A DNA stretch of 64,000 nucleotides, taken from assembly GCA_017618135.1 (NCBI GenBank), contig JAFZUV010000007.1, positions 62,001-126,000 of the forward strand. The letters run 5' to 3'. How positions within the stretch are numbered: the stretch's first letter is position 1; every line of letters starts with the position of its first letter. Positions 1 to 64,000 of the stretch are shown here, piece after piece. The notes below the pieces were generated by a model that did no database searches, was not told the origin of the DNA, and was given only the letters and a program-made list of their open reading frames with translations. A program made the position numbers and the translations under genes. Source of the stretch: Clostridia bacterium (GTDB lineage: Bacteria > Bacillota > Clostridia > Oscillospirales > Acutalibacteraceae).

Positions 1-1955
1 CCTGTATATGAACCGTATTTATCGGTATAAGCTGCATCAGGGTCAAACTCAAATTCAACCGCTATATGCCCGTTATTCCATTCTTTTATTGCAAACTGCG
101 CGGCTTCTGTTGCGTCGTTCGCATATATGTAGGCACCGACTTTTGTGTAGTAGTAATACTCGGTTTTATCTTCGTAAGTTTGGAAGAAATTAAAATCCGA
201 ACCGGGATTTGAATAATCAGCGCTGTCACTATATATATCATCAAGACTATGGTCTGCTGAGAGTTTTTCTGCCGAGAGATTAAAATATGTGTGTAACCCC
301 GGCAAATCTATTCCGCTTCCTTCTAACCTATCGTCAAATGTAACATCAATGTAATAGAGCTCGTCTTGAATGTTTATTATATTCCACATATGCGGTCCAC
401 CCTGAGCTAAGCCGGATATCAGATTACACGGAATACCGAGACGGTTCATAAGTAACTGCATTGCTCTTGAATAACCCTCGCATACACAAACGCCTTCTAT
501 CAGAGCGCCGTATATTGTGAATGCCCACGGGTTGTGCCGGTAGTACAAATTGCCGTTGTCATCCACGCTCGCATACTGTACGGCGTTTTCCACAAAATCA
601 TCACCGTCGGGAGGTATATAACCGTTTTGAGCAAGAGCTGTGGCGTAGTCATAAGTTATGTTATCGCAAAGATAATCGTGAATATAGCGTTCTTTTTGGA
701 AATCGGTTTCAAATGTGTTTGCAACCGATAATATCTCGGATATTTTTTGCTCTAATTGAGCCTGCATAGCGTCTTTTTCGTCAGCGGTCACATTGTAGTA
801 ACCTCTCTGAGCGTCCGCGGAGTCAAATGAAAAGCTTATTTCATATTTTCTGAGTCCGGTATATTGATTTATATCCGGTCTCATGGAATAGGTTTTAGGC
901 ATCCAAAAGTACTCCGGATTATCATACGCCACAGCGTGTAAAGCAACCCGGACATCCGAGTTCATTTCGTCCTCGTCGGCAAAATTGGTGATGGGAACAT
1001 CAAACCACTCCGTATCAAGCCGGCTTACCGCGGCTTCAATCGCATTGTAAATGTTTTTCTGGTTTTCGCTCAGTTGATCGTATGCTTTTATATCGGCAAA
1101 TCCGCCGAATTCTTTTAAGCAATCCTTACATACGGATTTACTGTGGTATGTAGCTTCCAAAACAGTGTGCCCCGTTGCGGGAATAACCGTTCCGCTGTTT
1201 ATAAGATTATTGCAGACAGAGCAATATGCGTCACCGGTATATCCGTCCTCTTCACAGGTTGCGTCTTTTTCGTTTGTTATGTAAAGACTGCCGTGTGAGC
1301 CGGCGGCGGCAATAACTTCGCCGTCGGATATTTTTGTGTTGCAGCTGCCGCAATAAACATCTCCCGTATAACCGTTATCAAAACAGGTCGCGGCATGATC
1401 TCCTATAGTGTATGTTGTGCCGTCATGATTATCAGGATCAGTTTCACCGTAAGGTATGCCGCAAACATCACATATGGCTTTACTGTGGCAAGTGGCCGTA
1501 CCGCCGGTGTGGTCTGCTTTCGGAAGGACTGAGCCCTTTTGTATTCGCATATTGCAAATTTTACAATATGTATCGCCTGAGTATCCCTCAACCAGGCAAG
1601 TAGCGGCCTTTTCGTTTCGCAATTCCGTTTGTTCGTGATTACAGCCGTCAACCGATATGTGGACATCCAGGCCCGAAACATATTGAAACAGTAATACAAG
1701 ATCCTGATTGTTTACAAGTTGGTCTCCGTTTACATCGAGGGCTTCTTTGACTACAGGTACATCCCAACCTGAAAGATATTGAAACAGGCGTGCCGCGTCT
1801 TGATTGTTAACCAAAGTATCTCCGCTTATATCACCGGCGATAGTCGGCGCTCCGTAGGGAGTTCCGTCGTCCGCGCCGGCCAAAGCGGGAAGAGTGCCTG
1901 TAATCATTAACAGGCACAATAATACAGAAGTGACTTTACTTAATAAACGCTTCAT
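1..1955 (-). CDS. Secreted dockerin-bearing transglutaminase-like protein (partial, C-terminus outside window)
   Basis: The frame is open from an ATG at 1955 down to the window edge (651 codons seen, no stop). A signal peptide covers about residues 1-26. A type I dockerin follows at about 42-98, with two calcium-binding repeats (DISGDTLVNNQD and DVNGDQLVNNQD), each followed by an LFQY helix. Residues about 104-290 hold Cys-rich repeats of the form ATC..GYTGD.YC..CN, which look like small metal- or disulfide-stabilised modules. The C-terminal part is a transglutaminase/papain-like core with Cys492 (in VCVCEGYS), His522 (GGPHMWNI) and Asp537 (YYIDVTFDD) as the likely triad. Known dockerins anchor enzymes to cohesin scaffolds; whether this one does is inference. 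It is paralogous to the next gene. The substrate is unknown; a peptidase role is as likely as cross-linking. Confidence 0.85.
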   Translation of the reverse strand, partial: MKRLLSKVTSVLLCLLMITGTLPALAGADDGTPYGAPTIAGDISGDTLVNNQDAARLFQYLSGWDVPVVKEALDVNGDQLVNNQDLVLLFQYVSGLDVHISVDGCNHEQTELRNEKAATCLVEGYSGDTYCKICNMRIQKGSVLPKADHTGGTATCHSKAICDVCGIPYGETDPDNHDGTTYTIGDHAATCFDNGYTGDVYCGSCNTKISDGEVIAAAGSHGSLYITNEKDATCEEDGYTGDAYCSVCNNLINSGTVIPATGHTVLEATYHSKSVCKDCLKEFGGFADIKAYDQLSENQKNIYNAIEAAVSRLDTEWFDVPITNFADEDEMNSDVRVALHAVAYDNPEYFWMPKTYSMRPDINQYTGLRKYEISFSFDSADAQRGYYNVTADEKDAMQAQLEQKISEILSVANTFETDFQKERYIHDYLCDNITYDYATALAQNGYIPPDGDDFVENAVQYASVDDNGNLYYRHNPWAFTIYGALIEGVCVCEGYSRAMQLLMNRLGIPCNLISGLAQGGPHMWNIINIQDELYYIDVTFDDRLEGSGIDLPGLHTYFNLSAEKLSADHSLDDIYSDSADYSNPGSDFNFFQTYEDKTEYYYYTKVGAYIYANDATEAAQFAIKEWNNGHIAVEFEFDPDAAYTDKYGSYT

Positions 1956-1985
1956 ATTTTCCCCCCGAGTCTGACCGTTATGGAA

Positions 1986-3230
1986 TTACCAAACGATAAC
2001 GATTATATTCTTACCCTCGTACTCATAAGACTTTTTTAAGTCAATTTTATCCGCAAGCCTTTGCCTTAGCGCTTCAAAGGCTTGCGCGTTAGTTAAAGAT
2101 GTAATATTTTTAAGTTCTGCCGATTTTTTGCCTTTGTAGTATTCCGATAATGCATAATCCACGGCCGATTTATAATCATCTCTTATATATGCGCCCTTTT
2201 TGATAAAGTAATTAAGCGCGGTGTTTTTGCAGTCGTAAATAAAAAAATTAAACTCATCTGAAATGTCGTATGTTTTATCTGATGAGAAACCATCCGAAAA
2301 GATATGTCCCTCTGATATTTCTGCCTTTGTCAGGTTAAAAAACGAATGCAAAACCGAATGATCAGAGCCGTCGTCAAATGTTGCGTCAACATAGTAAAGT
2401 CCGTCTCCCGGGTTAACAATATTCCACATATGCGCTATATCGTCATATTTCCCGTAGACCACACTGCAAGGTATTCCGGATTTAATACACAGGTACTGCA
2501 TAGCTTTTGAGTAACCTTCGCATATCGCCGAGCCTTTCACCAGTGCGCCGTATATAGTCATAGACTCTTTGTTTGCGTTTTGGAGATTATCGGCGGATTC
2601 TTTATCGTAAACTATGTGTTTGCAGAGATAGTCGTGAATAAACAATTCCTTCTCAAATGCATCGGGCAAATTCTTTATCTCATTGATAATCTCGTTTTCG
2701 ACAGATTTAATCTGAGACATCATCTGATTTTTTTGCTCTGCGGTAATACCAAAAAAGCCACTATCCGGTTTCTCACCGTCATACTCCCTGAAACAAAGAT
2801 AATTATGTTTCGTATCTTCAACAGATACCAGCGATAAGGTTTTAGGCATCCAGAAAAGGTCCGGTCGGTCACACATAACCGCTTTATGCGCAACAACCGT
2901 ATCAGAGGAAATATTATCATTTGAGTATTCTGTTACGTCAATGAGCCGCAGTTCCATATTCTCAACAGCCGTCCGTATTATGGAGTAAAGCTTCTTTTGA
3001 TTATCAGTCAGCTTATTATAAGCAGACAACTGCGGATATTCCGGTTTCTCGTTCCGGGGTTTGATTTTAACAACCTCTTCGCCTTCATCGAGAACGCTTT
3101 CTTGTTCTGCGGAAATAGTATTTTTCTTAATGTAACCGTCTATATCCTTAAAAAATTCATTTATACCGTTCTTACAGCCGGATACAAACATCAGCATTAT
3201 TATTGAAAAAACCGCGAATAATCTTTTCAT
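1986..3230 (-). CDS. Transglutaminase-like lipoprotein
   Basis: I take the ATG at 3230 because it opens a lipoprotein signal (MKRLFAVFSIIMLMFVSGC, lipidated Cys19) and has GGGGGA just upstream; the frame runs 30 nt further up to 3260 without a signal. The mature 414-residue form has a transglutaminase-like core with Cys in GSAICEGYSKAM, His in DIAHMWNI and Asp in YYVDATFDD. It shares segment order and phrases with the dockerin protein next door (YNKLTDNQKKLY versus YDQLSENQKNIY; FWMPKT in both), so the two are probably a tandem duplication in which one copy is membrane-anchored and the other gained dockerin and Cys-rich modules. It likely acts on the outer face of the membrane. Substrate unknown. 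Confidence 0.85.
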   Translation of the reverse strand: MKRLFAVFSIIMLMFVSGCKNGINEFFKDIDGYIKKNTISAEQESVLDEGEEVVKIKPRNEKPEYPQLSAYNKLTDNQKKLYSIIRTAVENMELRLIDVTEYSNDNISSDTVVAHKAVMCDRPDLFWMPKTLSLVSVEDTKHNYLCFREYDGEKPDSGFFGITAEQKNQMMSQIKSVENEIINEIKNLPDAFEKELFIHDYLCKHIVYDKESADNLQNANKESMTIYGALVKGSAICEGYSKAMQYLCIKSGIPCSVVYGKYDDIAHMWNIVNPGDGLYYVDATFDDGSDHSVLHSFFNLTKAEISEGHIFSDGFSSDKTYDISDEFNFFIYDCKNTALNYFIKKGAYIRDDYKSAVDYALSEYYKGKKSAELKNITSLTNAQAFEALRQRLADKIDLKKSYEYEGKNIIVIVW

Positions 3231-3231
3231 A

Positions 3232-3855
3232 TCAGTTCCCCCGGTTGACAAAAACGGCATTGGTAAACAGGTGTTTTACATACTTGCTCCAATATAAACA
3301 TACCGGCATTGTAAGGTCGGTATTACAGTTACTTACAATAAAAAGAAAATCATCGTTATTAAGCCCTGTATCGGATATTCTGCTGCAAACGGCGCAAATT
3401 ACCTCATAATAAAAATCATCACTTTCATTACTGCAAAGCAAATCGCAAATCTGAATGCCGCTTAAACGGTATGTGCCGTCATCTACGCTTAAATCAATAC
3501 CGCCTAACCTGTCAAACAGCATTGAAAGCGTGTAGTAGTCAATTTCACATGTATAGTCTACCGAGTACCCGACATAATTATCCGATTCTCCATAGTCGTC
3601 GTATATATTTATAATATACAGTATTTCTTCATCAAAATCAAGGAAAAATAACATTCGATTACCGCTGGGAAATAAAAACATAATTCCGCAGCTTTCCTGA
3701 TTTTCGTAATACGGTATGTCGTCGGTCTTTTTATCGGCGGTTTTTTGGGCGCCTTTAAGACTCGTAAATAGATAAAGATATGAAGAAATAAAGAAAATAG
3801 TTGCGCTTAAAAACACAATCAGCGCGAGTTTAAAATATTTTTTCATCGTTTTCAC
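3232..3855 (-). CDS. Small membrane-anchored protein with LytR/CpsA/Psr-like segment
   Basis: The 207-residue protein has one N-terminal membrane helix (about residues 8-30) and an extracytoplasmic domain. The stretch around IDYYTLSMLFDRLGGIDLSV followed by YRLSGIQICDLL resembles the LCP-family pattern (..F..lVDalGGVeVdV ... LnGeqAL.Y.R). The protein is much shorter than usual LCP enzymes and the arginines that bind the polyprenyl pyrophosphate are not evident. It may therefore be a degenerate or non-catalytic relative; this is inference. Its stop lies 1 nt from the start of the transglutaminase lipoprotein, so the two are translated from one transcript. Confidence 0.6.
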   Translation of the reverse strand: MKTMKKYFKLALIVFLSATIFFISSYLYLFTSLKGAQKTADKKTDDIPYYENQESCGIMFLFPSGNRMLFFLDFDEEILYIINIYDDYGESDNYVGYSVDYTCEIDYYTLSMLFDRLGGIDLSVDDGTYRLSGIQICDLLCSNESDDFYYEVICAVCSRISDTGLNNDDFLFIVSNCNTDLTMPVCLYWSKYVKHLFTNAVFVNRGN

Positions 3856-3985
3856 CGCATTTATTATTTACAAAACAACCTGAATGTATTAAAATAATAA
3901 GATGTAAAGTTTTACACTCAGTTTACAAACAATGGTGAGATATTTGTTATAATCAGTAAACTTTAAGCAGACAGGAGGAAAACAA

Positions 3986-5044
3986 ATGATTGAGGTTAAG
4001 TCGCTAAGCAAAAAATACGGCAGCTACCTTGCGGTCGATGATGTAAGCTTTTCAATAAAAAAAGGTGAAGTCATAGGCTTTTTAGGGCCCAACGGCGCAG
4101 GTAAGTCTACTATTATGAATATTATTACGGGTTATCTTTCCTTTACAAAGGGTAATGTCAGTGTAGATGGTATAGACATAATTGAAAATCCCGAAGCGGC
4201 AAAAAAGAGGATAGGATATTTGCCGGAAATACCGCCTCTTTATGTCGATATGAAGGTGAAAGAATATCTGTATTTCATTTATGATTTGAAGAAGGTTAAA
4301 TTTCCGAAAGTGGCGCATATCGGGGAGATTATGCGTCTTGTAAAAATTGATGATGTAGGTAATAGGCTTATAAAGAATTTATCAAAGGGTTATCGTCAGC
4401 GCGTCGGTTTTGCAGGCGCTCTTGTGGGTAATCCCGATGTGCTGATTCTGGATGAGCCTACTGTAGGGCTTGATCCTAAGCAGATAATAGAAATCAGGGA
4501 CCTTATTAAAAAACTCGGCAGAAATCATACAATTATTCTGTCCTCCCACATACTATCCGAAATACAAGCGGTTTGTGAGAGGGTGATAATTATAAACAAG
4601 GGTCAGATTATCGCGGACGATACACCTGATGACTTAGCAAAGAAGCTCTCATATGATAATTCGTTGATTGCAAGAATTGTATGCGATGAGGAGGATATGT
4701 TAAAGGCTTTATCCTCAGTAACAGGGGTGAAGAGCGTTGTTTCACTCGGCAAAAAAGAAAACGGCGCATATGATTTCAGTATAACTCCGATGGAAGATAC
4801 CGATGTACGCGCGGCGGTATATGAAAAGGTAAACCGAAGCGGAAAGACTATGTTGTCGTTCTCCTCTGACACAGTTTCTCTTGAACAGATTTTCCTGCGT
4901 CTTACCGAGTCGGGAGACAATGATGAGGCTCGAAGAATGCTTGGTATAGATACGGATAGCGGTCAAGCTTCCGAGGCAGAGCCCGGTGAAACAGTAAGCG
5001 AAGAAAGCGAGGAAAAAGAAAATGACAGCAGTATTCAAGCGTGA
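3986..5044 (+). CDS. ABC transporter ATP-binding protein, GldA-like
   Basis: The 352-residue ATPase has Walker A GPNGAGKST, signature LSKGYRQR and Walker B VLILDEPT followed by an H-loop (SSHILSEI). A C-terminal domain of about 100 residues and an acidic tail (EAEPGETVSEESEEKE) follow; the tail coding region overlaps the permease start by 23 nt. The RBS is AGGAGG. An extended -10 (TGTTATAAT, ending 3953) lies upstream without a well-spaced -35. With the next three genes it forms the operon ATPase / permease / GldG-like / DUF4340, known from Bacteroidetes gliding loci and widespread in Firmicutes, where the exported substrate is unknown. Confidence 0.9.
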   Translation: MIEVKSLSKKYGSYLAVDDVSFSIKKGEVIGFLGPNGAGKSTIMNIITGYLSFTKGNVSVDGIDIIENPEAAKKRIGYLPEIPPLYVDMKVKEYLYFIYDLKKVKFPKVAHIGEIMRLVKIDDVGNRLIKNLSKGYRQRVGFAGALVGNPDVLILDEPTVGLDPKQIIEIRDLIKKLGRNHTIILSSHILSEIQAVCERVIIINKGQIIADDTPDDLAKKLSYDNSLIARIVCDEEDMLKALSSVTGVKSVVSLGKKENGAYDFSITPMEDTDVRAAVYEKVNRSGKTMLSFSSDTVSLEQIFLRLTESGDNDEARRMLGIDTDSGQASEAEPGETVSEESEEKENDSSIQA

Positions 5045-5723
5045 GTTTAAAGCATATTTCAGAACACCGATAGGATATATTGTCCTTGCGGCATATTTTC
5101 TGTTTTTGGGTATTTATTTTTCTCTTATTTACAGTTACGGTTCGCCGGATTTATCAAGTCTTTTACTTGCTATGTCGGTGGTTGTTACTTTTACCGTTCC
5201 GGTTATAACTATGAGGCTTATGAGTGAGGATAGGCGGCAGAAGGTCGATCAGGTTTTGCTTACCTCTCCTGTTAAGCTAAGCGGTATAGTGCTGGGTAAA
5301 TTCTTTGCGGCACTATGCGTCTATGCAATAGGATTTGCGCCTGCGATTATTTTTGAAATGATAGTTGCAAGCTATGTTTCGGTAAATATACTGGGGTTTG
5401 TTTATTCATTTTTCGGTATGTTGCTTTTAGGCGCGGCACTCATCTCTATCGGTATGCTTATATCGTCGCTTACCGAAAGTCCGGTTATATCGGCCATACT
5501 CACTCTGGTAGTTAATATTCTTGTTCTTTATATGTCAAGCTTCTCTTCAATGGTGAAAATCTCGTGGATTTCCGCGGTAATAAGTAAAGCTGCGTTTATT
5601 TCGGCTGTTGAAAGCTTCGGTAAAAATGTATTTTCAATTCCCGATACAGTTTACTTTTTGAGCATAACTGCGGCATTTCTGTTTTTGTGTGTTCGTTCGC
5701 TTGAAAAGCGCAGATGGGCTTAA
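5022..5723 (+). CDS. ABC-2 type permease, GldF-like
   Basis: This 233-residue protein has about six hydrophobic helices and the ABC-2 membrane domain layout (N-terminal FKREFKAYFRTPIGYI, then a loop MSEDRRQKVDQVLLTSPV that fits the ATPase-contact coupling region of this family). It overlaps the ATPase gene by 23 nt, indicating translational coupling. It would form the membrane channel together with the ATPase at 3986. The substrate cannot be read from sequence. Confidence 0.88.
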   Translation: MTAVFKREFKAYFRTPIGYIVLAAYFLFLGIYFSLIYSYGSPDLSSLLLAMSVVVTFTVPVITMRLMSEDRRQKVDQVLLTSPVKLSGIVLGKFFAALCVYAIGFAPAIIFEMIVASYVSVNILGFVYSFFGMLLLGAALISIGMLISSLTESPVISAILTLVVNILVLYMSSFSSMVKISWISAVISKAAFISAVESFGKNVFSIPDTVYFLSITAAFLFLCVRSLEKRRWA

Positions 5724-5735
5724 GGAGGGGGAACA

Positions 5736-7421
5736 ATGGATAACAACAGTAAGAATTTAAATACGCAAGAAGCTGTGTCCGAAGCGGTAAATAAACCTGT
5801 AAAAGCAATGAAAAAACAGGTAAAAAGTAAAGGAAAGGCTATTCGAAATCAGTTTGCTTTTAAAAAAGGCGGTTATTCGGTCGCTATAATCGCTCTCGTT
5901 TTAGCGGCGCTAATTTTACTTAACTGGTTAGTTGCTGTTTTAGGCGACAGATTTCACCTTGAATTTGATATGTCACCGGATAGCGTAAACTCAATTAGTA
6001 AAGAAAATATTGAGTTCATCGAAGGTGTTAAAAAGGATGTGAGCGTGACCGTTTGCGCAGCTGAGGATTCGTATCCTGATTATATGGCCTCGTACGCCCA
6101 GTCATACTATGGAATCAGTGACGCCGGCGATTATTTTGAACAGACCGTAAATCTTATTAACAAATACAAGTCCTACAACAAGAAAATCAAAATAAATTAT
6201 GTTGATCCGCAAAGCTCGGAATTTACGGCGGTAACTCAAAAGTATCCCAATGCGGAAGTAACTTACGGTGACATAATCGTCAGTTGCGGTGAGGGCGAAA
6301 AGGAGCGATATAAAAAGCTTGGATTTTCAGATATTTACGCACTCAGTACGGATGATACCTATGCGGCTTACGGTTATAGTACCAGCAATATCAGCGGAAA
6401 CAATATTGAAACCGCTCTTACCGGCGCAATAGCTTATTGTATAAGCAGCAAATCCTCAAAAATAGCAATTTATACGGGACATTCTGCGACTGATTATTCG
6501 TCCGGATATGTAGAGCTTTTAAAAGCCAACAATTTTGAAGTTGAAGTATTGTCCGACAAGGTTATCACAAGCGTTCCCAATGAGTATGACGCCATAGTAA
6601 TTATGGCGCCCACAGGCGATTTCATAGACAGTGAAATAGACGCCGTTTCAACATTTCTTGAAAACGGCGGCAAGCTTTCAAAAGGGCTTATGTATTTTGC
6701 TGATTCAACTTGTCCGTCGTTACCGGTTTTAGAGTCGTTTTTGTCGCAGTGGGGTATAAATGTTCAGAACGGGCTGCTGTTCGAAACCAATTCCAATAAT
6801 ACAATAAAGGATGATCCTATGACTATGGGCATTTATCCGGCTGACAGCAGTGAGGAAGAAACAGATCAGACTAAAGATAAAGACGCCGCCTTTGACGATT
6901 CAATACTCAAGGAAATATCCTTCTGTCTTACCGGATTTAATGTTCCGCTGAGTGTGGGCAAACCGGATGATGCGCAGATTAAAGTCCATCCGGTTATGAA
7001 TACGCTTGAATCGGCGGTTGTAGCGCCCGTCGGTGCTTCGGCTGATTGGAATGAGTATGGTGATGCTGATAAAAAACAGTACCAGTCGGTAATAGAAGCT
7101 AAAAAATATGATTATAACTCTGAAAATAAGACGATAACAAGCTATGTTTATGCCTTCGGAAGCATTGAGTATATTCAATCGGAGTGGGCTGAAAATTCGC
7201 GTGTTTCCAATAAAAATCTTGTTCTTGCCTGCACCGAGCGTGTTGCCGGCACAACTGATAGCGGCATAAGCTTTATATCAAAGACGATAACCAATGAATC
7301 CTACGCAGAATCAGTGACCGAGAGCAGTATACGCATAATCCGTATAATTTTTGTGGGACTAATTCCGGTTGCCATGATAGTTATCGGCATATTTGTTTAC
7401 ATTAAAAGGAGAAATGCCTGA
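5736..7421 (+). CDS. GldG-like ABC transporter auxiliary protein
   Basis: The 561-residue protein has a basic cytoplasmic N-terminus (repeated Lys), a membrane helix at about residues 47-70, a large extracytoplasmic domain of the ABC_transp_aux/GldG type, and a closing membrane helix (about 535-557) ending in KRRNA. The RBS AAGGAGGGGG sits 7-12 nt before the ATG. The gene lies 12 nt after the permease and its stop overlaps the next start (TGATGG). Known role of the family: a partner of ABC-2 exporters, with a domain resembling IFT52/periplasmic sugar-binding folds. Its molecular function is not established. Confidence 0.85.
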   Translation: MDNNSKNLNTQEAVSEAVNKPVKAMKKQVKSKGKAIRNQFAFKKGGYSVAIIALVLAALILLNWLVAVLGDRFHLEFDMSPDSVNSISKENIEFIEGVKKDVSVTVCAAEDSYPDYMASYAQSYYGISDAGDYFEQTVNLINKYKSYNKKIKINYVDPQSSEFTAVTQKYPNAEVTYGDIIVSCGEGEKERYKKLGFSDIYALSTDDTYAAYGYSTSNISGNNIETALTGAIAYCISSKSSKIAIYTGHSATDYSSGYVELLKANNFEVEVLSDKVITSVPNEYDAIVIMAPTGDFIDSEIDAVSTFLENGGKLSKGLMYFADSTCPSLPVLESFLSQWGINVQNGLLFETNSNNTIKDDPMTMGIYPADSSEEETDQTKDKDAAFDDSILKEISFCLTGFNVPLSVGKPDDAQIKVHPVMNTLESAVVAPVGASADWNEYGDADKKQYQSVIEAKKYDYNSENKTITSYVYAFGSIEYIQSEWAENSRVSNKNLVLACTERVAGTTDSGISFISKTITNESYAESVTESSIRIIRIIFVGLIPVAMIVIGIFVYIKRRNA

Positions 7422-8980
7422 TGGATGATTTTTCCGAAAAGCAAGCGGATAATCAAAAATCGGAAGAGGAAAGCACGGTGTTTTCGGCACCGCAATCACA
7501 TAACGATAATGGTTTAAAGTCTTCCAAAAAAAGCAGGATAATTGCGGCTTTATCGGCATTGCTTGCTGTACTTATACTTGTGGGCGGAACTCTGGCGGTA
7601 ATAAAACTTATTCCGAAAAAAGAAGAGGAAAAAACTCCCGAGGCCAAGAAAATCGCCGTTTTGAATTTTGATAAAAATAAATTTGATACCGTTACCGTTG
7701 AGAATAAAAACGGTCAGTTTGTGTTGTTTCCTAAGGCAGGGCAAAATGCTGAAAGTACTGAATCGGCGGATAGTAAATGGTATGTAAAAGATCTGGCCGA
7801 AGAAAAAATATCAGTTTCCAAAACCGATGATATAGTGTCTGCCGCTGCAAACATCGAAGCAATTATTGAAATAACCAAAAAGACATTCGATGATTGCGGT
7901 TTTGAGGAACCTGTCCTCAAGGTAAGTGTGGCTTCACAGGAACTCGGAGATTATTTTCTCCTGTTCGGCGCGGCATCTCCCGACAATTCCGGCATATATC
8001 TCTATTCTTCTGTTGATGAGAAAATATATCTTGTGCAAATGAGCGTATACGAAAGCTTTGAGTTTTCAGTTTTGGACCTTGCTAATATAGAATCAGTCTC
8101 TCCGCTTTCGGAAAATTCTGAGGTCGCCGGCTTTTTTAAAAACGGCAACTTAACTTCTTTTGATGAACTGTCGGTTTCCTCAAGCGGGTTTTCAGAAAAG
8201 ATTATAATAAAGCTTTTAAGCGATGAGGAAGCCTCAAAATTCGGATTTTCCTACAAGGTTATATCGCCTAATGAAAGATTTGCCGATACAAGCGCCGTAG
8301 ACTCTCTGCTTTCCGCTTTCACATCAGAGATTACGGTGTCGGGCGTTTATTCCTTTAATACTGATAGTGCAGATATGAGCACTTTTGGTCTCGATGACCC
8401 GGATTTTGCAGTTTCTCTTTTACTCGGCGGGCACAAATTCACCTATAAATTTGCTTTGCAGTCGGATGGCTTTTACGCCTTGTTCGGCGACGGTATGAAC
8501 ACAATCAAGAAGGTGTCTGCGTCATCTGCCCGGTATTTATCGCTTGAAGCGATTGATTTTTATAACAAAGCGGTCTATATAAGACCATTATCAGAAATTA
8601 AAAACATGAAATTTGCTTTTGGTGAAGAAGAATACTCATTTGATATATCGGAAAACGAGGATGATGAGGACAATAAATTTAATGTCAGCTACGGGGACAA
8701 ACACATAAAATCCGATAATTTCCAGAATTTTTATATGCATTTCGTGTCTCTTTCGTTAGTGGATTTTTCGTCGGGGAATACCGGATCTGCCGAAATGACG
8801 GTTAGTATTACCGATAACAGCGGCGCGGTCGAAAAACTTGAGTTTTTCAGATCAAGCGCTACAGAGTATTATTGCACACTCGGCGGTGAGAATATAGGTA
8901 AAGTTACAGCTTCGTCATATAATAAGCTTGTCAGCGATGTAAAAGCGGTTGCGAAGAATAAGGATGTCGAAAGCAAATAA
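7421..8980 (+). CDS. DUF4340 domain membrane protein
   Basis: The 519-residue protein has a short acidic cytoplasmic start, a membrane helix at about residues 41-64, and a long extracytoplasmic region with repeated segments typical of DUF4340 (pattern W.V..L......D...V..L...I.......FGL..P...V). It starts within the stop of the GldG-like gene, so it is the last gene of the Gld-type operon. DUF4340 proteins regularly accompany GldG-like proteins; no function is known. A hairpin at 8995-9025 probably closes the transcript. Confidence 0.8.
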   Translation: MDDFSEKQADNQKSEEESTVFSAPQSHNDNGLKSSKKSRIIAALSALLAVLILVGGTLAVIKLIPKKEEEKTPEAKKIAVLNFDKNKFDTVTVENKNGQFVLFPKAGQNAESTESADSKWYVKDLAEEKISVSKTDDIVSAAANIEAIIEITKKTFDDCGFEEPVLKVSVASQELGDYFLLFGAASPDNSGIYLYSSVDEKIYLVQMSVYESFEFSVLDLANIESVSPLSENSEVAGFFKNGNLTSFDELSVSSSGFSEKIIIKLLSDEEASKFGFSYKVISPNERFADTSAVDSLLSAFTSEITVSGVYSFNTDSADMSTFGLDDPDFAVSLLLGGHKFTYKFALQSDGFYALFGDGMNTIKKVSASSARYLSLEAIDFYNKAVYIRPLSEIKNMKFAFGEEEYSFDISENEDDEDNKFNVSYGDKHIKSDNFQNFYMHFVSLSLVDFSSGNTGSAEMTVSITDNSGAVEKLEFFRSSATEYYCTLGGENIGKVTASSYNKLVSDVKAVAKNKDVESK

Positions 8981-8994
8981 CTGATAAGTTTATG

Positions 8995-9025
8995 GTATTC
9001 AGCTCTCTTTTCGGGGGCTGAATAC
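8995..9025 (+). terminator. Hairpin after the Gld-type operon
   Basis: GTATTCAGC pairs with GCTGAATAC (9 bp, 13-nt loop). Only a weak A/T-rich tail follows (TTATAAAATCTT), so it may be a leaky terminator or a 3'-end stabiliser. Confidence 0.5.
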
Positions 9026-9066
9026 TTATAAAATCTTAATAAAGGAAGAATGAGGGGAGCGGTTTT

Positions 9067-9987
9067 GTGGTAACGGTTCTGCTTGCTGTATATAACGGTG
9101 AAATGTATCTTCGTGAGCAAATAGAGTCCATACTCAATCAGACTGTAAGCGACATAAAGATAATTATTCGTGATGACGGTTCAACTGATTCGTCTGCCGA
9201 AATTATTGGGGATTACCGGTCTAAGTATCACGATAAGATATCGGTGATTTCCGGGGAGCCTACGGGCAGCGCTATGCTTAATTTTTATGAGATGCTCAAA
9301 TCTTCGGATGATGACTATATTATGTTTGCCGATCAGGATGATATATGGTATGAAGACAAGGTGAGAATAACGCTTGATAAGATGCTTCAAGCCGAGAGTG
9401 AGAACCCCGAAAAACCGATTTTAGTACATACCGATCTTACGGTTACGGATGGTAAAATGAACATTATTTCCGATTCGTTTTTTGCCTATCAAAAAATATT
9501 TCCCGAAGATTTATCAATAAACAGATTGCTGGTACAGAATTATGTGACCGGTTGTACCGTTATGATCAATCGCGCGCTAAAAAATCGTGCGTTACCTATA
9601 CCGAATGAAGCTGCTATGCACGATTGGTGGCTTGCTCTTACCGCCTCAATTTTCGGTAAAATAGTTACAATAAAAAGCCCTACTGTTTATTATCGTCAGC
9701 ACGGCAATAACAGTGTGGGCGCTAAGACCGGCGGCGGAATTAGCTTTATTTTCAGAAAACTCAAAACATTCGGTGATACTAAGGAAAATACCTCCGCGAC
9801 TTACTGCCAGGCTGAACAATTACTTAACGCGTACGGCGATATTATGCCGGAGGATAAGCGTATAATTGTAAAAGCTTATGCAGATATGCGGTCAGCCGGA
9901 CGCATAAAAAAAATAAAACTGATAAATGGTTACAATTTTAAAAAATGTACTAAGCTTCGTGTTTTAGGGCAGTATCTTATGGGGTGA
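9067..9987 (+). CDS. Family 2 glycosyltransferase
   Basis: The 306-residue protein is a GT-A fold enzyme. It has the N-terminal VLLAVYNGEMYLREQIESIL motif, DDGSTD for nucleotide-sugar binding, the metal-binding DQDD, and a later DWW typical of rhamnosyltransferase-like GT2 proteins. The start is GTG at 9067 with GAGGGG about 8 nt before it; no ATG lies further upstream in frame. It probably adds a sugar to a cell-surface glycan. Donor and acceptor cannot be inferred; it is not in an obvious polysaccharide cluster. Confidence 0.88.
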   Translation: MVTVLLAVYNGEMYLREQIESILNQTVSDIKIIIRDDGSTDSSAEIIGDYRSKYHDKISVISGEPTGSAMLNFYEMLKSSDDDYIMFADQDDIWYEDKVRITLDKMLQAESENPEKPILVHTDLTVTDGKMNIISDSFFAYQKIFPEDLSINRLLVQNYVTGCTVMINRALKNRALPIPNEAAMHDWWLALTASIFGKIVTIKSPTVYYRQHGNNSVGAKTGGGISFIFRKLKTFGDTKENTSATYCQAEQLLNAYGDIMPEDKRIIVKAYADMRSAGRIKKIKLINGYNFKKCTKLRVLGQYLMG

Positions 9988-9991
9988 TAAT

Positions 9992-10714
9992 ATGTGCGGT
10001 ATTAACGGGGCTTTTTCGAGAACTGATATGCTGTTGGGAAACGCCGCTGTTGAAAAACTAAGTAACGCGAGAGTTGCGGTGTTCGGTGCCGGCGGCGTAG
10101 GCGGTTACGCAATAGAAGCACTCGCACGCGCGGGTGTAGGAAGTATTGATATCATTGATAATGATAAGATTGAACCGAGTAATATCAACAGACAAATATA
10201 TGCCCTTAAAAGCACGCTTGGACTTTATAAGGTTGATGTTGCGCGGCAGAGGGTGCTTGATATAAATCCGAAATGCAGCGTTAAGACTTTTAAGCTGTTC
10301 TTTATGCCGGATACGGCAGCAGAATTTGATTTTTCAGTTTATGATTATGTTGTTGATGCGATTGATACCGTAGCCGGAAAAAAACAGCTTATTTTATCCT
10401 GTTATGCCGCTAATGTACCGATGATTTCGTCTATGGGGGCGGGTAACAAGCTTGAACCTTCAGCTTTTGAGGTTTCGGATATTTATAAAACAAGCGTGTG
10501 TCCCTTAGCTCGTGTTATGCGGCGGATTTGTAAGGAAAATAATATTAAAGGACTTAAGGTCGTTTATTCTAAGGAGCAACCTAAAAAAGCAACTAAAAAT
10601 GAAATTGAAAATGAGCGGGTACCGGGTTCGGTGTCTTTTGTCCCCTCTGTTTGCGGCTTGATAATTGCCGGTGAGGTAGTAAAGGATTTAATAATAGATA
10701 AAGAGGATGTTTAA
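9992..10714 (+). CDS. tcdA: tRNA threonylcarbamoyladenosine dehydratase-like E1 enzyme (TcdA/ThiF family)
   Basis: The 240-residue protein carries the family start FSRTDMLLG, the ATP-binding glycine-rich loop VFGAGGVGGYAIEALARAGVG, the DNDKIEPSNINRQ motif (adenylation pocket) and a CPLARVMRR segment. Known role: ATP-dependent cyclisation of t6A37 to ct6A37 in tRNA. The length and start motif fit TcdA better than MoeB or ThiF. It starts 4 nt after the glycosyltransferase. Confidence 0.85.
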   Translation: MCGINGAFSRTDMLLGNAAVEKLSNARVAVFGAGGVGGYAIEALARAGVGSIDIIDNDKIEPSNINRQIYALKSTLGLYKVDVARQRVLDINPKCSVKTFKLFFMPDTAAEFDFSVYDYVVDAIDTVAGKKQLILSCYAANVPMISSMGAGNKLEPSAFEVSDIYKTSVCPLARVMRRICKENNIKGLKVVYSKEQPKKATKNEIENERVPGSVSFVPSVCGLIIAGEVVKDLIIDKEDV

Positions 10715-10733
10715 TAATCTATCGGGAGACAAG

Positions 10734-11306
10734 ATGAGTATTATTTTAGAACTTTTTTTTACATTTTTTAAAATCGGACTTTTTACTTTTGGCGGAGGGT
10801 ATGCAATGATTTCTATAATCGAGTATACCTGTGTTGAAAAAAAGAAGTGGATTACCGATGACGAGATGGTTAATATGACAGTTATTGCAGAATCAACGCC
10901 GGGCCCTATTGCCATTAACTGCGCTACTTATGTAGGGTTTAAGCAAAAAGGCTTTTTCGGCGCCGTTGCGGCGACGCTTGGTATGATTCTTCCGTCTTTT
11001 GTTATCATATTCATTATTTCTATGTTCCTTGATGATTTTCTTGAAATAACCTTTGTTGCAAGCGCTTTTAAGGGAATTAAAGCAGCGGTTGGTATTTTGA
11101 TAGTAGACGCGGCTATTAAGATGTTTAAGAAAATGAAAAAAACAACTTTGTCGTTTACTATTACCGCTTGTGCGTTTATACTGCTTTTGATTTTTGATGT
11201 ATTCGCGGTAAATGTTTCGTCCGTTTTTCTTATGATTGCGGCGGCGGTCGCCGGCCTTTCGGTGTATCTCGTGGGTAAGGCTCGTAAAGGCGGTGTCGGC
11301 AAATGA
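10734..11306 (+). CDS. Chromate transporter family protein, half-size (first of pair)
   Basis: I start it at the ATG at 10734 (MSIILELF), which has CGGGAG 7 nt upstream, rather than the in-frame ATG at 10707 that lies inside tcdA. The 190-residue product is one CHR domain: FFKIGLFTFGGGYAMISII, then ESTPGPIAINCATYVG, with about six helices. Short CHR proteins work as heteromeric pairs, and the second subunit follows with a 4-nt overlap. The family exports chromate, but in anaerobes the physiological substrate may differ. Confidence 0.88.
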   Translation: MSIILELFFTFFKIGLFTFGGGYAMISIIEYTCVEKKKWITDDEMVNMTVIAESTPGPIAINCATYVGFKQKGFFGAVAATLGMILPSFVIIFIISMFLDDFLEITFVASAFKGIKAAVGILIVDAAIKMFKKMKKTTLSFTITACAFILLLIFDVFAVNVSSVFLMIAAAVAGLSVYLVGKARKGGVGK

Positions 11307-11869
11307 TATATCTCGATCTGTTTTTGGGCTTTTTAAAGGTTGGCTTTTTTGCATTCGGCGGTGCTTATGCGGCGATACCGTTTATTCGTGAAGTTGTACT
11401 CTCTTACGGTTGGCTCAGTGATGAAACAATAACATATATAATAGCGGTCAGCGAAAGTACTCCGGGTCCGATTATGGTGAATATGGCGACATATGTGGGT
11501 TCAACCAAAGCCGGTGTTTTAGGCTCGATTATAGCCACATTTGCGGTTGTTTTACCGGCTTTTCTGATTATTATTTTTATTATGTTTGTTTTCAAAGCAT
11601 TGATAAAAAACGAATGTTTTAAGGCGGTTCTTGGAGGGCTTCAATCCTGCGTAATAGGAGTTATTGCCGCCACCGGAGTTTATATGACATATAAAAATGT
11701 TTTTTTCAGCAAATCTTCCGGTATTTTTGCGTTTGATTCTAAAACCGCACTTTTTACATTGGCACTCATAATTCTATATATTGCGGCCAGAAAGCTTATG
11801 AAGAAAGGCTTTTCACCTATTTATTTCATTATTGCTTCTGCGGCTGCGGGGATGCTGGTTTATGCTTAA
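11303..11869 (+). CDS. Chromate transporter family protein, half-size (second of pair)
   Basis: The 188-residue CHR domain repeats the motifs of its partner (FLKVGFFAFGGAYAAIPFI and SESTPGPIMVNMATYVG) with the opposite-membrane-topology companion expected in short-chain CHR pairs. The ATGA overlap with the upstream gene indicates coupled translation and a heterodimer. Confidence 0.88.
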   Translation: MIYLDLFLGFLKVGFFAFGGAYAAIPFIREVVLSYGWLSDETITYIIAVSESTPGPIMVNMATYVGSTKAGVLGSIIATFAVVLPAFLIIIFIMFVFKALIKNECFKAVLGGLQSCVIGVIAATGVYMTYKNVFFSKSSGIFAFDSKTALFTLALIILYIAARKLMKKGFSPIYFIIASAAAGMLVYA

Positions 11870-11900
11870 TTCGGCAAGTTCGTATTAAGCTCAATAAAAC

Positions 11901-11929
11901 TTGACAATGATTATGCGTTAAAATATAAT
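11901..11929 (+). promoter_or_regulatory. Sigma-A type promoter for sugar transferase gene
   Basis: A consensus TTGACA at 11901-11906 and TATAAT at 11924-11929 are separated by 17 nt. Transcription would start near 11936, which supports the downstream start codon at 11964 rather than 11934. Confidence 0.85.
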
Positions 11930-11963
11930 ATGTGTGTACGCTATGCTTAAGCGAGGTACCATT

Positions 11964-13343
11964 ATGAAGTTTCTGATTAAGCTCAGAAAAAGCTTTATGC
12001 TTCTTATCAAGTTTATGATTGTACTTGCCGTTACAGCTGCTTTTATTCAGGTATGGGTAAGTAATTATACGGAATCTCTTTTCAGTAACAAAGGTAATTA
12101 TGTGGTTGTAGTTTCCTTTGTTTTGCTTTTTGTTGTTTTTTCTTCGCTTTACGGCGCTTTTCATATAGGCATTTATCGTATTCACGAAATAATCTACAGC
12201 TTTTCACTGTCTATTATGATTACTAATGTTGTGATGTATATGGAACTGAGCCTTATAGCGCGTCAGTTGGTTGCGGCGCCTCCTCTTATTTTGTGTACAA
12301 TATTTCAGATTCTTATAGTCGCAGTGAGCTCGGTTTGTGCCAATATAATTTACTTTAAACTATATGCGGCAAGAAAAGTAGTTGCGGTATTCAGCGATGA
12401 TATGTACGGTTTTGAGCTTATAAAAAAGATGGGGCAGATCTCTGAGCGTTTTAAAATAGAGCGCGGTCTTAATGTTCAATCTTCAACATTTGAGGAAATT
12501 AAATACCAAATTGATAAATATGAAGCCGTTGTTATTTGCGGTATAGATAAGAATTTGCAAAAACAGATAGTTTCGTATTGCTATGCAACGGAAAAGCGTA
12601 TATATCTGTTGCCGGATATTATGGATATAATCATAAACAACAGTTATAATATACAGATTGGCGATACTCCCGTTATTATGAGCAGAAACAGGGGTCTAAC
12701 ACTTGAACAAAAAGCCATCAAGCGGTTATTTGATGTTTTCGTTTCACTGTTTGTTCTTGTAGTAACTTTGCCGGCTACCATTGTATGTGCTGTTGCCATA
12801 AAGATTGAAGACGGCGGCTCTGTTTTTTATCGTCAAAATCGCATAACTAAGGATGGCAAGATTTTCAATATACTCAAATTCCGGTCAATGAGGCCTGATG
12901 CTGAAAAGGACGGAGCAAAAAAAGCGGTCAATGATGATGACAGAATAACAAAAACAGGAAGAATTATCCGTGCTTGCCGATTGGACGAGTTGCCGCAGCT
13001 TATAAACATACTTTTAGGTGATATGTCATTAGTGGGTCCGCGCCCGGAGAGAATTGAAAATGTATATGAATACTCAAGTAAGTATCCGGAGTTTGAGTTA
13101 AGAAACAAGGTAAAAGCGGGACTTACCGGTTTTGCTCAACTTTACGGCAAATATAACACAAGCCCCGAGGATAAGCTGCATATGGATTTGACATATATTG
13201 AAAATTACTCCCTGTTGCTTGATTTTAAGCTTATGGTTTTAACCCTTAAGGTACTTTTTATGAAGGAGAGTACGGAGGGTTTTGATGAAAGTGCAAATGA
13301 AGGCATAAAGAAAAGGAATAACGGTTCTTCGGAGGGTGAATAG
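11964..13343 (+). CDS. Undecaprenyl-phosphate sugar-1-phosphate transferase (bacterial sugar transferase family)
   Basis: I choose the ATG at 11964 (MKFLIKLRKS) because GCGAGG lies 7 nt upstream and the in-frame ATG at 11934 falls at the predicted transcription start. The 459-residue protein has four N-terminal membrane helices, a central CoA-binding-like domain, a further hydrophobic segment, and the C-terminal catalytic domain (KRLFDVFVSLFVLVV, YRQNRITKDGKIF, LRPDAEKD-type, RLDELPQLINILLGDMSLVGPRPER). It transfers a sugar phosphate to undecaprenyl phosphate to begin glycan synthesis. The adjacent nucleotidyltransferase may supply its donor. Confidence 0.88.
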   Translation: MKFLIKLRKSFMLLIKFMIVLAVTAAFIQVWVSNYTESLFSNKGNYVVVVSFVLLFVVFSSLYGAFHIGIYRIHEIIYSFSLSIMITNVVMYMELSLIARQLVAAPPLILCTIFQILIVAVSSVCANIIYFKLYAARKVVAVFSDDMYGFELIKKMGQISERFKIERGLNVQSSTFEEIKYQIDKYEAVVICGIDKNLQKQIVSYCYATEKRIYLLPDIMDIIINNSYNIQIGDTPVIMSRNRGLTLEQKAIKRLFDVFVSLFVLVVTLPATIVCAVAIKIEDGGSVFYRQNRITKDGKIFNILKFRSMRPDAEKDGAKKAVNDDDRITKTGRIIRACRLDELPQLINILLGDMSLVGPRPERIENVYEYSSKYPEFELRNKVKAGLTGFAQLYGKYNTSPEDKLHMDLTYIENYSLLLDFKLMVLTLKVLFMKESTEGFDESANEGIKKRNNGSSEGE

Positions 13344-13344
13344 A

Positions 13345-14223
13345 ATGAAGATGGATGCTACTTTGGTTGTTATGGCGGCAGGTATGGGCAGCCGTTTTGG
13401 AGGACTCAAACAACTTGAGCCAATAGGTCCTAAGGGCGAAGCTTTGCTTGATTTTTCGGTCTATGATGCAAAGGCCGCCGGTTTTAATAAGGTTGTGTTT
13501 ATAATAAAGCACGCTATTGAAAAGGATTTTAAGGAGATTGTAGGCTCTCGTATTGAGAAAATGATAGATGTCGATTATGTGTTTCAGGAGAATGACGATT
13601 TACCTGAAGGCTTTGTTTGCCCTCAGGATCGCATTAAGCCTTGGGGTACGGGACACGCGGTGTGGTGTTGCAGAAATATTGTAAACACTCCTTTTGCCGT
13701 TATAAATGCAGATGATTATTATGGAAAGAGTGCATTCAGGCAGATTTATGACCGTTTAAGTGAGCAAAAGGGCGACTATTGTATGGTGGGTTTTCGTCTT
13801 AAGAATACGCTTACCGAAAACGGCTCTGTGTCGCGCGGTGTATGCGATATAGAAAACGGAGTTTTGAAATCGGTTACGGAACGCACAGAAATTGTAAATT
13901 GTAAGTACAAGGATGAAAACGGCGAGTGGATACCCATGCCGGGTGATACCGTGGTATCTATGAATATGTGGGGATTTACTCCTGATATTTTCAACTTTGC
14001 CGATAGGGATTTAAAGGAGTTTTTAAAAGCTAAAATTAATGTGCCTAAATCGGAGTTTTATCTTCCGAGCATAGTATCCGGTGTTATGGAAAACGGTCAA
14101 AAGCAGGTAAGCGTTTTGGTAGCTGAGGATAAATGGTATGGTGTTACATATAAAGAAGATAAAGAGGTCGTCGTATCGGCGCTCAGCGAAAAGATTAGAA
14201 ACGGCGAATATATTGGTTTCTGA
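13345..14223 (+). CDS. Sugar-phosphate nucleotidyltransferase
   Basis: The ATG at 13345 has GGAGGG 8 nt upstream; the GTG at 13336 overlaps that RBS and is not credible. The product (292 residues) starts with the nucleotidyltransferase loop MAAGMGSRFGGLKQLEPIGP, has the INADDYYG metal-binding motif, and continues with a C-terminal half of unassigned function. It overlaps nothing and lies directly after the sugar transferase, whose stop is at the RBS, so both are likely in one transcript. It makes an NDP-sugar; which one is not clear. Confidence 0.82.
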   Translation: MKMDATLVVMAAGMGSRFGGLKQLEPIGPKGEALLDFSVYDAKAAGFNKVVFIIKHAIEKDFKEIVGSRIEKMIDVDYVFQENDDLPEGFVCPQDRIKPWGTGHAVWCCRNIVNTPFAVINADDYYGKSAFRQIYDRLSEQKGDYCMVGFRLKNTLTENGSVSRGVCDIENGVLKSVTERTEIVNCKYKDENGEWIPMPGDTVVSMNMWGFTPDIFNFADRDLKEFLKAKINVPKSEFYLPSIVSGVMENGQKQVSVLVAEDKWYGVTYKEDKEVVVSALSEKIRNGEYIGF

Positions 14224-14233
14224 ATTACGATAG

Positions 14234-14279
14234 AAAAAACAGAGCCGTCTCACAAATCTGTGAGACGGCTCTGTTTTTT
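14234..14279. terminator. Bidirectional intrinsic terminator
   Basis: A perfect 21-bp stem (14234-14254 with 14259-14279, loop AATC) with A-run on one side and T-run on the other sits between convergent genes and can stop both transcripts. Confidence 0.95.
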
Positions 14280-14280
14280 T

Positions 14281-15024
14281 CTATAAAACCTTGCCCAGAA
14301 AATCTTGCAGGCGCGGATTTTTCGGATTGTTAAACAACTCTTTTGGTGTTCCTTCTTCCATAATTATACCGTCATCAATGAAAATCACCCTATCCGCGAC
14401 CTCTCGTGCAAAGCCCATTTCATGGGTTACAACAGCCATTGTCATACCGCTGCTTGCGAGTTCCTTCATAACCGTTAAAACTTCACCTACCATTTCCGGG
14501 TCAAGCGCGCTTGTCGGCTCATCAAACAGCATTACATCGGGATTCATAGCAAGTGCCCTTATGATTGCAACACGCTGTTTTTGTCCACCCGAAAGCTGGG
14601 AAGGGTAGGCGTCCGCTCTATCTTCAAGCCCAACTTTTTTTAGCAGTTCGTATGCGTATTCTTCGGCCTGGACTTTTGTTTTGCCAAGCAACTTCATCGG
14701 TGCCACAGTCATATTCCTGAGAATTGTCATATGCGGAAACAGGTTAAACTGTTGGAATACCATACCCATTTTCCGGCGGTGCAGATTTATATTTGTATCC
14801 GGTGCGGTTATATTAACACCTTCAAAATAAATATCGCCGCCTGTAGGCATTTCAAGGAGATTAAGAGTTCGTAAAAATGTTGATTTACCCGAGCCGGAAG
14901 GCCCGATAATAACCACAACCTCACCTTTTTTAATATCGGTATTTATACCTTTAAGCACCTCTATATTGCCAAAGGATTTTTGGAGATTTTGTACACTAAT
15001 TAAAACATTATTATCAGTGGTCAC
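14281..15024 (-). CDS. Polar amino acid ABC transporter ATP-binding protein (GlnQ/ArtP-like)
   Basis: The 247-residue ATPase has Walker [11 protein letters not shown]-loop [12 protein letters not shown], signature [19 protein letters not shown] and Walker [15 protein letters not shown], typical of the PAAT subfamily. Its start overlaps the end of the permease gene by 11 nt. It energises uptake with the two genes upstream on the minus strand. Confidence 0.92.
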
Positions 15025-15757
15025 TCTTTCTCAGCCTCCTTTCAAGCCGGGCAACAAGTGAGGTGAGTATCATAACAACCACCAAGTATATTGCCGCAAC
15101 GGTAAGCAGCGGCAGAAAATAGTTGTATGTAACGCCGGCTATGGAATTACCGGCTTTTGTCAAGTCCATAACTCCCACGTAACCGGCAACCGAAGTTTCC
15201 TTAAGCAGTGCTATAAATTCATTACAAAGAGTAGGGAGAACGGCTTTGAACATTTGTGGAATTATTATATACCACATAGTCTGTATATAGTTAAATCCGA
15301 GACTTCTGCCTGCTTCAAACTGACCGTTATCAATGGCCATAATACCTCCGCGGAAAATTTCCGCAACATAGGCGCCCGAGTTTATACCGAAGGCGAAAAT
15401 ACCGATAGGAACACCGTCCTTAACCGACACGAAAATTACAAAATAGGCTATCATAAGCTGTACTACAACAGGCGTTCCGCGAATAACCGTAAGATACACC
15501 TTGCAAATCCCGTTAAGTATTGATAATACGATATAGCCTAACCCGCCGCGCATTTTAAGAGACTCTTTGTTCTTATCGTAAGAAGAGCGAATGGCGGCTA
15601 CAATAACGCCGATAGCAACGCCTATTACAAGGGCGCCGGCTGTTATTTTCATTGTATTTACAATACCTTGCACCATTTGCATATACCGGTCTTTTGCGAT
15701 AAATACCGTTTCAAAATCATGTGCAAGGGCAGCAAAATAATTTGTTATGTATTGCAT
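15014..15757 (-). CDS. Polar amino acid ABC transporter permease
   Basis: The 247-residue protein has about five helices, the family segment [16 protein letters not shown] and the EAA loop [21 protein letters not shown] that docks the ATPase. It lies between the ATPase gene (11-nt overlap) and the binding protein gene, from which it is separated by a hairpin at 15781-15802. Confidence 0.92.
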
Positions 15758-15780
15758 AATAACTCCATATACGGAAAACA

Positions 15781-15802
15781 GGGCGGTATATTTAAACCGC
15801 CC
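15781..15802 (-). promoter_or_regulatory. Intercistronic hairpin between binding protein and permease genes
   Basis: GGGCGGT pairs with ACCGCCC (7 bp). In the minus-strand mRNA it is preceded by AAA and followed by TGTTTT. Such a hairpin may cause partial termination or protect the binding-protein mRNA 3' end, giving more binding protein than permease; this is inference from position. Confidence 0.6.
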
Positions 15803-15814
15803 TTTAAAACTTAT

Positions 15815-16573
15815 TTATTCAGCTGGGATGTATTTATCAACTATTTTTTGAACAGAGCCGTCGGCAATTAACTCTTTAAGCGCTTCATTTACCTTAGTCT
15901 GCAACTCTGTGTTATCCTTGTTGAATGCTATCGCATAATCTTCATCAGCATAAGATGTGTCAAGTATCTTGAGTCCTTCGTTAGCCTTTACATAAGCTTT
16001 TGCAGGCTCATTGTCAATTATTACGCAGTCAACCTTGCCGGCTTTTAGACCCTCGACAGCCAAGTTACCGTTTGCATACTTGGTGACATTTTCTTCACCG
16101 TAATCCTCGGAGGCGTATATATCACCCGTGGTGGACTGTTGAACGCCGATTTTCTTGCCCTCAAGGTCATCAATGGAGGCTATCTCACTATCATCTTTAA
16201 TAATTACGACCTGAACGCCTTTAGCATAAGAATTGGAGAAATTAACCATTTCTTTTCTCTCATTGGTAACAGTCATACCCGCCATACCCATATCGTACTT
16301 GCCTTTTTGAACGCCGGGAATTATAGAATCAAATTCAATATCGGCTATTTCAAGCTCAAGACCTAATTTATCAGCAATAAGCTTAGCAATCTCAGCGTCA
16401 ATACCTACAATGTCGTTGCCTTCCTTGTACTCATAGGGCGGGAAGGAAGCGTTTGTAGCCATTATGAGCTTACCATCTTCAACCGTGAGTGAATCTGACT
16501 TACCGCAAGCCGCCATTGAAAATACAAAAAGTACAGCGAGCGCCAAAGCCAAAAGTTTCTTTAAGTTTTTCAT
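15815..16573 (-). CDS. Amino acid ABC transporter substrate-binding lipoprotein
   Basis: The 252-residue protein has a lipoprotein signal ending in MAAC (Cys23). The mature part has the family-3 solute-binding pattern: NASFPPYEYKEGNDIVGIDAEIAKLIADKL, then DMGMAGMTVTNERK and KIGVQQSTTGD. It captures a polar amino acid outside the membrane for the permease/ATPase pair downstream. Ligand identity cannot be read from sequence. Confidence 0.93.
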   Translation of the reverse strand: MKNLKKLLALALAVLFVFSMAACGKSDSLTVEDGKLIMATNASFPPYEYKEGNDIVGIDAEIAKLIADKLGLELEIADIEFDSIIPGVQKGKYDMGMAGMTVTNERKEMVNFSNSYAKGVQVVIIKDDSEIASIDDLEGKKIGVQQSTTGDIYASEDYGEENVTKYANGNLAVEGLKAGKVDCVIIDNEPAKAYVKANEGLKILDTSYADEDYAIAFNKDNTELQTKVNEALKELIADGSVQKIVDKYIPAE

Positions 16574-16607
16574 TTTGTTTTCCTCATTTCCTTTTTATGA
16601 TGATATG

Positions 16608-16636
16608 AGTATAGCACCAACTTTATTGTTTGTCAA
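16608..16636 (-). promoter_or_regulatory. Promoter of the amino acid importer operon
   Basis: On the minus strand TTGACA (16636-16631) and TATACT (16613-16608) are 17 nt apart, about 35 nt before the ATG at 16573. Confidence 0.85.
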
Positions 16637-16720
16637 GAGAAAATGCATAAATATACAAAAAACCATTTATTATATCGGCTAAATCGCAGAATTAACGCAT
16701 AATATGCGCATATTTTCGCG

Positions 16721-17101
16721 TTAGTATAAGCTTGCAAATGTAAAGGATTGCTCTTCATATATAGTATCAAGCGCAACTTTCATCTGACTTATAGCGGAAT
16801 TCACCTCAAAATCATCCCTGTATTTTACAGCTTCGGGAAGAATTGCCGAAAGAATGCTTATATCGTCAAGTGAGCAGTGATGTGAATATGCCGATACTTT
16901 TTGGGAGTTTTTTGTCCAATCCTTTTTAAATTTGAGGGCAAGTTTATAAGCTTGTTTAAAATTGCTTTGATTATAATATGTTTCAAATTCTTCGATTTGA
17001 TTTTTTGCTGCATTCACAGATTTATATGCCGAAGCATTACTTATTACACATATAATTATTATTGCGATAAATATTATACCCGCCGGAACTAATCTTTTCA
17101 T
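16721..17101 (-). CDS. DUF4363 family membrane protein
   Basis: The 126-residue protein has one N-terminal membrane helix (about residues 5-25) and a helical extracytoplasmic domain, matching DUF4363. Its ATG overlaps the stop of the DUF421 gene by one base (TAATG). DUF421 and DUF4363 genes occur together in many Firmicutes and probably act as one unit; function unknown. Confidence 0.78.
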   Translation of the reverse strand: MKRLVPAGIIFIAIIIICVISNASAYKSVNAAKNQIEEFETYYNQSNFKQAYKLALKFKKDWTKNSQKVSAYSHHCSLDDISILSAILPEAVKYRDDFEVNSAISQMKVALDTIYEEQSFTFASLY

Positions 17102-17787
17102 TAAATACCTTCTTTTTTGGTCACTATGTTATAATTTCCATCTCTGTCAAGAGTCATTAAAAATACCTTGCCTGTATCAGTATTGTTTTCTTTTAAGGTT
17201 ATTACTATATCTTTTTTACTGACCGATAGGGCGTCGAGTGATTCTGTAATTATTTCTCCGTCGCATATCACAGGAAGAGGTAATGCGTCAGACTTGTTTT
17301 TTATTTTCAGATCTTCCACAGTCGGTGCTTGCTTATCGCTTTTTAAAAGTACGCTTAAGTTTCCGTTTGCTTCTAAGACGGCGAAGCTCACATCGCTTAC
17401 ATTAAAAACATTTTGTCCTCTTAACAGTTCAATAAGGTCAAGAGTGGTCATTCTTACATCCCGCATTGCGTTTTGATCAATAGTTCCGTTTTTAATTATT
17501 ATGACCGATTTTCCGCTCAGCAGTTTCCTCACAAAAAAGCTTTTTAAGGTCAAAGCCGATACGCCTATTTCCAGTATAGCCAGTAAAAAAACGGCGATTA
17601 TACCGTTTATTACGGGTTGATCCTTATCCTGAAGCGGTATAGCGGCTATCTCGGAAATAAGTAGGGTGATTACAAGCTCGCTTGGTTGCATATCTCCTAT
17701 TTGCCTTTTTCCCATCAGTCTTATAGCTATGGTTACGGCTATATACAGTATAAAAGTTCTTATAATTATGGAAATCAATAAGGTCAC
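17101..17787 (-). CDS. DUF421 (YetF-like) membrane protein
   Basis: The 228-residue protein has about three N-terminal membrane helices (with RLMGKRQIGDMQPSELVITLLISEIAAIP, the DUF421 hallmark), then a cytoplasmic alpha/beta domain containing ..GQNVFNVSDVSFAVLEANGNLSV. Relatives such as B. subtilis YetF are linked to spore germination lipids; a role here is inference. It is coupled to the DUF4363 gene downstream. Confidence 0.85.
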   Translation of the reverse strand: MTLLISIIIRTFILYIAVTIAIRLMGKRQIGDMQPSELVITLLISEIAAIPLQDKDQPVINGIIAVFLLAILEIGVSALTLKSFFVRKLLSGKSVIIIKNGTIDQNAMRDVRMTTLDLIELLRGQNVFNVSDVSFAVLEANGNLSVLLKSDKQAPTVEDLKIKNKSDALPLPVICDGEIITESLDALSVSKKDIVITLKENNTDTGKVFLMTLDRDGNYNIVTKKEGI

Positions 17788-17813
17788 CTCAAAGGTATTA
17801 TTGCATTTTACTC

Positions 17814-17842
17814 TTGCAATATTATTATTTTAATGATAGAAT
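17814..17842 (+). promoter_or_regulatory. Probable promoter for CNNM-like gene pair
   Basis: TTGCAA (17814-17819) and TAGAAT (17837-17842) are separated by 17 nt, upstream of the start at 17885. Confidence 0.6.
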
Positions 17843-17884
17843 GCAAATTAGACGATATTATATAAGCGGGAGTTGATTTACTTA

Positions 17885-18907
17885 ATGGATGACCCTGGGA
17901 GTAGTATTGCGCTTCTGATTTTTTATTTTTGCATGATTTTATTCTGCGGCTATTTTGCCGGTGCCGAAACTGCCCTTTCGAGTGTAAACCGTATTCATAT
18001 AATGAGCTTTTCGGCCAATGGTAATAAGCGTGCGGATAAGGTGCTTTATTTGCTTGAAAATTTTGACGAGGCGCTCTCGACACTTCTTATTGGCAACAAC
18101 ATAGTGAACATCGCTTGCACAACAGCGGCGGTGGTTATTGCCGGGCGGGTGATTGAGTCGTTCGCCGCGGCTAAGGCGGCGGCGATTGCAACTATTGTTA
18201 CAACGGTGCTTTTGTTTTTTTTAGGGGAGATGCTTCCTAAGTGTTATGCGAGGTATTGTAATGAATCGTTTTCAATGTCGATAGCGCCTTCGCTCATATT
18301 CTTTATGAAGGTGCTAAAGCCTTTGTCATGGTTTTTCGCTTCTTTATCCAAGATTGTGTTAAAACCTTTCGGAAACCGTATAAATCAAGAGGTTACTATA
18401 AATGAGGATGAGCTTCAAAGCATAGTGGATAATATTTCGGACAAAGACGATTTTGATAAAGAAACACATGAGCTTGTAAAATCCGCGCTAAAATTTGCTG
18501 ATAAAACAGCAAGAGAAATAATGGTTCCGTGGCGTGATGTTGTAAAGATTAAAGCCGGAACCAAAATAGATGAGATACCTGAAATAATTAAGGGTACATC
18601 GCATTCACGCATACCGGTTATGTCGCGTTCTGGCGAGGTGCGCGGTATACTTCAGATACGGAAGTTTATGCGTGCGTACATCAAAAATAAACATGTTATA
18701 CTGGCGTCCGTAATGGATTATCCCTATTATACTAAGCCGGATATTAATATTGATGATCTCATACGCGAGCTTAGTAACCACAGAAGAAATCTCGCAATAG
18801 TCAAGCGCGGTCAGACTCTTCTTGGCGTTATCACCATCGAAGATATTTTAGAGGAGCTTGTCGGTGAAATATATGACGAGGATGAAATCGGGGGTGATAC
18901 CCCGTGA
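17885..18907 (+). CDS. CNNM/hemolysin-like transporter with CBS pair (first)
   Basis: I take the ATG at 17885; a TTG at 17873 is possible but sits directly on the GCGGGAG ribosome binding site, while the ATG is 12 nt from it. The protein has a DUF21 membrane domain (YFAGAETALSSVNRIHI, then FFLGEMLPK) followed by two CBS domains (REIMVPWRDVVKI; LGVITIEDILEELVGEIYDE). It lacks the C-terminal CorC_HlyC domain present in its neighbour. The family is linked to magnesium efflux. Confidence 0.85.
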   Translation: MDDPGSSIALLIFYFCMILFCGYFAGAETALSSVNRIHIMSFSANGNKRADKVLYLLENFDEALSTLLIGNNIVNIACTTAAVVIAGRVIESFAAAKAAAIATIVTTVLLFFLGEMLPKCYARYCNESFSMSIAPSLIFFMKVLKPLSWFFASLSKIVLKPFGNRINQEVTINEDELQSIVDNISDKDDFDKETHELVKSALKFADKTAREIMVPWRDVVKIKAGTKIDEIPEIIKGTSHSRIPVMSRSGEVRGILQIRKFMRAYIKNKHVILASVMDYPYYTKPDINIDDLIRELSNHRRNLAIVKRGQTLLGVITIEDILEELVGEIYDEDEIGGDTP

Positions 18908-20178
18908 GTGGTTTGGGTTTATATATTCAAATTGCTGTTCTGCTTTTTATTTCCGCGTTTTTTTCAGCAAGCGAAATGGCGTTTGCCTCGGTAAGCGTAT
19001 TAAGGCTAAACACAATAAACGAAACTAAAGGTTCGCTTGCGGCAAGAACAGCAATAAAGATAAAGGAAAAATTTGACGATTCTCTTGCGGCAATTCTTGC
19101 GGGTAACGGTCTTGTTAACAATTATTCTTCGGCAATAGCGGCGGTAATAGTAATTTCTCTCTTGGGTCAGCGATATGCCTTTGTTTCGACCGTTGTTATG
19201 ACTCTTTTGGTACTAACCTTCGGTGAGATAATTCCCAAAAGCCTTGCTAAGCAGTTTCCCGAGAAGTTCTGCCTGTTTTCCGCTTTGCCCGTATATGGTA
19301 TAACAATAGTTTTAAAACCGTTTCTTTTAGTTGTCTTAAAGGCGGTGGATTTAATATCAAGGCTCTGGCAGGACAGGGTGAGCGATAGCGAAGCCGTATC
19401 GGAGGATGACTTTGAAAACATAATTGATATTGTGGGCGATGAGGGTGTTTTAGATGAGGACGAGGTAGATCTTTTGCAAAACGCTCTTGACTTTGACGAG
19501 GTGCTGGCATATCAGATCATAACACCGCGCGTTGATATGGAGGCGCTTGATATCCGTGATTCCTATCAAATAAATATAGGTAAAATATTGGAAACAACAT
19601 ATTCTCGTCTGCCTGTTTTTGAGGATACTCCCGATAACATTATAGGAGTTCTCTATATAAACCACGCTATGAAAGCGATGATTGACAGCGAAAAAATCAG
19701 CATCAGAAAACTGATGCTTGAGCCGGTTTTTGTTCATAAAACCATGCCGATACCCGATGTGCTTAAAAAGATGAAAGAAAACAAGTGCCATATGGCGGTC
19801 GTACTTGATGAATATGGCGGCACACTCGGTATTATCACTATGGAGGATGTGCTTGAGCAGTTGGTGGGTGAAATCTTTGATGAAACCGACGATATTGAGC
19901 CTGAATTTGTTTGCATAGATGATACTCATTTTAAAGCGCTCGGAGATATGCGAATATATGATTTTTTTGATGAATTTGATATTGATATTGAGCAGAATGA
20001 GGACTTTGACGGTGACATTACAACTCTCGGCGGATTTGTAATTACAGAGCTTGAAGGTGAAGTGAATGAGGGGGATACCTTCGATTATGAAGGCTTGCGT
20101 TTTACCGTTTTGGAAATTGAAGATTACCGCGTGCTTAAGGTTGCGGTTGAGGTATTAAACGAGTTTGAAGAGCAATAA
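18904..20178 (+). CDS. CNNM/CorC-like transporter with CBS pair and CorC_HlyC domain (second)
   Basis: The GTG start overlaps the upstream stop (GTGA). The 424-residue protein has DUF21 helices (FSASEMAFASVSVLRLNTI, FGEIIPKSLAKQF), two CBS domains (QIITPRVDMEALD; LGIITMEDVLEQLVGEIFDE) and a C-terminal CorC_HlyC domain (about 345-420). As the two proteins are coupled and complementary in domain content, they may form a heterodimer; CNNM proteins are dimers. Probable role: magnesium or related divalent cation export. Confidence 0.87.
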   Translation: MSGLGLYIQIAVLLFISAFFSASEMAFASVSVLRLNTINETKGSLAARTAIKIKEKFDDSLAAILAGNGLVNNYSSAIAAVIVISLLGQRYAFVSTVVMTLLVLTFGEIIPKSLAKQFPEKFCLFSALPVYGITIVLKPFLLVVLKAVDLISRLWQDRVSDSEAVSEDDFENIIDIVGDEGVLDEDEVDLLQNALDFDEVLAYQIITPRVDMEALDIRDSYQINIGKILETTYSRLPVFEDTPDNIIGVLYINHAMKAMIDSEKISIRKLMLEPVFVHKTMPIPDVLKKMKENKCHMAVVLDEYGGTLGIITMEDVLEQLVGEIFDETDDIEPEFVCIDDTHFKALGDMRIYDFFDEFDIDIEQNEDFDGDITTLGGFVITELEGEVNEGDTFDYEGLRFTVLEIEDYRVLKVAVEVLNEFEEQ

Positions 20179-20185
20179 AAAAGAA

Positions 20186-20224
20186 AAAAGCCGGTGCACC
20201 GAACGGAACGGTGCACCGGCTTTT
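20186..20224. terminator. Bidirectional intrinsic terminator
   Basis: A 16-bp stem (20186-20201 with 20209-20224, loop AACGGAA), flanked by A- and T-runs, separates the convergent CNNM and nifJ genes. Confidence 0.95.
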
Positions 20225-20232
20225 CGTACCAA

Positions 20233-23200
20233 TTACTTGCCGTAAAGCTCAACGAGTTTTTCGAGATGAGCTCTGCGCGCTTTGGCGGTTTTTGCCGCCT
20301 TATCAAAGAGAACCTCCGCACGCTCGGGGAACGAACGGGTAAGGGACGAATAACGAGCCTCACCGAGAATGAACTCTTTATAATCGGCAGTTGCCGGTTT
20401 GCTATCAAGTGAGAACGGATTTTTGCCCTCTGCTTTGAGAGCCGGGTTATAGCGGAAGAGATCCCAATAACCGCAGTCAACCGCACGCTTCATTTCTTTC
20501 TGGCAGTTAACCATACCGCCCTTAATCGAGTGCATCTCGCAAGGAGCGTAACCGATTATGAGTGACGGACCGTCATAAGCCTCAGCCTCTTTGATAGCCT
20601 TGAGTGTCTGATTTTGATCAGCACCCATAGCAATCTGAGCTACATAGATGTAACCGTAAGACATTGCGATTTCAGCAAGGCTCTTCTTAGCGATAGCCTT
20701 ACCGGCCGCCGCGAACTGAGCAACCTGACCGATGTTAGAAGCCTTTGAAGCCTGACCGCCGGTATTAGAGTAAACCTCGGTATCAAATACCATAATGTTT
20801 ACATTATTGCCTGCCGCCAAAACATGGTCAACACCGCCGAAGCCGATATCGTAAGCCCAACCGTCACCACCGAATATCCAAACGGACTTCTTGGAGAGGT
20901 ATTCGCTGTTGTTAAGAACATCACGGCAAAGGTCGCAATCAGCACCAGCCTTCTTAATAGCCTCAACGAGAGCCTTAGAAGCGGCAGAGTTCTTAACACC
21001 GTCATTTACAGTGTTCAGATACTCTTCAGCCGCAGCCTTAACATCGCTTGAAGCCTTATCGCTTGCAGCTATTCCCTTAACATCGTCAATAAGACGGTTT
21101 CTTATAGCCTGCTGACCGAGGAACATACCGTAACCGTGCTCAGCGTTATCCTCAAAGAGTGAGTTAGCCCAAGCAGGACCGTGACCTTCGGCATTGGTTG
21201 TATATGGACTTGTTGCCGCAGGGCCGCCCCAAATTGAAGAGCATCCTGTAGCGTTTGAGATATACATTCTGTCACCGAACAACTGAGTAATAAGGCGAGC
21301 ATAAGATGTTTCGGCACAGCCGGCACAAGAGCCCGAGAACTCAAGAAGCGGCTTCTTGAACTGAGAAGTAATAACATTAGCGTCAGAAGCGACATCTGCC
21401 TTCTCAGATACATTAGCTACGCAGTAATCAAATGCATCCTGCTGAGCAAGCTGTGACTCCTGCGGTACCATCTTGATAGAAGCGGTCGGGCAAACGCCAA
21501 CGCAAACGCCGCAACCCATACAGTCAAGCGGAGAAATAGCCATTGTATAAGAATAGCCCTTATTTGTAACGAGCTTTTCTTTCTCGGCAACTTTAAGGCT
21601 CTGGGGAGCCGCCGCCTTCTCTTCTGCTGAGAGAGCATAAGGACGAATAGTAGCGTGTGGACATACAAACGCACACTTGTTACAACCGATACAGGTTGTG
21701 TTGTTCCACTCAGGTACCATAACGGCAACGCCGCGCTTTTCAAATGCGGAAGCGCCCTGCTCAAATGTACCGTCAGCGTGATCGCTGAATGCGGAAACCG
21801 GAAGCTCGTAGCCGTTCATAAGACCAACCGGCTTCATAATGGTATCAACCATCTTTTCGAGCTTAGAGTTATCCTCATTAGCCGCCGCCTTAGCCTCATC
21901 CTCAGCAGTAGCCCAGGAAGCCGGAACATCTATTTTAACATAGGCTGTAGCACCGGCGTCAATAGCTTTCCAGTTCATGTCAACTATATCGCGACCTTTT
22001 TTAAGGAAAGAAGCCTCTGCTTTTTCTTTCATATACTTAACAGCGTCTTCAGGAGGAAGAACGGCGGCAAGAGAGAAGAAGGCGGACTGCAAAATTGTGT
22101 TTGTACGCTTGCCGAGACCGATCTGGGCCGCAAGATCAATAGCGTTAACGGTGTAAAGATTTATGTTATTCTTTGCAATATAACGCTTGGCTTCGGCCGG
22201 CATATGACGGTCAAGCTCTTCGGGTGACCACTGGCAGTTGATAAGGAACACACCGCCGGGCTTAACATCGTTAACCATCTTATAACCCTTTATTACATAA
22301 GAGGGATTATGGCAGGCAACAAAGTCAGCCTTATTTATATAGTAGGGGCTCTTTATGGGCTTGTCGCCGAAACGAAGGTGTGATACTGTAATACCGCCGG
22401 TCTTTTTAGAGTCATACTGGAAATATGCCTGAACATATTTATCGGTGTGGTCGCCGATGATTTTAATTGAATTTTTGTTAGCGCCAACTGTACCGTCACC
22501 GCCGAGACCCCAGAATTTGCACTCAATAGTACCCTCAGCCGCAGTGTTCGGAGCCTCTTCCTCAGGCAGAGAAAGACCTGTAACATCATCTACTATACCG
22601 ATAGTAAACTGTGCCTTCGGAGCGTCCTTAGAAAGTTCTTTGTAAACTGCGAATACACTTGAAGGCGGAGTGTCTTTAGAACCAAGACCGTAGCGTCCGC
22701 CGATTACGGTATCGATTTTTCTTCCCGTAGCGGCAAGAGCGCCTACAACGTCCATGTAAAGAGGCTCGCCTAAAGAACCGGGCTCTTTAGTTCTGTCAAG
22801 AACGGCAATTTTCTTAACAGTATCCGGTATAGCCTCAACTAACTTTTCGGCTGAGAAGGGACGATAAAGACGAACTTTAATAAGACCTACCTTTTCGCCG
22901 GCGGCGGTTAAGTAATCAATTACTTCCTCTGCAACATCGCATATAGAGCCCATAGCAATTATCACACGCTCGGCATCCGGTGCTCCGTAATAGTTAAAGA
23001 GTTTATAGTCAGTACCGAGTTTTGCATTAACCTTGTTCATATATTCTTCAACGATTGCAGGAAGAGCAGTGTAATACTTATTGCAAGCTTCTCTGTTCTG
23101 GAAGAATATATCATCGTTTTCGTGAGAGCCGCGCATTGTAGGATGCTCAGGATTAAGAGCACGCTTGCGGAATGCTGCTACCGCATCCATATCGCACATC

Positions 23201-23778
23201 TCTTTAAGGTCATCGTAATCCCAAACCTGGATTTTTTGAATTTCGTGAGAAGTGCGGAAACCGTCAAAAAAGTTGATAAACGGAACTCTGCCCTTAATAG
23301 AGGCTAAATGAGCTACCGCGCCTAAATCCATAACCTCCTGCGGATTTGTTTCGGCAAGCATAGCAAAACCTGTTTGGCGGCAGGCATAAACATCTGAATG
23401 GTCGCCGAAAATGTTGAGCGCGTGGCTTGCAACACAGCGAGCTGATACATGGAATACGCAGGGGAGAAGCTCACCTGCTATTTTGTACATATTCGGTATC
23501 ATAAGCAAAAGACCTTGTGAAGCGGTGAAGGTAGTGGTAAGTGCACCTGCTGCAAGAGAGCCGTGGACAGTACCTGCGGCGCCTGCCTCAGACTGCATCT
23601 CAACAACATTTACTTTTGTACCGAAAATGTTTTTAAGCCCTTGAGCAGACCACTGGTCAACATAATCCGCCATAGGGCTGGACGGTGTAATAGGGTAAAT
23701 ACCGGCAACTTCTGTAAAGGCATACGCAACATGAGCCGCGGCATTATTACCGTCCATAGTTTTAAACTTTCTGGACAC
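20233..23778 (-). CDS. nifJ: Pyruvate:ferredoxin (flavodoxin) oxidoreductase
   Basis: The 1181-residue single-chain enzyme converts pyruvate and CoA to acetyl-CoA, CO2 and reduced ferredoxin. The domain order is complete: N-terminal AAHVAYAFTEVAGIYPITPSSPMAD, a gamma-type domain with FWGLGGDGTVGANKNS, two [4Fe-4S] motifs (CIGCNKCAFVCPH and CMGCGVCVGVCPT), and a C-terminal TPP domain with GCAGCAETSYARL, GDGWAYDIGFGG and SNTGG. The RBS is AGGAGG. Usual length for the family. It stands alone with its own promoter and a candidate operator overlapping the transcript start. Confidence 0.97.
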   Translation of the reverse strand: MSRKFKTMDGNNAAAHVAYAFTEVAGIYPITPSSPMADYVDQWSAQGLKNIFGTKVNVVEMQSEAGAAGTVHGSLAAGALTTTFTASQGLLLMIPNMYKIAGELLPCVFHVSARCVASHALNIFGDHSDVYACRQTGFAMLAETNPQEVMDLGAVAHLASIKGRVPFINFFDGFRTSHEIQKIQVWDYDDLKEMCDMDAVAAFRKRALNPEHPTMRGSHENDDIFFQNREACNKYYTALPAIVEEYMNKVNAKLGTDYKLFNYYGAPDAERVIIAMGSICDVAEEVIDYLTAAGEKVGLIKVRLYRPFSAEKLVEAIPDTVKKIAVLDRTKEPGSLGEPLYMDVVGALAATGRKIDTVIGGRYGLGSKDTPPSSVFAVYKELSKDAPKAQFTIGIVDDVTGLSLPEEEAPNTAAEGTIECKFWGLGGDGTVGANKNSIKIIGDHTDKYVQAYFQYDSKKTGGITVSHLRFGDKPIKSPYYINKADFVACHNPSYVIKGYKMVNDVKPGGVFLINCQWSPEELDRHMPAEAKRYIAKNNINLYTVNAIDLAAQIGLGKRTNTILQSAFFSLAAVLPPEDAVKYMKEKAEASFLKKGRDIVDMNWKAIDAGATAYVKIDVPASWATAEDEAKAAANEDNSKLEKMVDTIMKPVGLMNGYELPVSAFSDHADGTFEQGASAFEKRGVAVMVPEWNNTTCIGCNKCAFVCPHATIRPYALSAEEKAAAPQSLKVAEKEKLVTNKGYSYTMAISPLDCMGCGVCVGVCPTASIKMVPQESQLAQQDAFDYCVANVSEKADVASDANVITSQFKKPLLEFSGSCAGCAETSYARLITQLFGDRMYISNATGCSSIWGGPAATSPYTTNAEGHGPAWANSLFEDNAEHGYGMFLGQQAIRNRLIDDVKGIAASDKASSDVKAAAEEYLNTVNDGVKNSAASKALVEAIKKAGADCDLCRDVLNNSEYLSKKSVWIFGGDGWAYDIGFGGVDHVLAAGNNVNIMVFDTEVYSNTGGQASKASNIGQVAQFAAAGKAIAKKSLAEIAMSYGYIYVAQIAMGADQNQTLKAIKEAEAYDGPSLIIGYAPCEMHSIKGGMVNCQKEMKRAVDCGYWDLFRYNPALKAEGKNPFSLDSKPATADYKEFILGEARYSSLTRSFPERAEVLFDKAAKTAKARRAHLEKLVELYGK

Positions 23779-23804
23779 TTAAAATTCCTCCTATTGTTTA
23801 ACTT

Positions 23805-23825
23805 TGGATTGGTGTACCAAATCCA
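23805..23825 (-). promoter_or_regulatory. Candidate operator downstream of the nifJ transcription start
   Basis: A 21-bp imperfect palindrome, with half-sites TGGATTGG and CAAATCCA, covers about +4 to +24 relative to the predicted nifJ start. A repressor bound here would block transcription. It does not match the Rex consensus that I know (TTGTTAA-N4-TTAACAA). Confidence 0.45.
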
Positions 23826-23835
23826 TACACAATCG

Positions 23836-23864
23836 ATTATATCACTACATTTTGTATTTGTAAA
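23836..23864 (-). promoter_or_regulatory. nifJ promoter
   Basis: On the minus strand TTTACA (23864-23859) and TATAAT (23841-23836) are 17 nt apart. Confidence 0.82.
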
Positions 23865-23908
23865 TAAGAAATTTATACAAATAGTACATTGTTTTCAGAA
23901 CGCTTCGC

Positions 23909-23936
23909 TTGACAAATTGCTCAGTTAAGGTATAAT
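23909..23936 (+). promoter_or_regulatory. galE promoter
   Basis: TTGACA (23909-23914) and TATAAT (23931-23936) are 16 nt apart, ahead of the galE RBS GGAGGG. Confidence 0.82.
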
Positions 23937-23967
23937 TATAAAATAATATCTTTTTCGGAGGGATAAT

Positions 23968-24981
23968 ATGGCAGTTTTAGTTACGGGCGGCGTAGGATAT
24001 ATAGGCAGTCATACCTGCGTGGAAATGTTAAACAATGGTTTTGAAGTTGTTGTGATCGATAATCTTGATAACAGCAACGAAAAATCACTTGAGCGGGTTG
24101 AAAAAATAACAGGAAAAACGCTCAAGTTTTATAAAGCGGATGTGCGCGATAAATCGGCTCTTCGTAGAATTTTTAACGAAAACCAAATTGAAGCGGTAAT
24201 TCATTTTGCCGGTCTTAAGGCGGTTGGAGAGTCAGTAAAAGAACCGGTTATGTATTACGATAATAATCTTGAAAGTACCATATCTCTCGTAGAGGTTATG
24301 AATGAATTTGGCGTTAAAAAGATAGTTTTTTCTTCCTCGGCAACCGTTTATGGCGTAACAAAAGAAATGCCGCTTAAAGAGGGTATGCCCACGGGAGCTA
24401 TTAACCCGTACGGTAGGACAAAACTGTTCATTGAATATATACTTCGCGATTTATTCGTGTCTGATAATGAATGGTCTATAGCTTTGCTTCGTTATTTTAA
24501 CCCCATAGGCGCGCATAAGAGCGGCACGATAGGTGAGGACCCGAAGGGTATACCTAATAATCTTATGCCGTACATATCGCAGGTAGCTGTGGGTAGACTT
24601 GAAAAGCTTCATGTTTTCGGCAACGATTATAACACTCCTGACGGTACGGGCGTCCGTGATTATATTCATGTGGTAGACCTTGCTATAGGGCATGTCAAAG
24701 CGGTTGAGTGGGCTCTTAACAATACCGGTTGTGAGGAAATAAATCTCGGCACGGGTAAGGGTACTACCGTATTAGAGCTTCGCGCAGCATTCGAAAAAGC
24801 CTCAGGTATTAAAATACCCTATGTAATCGACCCGCGCAGACCGGGCGACCCGGATGAGGTATATGCCGACGCAACTAAAGCAAAACAACTGCTTGGTTGG
24901 GAGGCGCAGCGCGGTATTGACGAAATGTGTGAGGATACCTGGCGTTGGCAGAAGAACAACCCCAACGGCTATGACAATTAA
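23968..24981 (+). CDS. galE: UDP-glucose 4-epimerase
   Basis: The 337-residue extended SDR enzyme has the NAD loop [29 protein letters not shown] and the catalytic YGRTK, with length typical of GalE. It interconverts UDP-glucose and UDP-galactose. It stands alone and is followed closely by tRNA-Arg, with a small GCCCTC/GAGGGC hairpin (24989-25004) between them. Confidence 0.95.
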
Positions 24982-25010
24982 ATAATACGCCCTCTTATGA
25001 GGGCATATAT

Positions 25011-25087
25011 CCGCCCGTGGCGCAGCTGGATAACGCAGCAGATTCCGATTCTGAAGAACAGGGGTTCGAATCCCTTCGGGCGGGCCA
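25011..25087 (+). tRNA. tRNA-Arg (anticodon CCG)
   Basis: The acceptor CCGCCCG (25011-25017) pairs with CGGGCGG (25077-25083). The D arm, the anticodon loop TTCCGAT (anticodon CCG at 25045-25047) and the T loop TTCGAAT are in place, and CCA is encoded (25085-25087). Length 77 nt. No promoter is obvious after galE, so read-through from galE may contribute. Confidence 0.93.
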
Positions 25088-25126
25088 AAAGAGAACATCG
25101 TGCCTTTTGGTACGGTGTTCTCTTTT
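25087..25126 (+). terminator. tRNA-Arg terminator hairpin
   Basis: AAAAGAGAACA pairs with TGTTCTCTTTT, the latter serving as T-rich tail. It begins at the last base of the tRNA. Confidence 0.8.
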
Positions 25127-25140
25127 AGTTCCAGTAGAAA

Positions 25141-25266
25141 CGAAGGGATTCGAAAAGGGCGGTTTTGCCGCAAGGCAAAATGCCAACCTTTCAGTGAACG
25201 GTTGGCAAGCCCGTGGGCGTGTAGCCTCAACAGTTGCGGCGTAGCGAATCCCTTCGGGCGGGCCAA
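25141..25266 (+). repeat. tRNA-linked structured element, copy A (carries a copy of the tRNA-Arg 3' end)
   Basis: The last 22 nt (25245-25266) are identical to 25067-25088, i.e. the tRNA-Arg 3' end from position C56 of the tRNA through CCA plus one A. A 12-nt arm at 25141-25152 is the exact reverse complement of 25245-25256. The core between them folds as follows: closing stem 25157-25160/25209-25212, hairpin 25163-25169/25174-25180 (GCAA loop), hairpin 25181-25188/25200-25207, and a hairpin at 25224-25240. A homologous core lies next to tRNA-Gly (34772-34894, minus strand). Function and mobility are unknown; I do not recognise the family. Confidence 0.8.
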
Positions 25267-25267
25267 C

Positions 25268-25307
25268 AAAAAAAGAGTGATTTGTCTACCGGACAATCAC
25301 TTTTTTT
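25268..25307 (+). terminator. Terminator directly after element copy A
   Basis: GTGATTTGTC pairs with GACAATCAC with a one-base bulge, preceded by an A-run and followed by seven T. Copy A could thus be made as a discrete transcript. Confidence 0.85.
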
Positions 25308-25310
25308 GCA

Positions 25311-25400
25311 CGATGTGTTCCGCTCTCGCGGAACGAGACGTACGCTTTGCGTATGATGTATCCAACTGATGTGATGTGCGCTTACGCGCGTGAAACGGAA
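25311..25400 (+). repeat. Hairpin cluster with GATGTG spacers
   Basis: Three short perfect hairpins follow each other: GTTCCGC/GCGGAAC (25317-25334), TACGC/GCGTA (25341-25353) and GCGC/GCGC (25378-25389). GATGTG-like words recur between them (25312, 25374). It resembles small interspersed repeats that I have seen in clostridial intergenic DNA; no coding potential is visible. Confidence 0.5.
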
Positions 25401-25445
25401 CTCATCTTATCACTTTACAACTGAAAACCGTTTTATAATTACCTC

Positions 25446-25474
25446 TTGACAGGCGAATATTTTTGCTGTATTAT
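25446..25474 (+). promoter_or_regulatory. Promoter of the GntR/ABC operon
   Basis: TTGACA (25446-25451) and TATTAT (25469-25474) are 17 nt apart. Confidence 0.85.
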
Positions 25475-25494
25475 TGTATTAGTTGATTAATACA
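25475..25494 (+). promoter_or_regulatory. Candidate GntR (YtrA-type) operator
   Basis: TGTATTA and TAATACA form a perfect 7-bp inverted repeat with a 6-nt centre, starting right after the -10 box. YtrA-family repressors bind such A/T-rich palindromes over their own promoters, so autorepression by the next gene is likely. Confidence 0.65.
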
Positions 25495-25510
25495 GTAAGG
25501 GGATGACGGC

Positions 25511-25870
25511 TTGGGCTTTGATTTTAACAACAACACACCTATTTATATACAGATAGCGGAGCTTATAAAGGTTAAAATTGTATCAGGCAATTATCAGCCC
25601 GGTGAACGCTTGCCTTCGGTAAGAGATTTGGCGGTAGAGCTTAAAGCCAATCCTAACACAGTACAACGCGCGCTTTCGGATCTTGAAAACACCGGACTTA
25701 TTCTTACTGAGCGCACAAACGGTAAGTTTGTAACAACCGATGTTGCGGAAATTCAAAACCAAAAGGCGTTGTATGCAAGGATGTTAGCGGAGGATTACTT
25801 GAATCGAATGGACCTTGTGGGTTTTAATAAGGTTGAGGCCGCTGAGATTCTTAATAAGGTGGAAAAATAG
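25511..25870 (+). CDS. GntR-family transcriptional regulator, YtrA-like
   Basis: The start is TTG at 25511, with AAGGGG 8 nt upstream; no ATG in this frame fits. The 119-residue protein has the GntR winged helix (PIYIQIAELIKVKIVSGNYQPGERLPSVRDLAVELKANPNTVQRAL) and only a short C-terminal helix pair, as in the YtrA subfamily, which controls adjacent ABC transporters. A matching operator sits over its promoter. Confidence 0.9.
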   Translation: MGFDFNNNTPIYIQIAELIKVKIVSGNYQPGERLPSVRDLAVELKANPNTVQRALSDLENTGLILTERTNGKFVTTDVAEIQNQKALYARMLAEDYLNRMDLVGFNKVEAAEILNKVEK

Positions 25871-25890
25871 TATAGAAAGTAGGGGCTTTA

Positions 25891-26499
25891 ATGATTTTTG
25901 AAACAAAAAGGCTGATTTTGCGCCCTTGGCAAGAGTCAGACGCACATAGTCTGTATGAGTACGCAAGGTCTGATAAAATAGGTCCGGCTGCCGGATGGCC
26001 GGTACATACAAGCGTTGAAGAGAGCCTGAAAATAATAAAGACGGTTTTAAGCGCACCGGAAACCTATGCTGTGCTTGATAAGGCAAGTATGTGTGCCATA
26101 GGCTCTGTGGGGCTTATGATAGGCAGTGCCGCAAATATTGATTTGCCTGATAATCAAGCTGAAATCGGATATTGGATAGGTCAGCCTTATTGGGGCAGAG
26201 GACTTATCCCGGAAGCTGTGAGAGAGCTTTTAAGGTATGCCTTTTGCGAACTTAATCTTGAAAAGGTATGGTGCAGTTATTTTGAAGGTAATACAAAATC
26301 AAAGCGGGTTCAGGAAAAATGCGGATTTGAGTATCGGTACACAGATAAGAAATACTATGTTAAGCCGCTGGGTGAAGAGCGTACGCTTCATGTCACCTGT
26401 ATCACAAAGGAGAGCCGGCGAAGGCAAAACAGCCTGCCTGAAACGCTTGAAAAAGAGTTTAATAATAACATAAAAATTGAACATTTGAATAAATCTTAA
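25891..26499 (+). CDS. GNAT family N-acetyltransferase (RimJ/RimL-like)
   Basis: The 202-residue protein begins with FETKRLILRPWQESDAHSLYEYA and has EIGYWIGQPYWGRGLIPEAVRELLRYAF, the acetyl-CoA binding region of RimJ/RimL-like GNATs. A Lys/Arg-rich C-terminal tail of about 35 residues extends past the usual end. It lies between the regulator and the ABC genes, 20 nt after the regulator, so it is probably in the same transcript. Substrate unknown; it could modify a protein or an antibiotic. Confidence 0.85.
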   Translation: MIFETKRLILRPWQESDAHSLYEYARSDKIGPAAGWPVHTSVEESLKIIKTVLSAPETYAVLDKASMCAIGSVGLMIGSAANIDLPDNQAEIGYWIGQPYWGRGLIPEAVRELLRYAFCELNLEKVWCSYFEGNTKSKRVQEKCGFEYRYTDKKYYVKPLGEERTLHVTCITKESRRRQNSLPETLEKEFNNNIKIEHLNKS

Positions 26500-26545
26500 G
26501 GCGAAATAAGGGCGGTAAAGGATTTATTGTTTAAGGTCAGGCGCG

Positions 26546-26647
26546 GTGTGTATACCTGTTATGTATATAGTGCTTGTAGGGTCTGTGGCGTTGTTTACGG
26601 GACTGTTTGTACTGTTCCATATATTAAAGCGCGGAACGGACAATTAA
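26546..26647 (+). CDS. Candidate 33-residue single-span membrane protein
   Basis: A GTG at 26546 opens a 33-codon frame ending at TAA 26645-26647, 12 nt before the ABC ATPase start. The product has a hydrophobic core (MYIVLVGSVALFTGLFVLFH, residues 6-25) followed by a basic, polar end (KRGTDN), a plausible single helix. AAGG lies about 9 nt before the GTG. An internal ATG (residue 6) is an alternative start. It fills an otherwise empty 160-nt gap in the operon. No family recognised. Confidence 0.45.
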   Translation: MCIPVMYIVLVGSVALFTGLFVLFHILKRGTDN

Positions 26648-26659
26648 GAGGAGGAAAAA

Positions 26660-27355
26660 ATGGAGCTTATTGAATTAAAAAATGTAAGTAAAAGCTTTGG
26701 TGGCAAAAGTGTTCTGAGGAATATAGATATTAAAATTCCTAAAGGTAAAATCATAGGTTTGCTTGGTCGTAACGGTGCCGGAAAAACCACACTTATAAAG
26801 CTTATCAATGATCTGCTCACTCTCACGGGCGGTAAGATACTGATAAACGGAAAACCCGTGGGTGTGGAAAGCAAAAAAATAATATCCTATCTGCCTGAGC
26901 GCACATATCTTGATAAGTCAATGCGGGTGTGTGACGCAGTTAAGTTTTTCAGTGACTTTTACGATAATTTTGACAGTGATAAGGCATACAGATTGTTAAG
27001 CGACTTGGGGCTTGATAATAACTCTAAGCTATCAAAGATGAGCAAGGGTATGCAGGAGAAAGTACAACTTGTGCTCGTAATGAGCAGACAGGCTGAGCTT
27101 TACATTCTCGACGAGCCTTTAGGCGGAGTTGATCCGGCCACCCGCGATTATATACTCGATACTATCCTCTCAAACTTTAATGAGGGTGCCACGGTTATAA
27201 TTTCAACTCACCTCATAAGCGATATTGAGCGTATACTTGACGAGGTTATATTTATTGATAACGGTGAAATAGTGCTTTACGGCGAATGCGATAAATTGCG
27301 CGAGAGTGAAAACGGCTCAATAGACGAAATTTTCAGGAGGATGTTCAGATGTTAG
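26660..27355 (+). CDS. ABC transporter ATP-binding protein, YtrB-like
   Basis: The 231-residue ATPase has Walker A GRNGAGKTT, a signature of the form LSKMSKGMQEKVQL and Walker B LYILDEPLGGVDP, with the short form typical of ATPases controlled by YtrA-type regulators. The RBS is GAGGAGG. It overlaps the permease gene by 7 nt. Confidence 0.9.
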   Translation: MELIELKNVSKSFGGKSVLRNIDIKIPKGKIIGLLGRNGAGKTTLIKLINDLLTLTGGKILINGKPVGVESKKIISYLPERTYLDKSMRVCDAVKFFSDFYDNFDSDKAYRLLSDLGLDNNSKLSKMSKGMQEKVQLVLVMSRQAELYILDEPLGGVDPATRDYILDTILSNFNEGATVIISTHLISDIERILDEVIFIDNGEIVLYGECDKLRESENGSIDEIFRRMFRC

Positions 27356-28116
27356 GCAAGCTGCTAAAATATAACCTTAAAGGTATTATGAAGTTTCTTT
27401 CGGTGTTTTATATCATTACATTCTTTATCAGTGTACTCACAAGGCTTTTTATCAACGAAGAATCGCCGTTTATAGTATTTTTAACGGGAAGAATACTTTC
27501 GGGTGTGCTTATATCCCTGTTCGCCAGTATACTCATAAACTGCATTATGCGGCTCTGGCTTAAAACCTTTGTTCGCGGCATCTACGGCGACGAAAGCTAT
27601 CTTACCCATACTCTTCCGGTAAAAAAATCCGATATTTATCTTTCAAATCTTTTCACTGCGGTCATAGCCGCGCTTTCAAGCATTGCGGTCATAGTCACAA
27701 CGGCGTTTATAGCCTATTACACCGAAGAGCGGTGGCAGATAGTAAAGCAAATGTTTTTGGCTGAAAAGACAGCTGTAATCACCGTTTTTATCCTGATAAC
27801 CATATTTCTGGAATTTGCAAATCTTATACAGTGCGGATATACCGGAATCATTTTAGGCCATAAACTGGAAACCGGAAAAACAGCATTCTCCGTTTTGTTC
27901 GCCTTTTTGGTGCAAACAGCAACTCAAGCGGTGGTGTTCATATTTACGGCGATAGCGGCGCTGTTCAGCATGGATTTCAAAATGTTATTTACGGGTAACG
28001 ATACGGAAATTCCAACAAGCGTGCTTTTGGCGACGGTCATTGTATATGTGCTTATAATTACAGTAAACGCCATCATAAATGTAAAAATACTTAATACAGG
28101 CGTAAACGTCGAATAA
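27349..28116 (+). CDS. ABC transporter permease (ABC-2-like)
   Basis: The 255-residue protein has about six hydrophobic helices and starts inside the end of the ATPase gene (7-nt overlap), so the two form the transporter. The segment YGDESYLTHTLPVKKSDIYLSNL before a helix is common in this permease group. In related operons these exporters respond to cell-wall antibiotics; this is inference for the present case. Confidence 0.8.
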   Translation: MLGKLLKYNLKGIMKFLSVFYIITFFISVLTRLFINEESPFIVFLTGRILSGVLISLFASILINCIMRLWLKTFVRGIYGDESYLTHTLPVKKSDIYLSNLFTAVIAALSSIAVIVTTAFIAYYTEERWQIVKQMFLAEKTAVITVFILITIFLEFANLIQCGYTGIILGHKLETGKTAFSVLFAFLVQTATQAVVFIFTAIAALFSMDFKMLFTGNDTEIPTSVLLATVIVYVLIITVNAIINVKILNTGVNVE

Positions 28117-28122
28117 CTGCAA

Positions 28123-28157
28123 AAAAGCGTGCCCCGGTTACGCCGGGGCACGCTTTT
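28123..28157. terminator. Bidirectional intrinsic terminator
   Basis: AAAAGCGTGCCCCGG pairs with CCGGGGCACGCTTTT around a 5-nt loop, between the convergent ABC operon and guaB. Confidence 0.95.
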
Positions 28158-28191
28158 ATATGGTGTTTTTGGCGACTTTTATAAACACTAA

Positions 28192-29706
28192 TCATCCTCT
28201 GTTTACCGCTCCGAGGGATGTTTCCTTTTGTATTACATCGTGTGCGCCGCCCTCTATAATGCTGGTGGCGGATACGAGCGTCAGCTTGGCTTTTATTCTG
28301 AATTCTCCCAAATCCAAAGCTCCGCAGTTGCACATTGTGGATTTTATTTTGCTGAGTGACATTGTAACATTGTCTTTAAGCGTTCCGGCGTATGGAACAT
28401 AAGAATCTACGCCTTCTTCAAACGACAACTTCTTATCGCCTCCCATATCGTAACGCTGCCAGTTGCGAGCACGGTTTGAGCCTTCACCCCAGTACTCCTT
28501 ATAATAATTGCCGCCGATTGTAACCCGGTTTGTGGGACTTTCGTCAAATCTCGCAAAATATCTGCCGAGCATTAAAAAGTCAGCGCCCATAGCGAGAGCC
28601 AATGTCATATGGTGGTCGTGAACAATTCCGCCGTCCGAGCAAACGGGAATATAAACGCCGGTCTTCTTGAAGTATTCGTCGCGCGCCTTGCAAACATCAA
28701 TAAGAGCTGTAGCCTGACCTCTGCCTATGCCTTTTGTTTCACGGGTTATGCAGATAGAGCCTCCGCCAATACCGACTTTAACAAAATCCGCTCCGCATTC
28801 AGCTAAGAATTTAAAACCCTCTCCGTCCACAACATTTCCTGCGCCTACCTTTACAGTGTCGCCGTACTTTTCGCGTATCCAGCTTATAGTGCGCTTTTGC
28901 CATTCGGAAAAGCCCTCTGAGGAGTCAATGCAAAGTATATCTGCTCCGGCTTCAATAAGCGCCGGCACGCGAGTTTCATAATCGCGTGTGTTTATGCCTG
29001 CGCCTACTATGTATCTTTTGTGCTCGTCAAGCAATTCGTTGGGATTTTCCTTGTGTGCGTCATAGTCTTTTCTGAATACGAAATATTTAAGGTTACCCTG
29101 CCTATCAACAATGGGCAGGGAATTGAGCTTGTGCTCCCATATAATGTCGTTTGCCTGCTTGAGAGTTGTTTTTTCATTTGCGGTGACAAGCTTTTCAAGC
29201 GGAGTCATAAATTCTTTTACCTTAAGCGACTTGTCCATCCGGCTTACTCTGTAATCTCTGCCGGTGACAATGCCGAGCAATTTGCCGTTTGCGGTAGCGT
29301 CGGAAGTAATGGCTACGGTTGAGTAACCGTTTTTCTCTTTAAGGCGTAAAATATCAGCCAGGGTATTTTCCGGAGATAAGTTTGAATCACTTACAACAAA
29401 ACCGGCTTTATAGGTTTTCGCACGCATTACCATAGCCGCTTCGTCTTTAACCGACTGAGAACCGTAGATGAACGAAACGCCGCCTTCGCGCGCGAGTGCC
29501 ACTGCGAGCTTATCGCCCGATACCGACTGCATTATTGCGGAGGTCAAGGGTATGTTCATAGAAATAGTTGGTGTTTCGCCCTTTTTAAACTTTACAAGGG
29601 GTGTTTTAAGTGATACATTCGTAGGTATGCAATCTGATGAAGAGTAACCGGGTACCAAAAGGTACTCATTAAAGGTGTGGGATGTTTCTTTAAAATAATA
29701 AGCCAT
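28192..29706 (-). CDS. guaB: Inosine-5'-monophosphate dehydrogenase
   Basis: The 504-residue enzyme oxidises IMP to XMP in guanine nucleotide synthesis. It has the N-terminal barrel start ([11 protein letters not shown]), an inserted CBS pair at about residues 100-220 ([19 protein letters not shown]), [10 protein letters not shown], and the catalytic loop [21 protein letters not shown] with the active Cys. The flap and C-terminus ([17 protein letters not shown]) differ from the short E. coli type and resemble a variant common in Clostridia. Monocistronic. Confidence 0.93.
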
Positions 29707-29780
29707 ATGATCGCCTCCGCAAATATTTTAGTTATTATATAACTTTATCCTTGATATGTCAATGAAATCATAAATAGTCC

Positions 29781-29809
29781 TTGACAAAAGCAATTTGCGT
29801 ATATATAAT
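29781..29809 (+). promoter_or_regulatory. Promoter of the DUF177-rpmF operon
   Basis: TTGACA (29781-29786) and TATAAT (29804-29809) are 17 nt apart. The promoter lies inside a possible upstream extension of the next frame, which rules out that extension. Confidence 0.88.
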
Positions 29810-29842
29810 AGCATTTGTGACCATAGGTCTCAGGTGATTTTT

Positions 29843-30340
29843 ATGATACTTGATTTAAGGCATGTTTTCAGCCGTGATAATTCCCGGTTGGAATTTGACG
29901 GAACTGTTGATATGAGCGCCGTAGATGTTTCGGGCGGTTTCCCACTCAAAAAACCGGTTAGATACGGAGGCGTTGTTTTCAATGAATCAAGTGTGGTAAT
30001 TCTGAATATTCGTATTGAGTATGAGTTTACGGCACCGTGCGACCGTTGCGGCAAAATATCTTCCGGTAGTCACACCGTTACGATTGATAAATCGCTTGCC
30101 ACTTCTTTAGAGAGACAGGAGAGTGACACGATAATCGTTGTATCGGATATGCAGCTTGAAGTGGACGAGTTAGTATATTCGGAAGTGATACTTGATTTGC
30201 CGAGCAAGCATTTGTGTAAAGAAGACTGTAAGGGTCTGTGTCAAAAATGCGGAAAAAATCTCAATGACGGCGATTGCGGTTGCGATTTATTTGAGCCGGA
30301 TCCCCGTTTTGAGAAATTAAGAGAATTGTTAAATGATTGA
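29843..30340 (+). CDS. DUF177 (YceD) family protein
   Basis: I start at ATG 29843 with CAGGTG upstream, because an earlier in-frame TTG (29795) lies in the promoter. The 165-residue protein has the family zinc-ribbon-like Cys (CDRCGK) and the C-terminal DLPSKHLCKEDCKGLCQKCGKNLNDGDCGC motif of DUF177. YceD genes precede rpmF in most bacteria, as here (24 nt). The family is linked to 23S rRNA accumulation. Confidence 0.9.
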   Translation: MILDLRHVFSRDNSRLEFDGTVDMSAVDVSGGFPLKKPVRYGGVVFNESSVVILNIRIEYEFTAPCDRCGKISSGSHTVTIDKSLATSLERQESDTIIVVSDMQLEVDELVYSEVILDLPSKHLCKEDCKGLCQKCGKNLNDGDCGCDLFEPDPRFEKLRELLND

Positions 30341-30364
30341 TTTATATTTAAGGAGGCGCTAACA

Positions 30365-30547
30365 ATGGCAGTACCTAAGAGAAAAACTTCTAAAGCAAGA
30401 AGAGATAAGAGGAGAAGTAATGTATGGAAGCTCACGGCTCCGACACTTGTAAGGTGCGGAAGCTGCGGCGAGTACAAGCGTCCGCACAGGATTTGTCCTG
30501 CTTGCGGTAAGTACAATAACCGCGAGGTCGTTAAAACGGCTGAGTAA
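30365..30547 (+). CDS. rpmF: 50S ribosomal protein L32
   Basis: The 60-residue protein begins MAVPKRKTSKARRDKRRS and keeps four zinc-binding Cys (CGSCGEYKRPHRICPACGKY), i.e. the zinc-containing form of L32. The RBS is AAGGAGG. A terminator follows. Confidence 0.97.
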   Translation: MAVPKRKTSKARRDKRRSNVWKLTAPTLVRCGSCGEYKRPHRICPACGKYNNREVVKTAE

Positions 30548-30563
30548 TTGAACTTTTAAGGGG

Positions 30564-30590
30564 GAGGAGGAAATATCCTCCTCTTTTTTT
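30564..30590 (+). terminator. Terminator after rpmF
   Basis: GAGGAGGA pairs with TCCTCCTC around AATA, followed by seven T. Confidence 0.95.
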
Positions 30591-30628
30591 GAACTATAGT
30601 GAAATTAACCGCTTAAAGGGGTGATATA

Positions 30629-31954
30629 ATGGCAAAACCGATTGTTGCGATTGTGGGCAGACCAAATGTGGGCAAGTCTACACTCTTTAACAAGTTAATA
30701 GGCAGACGGCTTTCTATCGTTGACGATACTCCCGGCGTTACACGCGATAGAATTTACGGTGACGCTGAGTGGCGCGGCAGGAAAATTATGCTTGTCGATA
30801 CCGGCGGTATAGAGCCTAAGACGGATGATGTTATTCTTTCCGGTATGCGCGACCAGGCGCAGCTTGCCATTGATACCGCTCAGGTTATAATTATGGTGGT
30901 CGATTTAAAGTCCGGAATTACCGCCACAGATTCTGAAATTGCGGCTCAGCTTCAAAAGAGCGGTAAGCCGGTCATATTGTGTGTGAATAAATGTGACGGC
31001 CTGGGCAGTACTCCGCCGGAGTTTTATGAGTTTTATAATTTAGGTCTTGGCGACCCGATAGCCGTGTCTTCGGTACACGGTCACGGTACCGGCGACCTGC
31101 TTGACGCCGTATTTGATAATATATGCGAATTATCATTCGAAACGGATGATGAAGAAGTAATAAATGTAGCGGTTATAGGCAAACCAAACGCGGGAAAATC
31201 CTCACTGGTTAACCGAATATGCGGCGAGCAGCGTTCAATAGTTTCGGAGATTGCCGGTACTACAAGAGATGCGATAGATACTTTTGTTGAAAACAATTTC
31301 GGTAAGTATAATTTTATAGACACCGCGGGACTCAGGCGGCAGAGCCGTATTGAGGACAGAATAGAAAAATATAGTGTTTTACGCGCAAAAATGGCTGTAG
31401 AACGCGCTGATGTATGCGTTATAATGATAGACGGGACAGAAGGCTTTACCGAACAGGATTCAAAGGTTGCGGGGCTGGCTCTTGAACAGGGGAAAGCCTG
31501 TATTATAGCGGTGAACAAGTGGGATATCGTGGAAAAAGATGGGCAGACTATGGACGTTTTTACTAAAAGGCTTATGAAAGATTTTTCCTTTATGTCCTAT
31601 GCGCCTATAATTTTCATTTCGGCAAAGACAGGTCAGAGAATAGATAAGCTTTTTGAGCTCATCAATTTTGTGCGACTGCAGAATACAATGCGCATTTCAA
31701 CCGGAAAGCTTAATGATATACTGGCGGACGCTACCGCCAGAGTTCAACCTCCGAGCGATAAGGGAAAGCGACTTAAAATTTACTATATTACTCAAGCGTC
31801 TACTTGTCCGCCTACTTTTGTCTGCTTTTGCAATAACGCACAGTTGTTTCATTTCTCATATCAGCGTTATATCGAAAATCAAATACGAACGGTATTTGGA
31901 CTTGAAGGAACCCCGGTAAGGTTTATAATAAGAGAGAGGGGCGAAAAGAATTGA
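30629..31954 (+). CDS. der: Ribosome-assembly GTPase Der (EngA)
   Basis: The 441-residue protein has two tandem GTPase domains (GRPNVGKSTLFNKL and GKPNAGKSSLVNRI; DTPGV and DTAGL; NKCD and NKWD) and a C-terminal KH-like domain. It acts in 50S subunit assembly. Its stop overlaps the TTG start of plsY by 4 nt. Confidence 0.97.
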   Translation: MAKPIVAIVGRPNVGKSTLFNKLIGRRLSIVDDTPGVTRDRIYGDAEWRGRKIMLVDTGGIEPKTDDVILSGMRDQAQLAIDTAQVIIMVVDLKSGITATDSEIAAQLQKSGKPVILCVNKCDGLGSTPPEFYEFYNLGLGDPIAVSSVHGHGTGDLLDAVFDNICELSFETDDEEVINVAVIGKPNAGKSSLVNRICGEQRSIVSEIAGTTRDAIDTFVENNFGKYNFIDTAGLRRQSRIEDRIEKYSVLRAKMAVERADVCVIMIDGTEGFTEQDSKVAGLALEQGKACIIAVNKWDIVEKDGQTMDVFTKRLMKDFSFMSYAPIIFISAKTGQRIDKLFELINFVRLQNTMRISTGKLNDILADATARVQPPSDKGKRLKIYYITQASTCPPTFVCFCNNAQLFHFSYQRYIENQIRTVFGLEGTPVRFIIRERGEKN

Positions 31955-32586
31955 TTATTATAGCATTGGCAATAATTGCGGCATATTTTATAGGCAGCAT
32001 AAATTTTGCCGTTATTTTTACAAGGGCTTTTGAGAGCAAGGATATCAGAGAACACGGCAGCGGAAACGCAGGTACTACAAATGTTATGAGAGTAGGCGGC
32101 TTTTTGCCCGGAATGCTTACCTTTCTTTTTGATGCGCTAAAGGGCTTTGTTGCAAGTATATTGGGCAAGATGGTTTTTGACTATGTTTCAGTCAATTATA
32201 ATATAACTTGGACAGCGCCGCTTGCAGGCGCCTATATTTGCGGTGTTGCTTGTATAATAGGTCATATTTTCCCGTTGTTTTTTAAATTTAAAGGAGGAAA
32301 AGGCGTTGCTACCTGCGTTGGGATTTTCGCGGTCTGCTGTCCGATAGCAATAATAGCAGGACTTGCGTTTTTCGCACTGATTACCATACTTAGTCGGTAT
32401 GTTTCTCTTGCGTCGCTTTCGGCAACGGTGGTAGTGGTAGTTCTTGCAACTGTTTTCCGTACCCCGGATACCCCGGAGATTATTCAGATAATATGCTGTT
32501 TGATTATGGCTTTCTTGATATTTTATAAGCATAAAGGCAATATCAAGCGGCTTGTTGCAGGAAATGAAAACCGAATTGGTAAATAG
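31951..32586 (+). CDS. plsY: Acyl-phosphate:glycerol-3-phosphate acyltransferase
   Basis: The 211-residue membrane protein starts on TTG at 31951, overlapping the der stop (TTGA), with GAGAGGGG upstream. It has the PlsY motifs GSINFAVIF, GSGNAGTTNVMRVGG and FKGGKGVATCVG. It transfers the acyl group from acyl phosphate, made by PlsX (gene at 50083), to glycerol-3-phosphate. Confidence 0.93.
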   Translation: MIIIALAIIAAYFIGSINFAVIFTRAFESKDIREHGSGNAGTTNVMRVGGFLPGMLTFLFDALKGFVASILGKMVFDYVSVNYNITWTAPLAGAYICGVACIIGHIFPLFFKFKGGKGVATCVGIFAVCCPIAIIAGLAFFALITILSRYVSLASLSATVVVVVLATVFRTPDTPEIIQIICCLIMAFLIFYKHKGNIKRLVAGNENRIGK

Positions 32587-32673
32587 GTCTAATGAAACGC
32601 TTCCGGCGGCTATGGAGCTTGATGTTGAGACCTGAAAAAGACAGTAGTATTAAAATACCCCAAAAATTGCTTC

Positions 32674-32702
32674 TTGATTTTTAAGGTACAAGTCGGTATA
32701 AT
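32674..32702 (+). promoter_or_regulatory. Promoter of the polysaccharide dehydratase gene
   Basis: TTGATT (32674-32679) and TATAAT (32697-32702) are 17 nt apart. Confidence 0.75.
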
Positions 32703-32725
32703 TCTTTTTGACGGGGGGTGCATGA

Positions 32726-34696
32726 ATGTCAGATAAGCTAAGGCGCTTAAACAGCTTTTTTAAGATAAAGCATTGGCATTTTGTAACTGCATTTTTAATA
32801 TTTTATGATATTATCGCCGTAAACGCGAGTTATTTTTTAGCTCTTTGGTTCAGATATGATTGCAGCTTTAACAGTATCGATGAGATGTATATATCGGCGT
32901 ACTTTAGATTTGTACCCATATATACAATTTTCTGCATATCGGTTTTCTGTATTTTGCGTCTTTATAACAGTATTTGGCGGTTTGCGAGCTATAGAGAACT
33001 GTTACATATATTTGTCTCAAGCTTTATAACCTCTGTTTTCCATACTGTGTTTATAACACTGGTCTTTTCAAGGATGCCTATATCTTATTATGCTTTCGGA
33101 GCGTTTTTCCAGTTTACACTCATTCTGATAATAAGATTTTCATATAGATTTGTTTTGCTGCTCAGAGATGCTCGTGTTGCAAAGTCCGAAATCAGAAACC
33201 GCGTTATGATTATAGGTGCCGGAGTGGCGGGAACAATGATTTTGCGCGATATTAACGGCAGTGATAAGATAAGCGGTGACCGGGCTGTTTGTATAATTGA
33301 TGATAATAAGAATAAATGGGGAAGATTTATTGATAATGTTCCTATCGCAGGCGGTAGGGAGTCTATTTTCTATAATGTCAAAAAATACGGTGTAGACAAG
33401 ATATATATTTCTATTCCAAGCGCTTCCGCAACTGATAAGCGTGATATTCTAAGCATTTGTAATGAAACCGGCTGTGATATTAAAAACCTACCCGGCGTTT
33501 ATCAGCTGATAAACGGCGAAATCAGTGCCAGCAGTTTAAAACCTGTAACCATAGAGGACCTTTTGGGCAGAGATCCTATAAACATACAGAGCGAGGATAC
33601 ATTTGGTTATATTAAAGATAAGGTTGTTCTTGTTACCGGTGGAGGCGGATCAATCGGCAGCGAGCTTTGCCGCCAGATTGCTACGCACAATCCGAAAAAA
33701 CTTATTATTCTTGATATTTATGAGAACAACGCTTATGATATTCAGCAGGAAATCATGCATAGTTTCCCGACTGTCGACCTCGTAACACTTATAGGCTCAG
33801 TAAGAGACAGCAGGCGCCTTGATGTTGTTTTTTCAAAGTACCACCCCGATATTGTTTATCATGCCGCGGCTCATAAGCATGTTCCTTTAATGGAGGATAG
33901 CCCCTGCGAGTCAATTAAAAATAATGTGGTAGGAACCTATAAGACCGCATATGCCGCCGTAAAATACGGTTGCCGCCGTTTTATACTTATAAGTACCGAT
34001 AAGGCGGTTAATCCAACCAATATAATGGGCGCCAGTAAGCGACTTTGCGAGATGGTAATTCAGTCTTTTGCAAAGCTTTTGAGCGAAGGAAGGGAAGACT
34101 GTATATATCCGCTTTATGAGCATTATGATGAGTTTTTTGATGAGAATAAAGTGGGACTTAAAGCTCAGGTTAAAACCGAGTTTGTAGCGGTCCGCTTCGG
34201 AAATGTTCTCGGCAGTAACGGTTCGGTAGTTCCTAAGTTTAAAAAGCAAATAGAGGAGGGCGGACCTGTTACAGTGACACACCCGGATATTATCCGTTAT
34301 TTTATGACTATACCGGAAGCTGTAAGCCTTGTTTTGGAAGCAGGTGCTTATGCTAAGGGCGGAGAAATATTCGTGCTTGATATGGGAGAACCTGTAAAGA
34401 TTGCTGACCTTGCCCGCAACCTGATAAGGCTTTCAGGTTATGTTCCTGATGTGGACATAAAAATTGAATATTCAGGGCTCAGACCGGGTGAAAAGCTTTT
34501 TGAAGAGAAGCTTATGGCTGAGGAAGGCTTGGAGAGAACTGAAAATAAGCTTATACATATTTGTAAACCAATGGATTTTGACCCTGTAGGTGTTTTTGAG
34601 TCGGTGTCAAATCTTATGGAGGATTGTTATAATGAGGACCCGAAAATCCGGGAGATTGTAAGACAAATTGTACCTACATATCATCCAAACAATTAA
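32726..34696 (+). CDS. CapD/EpsC-like membrane nucleotide-sugar 4,6-dehydratase
   Basis: The 656-residue protein has four N-terminal membrane helices, a first Rossmann domain (MIIGAGVAGTMILRDI) and a second, catalytic SDR domain (VLVTGGGGSIGSELCRQI, HAAAHKHVPLMED, STDKAVNPTNIMGASKR). The Tyr of the usual SDR YxxxK is replaced by Met, as is normal for this CapD subfamily. It probably makes a 4-keto-6-deoxy UDP-sugar for a surface polysaccharide. The RBS is GGGGGG. Monocistronic; it ends before a strong terminator. Confidence 0.9.
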   Translation: MSDKLRRLNSFFKIKHWHFVTAFLIFYDIIAVNASYFLALWFRYDCSFNSIDEMYISAYFRFVPIYTIFCISVFCILRLYNSIWRFASYRELLHIFVSSFITSVFHTVFITLVFSRMPISYYAFGAFFQFTLILIIRFSYRFVLLLRDARVAKSEIRNRVMIIGAGVAGTMILRDINGSDKISGDRAVCIIDDNKNKWGRFIDNVPIAGGRESIFYNVKKYGVDKIYISIPSASATDKRDILSICNETGCDIKNLPGVYQLINGEISASSLKPVTIEDLLGRDPINIQSEDTFGYIKDKVVLVTGGGGSIGSELCRQIATHNPKKLIILDIYENNAYDIQQEIMHSFPTVDLVTLIGSVRDSRRLDVVFSKYHPDIVYHAAAHKHVPLMEDSPCESIKNNVVGTYKTAYAAVKYGCRRFILISTDKAVNPTNIMGASKRLCEMVIQSFAKLLSEGREDCIYPLYEHYDEFFDENKVGLKAQVKTEFVAVRFGNVLGSNGSVVPKFKKQIEEGGPVTVTHPDIIRYFMTIPEAVSLVLEAGAYAKGGEIFVLDMGEPVKIADLARNLIRLSGYVPDVDIKIEYSGLRPGEKLFEEKLMAEEGLERTENKLIHICKPMDFDPVGVFESVSNLMEDCYNEDPKIREIVRQIVPTYHPNN

Positions 34697-34737
34697 GAAT
34701 ATGAGATTTGCCACAGAGCCGATTTTAAATTGCCAAG

Positions 34738-34774
34738 AAAAGAAACCGATGACCTCCGGTCATCGGTTTCTTTT
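34738..34774. terminator. Bidirectional terminator between dehydratase gene and element copy B
   Basis: A 17-bp stem (34738-34754 with 34758-34774, loop TCC) carries A- and T-runs. On the minus strand it lies directly after the CCA of copy B. Confidence 0.95.
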
Positions 34775-34894
34775 TGGAGCGGGTGATGGGAATCGCTACG
34801 CCGCTGTCGCGGCTACACGCCCACGGACTTGTCAACCGTTCGCAGAAAGGTTGACATTTGCCTGACGGCAAACCGTCCTTTTCTATTCCCATCC
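34772..34894 (-). repeat. tRNA-linked structured element, copy B (carries a copy of the tRNA-Gly 3' end)
   Basis: The 24 nt at 34772-34795 are identical to 34934-34957, i.e. the tRNA-Gly 3' end from C56 through CCA and the following A-run. The 9-nt arm at 34885-34893 is the exact reverse complement of 34785-34793. The core matches copy A at 25153-25244 with about ten substitutions and three small gaps. Stems are 34875-34878/34825-34828, 34867-34872/34857-34862, 34849-34856/34830-34837 and 34809-34813/34800-34804. Order on the minus strand: tRNA, terminator, element, terminator, as at copy A. Confidence 0.8.
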
Positions 34895-34899
34895 ATAAA

Positions 34900-34937
34900 A
34901 AAAGAAAACAACAACCAAAAGGTCATTGTTTTCTTTT
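34900..34937 (-). terminator. tRNA-Gly terminator hairpin
   Basis: On the minus strand AAAAGAAAACAA, which begins in the tRNA CCA end, pairs with TTGTTTTCTTTT; further T follow. Confidence 0.8.
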
Positions 34938-35011
34938 GGAGCGGGTGATGGGAATCGAACCCACACGACCAGCTTGGAAGGCTGGGATTCTAGCCATTGA
35001 ACTACACCCGC
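34937..35011 (-). tRNA. tRNA-Gly (anticodon TCC)
   Basis: On the minus strand the acceptor GCGGGTG pairs with CACCCGC. The anticodon loop CTTCCAA gives anticodon TCC, the T loop is TTCGATT, and CCA is encoded at 34939-34937. Length 75 nt including CCA. Confidence 0.95.
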
Positions 35012-35024
35012 AGGCGCGAGTATA

Positions 35025-35053
35025 ATAATATCATAATGCTTCACGGTAGTCAA
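35025..35053 (-). promoter_or_regulatory. tRNA-Gly promoter
   Basis: On the minus strand TTGACT (35053-35048) and TATTAT (35030-35025) are 17 nt apart, 13 nt before the tRNA. Confidence 0.85.
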
Positions 35054-35068
35054 GTGTTTTTTGAGAAA

Positions 35069-35338
35069 ACGGGGATGAACATTCTGTTCATCCCCTAATA
35101 CTGTTCTGATTTTTATTGCATTTGCCGTTCACAGGGCAGTAACTAAAATTGCTACCACTACTTGCTTTACCGCTTTTTCTTTAATGGGTTCAAGATTTTT
35201 ATTGAGGTTTATAAGCTCGGCATACTGTTAAAAAATTAAATTTCACTCGAGCAGTTGCCTGAAACTATTTTATCTAAGCCCGGTATTTCTGCATAGTATG
35301 AATCGGGGGATAAAGAATTTTCCGAACGGAGGATAAAT
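35069..35338. other. Intergenic region without a visible gene
   Basis: A GGGGATGAAC/GTTCATCCCC hairpin lies at 35069-35094 and could end minus-strand read-through (T-rich on that side). The rest up to 35338 has no frame with a credible RBS. A word TGCATAGTATG at 35290-35300 recurs at 39091-39101. Confidence 0.5.
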
Positions 35339-35554
35339 ATGAGAGAATATATGATAACTTTGCCGTCTGTTACCTATGCGCTGAAAGGACGCGATATTTT
35401 AAGGCGTTTAGGATTTAAAGCCCGAATAGAGCGCAAAAGCAGGCAGAGCGGTACAGGTTGCGGTTATGGGATAGTAACCGAAGGTGATATTTACAAGGCT
35501 GAACAAGCGCTGAAAAACGCTTCAATCAAGATTCTCGAAATAGCGGACTACTAA
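35339..35554 (+). CDS. DUF3343 family protein
   Basis: The 71-residue protein (MREYMITLPSVTYALKGRDI..., then GCGYGIVTEGD) fits DUF3343, small proteins suggested to carry sulfur or selenium. The Cys in TGCGYG is the likely reactive residue. The RBS is CGGAGG. It lies 80 nt before a cysteine desulfurase-like gene, the usual pairing for this family. Confidence 0.82.
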   Translation: MREYMITLPSVTYALKGRDILRRLGFKARIERKSRQSGTGCGYGIVTEGDIYKAEQALKNASIKILEIADY

Positions 35555-35634
35555 TTGATACTCCGGCGTCTTTGGGCACATTTAATTTGTGTTTGCGCTC
35601 ACAGGCGCCATTTTTAATATAGGGGACTGATTTT

Positions 35635-36756
35635 GTGATAAATTTTGATAATGCCGCCACAACCGGCAGAAAGCCGGAAATGGTGATGAATGCCGTTTAT
35701 AATGCTATGCGCAGACTATCTGCAAATCCGGGAAGAGGAGGTCATCGTTTATCTTTAGACACGGCTAAAGCTGTTTATTCCACACGCGAAAAAATAGCTG
35801 ATTTTTTCGGAGCTTCGGGACCGGATAGAGTGGTTTTTACGTCTAACTGCACAACGGCAATAAATTATGTTTTAAAAGGATTTTTAAATCATGGAGACCG
35901 GGTTACAACCTCGGATTTGGAGCATAATGCCGTTATGCGTCCTCTTAAAAAAATCGGAGCAAAAGTCAGCATAGCCACAGTTGATTTTACAAATGATGAT
36001 AAAACGGTTGAAAGCTTTGAAAAACTAATGTATGAAGATACAAAAATGGTTTTTTGCACTGCGGCGTCAAATGTTTGCGGAAAAATGCTTCCTATTAAAA
36101 AGATAGGGGGTTTGTGCAAAAAAAGAGGTATAGCTTTCGGTGTTGATGCGGCGCAAATGGCAGGCGTTGCGCCCTTGGACATGAAGGATATGAATATTGA
36201 CTTTTTATGTATTGCACCGCATAAGGGATTATATGCACCTATGGGACTCGGTGTTCTGATAGCCGAAAAGGAAATTGGCGATACCATAATAGAGGGCGGA
36301 ACCGGGACAAATTCTTTAAGCCTTTATCAACCGCAGGATTTGCCAGAAAGATATGAAAGTGGAACTTTAAATGTGCCTGCCATTATGGGAACTTCTGCGG
36401 GAATTGATTTTGTTAAAAGATATGCTAAAGATGCGTACAATGAGGAGTTTAAGCTGATAAAAAGACTATATGAGGAGTTAGAAAAAATGTCTGATATTAT
36501 ACTTTATATACCTTATGTTAAGGAGGGTATGTATATGCCCGTGCTTTCGTTTAATATTGCCGGAATACCATCTGAACAAACCGCTTTATACCTTGACCGG
36601 AAAGGGGTTGCCGCGCGAGCCGGACTTCACTGCGCGCCTTACGCCCACAGGCGACTTGGTACTATTGACACCGGTACTGTAAGAATAGCGCCCTCATACT
36701 TCAGCACTTCGGCTGAAATCGACTATCTTATTAAAATATTAAAAGTTTATAAATAA
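35635..36756 (+). CDS. Class V aminotransferase / cysteine desulfurase-like protein
   Basis: The 373-residue PLP enzyme starts on GTG (AGGGGA 8 nt upstream). It has the desulfurase start INFDNAATT, the PLP-lysine region DFLCIAPHKGLYAPMG, and the Cys loop region RAGLHCAPYAHRRLGT. The active Cys in GLHCAP fits the SufS-like/selenocysteine-lyase group. The DUF3343 protein upstream may accept the sulfur or selenium; this is inference from context. No selD or selA is visible nearby. Confidence 0.87.
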   Translation: MINFDNAATTGRKPEMVMNAVYNAMRRLSANPGRGGHRLSLDTAKAVYSTREKIADFFGASGPDRVVFTSNCTTAINYVLKGFLNHGDRVTTSDLEHNAVMRPLKKIGAKVSIATVDFTNDDKTVESFEKLMYEDTKMVFCTAASNVCGKMLPIKKIGGLCKKRGIAFGVDAAQMAGVAPLDMKDMNIDFLCIAPHKGLYAPMGLGVLIAEKEIGDTIIEGGTGTNSLSLYQPQDLPERYESGTLNVPAIMGTSAGIDFVKRYAKDAYNEEFKLIKRLYEELEKMSDIILYIPYVKEGMYMPVLSFNIAGIPSEQTALYLDRKGVAARAGLHCAPYAHRRLGTIDTGTVRIAPSYFSTSAEIDYLIKILKVYK

Positions 36757-36769
36757 ATTAAAAAATCAG

Positions 36770-36798
36770 TTGAATATACAAAATTGTTATGTTAAAAT
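36770..36798 (+). promoter_or_regulatory. Promoter of the cdaA-cdaR operon
   Basis: TTGAAT (36770-36775) and TAAAAT (36793-36798) are 17 nt apart. Confidence 0.7.
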
Positions 36799-36827
36799 AT
36801 TTATGTATGGAAGTTTTAAGGTGAAGG

Positions 36828-37748
36828 GTGGTTAATTTGAGCGCCATTATAAACTCTGTTTTTACCGTTTGGAATCAGATGATTTATGCAATTTCAAACA
36901 TAAGAGTATTCGATATTATCGACATTCTGGTAATAGCATATTTGATTTATAAGGCTATTCAGTTTTTAAGAGAAACAAGGGCGGGTCAGCTTGCAAAAGG
37001 AATAATAGTTTTAGTGGTTGTCTATCTGATTGCAAAGTGGTTTGATCTTGCTGTTTTGCGTTGGGTTCTTGCATTTGTTTTCAATTCAGCCATTATTGCT
37101 TTGGCTGTCATTTTCCAACCGGAACTCCGAAGAATGCTTGAGCGCATCGGTCAGATAAAAGTGGGCTCCGGGCAGTTGTTAGACAGCGAAGAGGAGCGCA
37201 CAAAGTCGGCGATAGATAGTATTTGTAAAGCTGCCGGTGAAATGAAAAACAACAAAGTGGGCGCACTGATAGTATTTGAGCGCAATACTCAACTTGGTGA
37301 AATAATCAATACCGGCACGATTATTGACGCTAAACCGTCGCTCTCAATGGTCTGCAATGTTTTTTATCCTAAGTCGCCGCTTCATGATGGTGCTGTGGTG
37401 GTAAGAGACGGTCGCCTTTACGCAGCCGGCTGCATTTTACCGCTTACACAGAACAATCATTTGTTGGGAAATCTCGGAACGCGCCACAGGGCGGCTATCG
37501 GTATGACGGAAAACTCCGATGCGGTGGTTCTGGTGGTATCAGAAGAAACGGGGAATATTTCTATAGCGTACAACGGGAAAATTACCGGTAAATACACGGC
37601 GGCTACCGCTTATGCCGAGCTTAACGATAAGCTATTGGCATCGGATGAATTTGAAAAGGAAAATAAATTTTCATCTGCATTTAAACAGTTTTTCTCAAAA
37701 GGTGCGAACAAGAAAAAAGCAGGGGAAGGTGATGAAGATGAAAGTTAA
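36828..37748 (+). CDS. cdaA: Diadenylate cyclase CdaA
   Basis: The 306-residue protein has three N-terminal membrane helices and a DisA_N cyclase domain with PLHDGAVVVRDGRLYAAGC (DGA motif) and LGTRHRAAIGMTENSDA (RHR motif). It makes c-di-AMP from two ATP. The start is GTG at 36828 or TTG at 36837; AAGGTGAAGGGTGG covers both, so this is undecided. It overlaps cdaR. Confidence 0.93.
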   Translation: MVNLSAIINSVFTVWNQMIYAISNIRVFDIIDILVIAYLIYKAIQFLRETRAGQLAKGIIVLVVVYLIAKWFDLAVLRWVLAFVFNSAIIALAVIFQPELRRMLERIGQIKVGSGQLLDSEEERTKSAIDSICKAAGEMKNNKVGALIVFERNTQLGEIINTGTIIDAKPSLSMVCNVFYPKSPLHDGAVVVRDGRLYAAGCILPLTQNNHLLGNLGTRHRAAIGMTENSDAVVLVVSEETGNISIAYNGKITGKYTAATAYAELNDKLLASDEFEKENKFSSAFKQFFSKGANKKKAGEGDEDES

Positions 37749-39069
37749 ATTGCCTTTCAATTTCAGTATCGGCAGGCTTTTGTTCAACAAAAGATTTGCA
37801 GTTGTCTTTTCCCTTGTTTTATCGTTTGTAATATGGCTTTCGGTAATGATCAATCAAAACCCTGTTCGTGAGCAGGTTTTCACCGATATTGCAGCCAACA
37901 TATCCATAGATAATACCGCAGCAAGCGATATGGGACTCGGTATAGTTTCCGATGTCACATCTCAGAAGTTCACCGTTACGGTGAGCGGTCCAAATTATGT
38001 TGTGAGTTCTTTGACTTCCGAAGATTTTATTCTTTCCGCGGATGTTTCTGAGGTCAACACGGTGGGTACGCATTCTCTTACCGTATACGGTAATCGCAAT
38101 AGCAGTAAAACAGGTTACACCTTCAAGTCTATCACGCCGTCCAGCATTGATGTTAAGTTCGATTATATTGATTCAAAAGATTTAACGCTGGTTCCGAAAC
38201 TTATTGGCGTCAGCGCGGGGGAAGGTCTTGTAGCTGAGACTCCCGTAGTAGCCAACAGTAAGCAATCGGAACTTACTGTGAAGGGACCGCGTTCAATAGT
38301 TGAAAAAATTGCTTCCGCCGGAACATATTTTGAGGTTAATAAGGCACTTTCTTCTACGCAAACTTTTGATTCTCAGGTAGTGCTTTATGATCAAAACAAC
38401 GAAATTTTATATCAGTATTTGCCGGACGGAACAATTTTGGATAACACCGGAAACGCTGTGCAAAACAACTATTTATCACTGAGTTACACTTCGGTAAAAA
38501 TCACTCAGCCGATATCAAAAAAGGCGACGCTTCCGGTTAAGGTTACATTTAAAAATTTGCCGTCGGGTATTACGGCGGAGGATGTTAGCTTGAAGATTGA
38601 CCACAAAACGGTTACCGTTATAGGAACGCCTGATGTTATATCGGAACTTGAGGAAATAGCACTGTCACCAATCGACTTTACTGAGGTTTCAACTAATTCA
38701 AGTGAGTTTAATGTTCCGGCATCCCTTAAGGATGGAGTCAGGCTGTTTGATTCGATTGATTTCTTCAAGGTTAGAATAGATACTTCGGGATTTGCCGAGA
38801 AGACCTTTACGATAAGCAATATCAAGTGTACCGGTCTTGATTCAAAGTTTACGGTTAAGAGTGACAGTTCAATTAAGAATGTAAAGATTTGCGGACCTAA
38901 AAAGACTGTTTCCGAAATTACGGCATCTGATTTGTACGCAGTTGCGGATTTAAGTGATAAATCTGAGGGCAGCCATACTGTTCAAGTGGTCGTAAAATCA
39001 GATAACCACAGTGATGTATGGCAGGTCGGAAGCTATAGCATAGCAGTTAATATAAGCAGCACGGAATAA
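37738..39069 (+). CDS. cdaR: CdaA regulator CdaR (YbbR-domain protein)
   Basis: I take the ATG at 37738 (MKVKLPFNF), 9 nt after GGGGAAGG; ATG 37732 is possible, and longer frames lie inside cdaA. The product has one N-terminal membrane helix (about residues 16-38) with the LSFVIWLSVMINQNP signature and YbbR repeats outside the cell. CdaR binds and controls CdaA, and glmM often follows; here it does not. Confidence 0.9.
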   Translation: MKVKLPFNFSIGRLLFNKRFAVVFSLVLSFVIWLSVMINQNPVREQVFTDIAANISIDNTAASDMGLGIVSDVTSQKFTVTVSGPNYVVSSLTSEDFILSADVSEVNTVGTHSLTVYGNRNSSKTGYTFKSITPSSIDVKFDYIDSKDLTLVPKLIGVSAGEGLVAETPVVANSKQSELTVKGPRSIVEKIASAGTYFEVNKALSSTQTFDSQVVLYDQNNEILYQYLPDGTILDNTGNAVQNNYLSLSYTSVKITQPISKKATLPVKVTFKNLPSGITAEDVSLKIDHKTVTVIGTPDVISELEEIALSPIDFTEVSTNSSEFNVPASLKDGVRLFDSIDFFKVRIDTSGFAEKTFTISNIKCTGLDSKFTVKSDSSIKNVKICGPKKTVSEITASDLYAVADLSDKSEGSHTVQVVVKSDNHSDVWQVGSYSIAVNISSTE

Positions 39070-39116
39070 TAATAGCCAATACCGCCTTTTTGCATAGTAT
39101 GTAATGAGGTGGTATT

Positions 39117-39473
39117 GTGATTAAAGGGATATTATTTGCCCTGCTGGTTGTTTTTTCTTGTCTTGGACTTAGTGATTTCATTTATACCGTAAGGTCGGCA
39201 ATGCTACGGCCTTACCGTAAAATTCAAGACTACTGTGTTGTGTTTTTAAAGCCCGGCATTGCCAAGGAGCAAATGCGGTATTATTCCCATAAAATGCGTT
39301 GGTATGGCAACGCATTTTGTGATAAGATGATAGGTATTGTTGATTTATTAGGGGATGTAGAAATATCATCGCTCGAAAGCTTTTGCTACGGAGGCAACAT
39401 TTATCTTTGTCGTCTTAATAATATATTCAGTCAGTTAAATTATTTGGAAACCGGAGAGTTTGATGAAGGGTAG
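39117..39473 (+). CDS. Hypothetical membrane-associated protein
   Basis: GTG start with GAGGTGG 4-10 nt upstream; 118 residues. There is one N-terminal hydrophobic helix (about 3-22), then a basic and Cys-containing region without a family I recognise. It lies between cdaR (47-nt gap) and recD2 (11-nt overlap), so it is real and translated with recD2. Confidence 0.7.
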   Translation: MIKGILFALLVVFSCLGLSDFIYTVRSAMLRPYRKIQDYCVVFLKPGIAKEQMRYYSHKMRWYGNAFCDKMIGIVDLLGDVEISSLESFCYGGNIYLCRLNNIFSQLNYLETGEFDEG

Positions 39474-41670
39474 TACTGAGCAAATTGACGAATGCCGTCT
39501 TAAAGGCACTGTTCACAGAATCACATATAAAAATGATAATAACGGTTATACGGTTGCGGTTATAAAAGCGGGCAGGGAGAGTGTCACCGCTGTCGGTGTT
39601 ATGCCGTTTTTGGCAGAGGGTGAAAGTGCCGAATTTGACGGTGAATATATAATTCATCCAACCTACGGAAAGCAGTTTTCCGTTAAGAGTTATGAGCGTA
39701 AAACTCCTAAGACTTCTGCGGCAATTCTCAAGTATTTATCATCAGGCGCGATAAAAGGCGTGGGGCAGAGTACGGCAATAAAAATCGTTGAAAGATTTGG
39801 TTCAAATTCAATAAACATTATTGAACACTATCCTGAGGAATTAGCCTCGATCAACGGAATTTCAATCAATAAAGCTTTAGCAATAAACGCTGAGTTTAAA
39901 AGGCAATTCGGACTTAAAGACATTACCCTTTTGTTGGCTCCTTACGGTGTTTCTCCCGACAGATGTGTAAAGATTTATAAAACCATAGGTTCAGAGTGTG
40001 CAAAGCTTATTAAGGACAATCCTTATATTCTCTGTCGATATGATTTGGATTTCGGCTTTGAGACGGTTGAGAAAATGGCATTCGATTTCGGAATATCGCC
40101 TGATAGCAAACAACGACTTTGGTCAGGTATTGAGTATATACTGCGTTCAAATCTTTTGAACGGACATACCTGTTTGCCAAAGAAAAAGCTATTGCCTGTT
40201 GCGGTAAAGCTTCTTGAAAGTGACTATTTTCGCTTGGATAATATATGCTCTGAAATGGTTGAATCGTTCGCTGTTTCTGCCGTTAGAATAGGGGATGATG
40301 AGTTTTTATCGCTGCCCGAGTATTTTTCCGCGGAAGAGTATATTGCGGCGAGAGTATGTGCCTGCCTTGAAAAGCGCGACGTCGAACCTATACATAAGCT
40401 TGAAATAGATTATGTTGAAAATAAGCTCGGAATTAAGTTTGAGAAGCGTCAGAGAGATGCTATCCGTATGGCATTTTCTGAAAGCATTATGATACTTACC
40501 GGAGGACCGGGCACCGGAAAAACAACGACGCTTAACGGAATTATTGAGCTTTTCGAGCAAAGAGATTATGATATAGCTCTTGCCGCGCCTACCGGCAGGG
40601 CGGCAAAACGGATGACCGAGCTTACCGGCAGGGCGGCAAAAACAATACACCGTCTTCTCCAAGCTGAATGGGTAGGTGGCGGCGAAACCAGATTTGCGCG
40701 AAATGAGCGTAATCCGATTAAAGCGGATGTTTTAATAGTTGACGAAAGCTCCATGCTTGATTCGCTCTTATTTGAATCACTCATAAGGTCGGTAGGATTA
40801 AACTGTAAGATTATTTTAGTAGGTGATGTTGATCAGTTGCCGAGTATTTCGGCGGGTAATGTGCTGTGTGATTTAATTCAAAGCAAAAAGGTTCCTTACA
40901 TCGCACTTAAAAAAGTATTTCGCCAATCGGGAGACAGTCTCATTATTAACAATGCCCACGCTATAATAAACGGTGATATTCCCGATTTGTTAAGGAAAGA
41001 CGGTGACTTTTTCTTCATTGAAAGGGATTCGTCATCATCTGTGTTGGATACCGTTTGCAATTTGTGTTCTGACCGCCTGCCCCAGGCTTACGGATTCAAT
41101 CCCACAATCGATATTCAAGTAATATGTCCTTCAAAAAAGTTTGAAACCGGAAGTATTAATATCAATAATCTTTTACAACAGCTTTTAAACCCGAATGCTC
41201 GCACCGGTACTCATTTAAGCTCCAAGGGCACTTATTTCTATAAGGGCGATAAAGTTATGCAAATTAAAAACAACTATGATCTGGTATGGGAGAAACCGGG
41301 CGGAGAATCCGGCTTCGGCGTATTTAACGGTGATGTAGGTTATATATCCGATATTAACCCTTCCGCAGGAAACATAACAGTTTTGTTTGAAGACAAAACC
41401 GTTATATATACTACAGAAAATTTGTCGGAAATTGAGTTGGCATACGCGTTGACAGTGCATAAGAGTCAGGGCAGCGAATTTGAATGTGTTGTTGTGCCAG
41501 TGTTCGGTGTGCCTTCACCGCTTGCCTACCGCAACCTGTTATATACTGCTATAACCCGTGCAAAAAAGCTGTTTATTGCAGTAGGAGACAGGCAGATATT
41601 TTTTAAGATGTGTGCTAATGATAAAAAGACTTTAAGATATACTATGCTTAAGCATTTTCTGGAGCAGTAG
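39463..41670 (+). CDS. recD2: RecD2-type ATP-dependent DNA helicase
   Basis: I start at ATG 39463 with GGAGAG 7 nt upstream. The 735-residue SF1 helicase has an N-terminal OB-like and helix-hairpin-helix region (YLSSGAIKGVGQSTAIKIV), motif I GGPGTGKTT, motif II VDESSM, QLPSISAGNVL, and motif VI AYALTVHKSQGSEF plus TAITRAKK. Its length and N-terminal extension mark RecD2, active in DNA repair without RecBC. comF-like gene follows without a gap. Confidence 0.93.
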   Translation: MKGSTEQIDECRLKGTVHRITYKNDNNGYTVAVIKAGRESVTAVGVMPFLAEGESAEFDGEYIIHPTYGKQFSVKSYERKTPKTSAAILKYLSSGAIKGVGQSTAIKIVERFGSNSINIIEHYPEELASINGISINKALAINAEFKRQFGLKDITLLLAPYGVSPDRCVKIYKTIGSECAKLIKDNPYILCRYDLDFGFETVEKMAFDFGISPDSKQRLWSGIEYILRSNLLNGHTCLPKKKLLPVAVKLLESDYFRLDNICSEMVESFAVSAVRIGDDEFLSLPEYFSAEEYIAARVCACLEKRDVEPIHKLEIDYVENKLGIKFEKRQRDAIRMAFSESIMILTGGPGTGKTTTLNGIIELFEQRDYDIALAAPTGRAAKRMTELTGRAAKTIHRLLQAEWVGGGETRFARNERNPIKADVLIVDESSMLDSLLFESLIRSVGLNCKIILVGDVDQLPSISAGNVLCDLIQSKKVPYIALKKVFRQSGDSLIINNAHAIINGDIPDLLRKDGDFFFIERDSSSSVLDTVCNLCSDRLPQAYGFNPTIDIQVICPSKKFETGSININNLLQQLLNPNARTGTHLSSKGTYFYKGDKVMQIKNNYDLVWEKPGGESGFGVFNGDVGYISDINPSAGNITVLFEDKTVIYTTENLSEIELAYALTVHKSQGSEFECVVVPVFGVPSPLAYRNLLYTAITRAKKLFIAVGDRQIFFKMCANDKKTLRYTMLKHFLEQ

Positions 41671-42387
41671 ATGAATAATAGTGTATGGATCGCTTGTTTG
41701 TATCCGAATAAATGTGCCGCTTGCGGCGAAATAATTGAAGAAAATAAGGTCTTATGCGACTACTGCAGTATAGTTGTAAACAATATTGATTTCAGGAGTT
41801 TTTGTACGAAATGCGGTCTTGATAAAGACGGTTGCCGTTGTAAATTCCGTGAATTCAGATTTAAAGGTATAGCAGGTGCATATAAGAATGAGGGTACGGC
41901 AAAGACTGTATACTATTCGTATAAAATGAATAAAAGAACCGAGCTTGCGTCGTTTTTTGCTAAAAGCGTTGCGGCAACCGTGAAAAGGGTGTTTAGAGGA
42001 GTAAAGTTTGACGCGGTATGTTCTGTTCCGACATCTTTGAGAAGTAAATTCAGGCATGGATTTGACCACACTGATATTATTGCTTCAAAGTTGGCGGATG
42101 AATTAGGTGTAAAGTATTTAACAGGTATTTTAAGAGTTCGTGCGTTCAAGCGTCCCCAGCACGGAAGCTCATCCGTCAAAAGGCTTGAAAATGTAATGGA
42201 CAAGTATTATACTGTTGAAAGAATAAAGGAAAAGCGCATATTGCTTTTTGATGATATATACACAACCGGTTCAACACTTGATGAAGTTACCAAAGAGTTA
42301 ATGTTCGCGGGTGCGTATGAGGTTTATTGTGTATCTGTGTTGACTACGAGTTTAAATAAATTCGGGGAGGGGAACAATGGCAACTGA
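41671..42387 (+). CDS. ComF family phosphoribosyltransferase-like protein
   Basis: The 238-residue protein has an N-terminal zinc ribbon (CAACGEII...CDYC, CTKCGLDKDGCRC) and a C-terminal phosphoribosyltransferase domain with the PRPP loop ILLFDDIYTTGSTLDEV. ComF proteins take part in DNA uptake during competence. The start directly follows the recD2 stop, and its end overlaps the mreB-like gene by 11 nt. With dprA (45534) it is the second competence-type gene in the window. Confidence 0.9.
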   Translation: MNNSVWIACLYPNKCAACGEIIEENKVLCDYCSIVVNNIDFRSFCTKCGLDKDGCRCKFREFRFKGIAGAYKNEGTAKTVYYSYKMNKRTELASFFAKSVAATVKRVFRGVKFDAVCSVPTSLRSKFRHGFDHTDIIASKLADELGVKYLTGILRVRAFKRPQHGSSSVKRLENVMDKYYTVERIKEKRILLFDDIYTTGSTLDEVTKELMFAGAYEVYCVSVLTTSLNKFGEGNNGN

Positions 42388-43399
42388 TATAGGTATAGAT
42401 TTAGGTTCTTATAAAACTGTTATATTTTCGAGCTCCAAGATTGTTTTTGAGGCTCCGAGTTTTGTGACGGTTGATAATGATACTTGGGAGCCGATTTATT
42501 ACGGTGAAATGGCGAAACAAACTCTTGGGCGTACTCCCGATAGCCTTATTTGCGTAAACCCGATAGAGCGCGGCAAGATTTCCGATTACGACTTAGCGGA
42601 AAATATGCTTAAGGTTTATATGGAGGATGCGTTCGGCAGTCGCGTTCTGCGGCCTCGTATTATGGCAACATTGCCCGCGGGTCTTACAGAGCTTCAGCAT
42701 CATTCACTTGCGAATGTTATTGAGGCAAGCGGCGGTAGAAATGTATTTGTGATAGAATCTCCGTTGGCTATTGCGTATGGACTTGAGCTTGATTTTTCAA
42801 CGCCGCACGGGTATCTTATAATTGATATTGGCGCAGGTACTACCGACATAGCCGTTATTTCAATGGGCGGTATTGCTGTTTGCAATTCTTTCCCGGTAGC
42901 ATCTTTTGATTTAGATAATCAGATTATCAAGTACATAAGATCGGAGTACAATATTGAAATAGGTCCGCTTATGGCGGAGTCGGTAAAAAAGCAAATAGGA
43001 ACGGTCGTGGAGCGACCGGTAGAGATTGCTATGGTCGCAAAGGGCAGGAATGTTTTTACGGGACTGCCCGAGAGCTTTGAGATAACTTCTTCGGAAATAT
43101 ACTACGCGATTAAGGAGACCGCGTCAAATATTCTTTCCGCCGTTCGTGGGGTGCTCAGTGCCGCGGATCCCGATCTTGTGGCTGATATTAAAAACGACGG
43201 ATTTTATCTTGCCGGCGGAGGCTCTAAGATATACGGTATGGATGCTCTGCTATCTGAATTTTTAGGCACTAAGGCTAATACGCTTGACGATCCGGAATAC
43301 AGTGTGGTCAAAGGAGCGGCGTGCGCACTCAGGAATAGCGATGTATTAAAAAATGTTAATTATCAGCTCAGATCTCTTAAAGAACTTGAGATTTCTTAA
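42377..43399 (+). CDS. MreB/Mbl-family cell-shape actin
   Basis: The 340-residue actin-like ATPase has phosphate-1 (DIGIDLGSYKTVIF), PAGLTELQHHSL, IESPLAIAYG, phosphate-2 (IIDIGAGTTDIAVIS) and adenosine (FYLAGGGSKIYGM) motifs. It forms filaments that guide cell-wall synthesis. It is not next to mreC/mreD, and the usual TANT of MreB phosphate-1 is replaced by GSYKT, so it could be Mbl-like. It starts inside the comF-like gene. Confidence 0.88.
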   Translation: MATDIGIDLGSYKTVIFSSSKIVFEAPSFVTVDNDTWEPIYYGEMAKQTLGRTPDSLICVNPIERGKISDYDLAENMLKVYMEDAFGSRVLRPRIMATLPAGLTELQHHSLANVIEASGGRNVFVIESPLAIAYGLELDFSTPHGYLIIDIGAGTTDIAVISMGGIAVCNSFPVASFDLDNQIIKYIRSEYNIEIGPLMAESVKKQIGTVVERPVEIAMVAKGRNVFTGLPESFEITSSEIYYAIKETASNILSAVRGVLSAADPDLVADIKNDGFYLAGGGSKIYGMDALLSEFLGTKANTLDDPEYSVVKGAACALRNSDVLKNVNYQLRSLKELEIS

Positions 43400-43407
43400 A
43401 GTTTTGC

Positions 43408-43435
43408 TTGACAAATTTCGGTTTAGTGCTATAAT
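43408..43435 (+). promoter_or_regulatory. Promoter of infC-rpmI-rplT
   Basis: TTGACA (43408-43413) and TATAAT (43430-43435) are 16 nt apart. Confidence 0.87.
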
Positions 43436-43441
43436 GTTTTT

Positions 43442-43554
43442 GACAAAGAAGTGGAAATCCCGTGTTTCTCACCCTGTGTTTTGGAATTTCAGGGTTAATA
43501 TTTTGAATTTGCAGGGCACGGGCATATTCTGTTCGTGTCCTTAAGTATTATTTT
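43442..43554 (+). promoter_or_regulatory. Structured infC leader (candidate L20 leader)
   Basis: The leader contains CCCTG/CAGGG pairing at 43471-43493 and GGGCACG/CGTGTCC pairing at 43514-43540 with one G-T pair. Firmicutes infC operons are controlled by ribosomal protein L20 through such leaders; assignment here rests on position and hairpins, not on a consensus match. Confidence 0.55.
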
Positions 43555-43567
43555 GGAGGTGCTTACA

Positions 43568-44086
43568 ATCAGCAACAAAGAATTAGCCATAAATGAGGCG
43601 ATAAAGTTTAAAGAGGTGCGTGTTATCGGGGAGGACGGAACCCAGCTTGGCATAATGTCTACCGAGCAGGCTATAAAAATCGCTTATGAAAGGGATCTCG
43701 ACCTTGTTAATATTTCGCCTAACGCTACACCGCCTGTTTGTAAAATAATGAATTATGGCAAATATCGTTTTGAGCAGTCCAAAAAGGAAAAGGAAGTTCG
43801 TAAAAATCAGAAGATTATCGAGGTCAAGGAAATAAGATTAGGTCTCGGCATTGATGTTCACGACTTTGAAACAAAAGGAAACCAGGCTATTAAATTTCTT
43901 AAAAGCGGAAATAAAGTTAAGGTTTCTATCCGTTTTCGCGGCAGAGAACTCGGCCATCCGGAAATCGGTCTTGATACGATGGCACGCTTTGCAAGTTACT
44001 GCGAAGAATTTGCAAATGTTGAAAAGGCGGCAAAAATGGAAGGAAGAAATATGTTAATGTTTTTAGCCCCCAAGTCGGCTAAATAA
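43568..44086 (+). CDS. infC: Translation initiation factor IF-3 (non-standard ATC start)
   Basis: The conserved N-terminus ([23 protein letters not shown]) lies right after an ATC codon at 43568, which is 7 nt downstream of GGAGGT (43555-43560). The only standard start in frame, GTG at 43535, lies before that RBS. infC of other bacteria uses AUU or related rare starts for IF3 autoregulation, so ATC is the likely start. The protein has both IF3 domains and 172 residues. rpmI follows by 19 nt. Confidence 0.9.
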
Positions 44087-44105
44087 TAATATTGGAGGAT
44101 TTAAA

Positions 44106-44303
44106 ATGCCTAAGATTAAAACACACAGCGGCGCGAAAAAGCGCTTCAAACTCACAAAAAACGGCAAGGTAAAACGCGCACATGCTTTCAAGTCGCATAT
44201 TCTTAATAAGAAGACAACAAAGCGTAAAAGAAATCTGCGCAAGGTCGTATGCGCTGATGTAACAAATGTTGCAGCAGTAAAGAGAATGATTCCCTATAAG
44301 TAA
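44106..44303 (+). CDS. rpmI: 50S ribosomal protein L35
   Basis: The 65-residue basic protein begins [21 protein letters not shown], the L35 signature, with a GGAGG RBS. It lies in the canonical infC-rpmI-rplT order. Confidence 0.97.
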
Positions 44304-44331
44304 TTGGGAATGCAAATGGAGGTAACTTGAA

Positions 44332-44691
44332 ATGGCTCGTGTAAAAGGTGCGTTAGCAACGCGTAAAAGAAGAAAAAAGACATTAAAGCTTGCAAAAGGT
44401 TATTTTGGCGCAAAGTCAAAGCTTTTCAAAACGGCTAAAGAAGCCGTGATGAAATCCGGCAATTATGCTTATATAGGCCGTAGGCTTAAAAAGCGTGATT
44501 TTCGCCGTCTTTGGATAACTCGTATTTCAGCCGCCGCAAAAATTAACGGTATGAATTATTCAACTTTTATGAACGGTCTTAAAAAAGCCGGAGTTGGAAT
44601 TAACCGTAAGATGTTGGCTGACATAGCGGTAAGCGATCCTAATGGCTTTGCAAACCTTGCAAAGACTGCTAAGAAGGCGCTTGAAAAATAA
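44332..44691 (+). CDS. rplT: 50S ribosomal protein L20
   Basis: The 119-residue protein begins [20 protein letters not shown] and has [17 protein letters not shown]20 binds 23S rRNA early in assembly and probably represses its own operon through the leader at 43442-43554. Confidence 0.97.
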
Positions 44692-44699
44692 TTATTATC

Positions 44700-44728
44700 G
44701 CCCGAGAGATATTATCTCGGGCGCGTTT
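44700..44728 (+). terminator. Terminator after rplT
   Basis: GCCCGAGA pairs with TCTCGGGC around GATATTA, followed by GCGTTTT. The short T-run suggests some read-through to the methyltransferase gene. Confidence 0.8.
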
Positions 44729-44750
44729 TGCTTTATATCAGAGGAAAAAA

Positions 44751-45533
44751 ATGCTTAACTTTAAAGAAATAACGGCAAAAGATAACAATCTTTTGAAGCT
44801 TACAACGCTTCTTCAAAAGTCTGCAAAAGCGCGTAAAGATAAAGGCCTTTTTGTACTTGAGGGATTGCGTATCTGCAGGGACGCGGCGGAAAACGGCGTT
44901 GCTTTTGAGACGCTGATTTTATCAAAGTCTGTATACAGTGCAGCGTCAGCGAGAGTCAAAGACCTTTATGTAAATGCTAAAAACGGTGTTGTAATAGGCG
45001 ATGAGTTGTTTAAGCGAATAAGCGATACAACTTCGCCGCAGGGTATAATCGCTTTGTGTTATGTTCCCGAAGCTAAAAATGAGATAAACCCGTGCGGCAG
45101 ATATGTTGCACTCGAGAATATTTCCGATCCCGCAAATATAGGTGCTGTCGCTAGAACCGCGGAAGCTCTCGGAGTTGACGGGATGATTATTTCGGGAGAT
45201 TCGTGCGATGTATATTCGCCAAAAGCGCTAAGGGCTTCAATGGGTACGTTGGTGAGATTACCTTTGCACTTTTGCGATGATATTATTGACTTCCTCAGTA
45301 AGCACTCGTTGAGGGGATTTGCTTGTGTTGCCGAGGAAGTGGCGGACTGTAAGTTCGGTGACTGCAGTTTTACAGACGGAGATGTTGTAATAATAGGCAA
45401 TGAGGCAAACGGTCTTATGCAATCTACAAAGGATGAAGCGTTTAAAACAATCAATATAAGTATGAGAGGTAACGCCGAATCATTAAACGCGGCTGCGGCC
45501 GCGGCTATTGCAATGTGGGAGCTTATGAAGTAG
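44751..45533 (+). CDS. SpoU/TrmH-family rRNA 2'-O-methyltransferase
   Basis: The 260-residue protein has an N-terminal substrate-binding domain (KARKDKGLFVLEGLRICRDA) and the knotted SPOUT domain with motifs YVALENISDPANIGAVARTA, VIIGNEANGL and ISMRGNAESLNAAAAAAI. It methylates a ribose in RNA, probably 23S rRNA. This position, between rplT and dprA, is common in Clostridia. Confidence 0.9.
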   Translation: MLNFKEITAKDNNLLKLTTLLQKSAKARKDKGLFVLEGLRICRDAAENGVAFETLILSKSVYSAASARVKDLYVNAKNGVVIGDELFKRISDTTSPQGIIALCYVPEAKNEINPCGRYVALENISDPANIGAVARTAEALGVDGMIISGDSCDVYSPKALRASMGTLVRLPLHFCDDIIDFLSKHSLRGFACVAEEVADCKFGDCSFTDGDVVIIGNEANGLMQSTKDEAFKTINISMRGNAESLNAAAAAAIAMWELMK

Positions 45534-46679
45534 GTGATATTTATAAATATCAGATTACATAATGTGCTGTCGCTTAATCTTGCTTTCGGGGAAGGAAGTC
45601 AAAGAGCGGTTAAAACATATCAGGCTTTAAGTCAAAGCAATCGTTTGGATGTTACGCTTGAAAAGTCGTTAGCTGATGTTGGGATTGGTGAAGAGGAGCG
45701 TAACAAGCTGCTTAAAATAAAACGACAGACAATAATCGACATTATTGATGAATGCAAAAAGGAAAACATCAGAATAATTCCGATTTACGACAGTGATTAT
45801 CCCGGTTGTTTAAGAAACATTCAGGTTCCGCCGCTTGTGCTTTTTGTAAAGGGCGTTCTTCCGAACTTTGATGAAGAACCCACCTTCTGCATTGTAGGTC
45901 CGAGAAATATTACGGAGTTTGGAAAGCGTGCGGCATATTCACTTGCAAGGAGACTTGCGAAATCGGGAATGATAATAGTCGGCGGTACGGCCTCGGGCGG
46001 CGACTACAGCGTTCATACGGGGACTCTTAGTGCAGGCGGCAGAAGCGTTATGGTCACTGCGGACGGAATTATTACTCAAATGAATTCGAAAAACTATAAG
46101 CTATGCGAGAATATTCTTAAAAACGGGTGCATAATAAGTGAAAAGCCTCCGAAATATACTGCGCGTAAGTTTAGTTTTCCGTTGAGAAATCGTATTATGT
46201 CGGGGCTAAGTCTCGGCGTGGCGGTAGTTGAAGCACCCGAAAAGAGCGGTACGCTTATTACTGCAAATCATGCTCTTGATCAGGGTAAAGATGTATTTGT
46301 TGTTCCCGGAAAGCCTACAGATAAAGCATATAAAGGCAGTAATGAGCTTCTCAGGGACGGCGCAATACCTCTTATAGATGCTTCGGATATTTTTTCACGC
46401 TATGTCATAAGATTTTGCGGACAAATAAGCATCCGGAGGGCATATGATGACCAATCGGATAAAAAGTTAAAGAAAAATTCACAAAAAAAGTCGCTGTCTG
46501 CTCTTTCAAAAGAGGCGCAGTTGGTGTATAATAACTTGAATAAGCCGGAGTTTTCCACGGATGATTTATGTACGCTGAATTTGGATTCAGGTATTCTCTT
46601 ATCGGCACTGACGGAACTTGAAATAGAGCATATTATCGTATCTCTTCCGGGCGGCAAATATAAAATATCAGATCAGTAA
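45534..46679 (+). CDS. dprA: DprA/Smf-family DNA-processing protein, divergent glycine-rich motif
   Basis: GTG start directly after the upstream stop; 381 residues. The Rossmann-like domain has IVGPRNITEFGKRAAYSLARRL, and FPLRNRIMSGLSLGVAVVEA plus GTLITANHALDQGKDVFVVPG as in DprA. The normal SGxARGID.xAH motif reads VGGTASGGDYSVH, so the family's core loop is altered. A C-terminal winged-helix-like end (LSKEAQLVYNNLNKPEFSTDDL) remains. DprA loads RecA on incoming single strands. topA follows, the usual order. Confidence 0.88.
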   Translation: MIFINIRLHNVLSLNLAFGEGSQRAVKTYQALSQSNRLDVTLEKSLADVGIGEEERNKLLKIKRQTIIDIIDECKKENIRIIPIYDSDYPGCLRNIQVPPLVLFVKGVLPNFDEEPTFCIVGPRNITEFGKRAAYSLARRLAKSGMIIVGGTASGGDYSVHTGTLSAGGRSVMVTADGIITQMNSKNYKLCENILKNGCIISEKPPKYTARKFSFPLRNRIMSGLSLGVAVVEAPEKSGTLITANHALDQGKDVFVVPGKPTDKAYKGSNELLRDGAIPLIDASDIFSRYVIRFCGQISIRRAYDDQSDKKLKKNSQKKSLSALSKEAQLVYNNLNKPEFSTDDLCTLNLDSGILLSALTELEIEHIIVSLPGGKYKISDQ

Positions 46680-46692
46680 AGGGAGTTTTGAA

Positions 46693-48783
46693 ATGTCAAA
46701 ACTGGTAATAGTTGAGTCACCTACAAAGGTTAAAAGCATAAAGAAATATTTAGGTTCGGAATACAGCGTTATGGCTTCTATGGGTCATATAAGAGATTTG
46801 CCAAAATCAAAATTCGGTATAGATGTAGAAAATGATTTTAAGCCTGATTATATAAATATGCCGGAGAAAAGAGAATTGATAAAATCGTTGAAAGCCGCCG
46901 CAGCGGAGAGCGATTTTGTGTATCTGGCTACCGACCCGGATCGTGAAGGCGAGGCTATTTCATGGCACTTGGCAAAAATTTTAGAACTTGACCTCAACGA
47001 AAAGAACCGTATTGCTTTTAATGAAATAACCAGAAGCGGTGTTGAAAAGGGTATAGACAACCCTCATAGAATAGATCTTAATCTTGTGAATGCGCAGCAG
47101 GCTCGCCGCGTTGTGGACAGAATAGTTGGTTATAAGCTCAGTCCGTTTCTTTGGAAAAAGGTTAAAAGCGGTCTTTCTGCCGGTAGAGTGCAGACGGTGG
47201 CGCTAAGACTCATAGTTGACCGTGAGCGTGAAATAGAGGCGTTTAAGCCCGAAGAATTCTGGACTATTGACGCGAAGTTGCTTAAAGGAAACAAATCGTT
47301 TGTGGCAAGACTTTTTGGTATGGCGGACGGAAAAAAACTCGATGTAATCCGGGATGAGAAAACGGCGATTGATATAGTAAAAGCCCTTAGTGATAAGTCC
47401 TATATTGTAACCAATGTGAAGCGTGGAACACGCACGCGCCAACCGGCGCCTCCGTTTACTACTTCCACTCTCCAACAGGAAGCTTCAAGAAAGCTTAATT
47501 TTACCGGTCAACGCACAATGAGTGTTGCTCAAAAACTCTATGAGGGCGTTGATGTGGAAGGTTTTGGTACCACCGGTCTTATAACCTATATGCGTACCGA
47601 TTCGCTTCGTATATCAGAGGAGGCAAGATCGGCGGCGAATTCATTTATATTGCAAACCTACGGCAATAGTTATTTGCCTTCAAAACCGCGATATTTTAAA
47701 GCAAAAAGCGGTGCTCAGGACGCTCATGAGGCTATACGACCTACAAATGTAGAAATCACGCCGGATAAGGTGAAAGCGTCTCTCACAGCGGAGCAGTATA
47801 GACTTTATAAACTCATTTGGGAACGCTTTTTAGCGTCTCTTATGGCGCCTTGCATTCATAATACGGTAAGCGTTGATATAACTGCGGGCGACTATCTGTT
47901 TAAGGCTAACGGTTATAAGGTTAAGTTTGACGGTTTTACTGTGCTTTATGAAGAGGGCAGGGATGAGGAAACTGAAGCAAACATTAAGCTTCCGGAAATG
48001 GAAAAAGGTGATGTGCTGAAGCTTAAAGAATTGCTCAATAATCAGCACTTTACGCAACCACCCGCACGTTATACCGAGCCTACTTTAATTAAAACGCTGG
48101 ATGAAAACGGAATAGGCAGACCGTCAACATACGCGCCTATTATTACAAACATCCTGCAGCGAGAGTATATTGAGAGAGAAAAAAAAGCACTTAAGCCCAC
48201 AACTCTCGGCGTTTTGGTTTGTGACCTTATCAATGAGTATTTCAAAAAAATAATTGATACAAAATTCACCGCAAATCTTGAAACCAATCTTGATAAAATC
48301 GGTTTGGGTGAAGAAAACTGGCTCGATACAGTATCTGAGTTTTACAAAGATTTTGATGTTCTCTATAAAAAGGCGGAAAAAGCACTTGACGGAAAGAGGG
48401 TTAAAATACCTGTTGTGGAAACAGATGTTATATGTGAAAAATGCGGCAGAAAAATGGTTGAGCGCACAGGGCGTTTCGGTAAGTTCTTAGCATGTCCCGG
48501 ATATCCGGAGTGCAAAAATACAAAGCCGATGCCGGAAAACGAAATCAAAGAGCCGTGCCCCGAATGCGGTGGAAAGCTGGTAAAAAGAGTTTCAAAAAAA
48601 GGTAATAAATTTTACGGATGCTCAAATTATCCGAAATGTAATTTTGCGTCTCCGGGAATACCCACGGGGGATAAATGCCCTGAGTGCGGAAATTACATCA
48701 TAAAGGGTGTACGCGGCAGAAAATATTGCATGAATTCAGAATGTCCGAGCAGAAAAAGTAAAAAGGAAAAGGATAACAGGTAA
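46693..48783 (+). CDS. topA: DNA topoisomerase I
   Basis: The 696-residue type IA enzyme has the Toprim domain (KLVIVESPTKVKSIKKYLG, DPDREGEAISWHL), the active-site Tyr in GLITYMRTDSLR, and three C-terminal four-Cys zinc modules (CEKCGRKM..CPGYPEC; CPECGGKL..CSNYPKC; CPECGNYI..CMNSEC). It relaxes negative supercoils. The trmFO start overlaps its stop (TAATG). Confidence 0.97.
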   Translation: MSKLVIVESPTKVKSIKKYLGSEYSVMASMGHIRDLPKSKFGIDVENDFKPDYINMPEKRELIKSLKAAAAESDFVYLATDPDREGEAISWHLAKILELDLNEKNRIAFNEITRSGVEKGIDNPHRIDLNLVNAQQARRVVDRIVGYKLSPFLWKKVKSGLSAGRVQTVALRLIVDREREIEAFKPEEFWTIDAKLLKGNKSFVARLFGMADGKKLDVIRDEKTAIDIVKALSDKSYIVTNVKRGTRTRQPAPPFTTSTLQQEASRKLNFTGQRTMSVAQKLYEGVDVEGFGTTGLITYMRTDSLRISEEARSAANSFILQTYGNSYLPSKPRYFKAKSGAQDAHEAIRPTNVEITPDKVKASLTAEQYRLYKLIWERFLASLMAPCIHNTVSVDITAGDYLFKANGYKVKFDGFTVLYEEGRDEETEANIKLPEMEKGDVLKLKELLNNQHFTQPPARYTEPTLIKTLDENGIGRPSTYAPIITNILQREYIEREKKALKPTTLGVLVCDLINEYFKKIIDTKFTANLETNLDKIGLGEENWLDTVSEFYKDFDVLYKKAEKALDGKRVKIPVVETDVICEKCGRKMVERTGRFGKFLACPGYPECKNTKPMPENEIKEPCPECGGKLVKRVSKKGNKFYGCSNYPKCNFASPGIPTGDKCPECGNYIIKGVRGRKYCMNSECPSRKSKKEKDNR

Positions 48784-50081
48784 TGTGTAAAGTTACGGTT
48801 GTCGGTGCCGGGCTGTCGGGTTGTGAGGCGGCAGTCATGGCGGCGAGACTCGGAGCAGATGTTGACTTAATTGATATGAAGCCAAAAAAACATTCTCCGG
48901 CGCATAAAAGCGATTTGTTTTGCGAACTTGTTTGTTCAAACTCCTTAAAGGCGGCAAGAATTGACTCAGCCGCGGGGCTTTTAAAGGAAGAAATGCGGAG
49001 ACTCGGCTCGGTTTGTCTCAGCGTTGCGGATAAATGTGCAGTTGCGGCAGGCGGCGCATTGGCTGTTGACAGGGACATTTTTTCAGCAAGCGTTACTGAT
49101 ATAATCAAAAATGAACCGCGAATAAGAATTATAACTGATACGGTGAAAGAGATACCGAAAGACGGCGTAACGGTAATAGCAACCGGTCCGCTTACGGATG
49201 ACGCGTTAGCGCGCGATATTGAAAACTGCTGTGGGCGGGACAATTTAAGCTTTTTCGATGCTGCGGCGCCGATAGTCACTTTTGAAAGTATTGATATGAG
49301 TGTGGCTTTTAGTGCCTCGAGATATAGTGAGGGCGATGGTGATTACATAAACTGCCCTATGAATAAGGATGAGTATGAAGCGTTTTACGATGCTCTCATA
49401 ACAGCCGAAACCGTACCCGTACACGGGGTTGACAGTGATATAAAGGTCTATGAGGGCTGTATGCCCGTTGAGGTGCTTGCAAAACGCGGGAAAGATTCTG
49501 TTCGTTTCGGACCTATGAAACCGGTCGGACTCAGGGACCCGCGAACGGGTCACAGACCCTGGGCGGCAGTGCAGTTGCGCCGGGAAAACGGAAAAGGTAC
49601 TCTTTATAACATTGTCGGATTTCAGACAAATCTTAAATTCGGAGAACAAAAAAGAGTGTTTTCAATGATACCGGGGCTTGAAAATGCCGATTTTGCGCGT
49701 TACGGCGTAATGCATCGAAATTCTTTTATAAATTCACCCAAACTACTCAGTAACGATTTATCACTCAAGCGTAATAGTCAGATATTTTTTGCAGGGCAGC
49801 TATCAGGGGTAGAAGGGTATATGGAGTCGGCGGCAAGCGGTATAGTTGCCGGTATAAATGCGGCAAACAGAGTTTCAGACAAGGCAACTGTTGTTTTGCC
49901 GAATTATACTATGATAGGTGCACTGCTCGGATATATTACCGACAGCACGGTGGATAATTTTCAACCTATGGGTGCTAATTTCGGCATTTTACCAAAACTT
50001 GATGATCATATTAGGGACAAGCGCGAAAGATACGCTGCGCTGGCGGCAAGAGCACTTGATTACTATAACAGGAGAAAGTAA
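48783..50081 (+). CDS. trmFO: Folate/FAD-dependent tRNA (uracil-5-)-methyltransferase
   Basis: The 432-residue flavoprotein has the FAD loop VTVVGAGLSGCEAAVMAARLG, the FCELVCSNSLKAA motif and FAGQLSGVEGYMESAASG. It makes ribothymidine 54 in tRNA using methylene-tetrahydrofolate. The topA-trmFO order is typical of Firmicutes. Confidence 0.96.
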   Translation: MCKVTVVGAGLSGCEAAVMAARLGADVDLIDMKPKKHSPAHKSDLFCELVCSNSLKAARIDSAAGLLKEEMRRLGSVCLSVADKCAVAAGGALAVDRDIFSASVTDIIKNEPRIRIITDTVKEIPKDGVTVIATGPLTDDALARDIENCCGRDNLSFFDAAAPIVTFESIDMSVAFSASRYSEGDGDYINCPMNKDEYEAFYDALITAETVPVHGVDSDIKVYEGCMPVEVLAKRGKDSVRFGPMKPVGLRDPRTGHRPWAAVQLRRENGKGTLYNIVGFQTNLKFGEQKRVFSMIPGLENADFARYGVMHRNSFINSPKLLSNDLSLKRNSQIFFAGQLSGVEGYMESAASGIVAGINAANRVSDKATVVLPNYTMIGALLGYITDSTVDNFQPMGANFGILPKLDDHIRDKRERYAALAARALDYYNRRK

Positions 50082-50082
50082 T

Positions 50083-51075
50083 ATGAGAATAGTTGTAGAT
50101 GCGTTTGGCGGAGATAATGCGCCGGTAGAAATCATAAAAGGCGCCGCATTAGCTTACAGCGAATACGGTGTTGATATCACGCTTACCGGCGATAAGTTAA
50201 AAATAGAGCAGATAATCAAGAATTGCTCACTTCAGTTTGGAGAAAGCCTTAATATCATTGATTGCAGCGATGTTATTGATATGCACGATGATCCCACATC
50301 AATACTCAAAGCTCACAGCAAATCATCTATGGCACTGGCTTTTTACGAATTGTGCGACGGCAGGGCGGACGCATTTGTTTCCGCAGGTTCTACCGGGGCT
50401 ATCGTAGTAGGCGGAACGCTTATAATAAAGCGTATAAAAGGTATTAAAAGACCGGCGCTTGCATCTATGCTTCCGTCGCCGGGCGGCTCATATATGCTTA
50501 TGGATATGGGTGCTAACAGCGAATGCCGTCCCGAAATGTTAAGGCAATTCGGTATTATGGCAGCAGCTTATCTTACCGCTGTTGAGGGCAGAAATAATCC
50601 AAAGGTCGGATTGCTTAACATAGGCACAGAGAGCACAAAGGGCGACGAGCTTCATATTGAGGCTTATAAGCTTTTAAGCGACGCACCGGTTAATTTCATC
50701 GGGAATATTGAATCAAGAGAGATGCCCAAAGGTGTTTGTGATGCCGTAGTTACTGATGGATTTACGGGGAATATTGCTCTTAAACTTATAGAAGGCACAG
50801 CGGGTACGCTGTTCAAGCTGATTAAAAATGTAATGTATAAGAGCTTGCCTAATAAGCTTGCTGCACTTATTATAAAAAAGGATTTATATTCGCTTAAAAG
50901 TATGATGGATAGCTCGGAGGTAGGAGGCGCTTTGTTACTTGGTGTTAATAAGCCGGTTATTAAAGCACACGGAAGCTCTGACGCAAAGGCAATAAAAAAT
51001 GCTATTCGTCAAGCTAAGAATTTTGCAGAGAATAATGTTATCGGCAAGATAGAATCTGCTTTAAAAATGGAGTAA
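50083..51075 (+). CDS. plsX: Phosphate acyltransferase
   Basis: I start at ATG 50083 (MRIVVDAFGGDNAP) with GGAGAAAG just upstream; the longer frame lies inside trmFO. The 330-residue protein has the PlsX motifs SAGSTGAIVVGG and LLNIGTESTKGDE. It makes acyl-phosphate from acyl-ACP, which PlsY (31951) uses. No acpP is seen between plsX and rnc, where it lies in many Firmicutes. Confidence 0.95.
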   Translation: MRIVVDAFGGDNAPVEIIKGAALAYSEYGVDITLTGDKLKIEQIIKNCSLQFGESLNIIDCSDVIDMHDDPTSILKAHSKSSMALAFYELCDGRADAFVSAGSTGAIVVGGTLIIKRIKGIKRPALASMLPSPGGSYMLMDMGANSECRPEMLRQFGIMAAAYLTAVEGRNNPKVGLLNIGTESTKGDELHIEAYKLLSDAPVNFIGNIESREMPKGVCDAVVTDGFTGNIALKLIEGTAGTLFKLIKNVMYKSLPNKLAALIIKKDLYSLKSMMDSSEVGGALLLGVNKPVIKAHGSSDAKAIKNAIRQAKNFAENNVIGKIESALKME

Positions 51076-51077
51076 AT

Positions 51078-51761
51078 ATGAAGATATTTGAAGAAAATCT
51101 CGGATATTGTTTTATAAATAAAAAACTGCTTGAAAATGCACTTACACATTCGTCGTATGCTAATGAGTCGAGAGACGGTTTATTTTCCAATGAGCGCCTT
51201 GAGTTTTTGGGCGATTCGATTTTATCTCTTATTGTTTCGAGTTATATATACGACAATTATAAAAGAATGCCTGAGGGTGAGCTTACCAGGCTTCGCGCGT
51301 CGCTTGTCTGCGAAAAAACACTTTGTAAGTTTTCAAGAGAGCTATCGGTGGGCGAGCACTTATTGCTTGGTAAGGGTGAGCGTAAAACCGGCGGTGCTGA
51401 GCGCGATTCCATACTTGCCGATGCTTTTGAGGCGATTTTAGCGGCGGTTTATCTTGACGGCGGCATAGAGCCGGCTCGAAAGCTTGTTATGCGTTTTGTT
51501 ATACCTGAACTTGAAAGCTATGATGTGAAAGCTGATTTTAAAGATTATAAAACTCTGCTTCAGGAGATTATTCAGCGTAATCCTGAAGAAAGCGTTACAT
51601 ATGTTCTTACCGATGAAAAGGGTCCTGATCATAACAAAGAATTTACCGTTGAAGTGCGGCTCAATTCAAATACTATAGGTGTTGGCACCGGCAGAAGCAA
51701 AAAAGAAGCGGAGGAAATGGCGGCAAAACAGGCGCTTAGCCTTATGGGTGAGACTATATGA
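51078..51761 (+). CDS. rnc: Ribonuclease III
   Basis: The 227-residue enzyme has the catalytic motif NERLEFLGDSILSLIVS, acidic ADAFEAILAAVYLD and a C-terminal dsRNA-binding domain (PDHNKEFTVEVRLNSNTIG, SKKEAEEMAAKQAL). It cleaves double-stranded RNA in rRNA maturation. The next gene overlaps by ATGA. Confidence 0.97.
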   Translation: MKIFEENLGYCFINKKLLENALTHSSYANESRDGLFSNERLEFLGDSILSLIVSSYIYDNYKRMPEGELTRLRASLVCEKTLCKFSRELSVGEHLLLGKGERKTGGAERDSILADAFEAILAAVYLDGGIEPARKLVMRFVIPELESYDVKADFKDYKTLLQEIIQRNPEESVTYVLTDEKGPDHNKEFTVEVRLNSNTIGVGTGRSKKEAEEMAAKQALSLMGETI

Positions 51762-52789
51762 GCCTTTGTCATTCTAATATTTCGGTTTTCGTACCGCATG
51801 TCGGCTGTCCTAATATGTGCAGTTTTTGTGATCAGCGGCATATAACCGGTGTAAAGGTAGCACCTGCAACGCAGGATGTTAAAAATGCGGTAAATACTGC
51901 TTTATCTTCAAAAAACTATGACCCCAAAACCACTGAAATCGCTTTTTTCGGCGGCAGCTTTACGGCGATAAACAGGAACTATATGTTTTCGCTTTTGGAT
52001 GTTGCGTATTCATTTGTAAAAAATGGCGTTGTAAGTGGAATAAGGGTGTCTACCCGCCCTGATGCCATCAGTGATGAAATTCTGAATGCCCTGAAGTCCT
52101 ATGGTGTTACTTCAATAGAGCTTGGTGCTCAAAGTATGGATAATGAGGTCTTAAAGGCCAATAATCGCGGTCACACCGCGGAGGATGTGGAAAAAGCCTC
52201 AGAGCTTATAAAAGAATATGGGTTCTCCTTAGGATTGCAGATGATGACGGGTCTTTACGGCGACAATGATGAAAAAACACTCAATACGGCGGAAAAGATT
52301 ATAAGACTAAAGCCGGAAACCGTAAGGATATATCCTACAATTGTTCTTAAAGATACGACGCTTGCGGCGCTTTACGCTGACGGATATTACAAGCCGCAAA
52401 CTGTGGATGAAGCTGTCAGTATTTGTACAAAGCTTTTAAAAATGTTTTTTACCGCTGGTATTAAGGTTATAAGATTGGGGCTTCATTCTATTGATACTGA
52501 CGCTTATGTCGGAGGGCCTTGGCATCCGGCGTTCAGTGAACTTTGTTTTTCGGAAATCTTCTTGGAAAAGGCGCTCGGAGTCCTCGGCGAAAAAGGGGAG
52601 TACAGGCTGTTTGTATCTCCCGAAAACCTTTCAAAAATGATAGGGCAGAACAAAGAGAATATAAAGAGATTAAAAGATATGGGTTATGTCTGCAGGGTTA
52701 TGCCTGACAGTTCACTTAAATCTGATGAAATTTATGCGGAAAGGGGAGATTCAGTTGCTGTTAAAATCAATTCAAATCCAGGGGTTTAA
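51758..52789 (+). CDS. Radical SAM protein (ELP3/MiaB-like)
   Basis: The 343-residue protein has the [4Fe-4S] motif CPNMCSFC (with the radical SAM Cys spacing CxxxCxxC), AFFGGSFTAI, and SIELGAQSMDNEVL, matching the Elp3-like radical SAM group found between rnc and smc in Clostridia. No KAT domain is present, so it is not a full Elp3. Reaction unknown. It overlaps rnc by 4 nt and smc by 35 nt. Confidence 0.9.
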   Translation: MSLCHSNISVFVPHVGCPNMCSFCDQRHITGVKVAPATQDVKNAVNTALSSKNYDPKTTEIAFFGGSFTAINRNYMFSLLDVAYSFVKNGVVSGIRVSTRPDAISDEILNALKSYGVTSIELGAQSMDNEVLKANNRGHTAEDVEKASELIKEYGFSLGLQMMTGLYGDNDEKTLNTAEKIIRLKPETVRIYPTIVLKDTTLAALYADGYYKPQTVDEAVSICTKLLKMFFTAGIKVIRLGLHSIDTDAYVGGPWHPAFSELCFSEIFLEKALGVLGEKGEYRLFVSPENLSKMIGQNKENIKRLKDMGYVCRVMPDSSLKSDEIYAERGDSVAVKINSNPGV

Positions 52790-55700
52790 ATCATTTGCCG
52801 ATAAAACGGTGTTGCAGTTCGGTAAGGGTATTACCGCTGTTGTAGGTCCTAACGGAAGCGGTAAAAGTAACATTGCAGATGCTGTTCGCTGGGTGCTTGG
52901 CGAGCAATCGACCAAAAGCCTTCGCGGTCAGTCAATGGAGGATGTAATATTCGGCGGAACTGATGACCGCCGTCCTCATGGTTTTTGTGAAGTTACCCTG
53001 AATATAGATAACAGCGACCGTTCGCTCTCTTTTGATAATGATTCTATTGCAATTACCCGCAGATACTACCGTTCCCATGAAAGCGAATATCTGATAAATA
53101 ATATTGCCGTTCGTCTTAAGGATATTAACGAGTTGTTTATGGATACAGGACTCGGTCGTGACGGTTATTCAATGATAGGACAGGGCAAAATAGATAATAT
53201 AATAAGTACCAAATCCGATGAAAGACGGGATATTTTCGAGGAGGCTTCGGGAATATCAAAATATCGTTATCGAAAAATAGACGCCGAACGAAAGCTGTCC
53301 GCCGCAGAGGAAAACCTTATTCGACTTAGAGATATTATGGGCGAATTGGAATTGCGCGTTGATCCACTTAAAGAGGCGAGTGAAAAGGCGGAGAGGTTTT
53401 TGTCCCTTGCCGATCAGAAAAAACAACTTGAAATCGGGCTTTGGCTGTATACCTTAAGCAACTCAAAGGATGCGCTTCGCGCCCAGGAGAGTAAAATTGC
53501 CGCCGCCCAACTCCGCTATAATGAGATTGAAGAGGCTTTAAGCGATTTTGATGCTCAGAATGAGCGAAATACCACGCGTTTTACCGAGATAACCGCTAAA
53601 ATAGACGAGATACGCTCTAATATAGTTTCAAAGAATGAGGAAGCGGTGAAAATTGACGGAGGTATAGCCGTTACAAAAAAAGAAATTGAGCACTGCAACG
53701 AACGGATAAACTCGCTTAATTCAGAATGTGAGCAGTTATCTTTAGACGATTCTTCGGCGCTCGTTCAGATTAACGATAAACGCGAGAATGCAGAAAGGAT
53801 AAAGCTTGAAAAGGAGAGCTTAGAAGTCAAGCTTTCGTCTCTCGAAAAGGAACTCTCCGAGTTGCTCTTCGACAGTGAGAATATCTCACGCAGGATAGAG
53901 GAACAGGCTCAAAAACTTAATGAGTTGACTGCGAAAATATCCGATGCTCGCGTTAATATGACGACAGCAAATACTTCTATCGAAGAAATACGCTCACGCG
54001 GCGCCATAGTTGACGAACTGATAGAAGCGGCAGATAAAAAAGCAAATGAGTTTTATGCGGATTTTTCCGAAACCGAGAAATTTCTTAAAGAATGCGAGGA
54101 TAATATAATTTCCTCTCAAAACTCCATAAAGGGATATCGTTTGCGGCTTGAAAGCCGCAGGGAAACAGCGGAAAAGCTGAAAAATGAACTGGATAATATT
54201 CATATCGAAATAGAAACGAAGCGTAGAAGGGCACAAATACTTACCGAACTTCAAAACAATATGGAGGGCTTTTCAAAGTCTGTAAAAGCGGTTATCGCTG
54301 AGTCAAAAAAAGGTATATTAGGCGGTATCCACGGTACTGTTTCTTCACTTATTACGGTAGAAAAAAAGTATAGTATCGCTATTGAAACAGCGCTCGGCAA
54401 TTCTATTCAGAATGTTATAGTTGATAGTGAAGCGGATGCCAAGCGGGCAATAGGATATCTTAAGTCCAGTAACTTGGGAAGAGCGACTTTTTTGCCTATT
54501 TCTACAGTGAAATCCCGTGAGCAGGGTTCAAACGGAGCTGAAGATTTATTCGGCTTCGTGGGCATTGCAAGCGATCTTGTAAAGACCGATAAAAAATATT
54601 CCGAAATAATAAAACATTTGCTGGCGGGCACCTTTGTATCCGAGGATATAGACAGTGCGATAAAAATCGCAAAAAAATTCGGTCACCGGGTTAAAGTTGT
54701 ATCGCTTGACGGACAGATTGTTAATCCCGGCGGTTCGCTTACCGGCGGTTCACTTGTAAAACAGGCGGGACTTTTAGGTCGTGTGGCGGACATAGACAGT
54801 CTGAACAGTGAAATTGATAAGCTGACCGAAAAAGAGAATAATATGAAGGCGGATTATGAATCGTTAGTTTCGTCACTTGCGGAGGTAAATGCCGATATTT
54901 TGGCGGCAGAAGCCGATTTGAAAACCGCAAACGAGGATAAAATAAGAACGTTAGCCGAGCTTAAAAGGATAGACGATTTACGCAGCGAAAATAACGCAAA
55001 CCGTGAAGGTTTAATTGCGGAGCGTGACAATGCCGCGGACAAGATAAAAGAGCTTGAAACTCTGAGCAATATTTCTTCAAAGCAGATTGAGCAAATAGAA
55101 AATGAGAAAAAAGCTATCGAATCGGAAATTTCCGAAATGAGCGGCGGCAGGGATGATATAAGCGGTAAGCGTGATATGTTGGCCGAGAGCATAACGCAGG
55201 CAAAGCTACTTATTGTGGATAGGGAAAAAGATATTTCTTCCCTGCTTTTATCTGCAAATGAGCTTGAGGGTTCAATTTCCGGCAGGGCGGAGCGTAATAA
55301 AGAAATAGATAATGAAATATCCGCGCTGACATATAAAATTGATTGCTTTAACGAGGAAATCAAAACCGCTAATGATAATATTGAAAATATAAAAATCGAA
55401 ATTGCCGAGTTTAACAGCGAGATAGACAAACTCTCAGCTGAGCGCAACGGCATTGAAAGGATGGGCGTTGAGCTTCGTACGGGTGAAAAGGAGCGTATTT
55501 CCGAACGCGAGAGAATTGTAGGGGAGATCGCAAGGCTTTCCGAGCGTAAAGAAGTTATGATGGCTGAGTATGACGATGTTATTCGCCGACTGTATGATGA
55601 ATATTCCCTTACTCGCAGTGAAGCTGAGCAAATAGGTATAAAAATAGATAAACCCAACGAGGCGAAGCGCAAGCTTGCTGAAATCAAGGGTAGCATCCGC

Positions 55701-56333
55701 TCGCTCGGAAATGTAAATGTTTCGGCTATTGAGGAGTATAAGGAAGTTAAAGAGCGTTATGACTTTATGAAAGAGCAAGTTGATGATGTCGAGTCCGCAA
55801 GAGTAAGCTTGCACAAGCTTATAAATCAGCTGACCTCTCAGATGCAGGAATTGTTTGTTATAGGTTTTGATAAAATCAACGCTAATTTCAAAAAGACTTT
55901 TATTGAGCTGTTCGGCGGCGGTACCGCTAATTTAAAACTTACAGATCCTGAAAACATTCTTGAAAGCGGAATAGATATCGAAGCGAGATTGCCGGGTAAG
56001 AATGTACCGAGTCTTGACGGGCTTTCAGGTGGTGAAAAGGCACTTGTCGCACTTGCGATTTACTTTTCGATTATGCAGGTAAACTCACCTCCGTTTTGTT
56101 TCCTTGATGAGGTTGATACCGCGCTTGATGATATAAATGTTGAGCGATTTGCCGATTATATGAGACAAAGCCGGTTCGGTACGCAGTTTATATGCGTTAC
56201 TCACCGCAGAGGAACTATGGAAGCGGCTGATATGCTGTACGGAGTTACTATGCAGGAAAAGGGTGTTACAAAGCTGTTAGAATTAAATGTAGCTGAGCTT
56301 GAAAAGAAATTACTTAAGAACCAAGGAGCATAA
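52755..56333 (+). CDS. smc: Chromosome segregation protein SMC
   Basis: The start is TTG at 52755 (reads MLLKSIQIQGFKSFADKT) with AAGGGGAG 6 nt upstream; the longer frame lies in the radical SAM gene. The 1192-residue protein has Walker A GPNGSGKSN, two long coiled coils with a hinge at about residues 500-650, the ABC signature LSGGEKALVALAIYF and Walker B PFCFLDEVDTALDD. It forms condensin with ScpA/ScpB. Confidence 0.97.
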   Translation: MLLKSIQIQGFKSFADKTVLQFGKGITAVVGPNGSGKSNIADAVRWVLGEQSTKSLRGQSMEDVIFGGTDDRRPHGFCEVTLNIDNSDRSLSFDNDSIAITRRYYRSHESEYLINNIAVRLKDINELFMDTGLGRDGYSMIGQGKIDNIISTKSDERRDIFEEASGISKYRYRKIDAERKLSAAEENLIRLRDIMGELELRVDPLKEASEKAERFLSLADQKKQLEIGLWLYTLSNSKDALRAQESKIAAAQLRYNEIEEALSDFDAQNERNTTRFTEITAKIDEIRSNIVSKNEEAVKIDGGIAVTKKEIEHCNERINSLNSECEQLSLDDSSALVQINDKRENAERIKLEKESLEVKLSSLEKELSELLFDSENISRRIEEQAQKLNELTAKISDARVNMTTANTSIEEIRSRGAIVDELIEAADKKANEFYADFSETEKFLKECEDNIISSQNSIKGYRLRLESRRETAEKLKNELDNIHIEIETKRRRAQILTELQNNMEGFSKSVKAVIAESKKGILGGIHGTVSSLITVEKKYSIAIETALGNSIQNVIVDSEADAKRAIGYLKSSNLGRATFLPISTVKSREQGSNGAEDLFGFVGIASDLVKTDKKYSEIIKHLLAGTFVSEDIDSAIKIAKKFGHRVKVVSLDGQIVNPGGSLTGGSLVKQAGLLGRVADIDSLNSEIDKLTEKENNMKADYESLVSSLAEVNADILAAEADLKTANEDKIRTLAELKRIDDLRSENNANREGLIAERDNAADKIKELETLSNISSKQIEQIENEKKAIESEISEMSGGRDDISGKRDMLAESITQAKLLIVDREKDISSLLLSANELEGSISGRAERNKEIDNEISALTYKIDCFNEEIKTANDNIENIKIEIAEFNSEIDKLSAERNGIERMGVELRTGEKERISERERIVGEIARLSERKEVMMAEYDDVIRRLYDEYSLTRSEAEQIGIKIDKPNEAKRKLAEIKGSIRSLGNVNVSAIEEYKEVKERYDFMKEQVDDVESARVSLHKLINQLTSQMQELFVIGFDKINANFKKTFIELFGGGTANLKLTDPENILESGIDIEARLPGKNVPSLDGLSGGEKALVALAIYFSIMQVNSPPFCFLDEVDTALDDINVERFADYMRQSRFGTQFICVTHRRGTMEAADMLYGVTMQEKGVTKLLELNVAELEKKLLKNQGA

Positions 56334-56334
56334 A

Positions 56335-57255
56335 ATGGGCTTTTTCAGTAAAATAAAAAGCGGTCTTAATAAAACGCGTAATACAATCTCTTCAAAGGTG
56401 ACCTCGCTTGTAAACAGTTTTACAAAAATTGATGAAGACTTTATGGAGGAGCTTCTTGAAATACTTGTATCTTCGGATATCGGTTTTAAAACATCAAATG
56501 ATATTTGTGAAAGATTGCGCGCAAAAATAAAAGAGGTCGGCACAACCGACCCAAAAGAGATAAAGCAGCTTTTGGGCAATATTATAGTTGATATGCTCGG
56601 ATCCGATATGGGACTTAAGCTTGAAACCAAACCGGCAATAATTCTGGTTATAGGTGTAAACGGCGTTGGTAAAACCACATCAATAGGCAAGCTGGCGGCA
56701 TTGCTTGCGGCTTCAGGCAAGAAGGTTGTGCTTGGAGCGGCGGATACTTTCCGCGCGGCGGCTATTGAACAGCTTGAAATATGGGGTAACAGGGCAGGAG
56801 TTCCGGTCATTAAAAGTACACAGGGCGCGGATCCCGCGTCAGTGGTTTTTGATACGATTGCGTCAGCCAAGGCGAGGGGAGCAGATGTAATCATTTGTGA
56901 TACTGCCGGCAGACTTCACAACAAAAAAGACCTTATGGAGGAGCTTGCTAAAATCAATCGTGTAATTGAACGCGAGTTGCCTGACGCTGATAAAGAATCG
57001 CTTTTAGTGCTTGATGCCGCTACAGGACAGAATGCGGTAAACCAGGCTCGCGAGTTCAAGAATGTTACCGATATTACGGGCATTATACTTACGAAGCTTG
57101 ACGGAACCGCTAAGGGAGGTATTGTTATAGCTATTCATAACGAGCTTTCCATACCGGTTAAATATGTCGGCGTAGGCGAGGGAAAAGATGATTTACAGCC
57201 ATTCTCGGCAAAGGAATTTGCGGAGGGTATTTTTGACGGCGGTGATGTTGAATGA
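56335..57255 (+). CDS. ftsY: Signal recognition particle receptor FtsY
   Basis: I start at ATG 56335 (MGFFSKIKSGLNKTRN) with AAGGAG upstream; the longer frame overlaps smc. The 306-residue protein has the NG domain with GVNGVGKTTSIGKLA, DTFRAAAIEQL, DTAGR and TKLDGTAKGG. It receives SRP-bound ribosomes at the membrane. It overlaps rdgB by 4 nt. Confidence 0.97.
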   Translation: MGFFSKIKSGLNKTRNTISSKVTSLVNSFTKIDEDFMEELLEILVSSDIGFKTSNDICERLRAKIKEVGTTDPKEIKQLLGNIIVDMLGSDMGLKLETKPAIILVIGVNGVGKTTSIGKLAALLAASGKKVVLGAADTFRAAAIEQLEIWGNRAGVPVIKSTQGADPASVVFDTIASAKARGADVIICDTAGRLHNKKDLMEELAKINRVIERELPDADKESLLVLDAATGQNAVNQAREFKNVTDITGIILTKLDGTAKGGIVIAIHNELSIPVKYVGVGEGKDDLQPFSAKEFAEGIFDGGDVE

Positions 57256-57839
57256 AGTTTTTTCTCGCAACAAAAAACGAAGGTAAAATAAGAGAATTTA
57301 AGAGAATATTCAATTCTCTCGGAATTGAAATGTTATCCCAAAAGGATTTTGAAAGCATTATGCCGGAGCCGGACGAAAACGGTAAGACCTTTACGGATAA
57401 TGCTCTTATTAAGGCGCATGCAGGAATGGAGTTTTCGGGACTTCCTACAGTATCGGATGATTCAGGACTGTGTGTAGATGCTCTTGATGGAAGACCCGGT
57501 ATTCTTTCGGCAAGATATTCGGGTATTCACGGGAACGATAAAGAGAACAATAAAAAATTGCTTTCAGAGCTTAAGAGCGTGCCTGAAAGCAGTCGCACGG
57601 CAAGGTATGTCTGCGCTGTTGCCTGTGTTTTTCCGGACGGCAGAGAGTTTACCGTGTCAGGAGAGTGTGAGGGAATTATTGATTTTCACGAGAGCGGCTC
57701 CGGCGGATTTGGCTATGATCCATTGTTTATAAGCAGTATAGGTAAATTTTCAGAGATTTCGGCTGAAGAAAAGGATAAAGTAAGTCATCGCGGTATAGCG
57801 ATAAGTAAGTTTGAAGAGAAATTAAAAGATTATTTGTAA
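57252..57839 (+). CDS. rdgB: XTP/dITP diphosphatase (RdgB/HAM1)
   Basis: The 195-residue protein has ATKNEGKIREFKRIF, SDDSGLCVDALDGRPGILSARYSG and SGSGGFGYDPLF, all typical. It removes non-canonical purine nucleotides from the pool. Confidence 0.95.
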   Translation: MKFFLATKNEGKIREFKRIFNSLGIEMLSQKDFESIMPEPDENGKTFTDNALIKAHAGMEFSGLPTVSDDSGLCVDALDGRPGILSARYSGIHGNDKENNKKLLSELKSVPESSRTARYVCAVACVFPDGREFTVSGECEGIIDFHESGSGGFGYDPLFISSIGKFSEISAEEKDKVSHRGIAISKFEEKLKDYL

Positions 57840-57849
57840 CGGTGATGTT

Positions 57850-58143
57850 ATGTTAAATTCAAAACAGAGAGCGCAGCTTCGCGGTATCGCAAATAGTTAT
57901 GACACTATCTTGCATATAGGCAAATGCGGTATAATTGATACGGTGGTCAAGCAGGCGGATGATGCTCTTACCGCCCGTGAGCTTATTAAATGTTGTGTGC
58001 TCGAGGCATGCGAATTAAGCTCTCGTGCAGCGGCGGATACTTTGTCTGAAAAGACAGGCTCCGATGTTGTTCAGGTGATCGGTTCAAGATTTATTCTTTA
58101 CAGAGAAAATAAGGAAAACAAAAAGATATTTTTGGTGAAGTAA
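57850..58143 (+). CDS. yhbY: YhbY/CRM-domain RNA-binding protein
   Basis: The 97-residue protein starts LNSKQRAQLRGIANSYDTILHIGKCG and contains the CRS1-YhbY fold that binds pre-50S particles. nadD starts directly at its stop. Confidence 0.92.
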   Translation: MLNSKQRAQLRGIANSYDTILHIGKCGIIDTVVKQADDALTARELIKCCVLEACELSSRAAADTLSEKTGSDVVQVIGSRFILYRENKENKKIFLVK

Positions 58144-58725
58144 ATGGGGAAAACCGCTGTTTTTGGGGGGACCTTTAATCCCTTCCACATAGGTCATTAT
58201 GAGATTCTTTCCGCTCTTTGCAAAAGCGATATGTTCAGTAAGGTTCTTGTGGTTCCGGATAAGATACCTCCGCATAAGGAGTATTCGGGTATGGTATCAG
58301 ATAAAGATCGGATTGAGATGTGCCGTATCGTCTGTGAAGATTTCGAAAAAGCAACCGTCTCGCTTGTTGAGTTCGAGCGGGAGGGAAAAAGCTATACCAT
58401 TGATACAATATCGGCACTAAGGGAATTATACCCGGGAGATGAGTTTTTTGTAACCTGCGGCGGCGATATGATAAAAACGCTTGATACCTGGTGCCGATTT
58501 GATGAGCTTAAAAGAATGGTGTCTTTCATTGCTTTCGGCAGGGGAAGTGATAAGAGGTTTTACGCCGATGTCATGCGCGTTCGCGCTCTTGGCGCTGATA
58601 TAACGGTTTTCAATAATAAAATCACAGATGTATCATCAAGCAAGCTCAGAGAGCATATGGATAAAGAGTTTTTACCGGAAAAGGTTTGGGATTATGTTAA
58701 TAGACGAGGGATTTATAAACAGTAA
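58144..58725 (+). CDS. nadD: Nicotinate-nucleotide adenylyltransferase
   Basis: The 193-residue enzyme has the (H/T)IGH motif GGTFNPFHIGHYEIL, and a C-terminal DVSSSKLREHM. It makes deamido-NAD. It overlaps the yqeK-like gene by 32 nt, and the yhbY-nadD-yqeK-rsfS order is the standard Firmicutes cluster. Confidence 0.96.
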   Translation: MGKTAVFGGTFNPFHIGHYEILSALCKSDMFSKVLVVPDKIPPHKEYSGMVSDKDRIEMCRIVCEDFEKATVSLVEFEREGKSYTIDTISALRELYPGDEFFVTCGGDMIKTLDTWCRFDELKRMVSFIAFGRGSDKRFYADVMRVRALGADITVFNNKITDVSSSKLREHMDKEFLPEKVWDYVNRRGIYKQ

Positions 58726-59302
58726 GTTGATAGACGAGTATAAAAAAATGTTGGCATCGCGCCTGAGTGAGAAAAGGTATAAGCATTCGCTTTGCGTTGC
58801 CGATGAAGCCAGGCGGTTAGCTAAGCTTTACGGCGCGGACGAAAACAAGGCTTATCTTGCCGGTCTTCTTCACGATATAACAAAAAATTCATCTGTTGAG
58901 GATCACTTGAAAATTCTTGATGCCTTTGGTATAATTTTAAGCGATGTTGAGAAAAGCAGTGAAAAGCTTTTGCACGCAATTACCGGTTCCGCTTATGTGA
59001 AGCATTATTTGGGCGTTGATGACGAGGAAGTTATAGACGCTATCAGGTATCACACAACTGCCCGTGCCGGTATGACCAAACTGCAAACAGTTTTATATCT
59101 TGCTGATTTTACTTCGGCAGATCGTGATTATAACGATGTTGATGTCATGCGAAGGCTTGTTGATAAATCTGAGAACGAGGCGCTTGTTTACGCTTTGGAA
59201 TATACGATAAAAGAACTGTTGGAAAAGGGTGCCGCGATACATCCTGATACGGTTTCTGCATATAATTACATTGTTTTGAAAGGGAAGGGTTATGAAATCT
59301 GA
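58694..59302 (+). CDS. yqeK: HD-domain hydrolase YqeK (Ap4A hydrolase-like)
   Basis: The ATG at 58694 (MLIDEGFINSKL) sits within nadD; the longer frame has no support. The 202-residue HD protein has YKHSLCVADEARRLA, LAGLLHDITK and AIRYHTTARAGM. YqeK enzymes of Firmicutes cleave diadenosine tetraphosphate. It overlaps rsfS by 11 nt. Confidence 0.92.
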   Translation: MLIDEGFINSKLIDEYKKMLASRLSEKRYKHSLCVADEARRLAKLYGADENKAYLAGLLHDITKNSSVEDHLKILDAFGIILSDVEKSSEKLLHAITGSAYVKHYLGVDDEEVIDAIRYHTTARAGMTKLQTVLYLADFTSADRDYNDVDVMRRLVDKSENEALVYALEYTIKELLEKGAAIHPDTVSAYNYIVLKGKGYEI

Positions 59303-59657
59303 AGAAATAGTAAGAATAGCGGCAAAGGCGCTTGACGATAAAAAAGCGGAAAACCTCACGGCAGTAAAAGTAGAAGATTTAACATCGCTTGCCGAGTATT
59401 TTTTAATTGCAACTGCAACATCCAATACTCATGTTAGGGCACTTACCGATGAAGTCGAGGACATGTTGGAAAACGCGGGGGAGAGACCTCATCATATCGA
59501 GGGCAAGTCATCCGGTTGGATAGTGCTTGACTACCGTTCGGTAATTGTGCATATATTTACACCGCAAATGCGTGAGTTTTATGGGCTTGACCACATCTGG
59601 AGCGATGGTGAAGTCATTGATTTAAAGGATATTATTGGATACGGCGAGGTTAAATAA
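59292..59657 (+). CDS. rsfS: Ribosomal silencing factor RsfS
   Basis: The 121-residue protein has [20 protein letters not shown], the family [11 protein letters not shown]-like segment, and [15 protein letters not shown]. It blocks subunit joining by binding L14. Confidence 0.95.
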
Positions 59658-59658
59658 T

Positions 59659-62064
59659 ATGAATTACGATTTTAGTGCTATCGAAAAAAAGTGGCAGGAT
59701 ATATGGGATAGGGAAAAGACCTTTGCGGCGAGTGACGATTACAGTAAGCCTAAGTTTTACGGTCTTGTTGAGTTCCCGTATCCTTCGGGTCAGGGACTTC
59801 ATGTAGGTCATCCCCGCTCATATACCGCTATAGATATAGTCGCACGGAAAAAGCGACTTGAGGGATATAATGTTCTTTATCCTATGGGTTGGGATGCTTT
59901 CGGTCTGCCGACTGAAAACTTTGCTATTAAAAATCATATACATCCGTCAATTGTTACAGAGAATAATATTGCTAATTTTAAGCGCCAGCTTAAATCCTTG
60001 GGCTTTTCGTTTGATTGGGACAGGGAAGTAAACACCACCGATCCGTCATATTATAAATGGACGCAGTGGATATTTTTGCAGCTTTACAAAAAAGGACTTG
60101 CCTACAAGAAAAAAATGTCGGTAAACTGGTGTCCTTCATGTAAGTGTGTGCTTGCTAACGAAGAGGTTGTAAACGGCGTTTGCGAGCGTTGCGGAACAGC
60201 TACAGTGCATCGTGAGAAGAGCCAATGGATGCTTAGAATAACAGAGTATGCCGAAAAGTTGCTTGAAGGACTTGACGATGTAGACTATATTGAGCGCGTA
60301 AAGACTCAACAGCGTAACTGGATAGGTCGGTCTTATGGCACTCAGCTTAAGTTTAAAACTACATTGGGCGATGCATTTGAGGTGTTTACCACTCGTGCCG
60401 ATACCCTCTTCGGAGCCACATATACAGTAATTTCTCCCGAACATCCGCTGGTTTCAAAGTGGGCGGAAAAAATCGACAATTACGATGAGGTCAAGAAATA
60501 TGTGGAAGAATCCGCAAAGAAGTCGGACTTTGAGCGTACCGAGCTTAACAAGGAAAAAACCGGTGTTAAACTTGAGGGCGTAATGGCGATCAATCCCGTG
60601 AATGATACGCAAATTCCGATTTACATTTCGGACTATGTGCTTATATCATATGGTACGGGCGCTATTATGGCGGTTCCGGCTCACGATACGCGTGACTATG
60701 AGTTTGCCAAGAAATTTGATATTCCTATTATTGAAGTAGTCGCAGGCGGTGATATAAGCGTTGAAGCGTTTACCGATTGCGAAACCGGCATTATGGTTAA
60801 TTCGGGTTTTCTTGATGGATTAAGCGTGGAGGATGCAAAGCTTAAAATGCAGGAGTGGTTGACCGATAAGGGAATAGGAGAAAAAAAGGTTAATTATAAG
60901 CTCCGTGATTGGGTTTTCTCGCGCCAGCGTTACTGGGGCGAGCCGATACCTATGGTATACTGCGAAAAATGCGGTTGGGTGCCGCTTAGCGAAAGTGAAT
61001 TGCCGCTTACGCTGCCTAATGTCGAGTCGTATGAGCCTACCGATACAGGCGAATCACCTCTTGCTAAAATAACCGATTGGGTTAATACTACCTGCCCGCA
61101 TTGCGGCGGTAAGGCGATCCGTGAGACAGATACAATGCCTCAGTGGGCAGGCTCGTCATGGTATTTCCTTCGTTATTGTGATCCGCATAACGATAAGGAG
61201 CTTGCATCAAAAGAGGCGCTTAAATATTGGTGCCCCGTAGACTGGTATAACGGCGGTATGGAGCATACAACGCTTCACCTTTTATACAGCCGTTTCTGGC
61301 ATCATTTTCTTTATGATATAGGTGTGGTACCGGATCCCGAGCCCTATTTCAAGCGCACAAGTCACGGTATGATTTTGGGCGAAAACGGTGAAAAGATGTC
61401 CAAGTCACGCGGAAATGTGGTTAACCCTGATGATATAGTACGCGATTACGGTGCGGACACTATGCGTGTTTATGAGATGTTTATCGGCGACTTTGAAAAA
61501 GCGGCTCCCTGGAGTCAGGCTTCAATTAAGGGCAGTAAGCGTTTTCTTGATAAGGTGTTTTTGCTTACTGATAATCTTATTGACGGTAAAGATTACAGAG
61601 CGGAAATTGAAACTGAATTTCATAAGACTGTAAAAAAAGTTACAGAGGATATTGAAAATCTAAAAATGAATACCGCCATAGCGGCTTTAATGTCACTGCT
61701 TAACAGTATTACGGCAACCGGAAACATAAATAAAAAAGAGCTTAGGGACTTCATCATTCTTCTTAATCCGTTTGCGCCCCATATTACCGAGGAAATATGG
61801 CAGATAGCAGGATTTGAAGGTATGCTCAACGGTGCGTCATGGCCGAAGTTTGATGAGGCAAAGTGTGTAGAAGCGAAAATTCAGATTGCCGTTCAGATAA
61901 ACGGCAAGGTGCGCTCGCGTATTGATATAGCGCCTGATATCAGCGGTAAAGACGCTCTCTCACTTGCAAAATCACAACCGGCGGTTATGGAAGCTATAAG
62001 CGGTAAGACTATAATAAAAGAGCTTTATGTTCCCGGCAGAATAGTAAATATAGTAGTGAAGTAA
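59659..62064 (+). CDS. leuS: Leucyl-tRNA synthetase
   Basis: I start at ATG 59659 ([13 protein letters not shown]), 1 nt after the rsfS stop. The 801-residue class Ia enzyme has the HIGH-equivalent HVGH ([16 protein letters not shown]), an editing domain with [19 protein letters not shown], and [11 protein letters not shown] zinc-binding pair of Cys motifs ([21 protein letters not shown]) is intact. Confidence 0.97.
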
Positions 62065-62091
62065 TTTATTCCCTGCAACCTTATATTTTGC

Positions 62092-62120
62092 TTGACAACG
62101 GTAGTCTGTATTGATATAAT
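62092..62120 (+). promoter_or_regulatory. tRNA-Lys promoter
   Basis: TTGACA (62092-62097) and TATAAT (62115-62120) are 17 nt apart; the tRNA starts 18 nt later. Confidence 0.9.
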
Positions 62121-62137
62121 ATTACCGTTGTCCGTTT

Positions 62138-62213
62138 GATCCATTAGCTCAGTTGGCAGAGCACTTGACTTTTAATCAAGGTGTCCGGGGTTCAAATCCC
62201 CGATGGGTCACCA
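62138..62213 (+). tRNA. tRNA-Lys (anticodon TTT)
   Basis: GATCCAT pairs with ATGGGTC in the acceptor (one T-G pair). The anticodon stem CTTGA/TCAAG encloses CTTTTAA (anticodon TTT), the T loop is TTCAAAT, and CCA is encoded. 76 nt. Unlike the other two tRNAs, no structured element follows. Confidence 0.96.
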
Positions 62214-62230
62214 AAGCAATATTAAACAAA

Positions 62231-62270
62231 GTCCCCAAGAAGTCTTTTATCTTGGGGGCTTTGGCTTTTC
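62231..62270 (+). terminator. tRNA-Lys terminator
   Basis: GTCCCCAAGA pairs with TCTTGGGGGC around AGTCTTTTA, followed by TTTGGCTTTT. A second hairpin with seven T after it (TGGCA...TGCCA, 62311-62347) follows. Confidence 0.85.
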
Positions 62271-62343
62271 TAAATATTTACCTTAATTAATAAACAACTT
62301 TGTATTGGTGGCAGTATTGCAATTATGCGATATTGCCATTTTT

Positions 62344-63192
62344 TTATTTTCTGACTTTTTGTAACAAAAGTTTCTCTAATAGTTCTTCAAAAGTCATAGA
62401 GATATATTTGCTGTTGTGTATAACACAGTATATTTTACATCCCTGCTCAAATTTATCCTTTGGGCATTTCATATACATCCAATCTTTAAAATTATATAAG
62501 ACTTTTTTTGTAAACCTATATTGGTATGAAGGACTTTTTATCAGTTTGTTATAATCGCTGCCCATATCTTCTTGTGTTAATAATTGTGTAACTATTCCAA
62601 CTTGCTTTTTCTTCTGTTCGGGTTTTAAATCATTTATAAATAAATCATACGGAAGTACATTGTTCTTTATAAAGTCGATAATCTGTGTCTTATTACGATA
62701 TTCAGATTTTTGAATACGAATTTGACCTAATGCATTTCCGATAATTTCTGTGGCTACAAGCACATAAATCTTTTGACCACGAAAATCAAAAGGATGTTGT
62801 GTTATTTCCACAGTATGTCCTAATTTCTTTATCTTCGTGGTAAGTTTTGCTTTCTTTAGTTTTTTAATAATACTAAGTGCTGTTCTGTTACTGCCTAATT
62901 CTAATTCATTTTGAAGCATATCGGCGGTTACTTTTTTACCGTATTCAGCAAAAAGCCAAATTGCTAAAAACCATTTATTAAGAGGCACATGTGAATTTTG
63001 AAATACTGTACCTGATGTTACAGACAATTTATGACCGCATTTTTTACATTTATATTTCATCTCTTTAGTTTTCCACGCTTCGTTATGCTGACACTTAGGA
63101 CAAACAAATCCGTTTTTCCAGCGTAATGTTGCAAGATACTCTCGGCACTGTATGTCAGTACTGAGGGTATTTTTTAATGTTGCCAAATCCAT
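62344..63192 (-). CDS. IS1595-like protein with N-terminal zinc ribbon, catalytic residues apparently lost
   Basis: The 282-residue protein has the IS1595-type N-terminus: a CPKC..CKKC zinc ribbon followed by SVTSGTVFQNSHVPLNKWFLAIWLF and a helix-turn-helix. In the DDE (ISXO2-like) part, the first Asp position reads VEIT rather than VEID, the usual YIGGK is missing, and only NFKDWM recalls the last motif. It may be a decayed or repurposed transposase. No terminal inverted repeats are visible around it. RBS AGGAGG. It is the first gene after tRNA-Lys. Confidence 0.65.
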   Translation of the reverse strand: MDLATLKNTLSTDIQCREYLATLRWKNGFVCPKCQHNEAWKTKEMKYKCKKCGHKLSVTSGTVFQNSHVPLNKWFLAIWLFAEYGKKVTADMLQNELELGSNRTALSIIKKLKKAKLTTKIKKLGHTVEITQHPFDFRGQKIYVLVATEIIGNALGQIRIQKSEYRNKTQIIDFIKNNVLPYDLFINDLKPEQKKKQVGIVTQLLTQEDMGSDYNKLIKSPSYQYRFTKKVLYNFKDWMYMKCPKDKFEQGCKIYCVIHNSKYISMTFEELLEKLLLQKVRK

Positions 63193-63273
63193 AGTAGATA
63201 CCTCCTATTGATATTTTAACATATATTTTTAGTTCCGTAAAGTGCATATTTCGATAACCAATAGTTGTTGTTA

Positions 63274-63289
63274 TTGAAATCGATTTCAA
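63274..63289. promoter_or_regulatory. 16-bp perfect palindrome in the divergent intergenic region
   Basis: TTGAAATCGATTTCAA is perfectly self-complementary and sits between the IS1595-like gene and the small protein gene, a typical site for a dimeric regulator. Confidence 0.5.
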
Positions 63290-63313
63290 AAGCAATAACA
63301 GGAGGTTAATACA

Positions 63314-63436
63314 ATGGAAGGAATAGTAATCAGTAAAGAATTTGCTCGTCAGTTTGCGTATGACTGCTACGATATCATAATTCAAGAAATACGCGAGCAA
63401 TCGGCAACCAAATCAGAAAATAACGAAAAAGCATAA
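63314..63436 (+). CDS. Small hypothetical protein (40 residues)
   Basis: ATG with a strong AGGAGG 8 nt upstream. The product is short, helical and charged at its end (QEIREQSATKSENNEKA). It lies 46 nt before the primase-like gene and is likely in its transcript. No family recognised; small proteins like this are frequent in integrative elements. Confidence 0.65.
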   Translation: MEGIVISKEFARQFAYDCYDIIIQEIREQSATKSENNEKA

Positions 63437-63482
63437 TTAAAGTTATGCAAAGCAAAGCGGAATTTAAAGGAGTAAAACTATT

Positions 63483-64000
63483 ATGAAAATTGATGATTTA
63501 ATTACTAATTTTAAAAGTGTTAAACCAGTAAAAGAAAATCAGTATATGGCTTTATGCCCTGCTCATAATGACAAGAACCCAAGTTTGTCAATAGGACTTT
63601 CGCCCGATAGAAAGAGAATACTATTACATTGTTTTGCAGGTTGTAAAACTGATGACATTTTAAAAAGTGTAGGTTTAAAACCCAAGGATTTATTTTTAAA
63701 AGAGAAAGGAAAAAGCGCTATGAAAAAGACCACATATAACTATTATAAGGCAGACGGCTCTATTGCCTATATTAAAACTCGTATTGATAGCGATGACGGT
63801 ACTAAAAAATTTTATTTTGAAAAACCAGACGGAACAAAAGGAATAAAATATACTTTGCACGAGTTATATAATCTTCCTGCCGTACTTTCGGCTGAAAAGA
63901 TTTATTTTGTAGAGGGTGAAAAGTGTGCTGACGCTGTTATTAATCAAGGCGTAGTCGCAACCACACTTGATACAGGAGCAAACTCCCGTTGGTATCCAAA
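63483..64000 (+). CDS. CHC2/Toprim DNA primase-like protein of a mobile element (partial, C-terminus outside window)
   Basis: The frame is open from ATG 63483 (GGAG upstream) to the window end, about 172 residues. The N-terminal CHC2-type zinc finger reads LCPAHNDKNPSLSIG ... LHCFAGCKTDDIL (Cys, His, Cys, Cys), and IYFVEGEKCADAVINQGVVATT begins the Toprim domain (Glu in VEGEKCAD). This layout is known from phage, plasmid and ICE primases, not the housekeeping DnaG. Confidence 0.85.
   Translation, partial: MKIDDLITNFKSVKPVKENQYMALCPAHNDKNPSLSIGLSPDRKRILLHCFAGCKTDDILKSVGLKPKDLFLKEKGKSAMKKTTYNYYKADGSIAYIKTRIDSDDGTKKFYFEKPDGTKGIKYTLHELYNLPAVLSAEKIYFVEGEKCADAVINQGVVATTLDTGANSRWYP

What the first reader, a model, noticed from the sequence alone, without database searches (positions are those of the whole stretch)
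34772..35011. Second copy of the same element downstream of tRNA-Gly, with ends matched to tRNA-Gly
On the minus strand the order is again tRNA, terminator, element, terminator. The core is homologous to copy A, but the terminal copy (34772-34795 equals 34934-34957) and the complementary arm (34885-34893) are those of tRNA-Gly. In both copies the duplicated part starts at tRNA position C56. The ends thus follow the host tRNA while the core is shared, suggesting either a mobile element that takes over the tRNA 3' end with a fixed boundary, or an RNA that must match its tRNA.
Basis: seen in the sequence. Interest (0 to 1): 0.85.

Follow-up and report, generated by a model that had tools for sequence, protein, structure and literature searches.

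The report
tRNA-tail repeats with antisense arm
Behind many tRNA genes in a group of Clostridia sits a small folded repeat that carries a copy of that tRNA's tail and a stretch complementary to the same tRNA; it looks like an undescribed family of tRNA-seeking repeats, and how it works is still unknown.

Summary
Copies B (tRNA-Gly) and A (tRNA-Arg) are two of 5 full copies in this genome; a covariance model built here finds the family in 35 of 70 genomes of the genus, more thinly in the class. In 102 distinct copies behind a called tRNA (21 isoacceptors) the arm fits positions 56-63 of that tRNA perfectly in 89; with the same freedom, tRNAs for other amino acids fit in 387 of 8676 pairings. 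tmRNA is also a host. The core has covarying stems and reaches no Rfam gathering score. Two corrections. The boundary is usually C56 (52 of 81), otherwise 57-64. And the arm seems tied to the tRNA itself rather than to the tail: in other core types it reaches tRNA bases absent from the tail. It straddles the insertion junction, as a group I intron's guide does, but no group I match appeared. Best reading: a non-autonomous, target-complementary insertion element kept harmless by duplicating the tRNA 3' end, often with the terminator. Mobility, enzyme and chemistry are inferred, not shown.

The parts
34937..35011 (-). Host gene of copy B: tRNA-Gly (TCC), CCA encoded
   Evidence: ARAGORN and Rfam RF00005, 66.2 bits
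34896..34936 (-). Terminator 1 of copy B: hairpin arms 34900-34916/34921-34937 (88% complementary; the last base is A76 of the tRNA) followed by a T run
   Evidence: inverted repeat I2; sequence
34883..34893 (-). Antisense arm of copy B: complementary to tRNA-Gly 56-66 with one mismatch at 57; followed by AA, complementary to T54-T55
34796..34882 (-). Structured core of copy B (4-bp stem GGAC/GTCC enclosing two hairpins, then GTGGGCGTGTA, then a GCCGC/GCGGC hairpin, ending GTAG)
   Evidence: fold, alignment and consensus structure of 35 copies, model hit 119.6 bits
34775..34795 (-). Tail copy of copy B: identical to tRNA-Gly C56-A76 including CCA
   Evidence: direct repeat D1
34738..34774 (-). 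Terminator 2 of copy B (17-nt perfect hairpin arms, then T-rich); 72% identical to terminator 1 over the first 38 bases
   Evidence: inverted repeat I1
25011..25087 (+). Host gene of copy A: tRNA-Arg (CCG)
25088..25127 (+). Terminator 1 of copy A (hairpin and T run, read by eye)
   Evidence: sequence
25141..25152 (+). Antisense arm of copy A: 12 nt perfectly complementary to tRNA-Arg 56-67, followed by AA
25153..25244 (+). Structured core of copy A, ending GTAG
   Evidence: model hit 125 bits
25245..25265 (+). Tail copy of copy A: identical to tRNA-Arg C56-A76
25266..25308 (+). Terminator 2 of copy A, of the 'TTTGTCTACC' loop type, not similar to its terminator 1 (57% over 38 bases)

Best explanation
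A family of non-autonomous, structure-bearing repeats that recognise the T arm of a tRNA or tmRNA (its gene or its transcript) through an antisense arm and become established at a junction inside the T loop. The usual established form is [complete tRNA]-[terminator]-[antisense arm + folded core]-[tRNA 3' end from about C56, or from 57-61 in other core types]-[terminator]. Because the tRNA 3' end, and in the clearest cases the terminator too, is present on both sides, the upstream tRNA is complete and can terminate before the element, so the insertion should be nearly neutral. Afterwards copies multiply in tandem through their direct repeats, exchange cores with copies at other tRNAs, and decay, often from the right-hand side. 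Shown: anatomy, arm-to-tRNA complementarity across hosts, arm straddling the junction, covarying core stems, duplicated terminators in part of the copies, presence in some genomes and absence in others behind the same gene. Inferred: that the arm is a targeting guide, that it acts as RNA or as a single DNA strand, that the element still moves, and by which enzyme.
For: Arm fits its own tRNA 8/8 in 89 of 102 copies, versus 387 of 8676 pairings with tRNAs of other amino acids at the same freedom. In 35 pairs of elements at different tRNAs with cores at least 88% identical (72 elements compared; pairs not independent), arm differences equal tRNA differences in 34. Of 84 tail copies found, 81 have an 8-nt antisense stretch upstream and in 80 the junction lies inside it; in other core types the arm reaches tRNA positions 48-53 that are not in the tail copy (L272 48-63, tail from 61; L422 51-64, tail from 57; L426 51-63, tail from 59; L365 second arm 51-63, tail from 59). 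The terminator is duplicated with the tail: 15 of 53 copies have terminators at least 85% identical. Patchy: 35 of 70 genus genomes; at tmRNA 3 of 20 resolved loci, with L295 a further tmRNA case. Core nearest neighbour sits at the same tRNA in only 26 of 83. Covariation in 45 copies not used for the model: 15 of 18 core pairs change on both sides, 0 of 500 shuffles as high. L351: two copies sit between U55 and C56 of a tRNA-Gly-ccc 5' half (read).
Against: No enzyme is encoded in the element. Seven genomes with 5-16 copies (G053, G034, G012, G050, G066, G020, G000) have no RVT_1 match at E<=1e-5, though other carriers do (for example G004, G011, G057), and G053, G050 and G020 have no Y1 transposase match; integrases were not surveyed. 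No empty-site/filled-site pair with the same flanks was obtained. Core sharing could be gene conversion rather than movement: terminator-1 spacers of same-core pairs are mostly not similar, and spacers go with the tRNA type more often than cores do (33 against 23 of 72). 26 of 83 same-tRNA nearest neighbours, against 6.1 expected, shows some vertical inheritance. Over 11 bases another of 40 tails fits better than the own one in 21 of 102. In one search, L299, L313, L354 and L402 show no tRNA-like sequence in the 230 bases upstream. A guide used only at insertion does not explain why the arm stays matched to the tRNA in 18 copies whose tail has changed. For copies with the tail at 56, the 5' side of the straddle is only AA against T54-T55, bases common to nearly all tRNAs.
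Confidence: 0.45

Rival explanations
1. A host-serving RNA. The element is read through from the tRNA promoter, and its antisense arm switches between its own tail copy and the tRNA (or a tRNA fragment), acting as a cis or trans sensor or regulator of that one tRNA.
For: The arm still fits the tRNA in 18 copies whose tail has changed, against 8 the other way (read through). Covarying stems. In the largest stem G.T mispairs exceed A.C 29:5, so one strand, the tRNA-sense one, may matter. Arm plus decoy tail is the layout of a strand-exchange sensor (inference).
Against: Half of the genus has none at this sensitivity and hosts differ from genome to genome. Copy B is followed by a convergent ORF (32726-34696 on +), so no regulated gene is evident there. 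The short outer stem goes the other way on mispairs (G.T 2, A.C 8). G.U pairs are 1.9% of canonical pairs in core stems against 7.9% in tRNA stems of the same loci, low for an RNA. A terminator-like hairpin stands between tRNA and arm in the copies read behind a tRNA.
Confidence: 0.2
2. A new small ribozyme that works like a group I intron in trans: the arm is an internal guide sequence, the core catalyses, and the tail is a 3' exon that can be joined to U55 of the tRNA.
For: Order guide - core - 3' exon; the guide straddles the junction in 80 of 81 copies and shifts together with the junction between core types; U55 before the junction and a G before the tail in most type 1 copies; L351 sits at U55|C56.
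Against: No Rfam group I intron match in 20 loci at E up to 5 and 14 loci at E up to 0.5; core of about 90 nt. In type 1 the guide pairs with only two 5' bases. In 10 Arg-acg copies and many Glu-ttc copies the tail beyond about 61-64 is degenerate, so a joined product would not be a tRNA.
Confidence: 0.1
3. Ordinary footprints of tyrosine-integrase elements at tRNA 3' ends: the direct repeats are attL/attR, the rest is a shrunken island, and the arm is a by-product of selection for a stem.
For: Duplicated tRNA 3' ends are typical of tRNA-targeted integration (recalled). Excision between repeats would restore the site. Other small repeats share these sites.
Against: The same folded core recurs at 21 isoacceptors and at tmRNA, with the inverted arm matched to most of them. 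An integrase circle carrying one tRNA's tail would spoil a different tRNA (inference). No room for an integrase gene in the elements; flanks and genomes were not searched for one. Arms of other core types pair with T-arm bases outside the repeat.
Confidence: 0.15
4. Chance or assembly artefact.
For: Some copies lie at contig ends, where tandem repeats break assemblies (L279, L285, L312, L048/L082).
Against: Copies inside long contigs of many genomes, matched control 4.5%.
Confidence: 0.01

Closest known systems
Group I introns: internal guide sequence with P1/P10 (PMC3984707, passages on core features and splicing read)
   Same: A short intronic guide near the 5' end pairs with exon bases on both sides of the insertion junction; shared core, host-specific guide; a G before the 3' junction in most type 1 copies; tRNA genes are among the hosts.
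   Different: Core of about 90 nt with simple nested stems; no group I match in Rfam; site in the T loop; complete tRNA plus terminator kept upstream; no sign that splicing is needed.
IS110 bridge RNA (PMC11208160, PMC11208158; search listing with the start of the abstracts only)
   Same: Structured non-coding RNA with target-matched guides.
   Different: No recombinase in the element; one contiguous guide rather than two loops; 3'-end duplication of a tRNA. IS110 recombinases were not searched for here.
Theta ribozymes, HDV-like ribozymes beside tRNAs of gut phages (PMC10879173, abstract and section list read)
   Same: Small structured RNAs just downstream of tRNAs.
   Different: Theta ribozymes often have their cleavage site adjacent to the tRNA; here terminator and arm lie in between, there is a tail copy, hosts are chromosomal tRNAs, and no HDV-like family reached its gathering score.
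Islands and phages integrated at tRNA 3' ends (recalled; PMC8371274 seen in search listing only)
   Same: Direct repeats of the tRNA 3' end that keep the tRNA intact.
   Different: Full-length model hits of 88-130 bases, no integrase inside, inverted target-specific arm, folded core.
Gut-1 RNA, Rfam RF01706
   Same: Found at several of the same tRNA ends, just after the tail copy.
   Different: Separate family; its model does not cover the core.

Membership tests
Group I intron | Conserved catalytic core (P3-P9, P7 G site) recognisable by the Rfam model | tested here: not met
   No group I intron among matches up to E 5 in 20 loci and E 0.5 in 14 loci
Group I intron | Guide pairing across the insertion junction (P1 and P10) | tested here: met
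   80 of 81 copies with an antisense stretch, 3 tail copies had none; only two 5' bases in type 1
Group I intron | Self-splicing | not testable with these tools
   needs in vitro RNA
Integrase-mobilised tRNA island | Direct repeats with the tRNA 3' end | tested here: met
Integrase-mobilised tRNA island | Own integrase gene | tested here: not met
   full-length hits are 88-130 bases, no room for one inside; flanks and genomes not surveyed for integrases
Retroelement | Reverse transcriptase available in the genome | tested here: not met
   no RVT_1 at E<=1e-5 in the window's genome or in G053, G034, G012, G050, G066, G020; 17 of 70 genus genomes have one, some of them carriers
IS200/IS605-type element | Y1 transposase available in the genome | tested here: inconclusive
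   none in G053, G050, G020 although they hold 16, 10 and 5 copies; 42 of 70 genomes have one, including the window's own (weak, 31.5 bits)
Known Rfam RNA family | Covariance-model match over the core at the gathering score | tested here: not met
   only below-gathering matches overlap cores

The most novel reading that the evidence does not exclude
A new class of small guide-bearing RNA (or single-strand DNA) element that finds tRNA and tmRNA genes by an internal guide complementary to the T arm and exchanges or inserts at the T loop, a minimal analogue of a group I intron or trans-splicing ribozyme with an unrelated 90-nt core.
Probability: 0.18. Interest if true: 0.9.

Novelty: categorically new. 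Interest (0 to 1): 0.72.

Why it matters
tRNA 3' ends are the classic landing sites of mobile DNA, but the visitors I know of (recalled) match the tRNA in direct orientation. Here hundred-base folded repeats carry an inverted segment matched to the tRNA or tmRNA they sit behind, across 21 isoacceptors in the copies read. If the arm is a guide, it is a naturally reprogrammed one with dozens of sequenced guide-target pairs; if it is a regulator, it is a layer of tRNA-specific RNAs. Either can be tested from sequence onwards.

Tried and rejected
A 14-base pattern from the core was too short for the collection scans: both stopped at 120 rows. Among the 246 sequences then held, the context filter printed 12 sites: 7 real (L001, L002, L003, L005, L082 and two in the window, with overlaps) and 5 chance (L006, L079, L094, L111, L224); L048 is the other contig end of the L082 element. 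This used the only genome-contig scan. One element (L289) gave no match in phage or plasmid records with blastn words of 11. Longer core patterns in viral contigs: 0 for one; 4 for the hairpin ACAGTCCGGTGGACTGTTTT, none with a tRNA called within 1000 bases.

Retrotransposition, attractive because the duplicated part ends near the terminator T run, lost ground when seven copy-rich genomes proved to lack RVT_1. Y1/REP-type transposition likewise for three. Strict splicing was dropped for copies with degenerate tails. A cis-regulated downstream gene does not fit copy B. The arm:tail helix as the only conserved unit was given up because of the 18-against-8 lean and, more, because arms of other core types reach tRNA bases absent from the tail. 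The G.U test is ambiguous: depletion against tRNAs argues for DNA, the G.T over A.C excess in the main stem for a single tRNA-sense strand, and the outer stem for the opposite; ARAGORN's pairing rules bias the tRNA control. L281 (arm of Ser-gct, tail of Ser-cga, broken GGAC/GCCC stem) reads as recombination inside the core.

Literature: searches and the passages or abstracts read gave no description of this element; most subscription papers are not in the library.

Full report
What is there. Copy B lies on the minus strand behind tRNA-Gly(TCC): tRNA 35011-34937, a terminator hairpin, an 11-nt arm at 34893-34883, a folded core, then GTAG and an exact copy of tRNA positions 56-76 at 34795-34775, then a second terminator. 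Copy A has the same order on the plus strand behind tRNA-Arg(CCG). The third tRNA of the window, tRNA-Lys at 62138, has no exact 8-nt arm and no tail copy in the 420 bases behind it. The same genome holds further copies behind tRNA-Arg(TCT), two in tandem behind tRNA-Arg(ACG), and a 5' half behind tRNA-Ser(GCT).

The family. From 35 copies an alignment, a consensus structure and a covariance model were made. Of 27 predicted pairs 19 keep pairing through changes on both sides. In 45 copies from places not used to build that model, the core stems were counted without the arm: 96.4% of cells paired against 76.8% in shuffles, 15 of 18 pairs changed on both sides, 0 of 500 shuffles as high on these measures (4 of 500 on pair types). 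That alignment was fitted to the model, which leans towards the structure; sliding the partners by 1-3 columns drops pairing to 31-45%. Genomes with matches at E<=0.001, the window's own counted each time: 35 of 70 of the genus, 20 of 160 drawn from the family, 15 of 391 from the class and 2 of 398 from the phylum with a second model. Several class-level matches are weak (E 1e-4 to 1e-3); most of those loci show a tRNA with arm and tail, L416 and L430 show no tRNA. Copy number reaches 16 (G053). One genus member appears to be a named record, Clostridiaceae bacterium Tb.RUG.48 (L082's contig length equals that of G053:C2). No Rfam family reaches its gathering score over the core (for the window; for 20 and 14 loci); sub-threshold matches overlap some cores.

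Arms follow the host. 135 hits, 129 taken forward, 104 with a tRNA called upstream, 102 distinct (what was left out is listed in the observation check). The arm is perfectly complementary to positions 56-63 of its own tRNA in 89 of 102, with one mismatch in 10 and two in 3 (two of these 3, L387 and L388, are misplaced by an insertion). AA, which would pair with T54-T55, follows in 100; the other two are the same misplaced ones. With the same freedom of offset, tRNAs of other amino acids fit 8/8 in 387 of 8676 pairings; 10/10 in 62 of 102 own against 47 of 8676. In 99 copies with at most one mismatch, complementarity is 98-99 of 99 at positions 56-62, 92 at 63, 71-82 at 64-66 and 41 at 67. A plainer contest is less clear-cut: over 11 bases, own tRNA strictly best of 40 distinct tails in 64 of 102, tied in 17, another better in 21; the 40 include variants of the same tRNA from other genomes. 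Hosts are 21 isoacceptors, and tmRNA (L288, L295, L423, L456). Of 25 hits without a called tRNA many are at contig ends or behind tmRNA or a partial tRNA, but L299, L313, L354 and L402 show nothing tRNA-like in 230 bases.

Is the partner the tRNA or the tail? The script flagged 27 of 102 copies with perfect arm and imperfect tail and 10 with the reverse. Read one by one, 18 of the 27 are changed tails (6 others start later by type, 3 are cut or truncated) and 8 of the 10 are changed arms. That leans towards the tRNA. Of 10 behind-Arg-acg copies whose tail is kept only to about 61-64, 9 have arms that fit the tRNA over 10-15 bases. L377 is a partial counter-example: arm and tail both changed. 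The better argument comes from other core types, where the junction moves 3' and the arm reaches further 5': L272 arm 48-63 with tail from 61, L422 51-64 with tail from 57, L426 51-63 with tail from 59, L365 second arm 51-63 with tail from 59, and a tmRNA case, L423, with 4 bases beyond T54. Those 5' bases do not exist in the tail copy. Of 84 tail copies found with the last 11 bases intact, 81 have an 8-nt antisense stretch upstream (not L382, L384, L391); the tail begins at 56 in 52 and at 57-64 in 29, and the junction lies inside the antisense stretch in 80. Rows are not independent: tandem tails share an arm, one row (L297, 63) is the tail of another repeat, and the two L288 tmRNA rows are numbered 3 too high because CCA is incomplete. 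For tails at 56 the 5' part of the overlap is only AA.

Cores are shared across hosts. For 83 genus copies the most similar core elsewhere sits at the same tRNA in 26 (6.1 expected by label shuffling, maximum 14), at another tRNA of the same genome in 15, and at another tRNA of another genome in 42. Among 72 first copies there are 35 pairs at different tRNAs with cores at least 88% identical; mean core divergence is 9%, arm divergence 24%, tRNA divergence 24%, and arm differences equal tRNA differences in 34 of 35 (pairs overlap). This fits either movement with a re-matched arm or conversion of cores between fixed arms; the terminator spacers of most such pairs are not alike, which favours conversion for part of them. 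L387 and L388 carry 98% identical cores with the same inserted sequence behind Ser-cga and Ser-gga in one genome; the arm of L388 fits Ser-cga over more bases than its host. L281 is a recombinant whose arm fits its host Ser-gct and whose tail is that of Ser-cga.

Insertion footprint. In 15 of 53 copies with a good tail the terminator after the tail is at least 85% identical to the one before the arm; 9 are 60-85%, 29 lower. So the duplicated part can run from C56 through the terminator. In others a different repeat follows, in some the Gut-1 family. Tandem arrays are frequent (for example L278, L294, L305, L337, L349, L359, L360). Right-truncated remnants with arm and part of the core occur (for example L004, L264, L266, L271, L324, L341, L343). 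Among 14 tRNA-Gly-tcc loci that came up because only the tail matched the query, 3 hold a full element of another core type, 3 a remnant and 8 none; this sample leaves out the loci with a type 1 core and is no frequency. At tmRNA, 20 of 30 fetched loci were resolved and 3 of these carry the element. In L351 two tandem copies sit between U55 and C56 of a tRNA-Gly-ccc 5' half, upstream of an intact gene; there the arm is replaced by the 3' side of a hairpin.

Which molecule. G.T over A.C mispairs in the main stem (29 to 5) favour the tRNA-sense strand; the outer stem goes the other way (2 to 8); the P3 stem is 10 to 4. G.U is rarer in core stems than in tRNA stems, 41 of 2190 against 145 of 1840 canonical pairs, as expected of DNA hairpins. 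This is unresolved.

Which enzyme. Seven copy-rich genomes lack RVT_1, while some other carriers have one, and three of the seven lack Y1 transposase. Integrases and IS110-type recombinases were not surveyed. Homologous recombination between the direct repeats is enough for tandem growth and loss (inference), but not for the first arrival at a new tRNA.

Best reading and limits. I favour a target-complementary, non-autonomous insertion element (0.45) over a host-serving tRNA-matched RNA (0.2), an integrase footprint (0.15) and a group-I-like ribozyme (0.1). The layout guide-core-3' exon resembles a group I intron, whose guide pairs with both exons (PMC3984707, passages), but the core fails the group I model search, so it is not filed there. 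Expression, catalysis and movement are untested.

Noticed in passing
window 25309-25420; L277 614-689, L297 909-986, L309 622-696 and 742-810: Hairpin arrays after the tail and terminator in several copies; L277 and L297 reach the Gut-1 RNA (RF01706) gathering score, L309 and others fall just below, some as inverted pairs. The window stretch looks similar but was not called by Rfam.
   Followed up: partly
L460, L461, L475 (tandem), L294, L297, L302, L382, L404, L407: Another small repeat beginning right at the CCA end of tRNAs and tmRNA (GC-rich hairpin, then ACCCAAT-like), in L460, L461, L475 and L297 ending in a copy of the last CCA bases; in the four such loci given to cmscan (L294, L297, L461, L475) no Rfam family reached its gathering score over it.
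   Followed up: no
L480-L483: The hairpin ACAGTCCGGTGGACTGTTTT, the inner stem of several core types, also occurs in viral contigs away from called tRNAs, in a similar context in L482 and L483.
   Followed up: no
G050:C78:16451-16795 and G050:C115:11864-12221: Two tmRNA-like genes in one assembly; only the second is followed by elements. Could be contamination (4%) or a real duplicate.
   Followed up: no
G000:C12:45936-46331: A weak Y1 transposase match (31.5 bits, 158-aa frame) in the window's genome, possibly REP-associated.
   Followed up: no
L387, L388: Both copies carry the same inserted CAGATG-repeat-rich stretch inside the first core hairpin.
   Followed up: no
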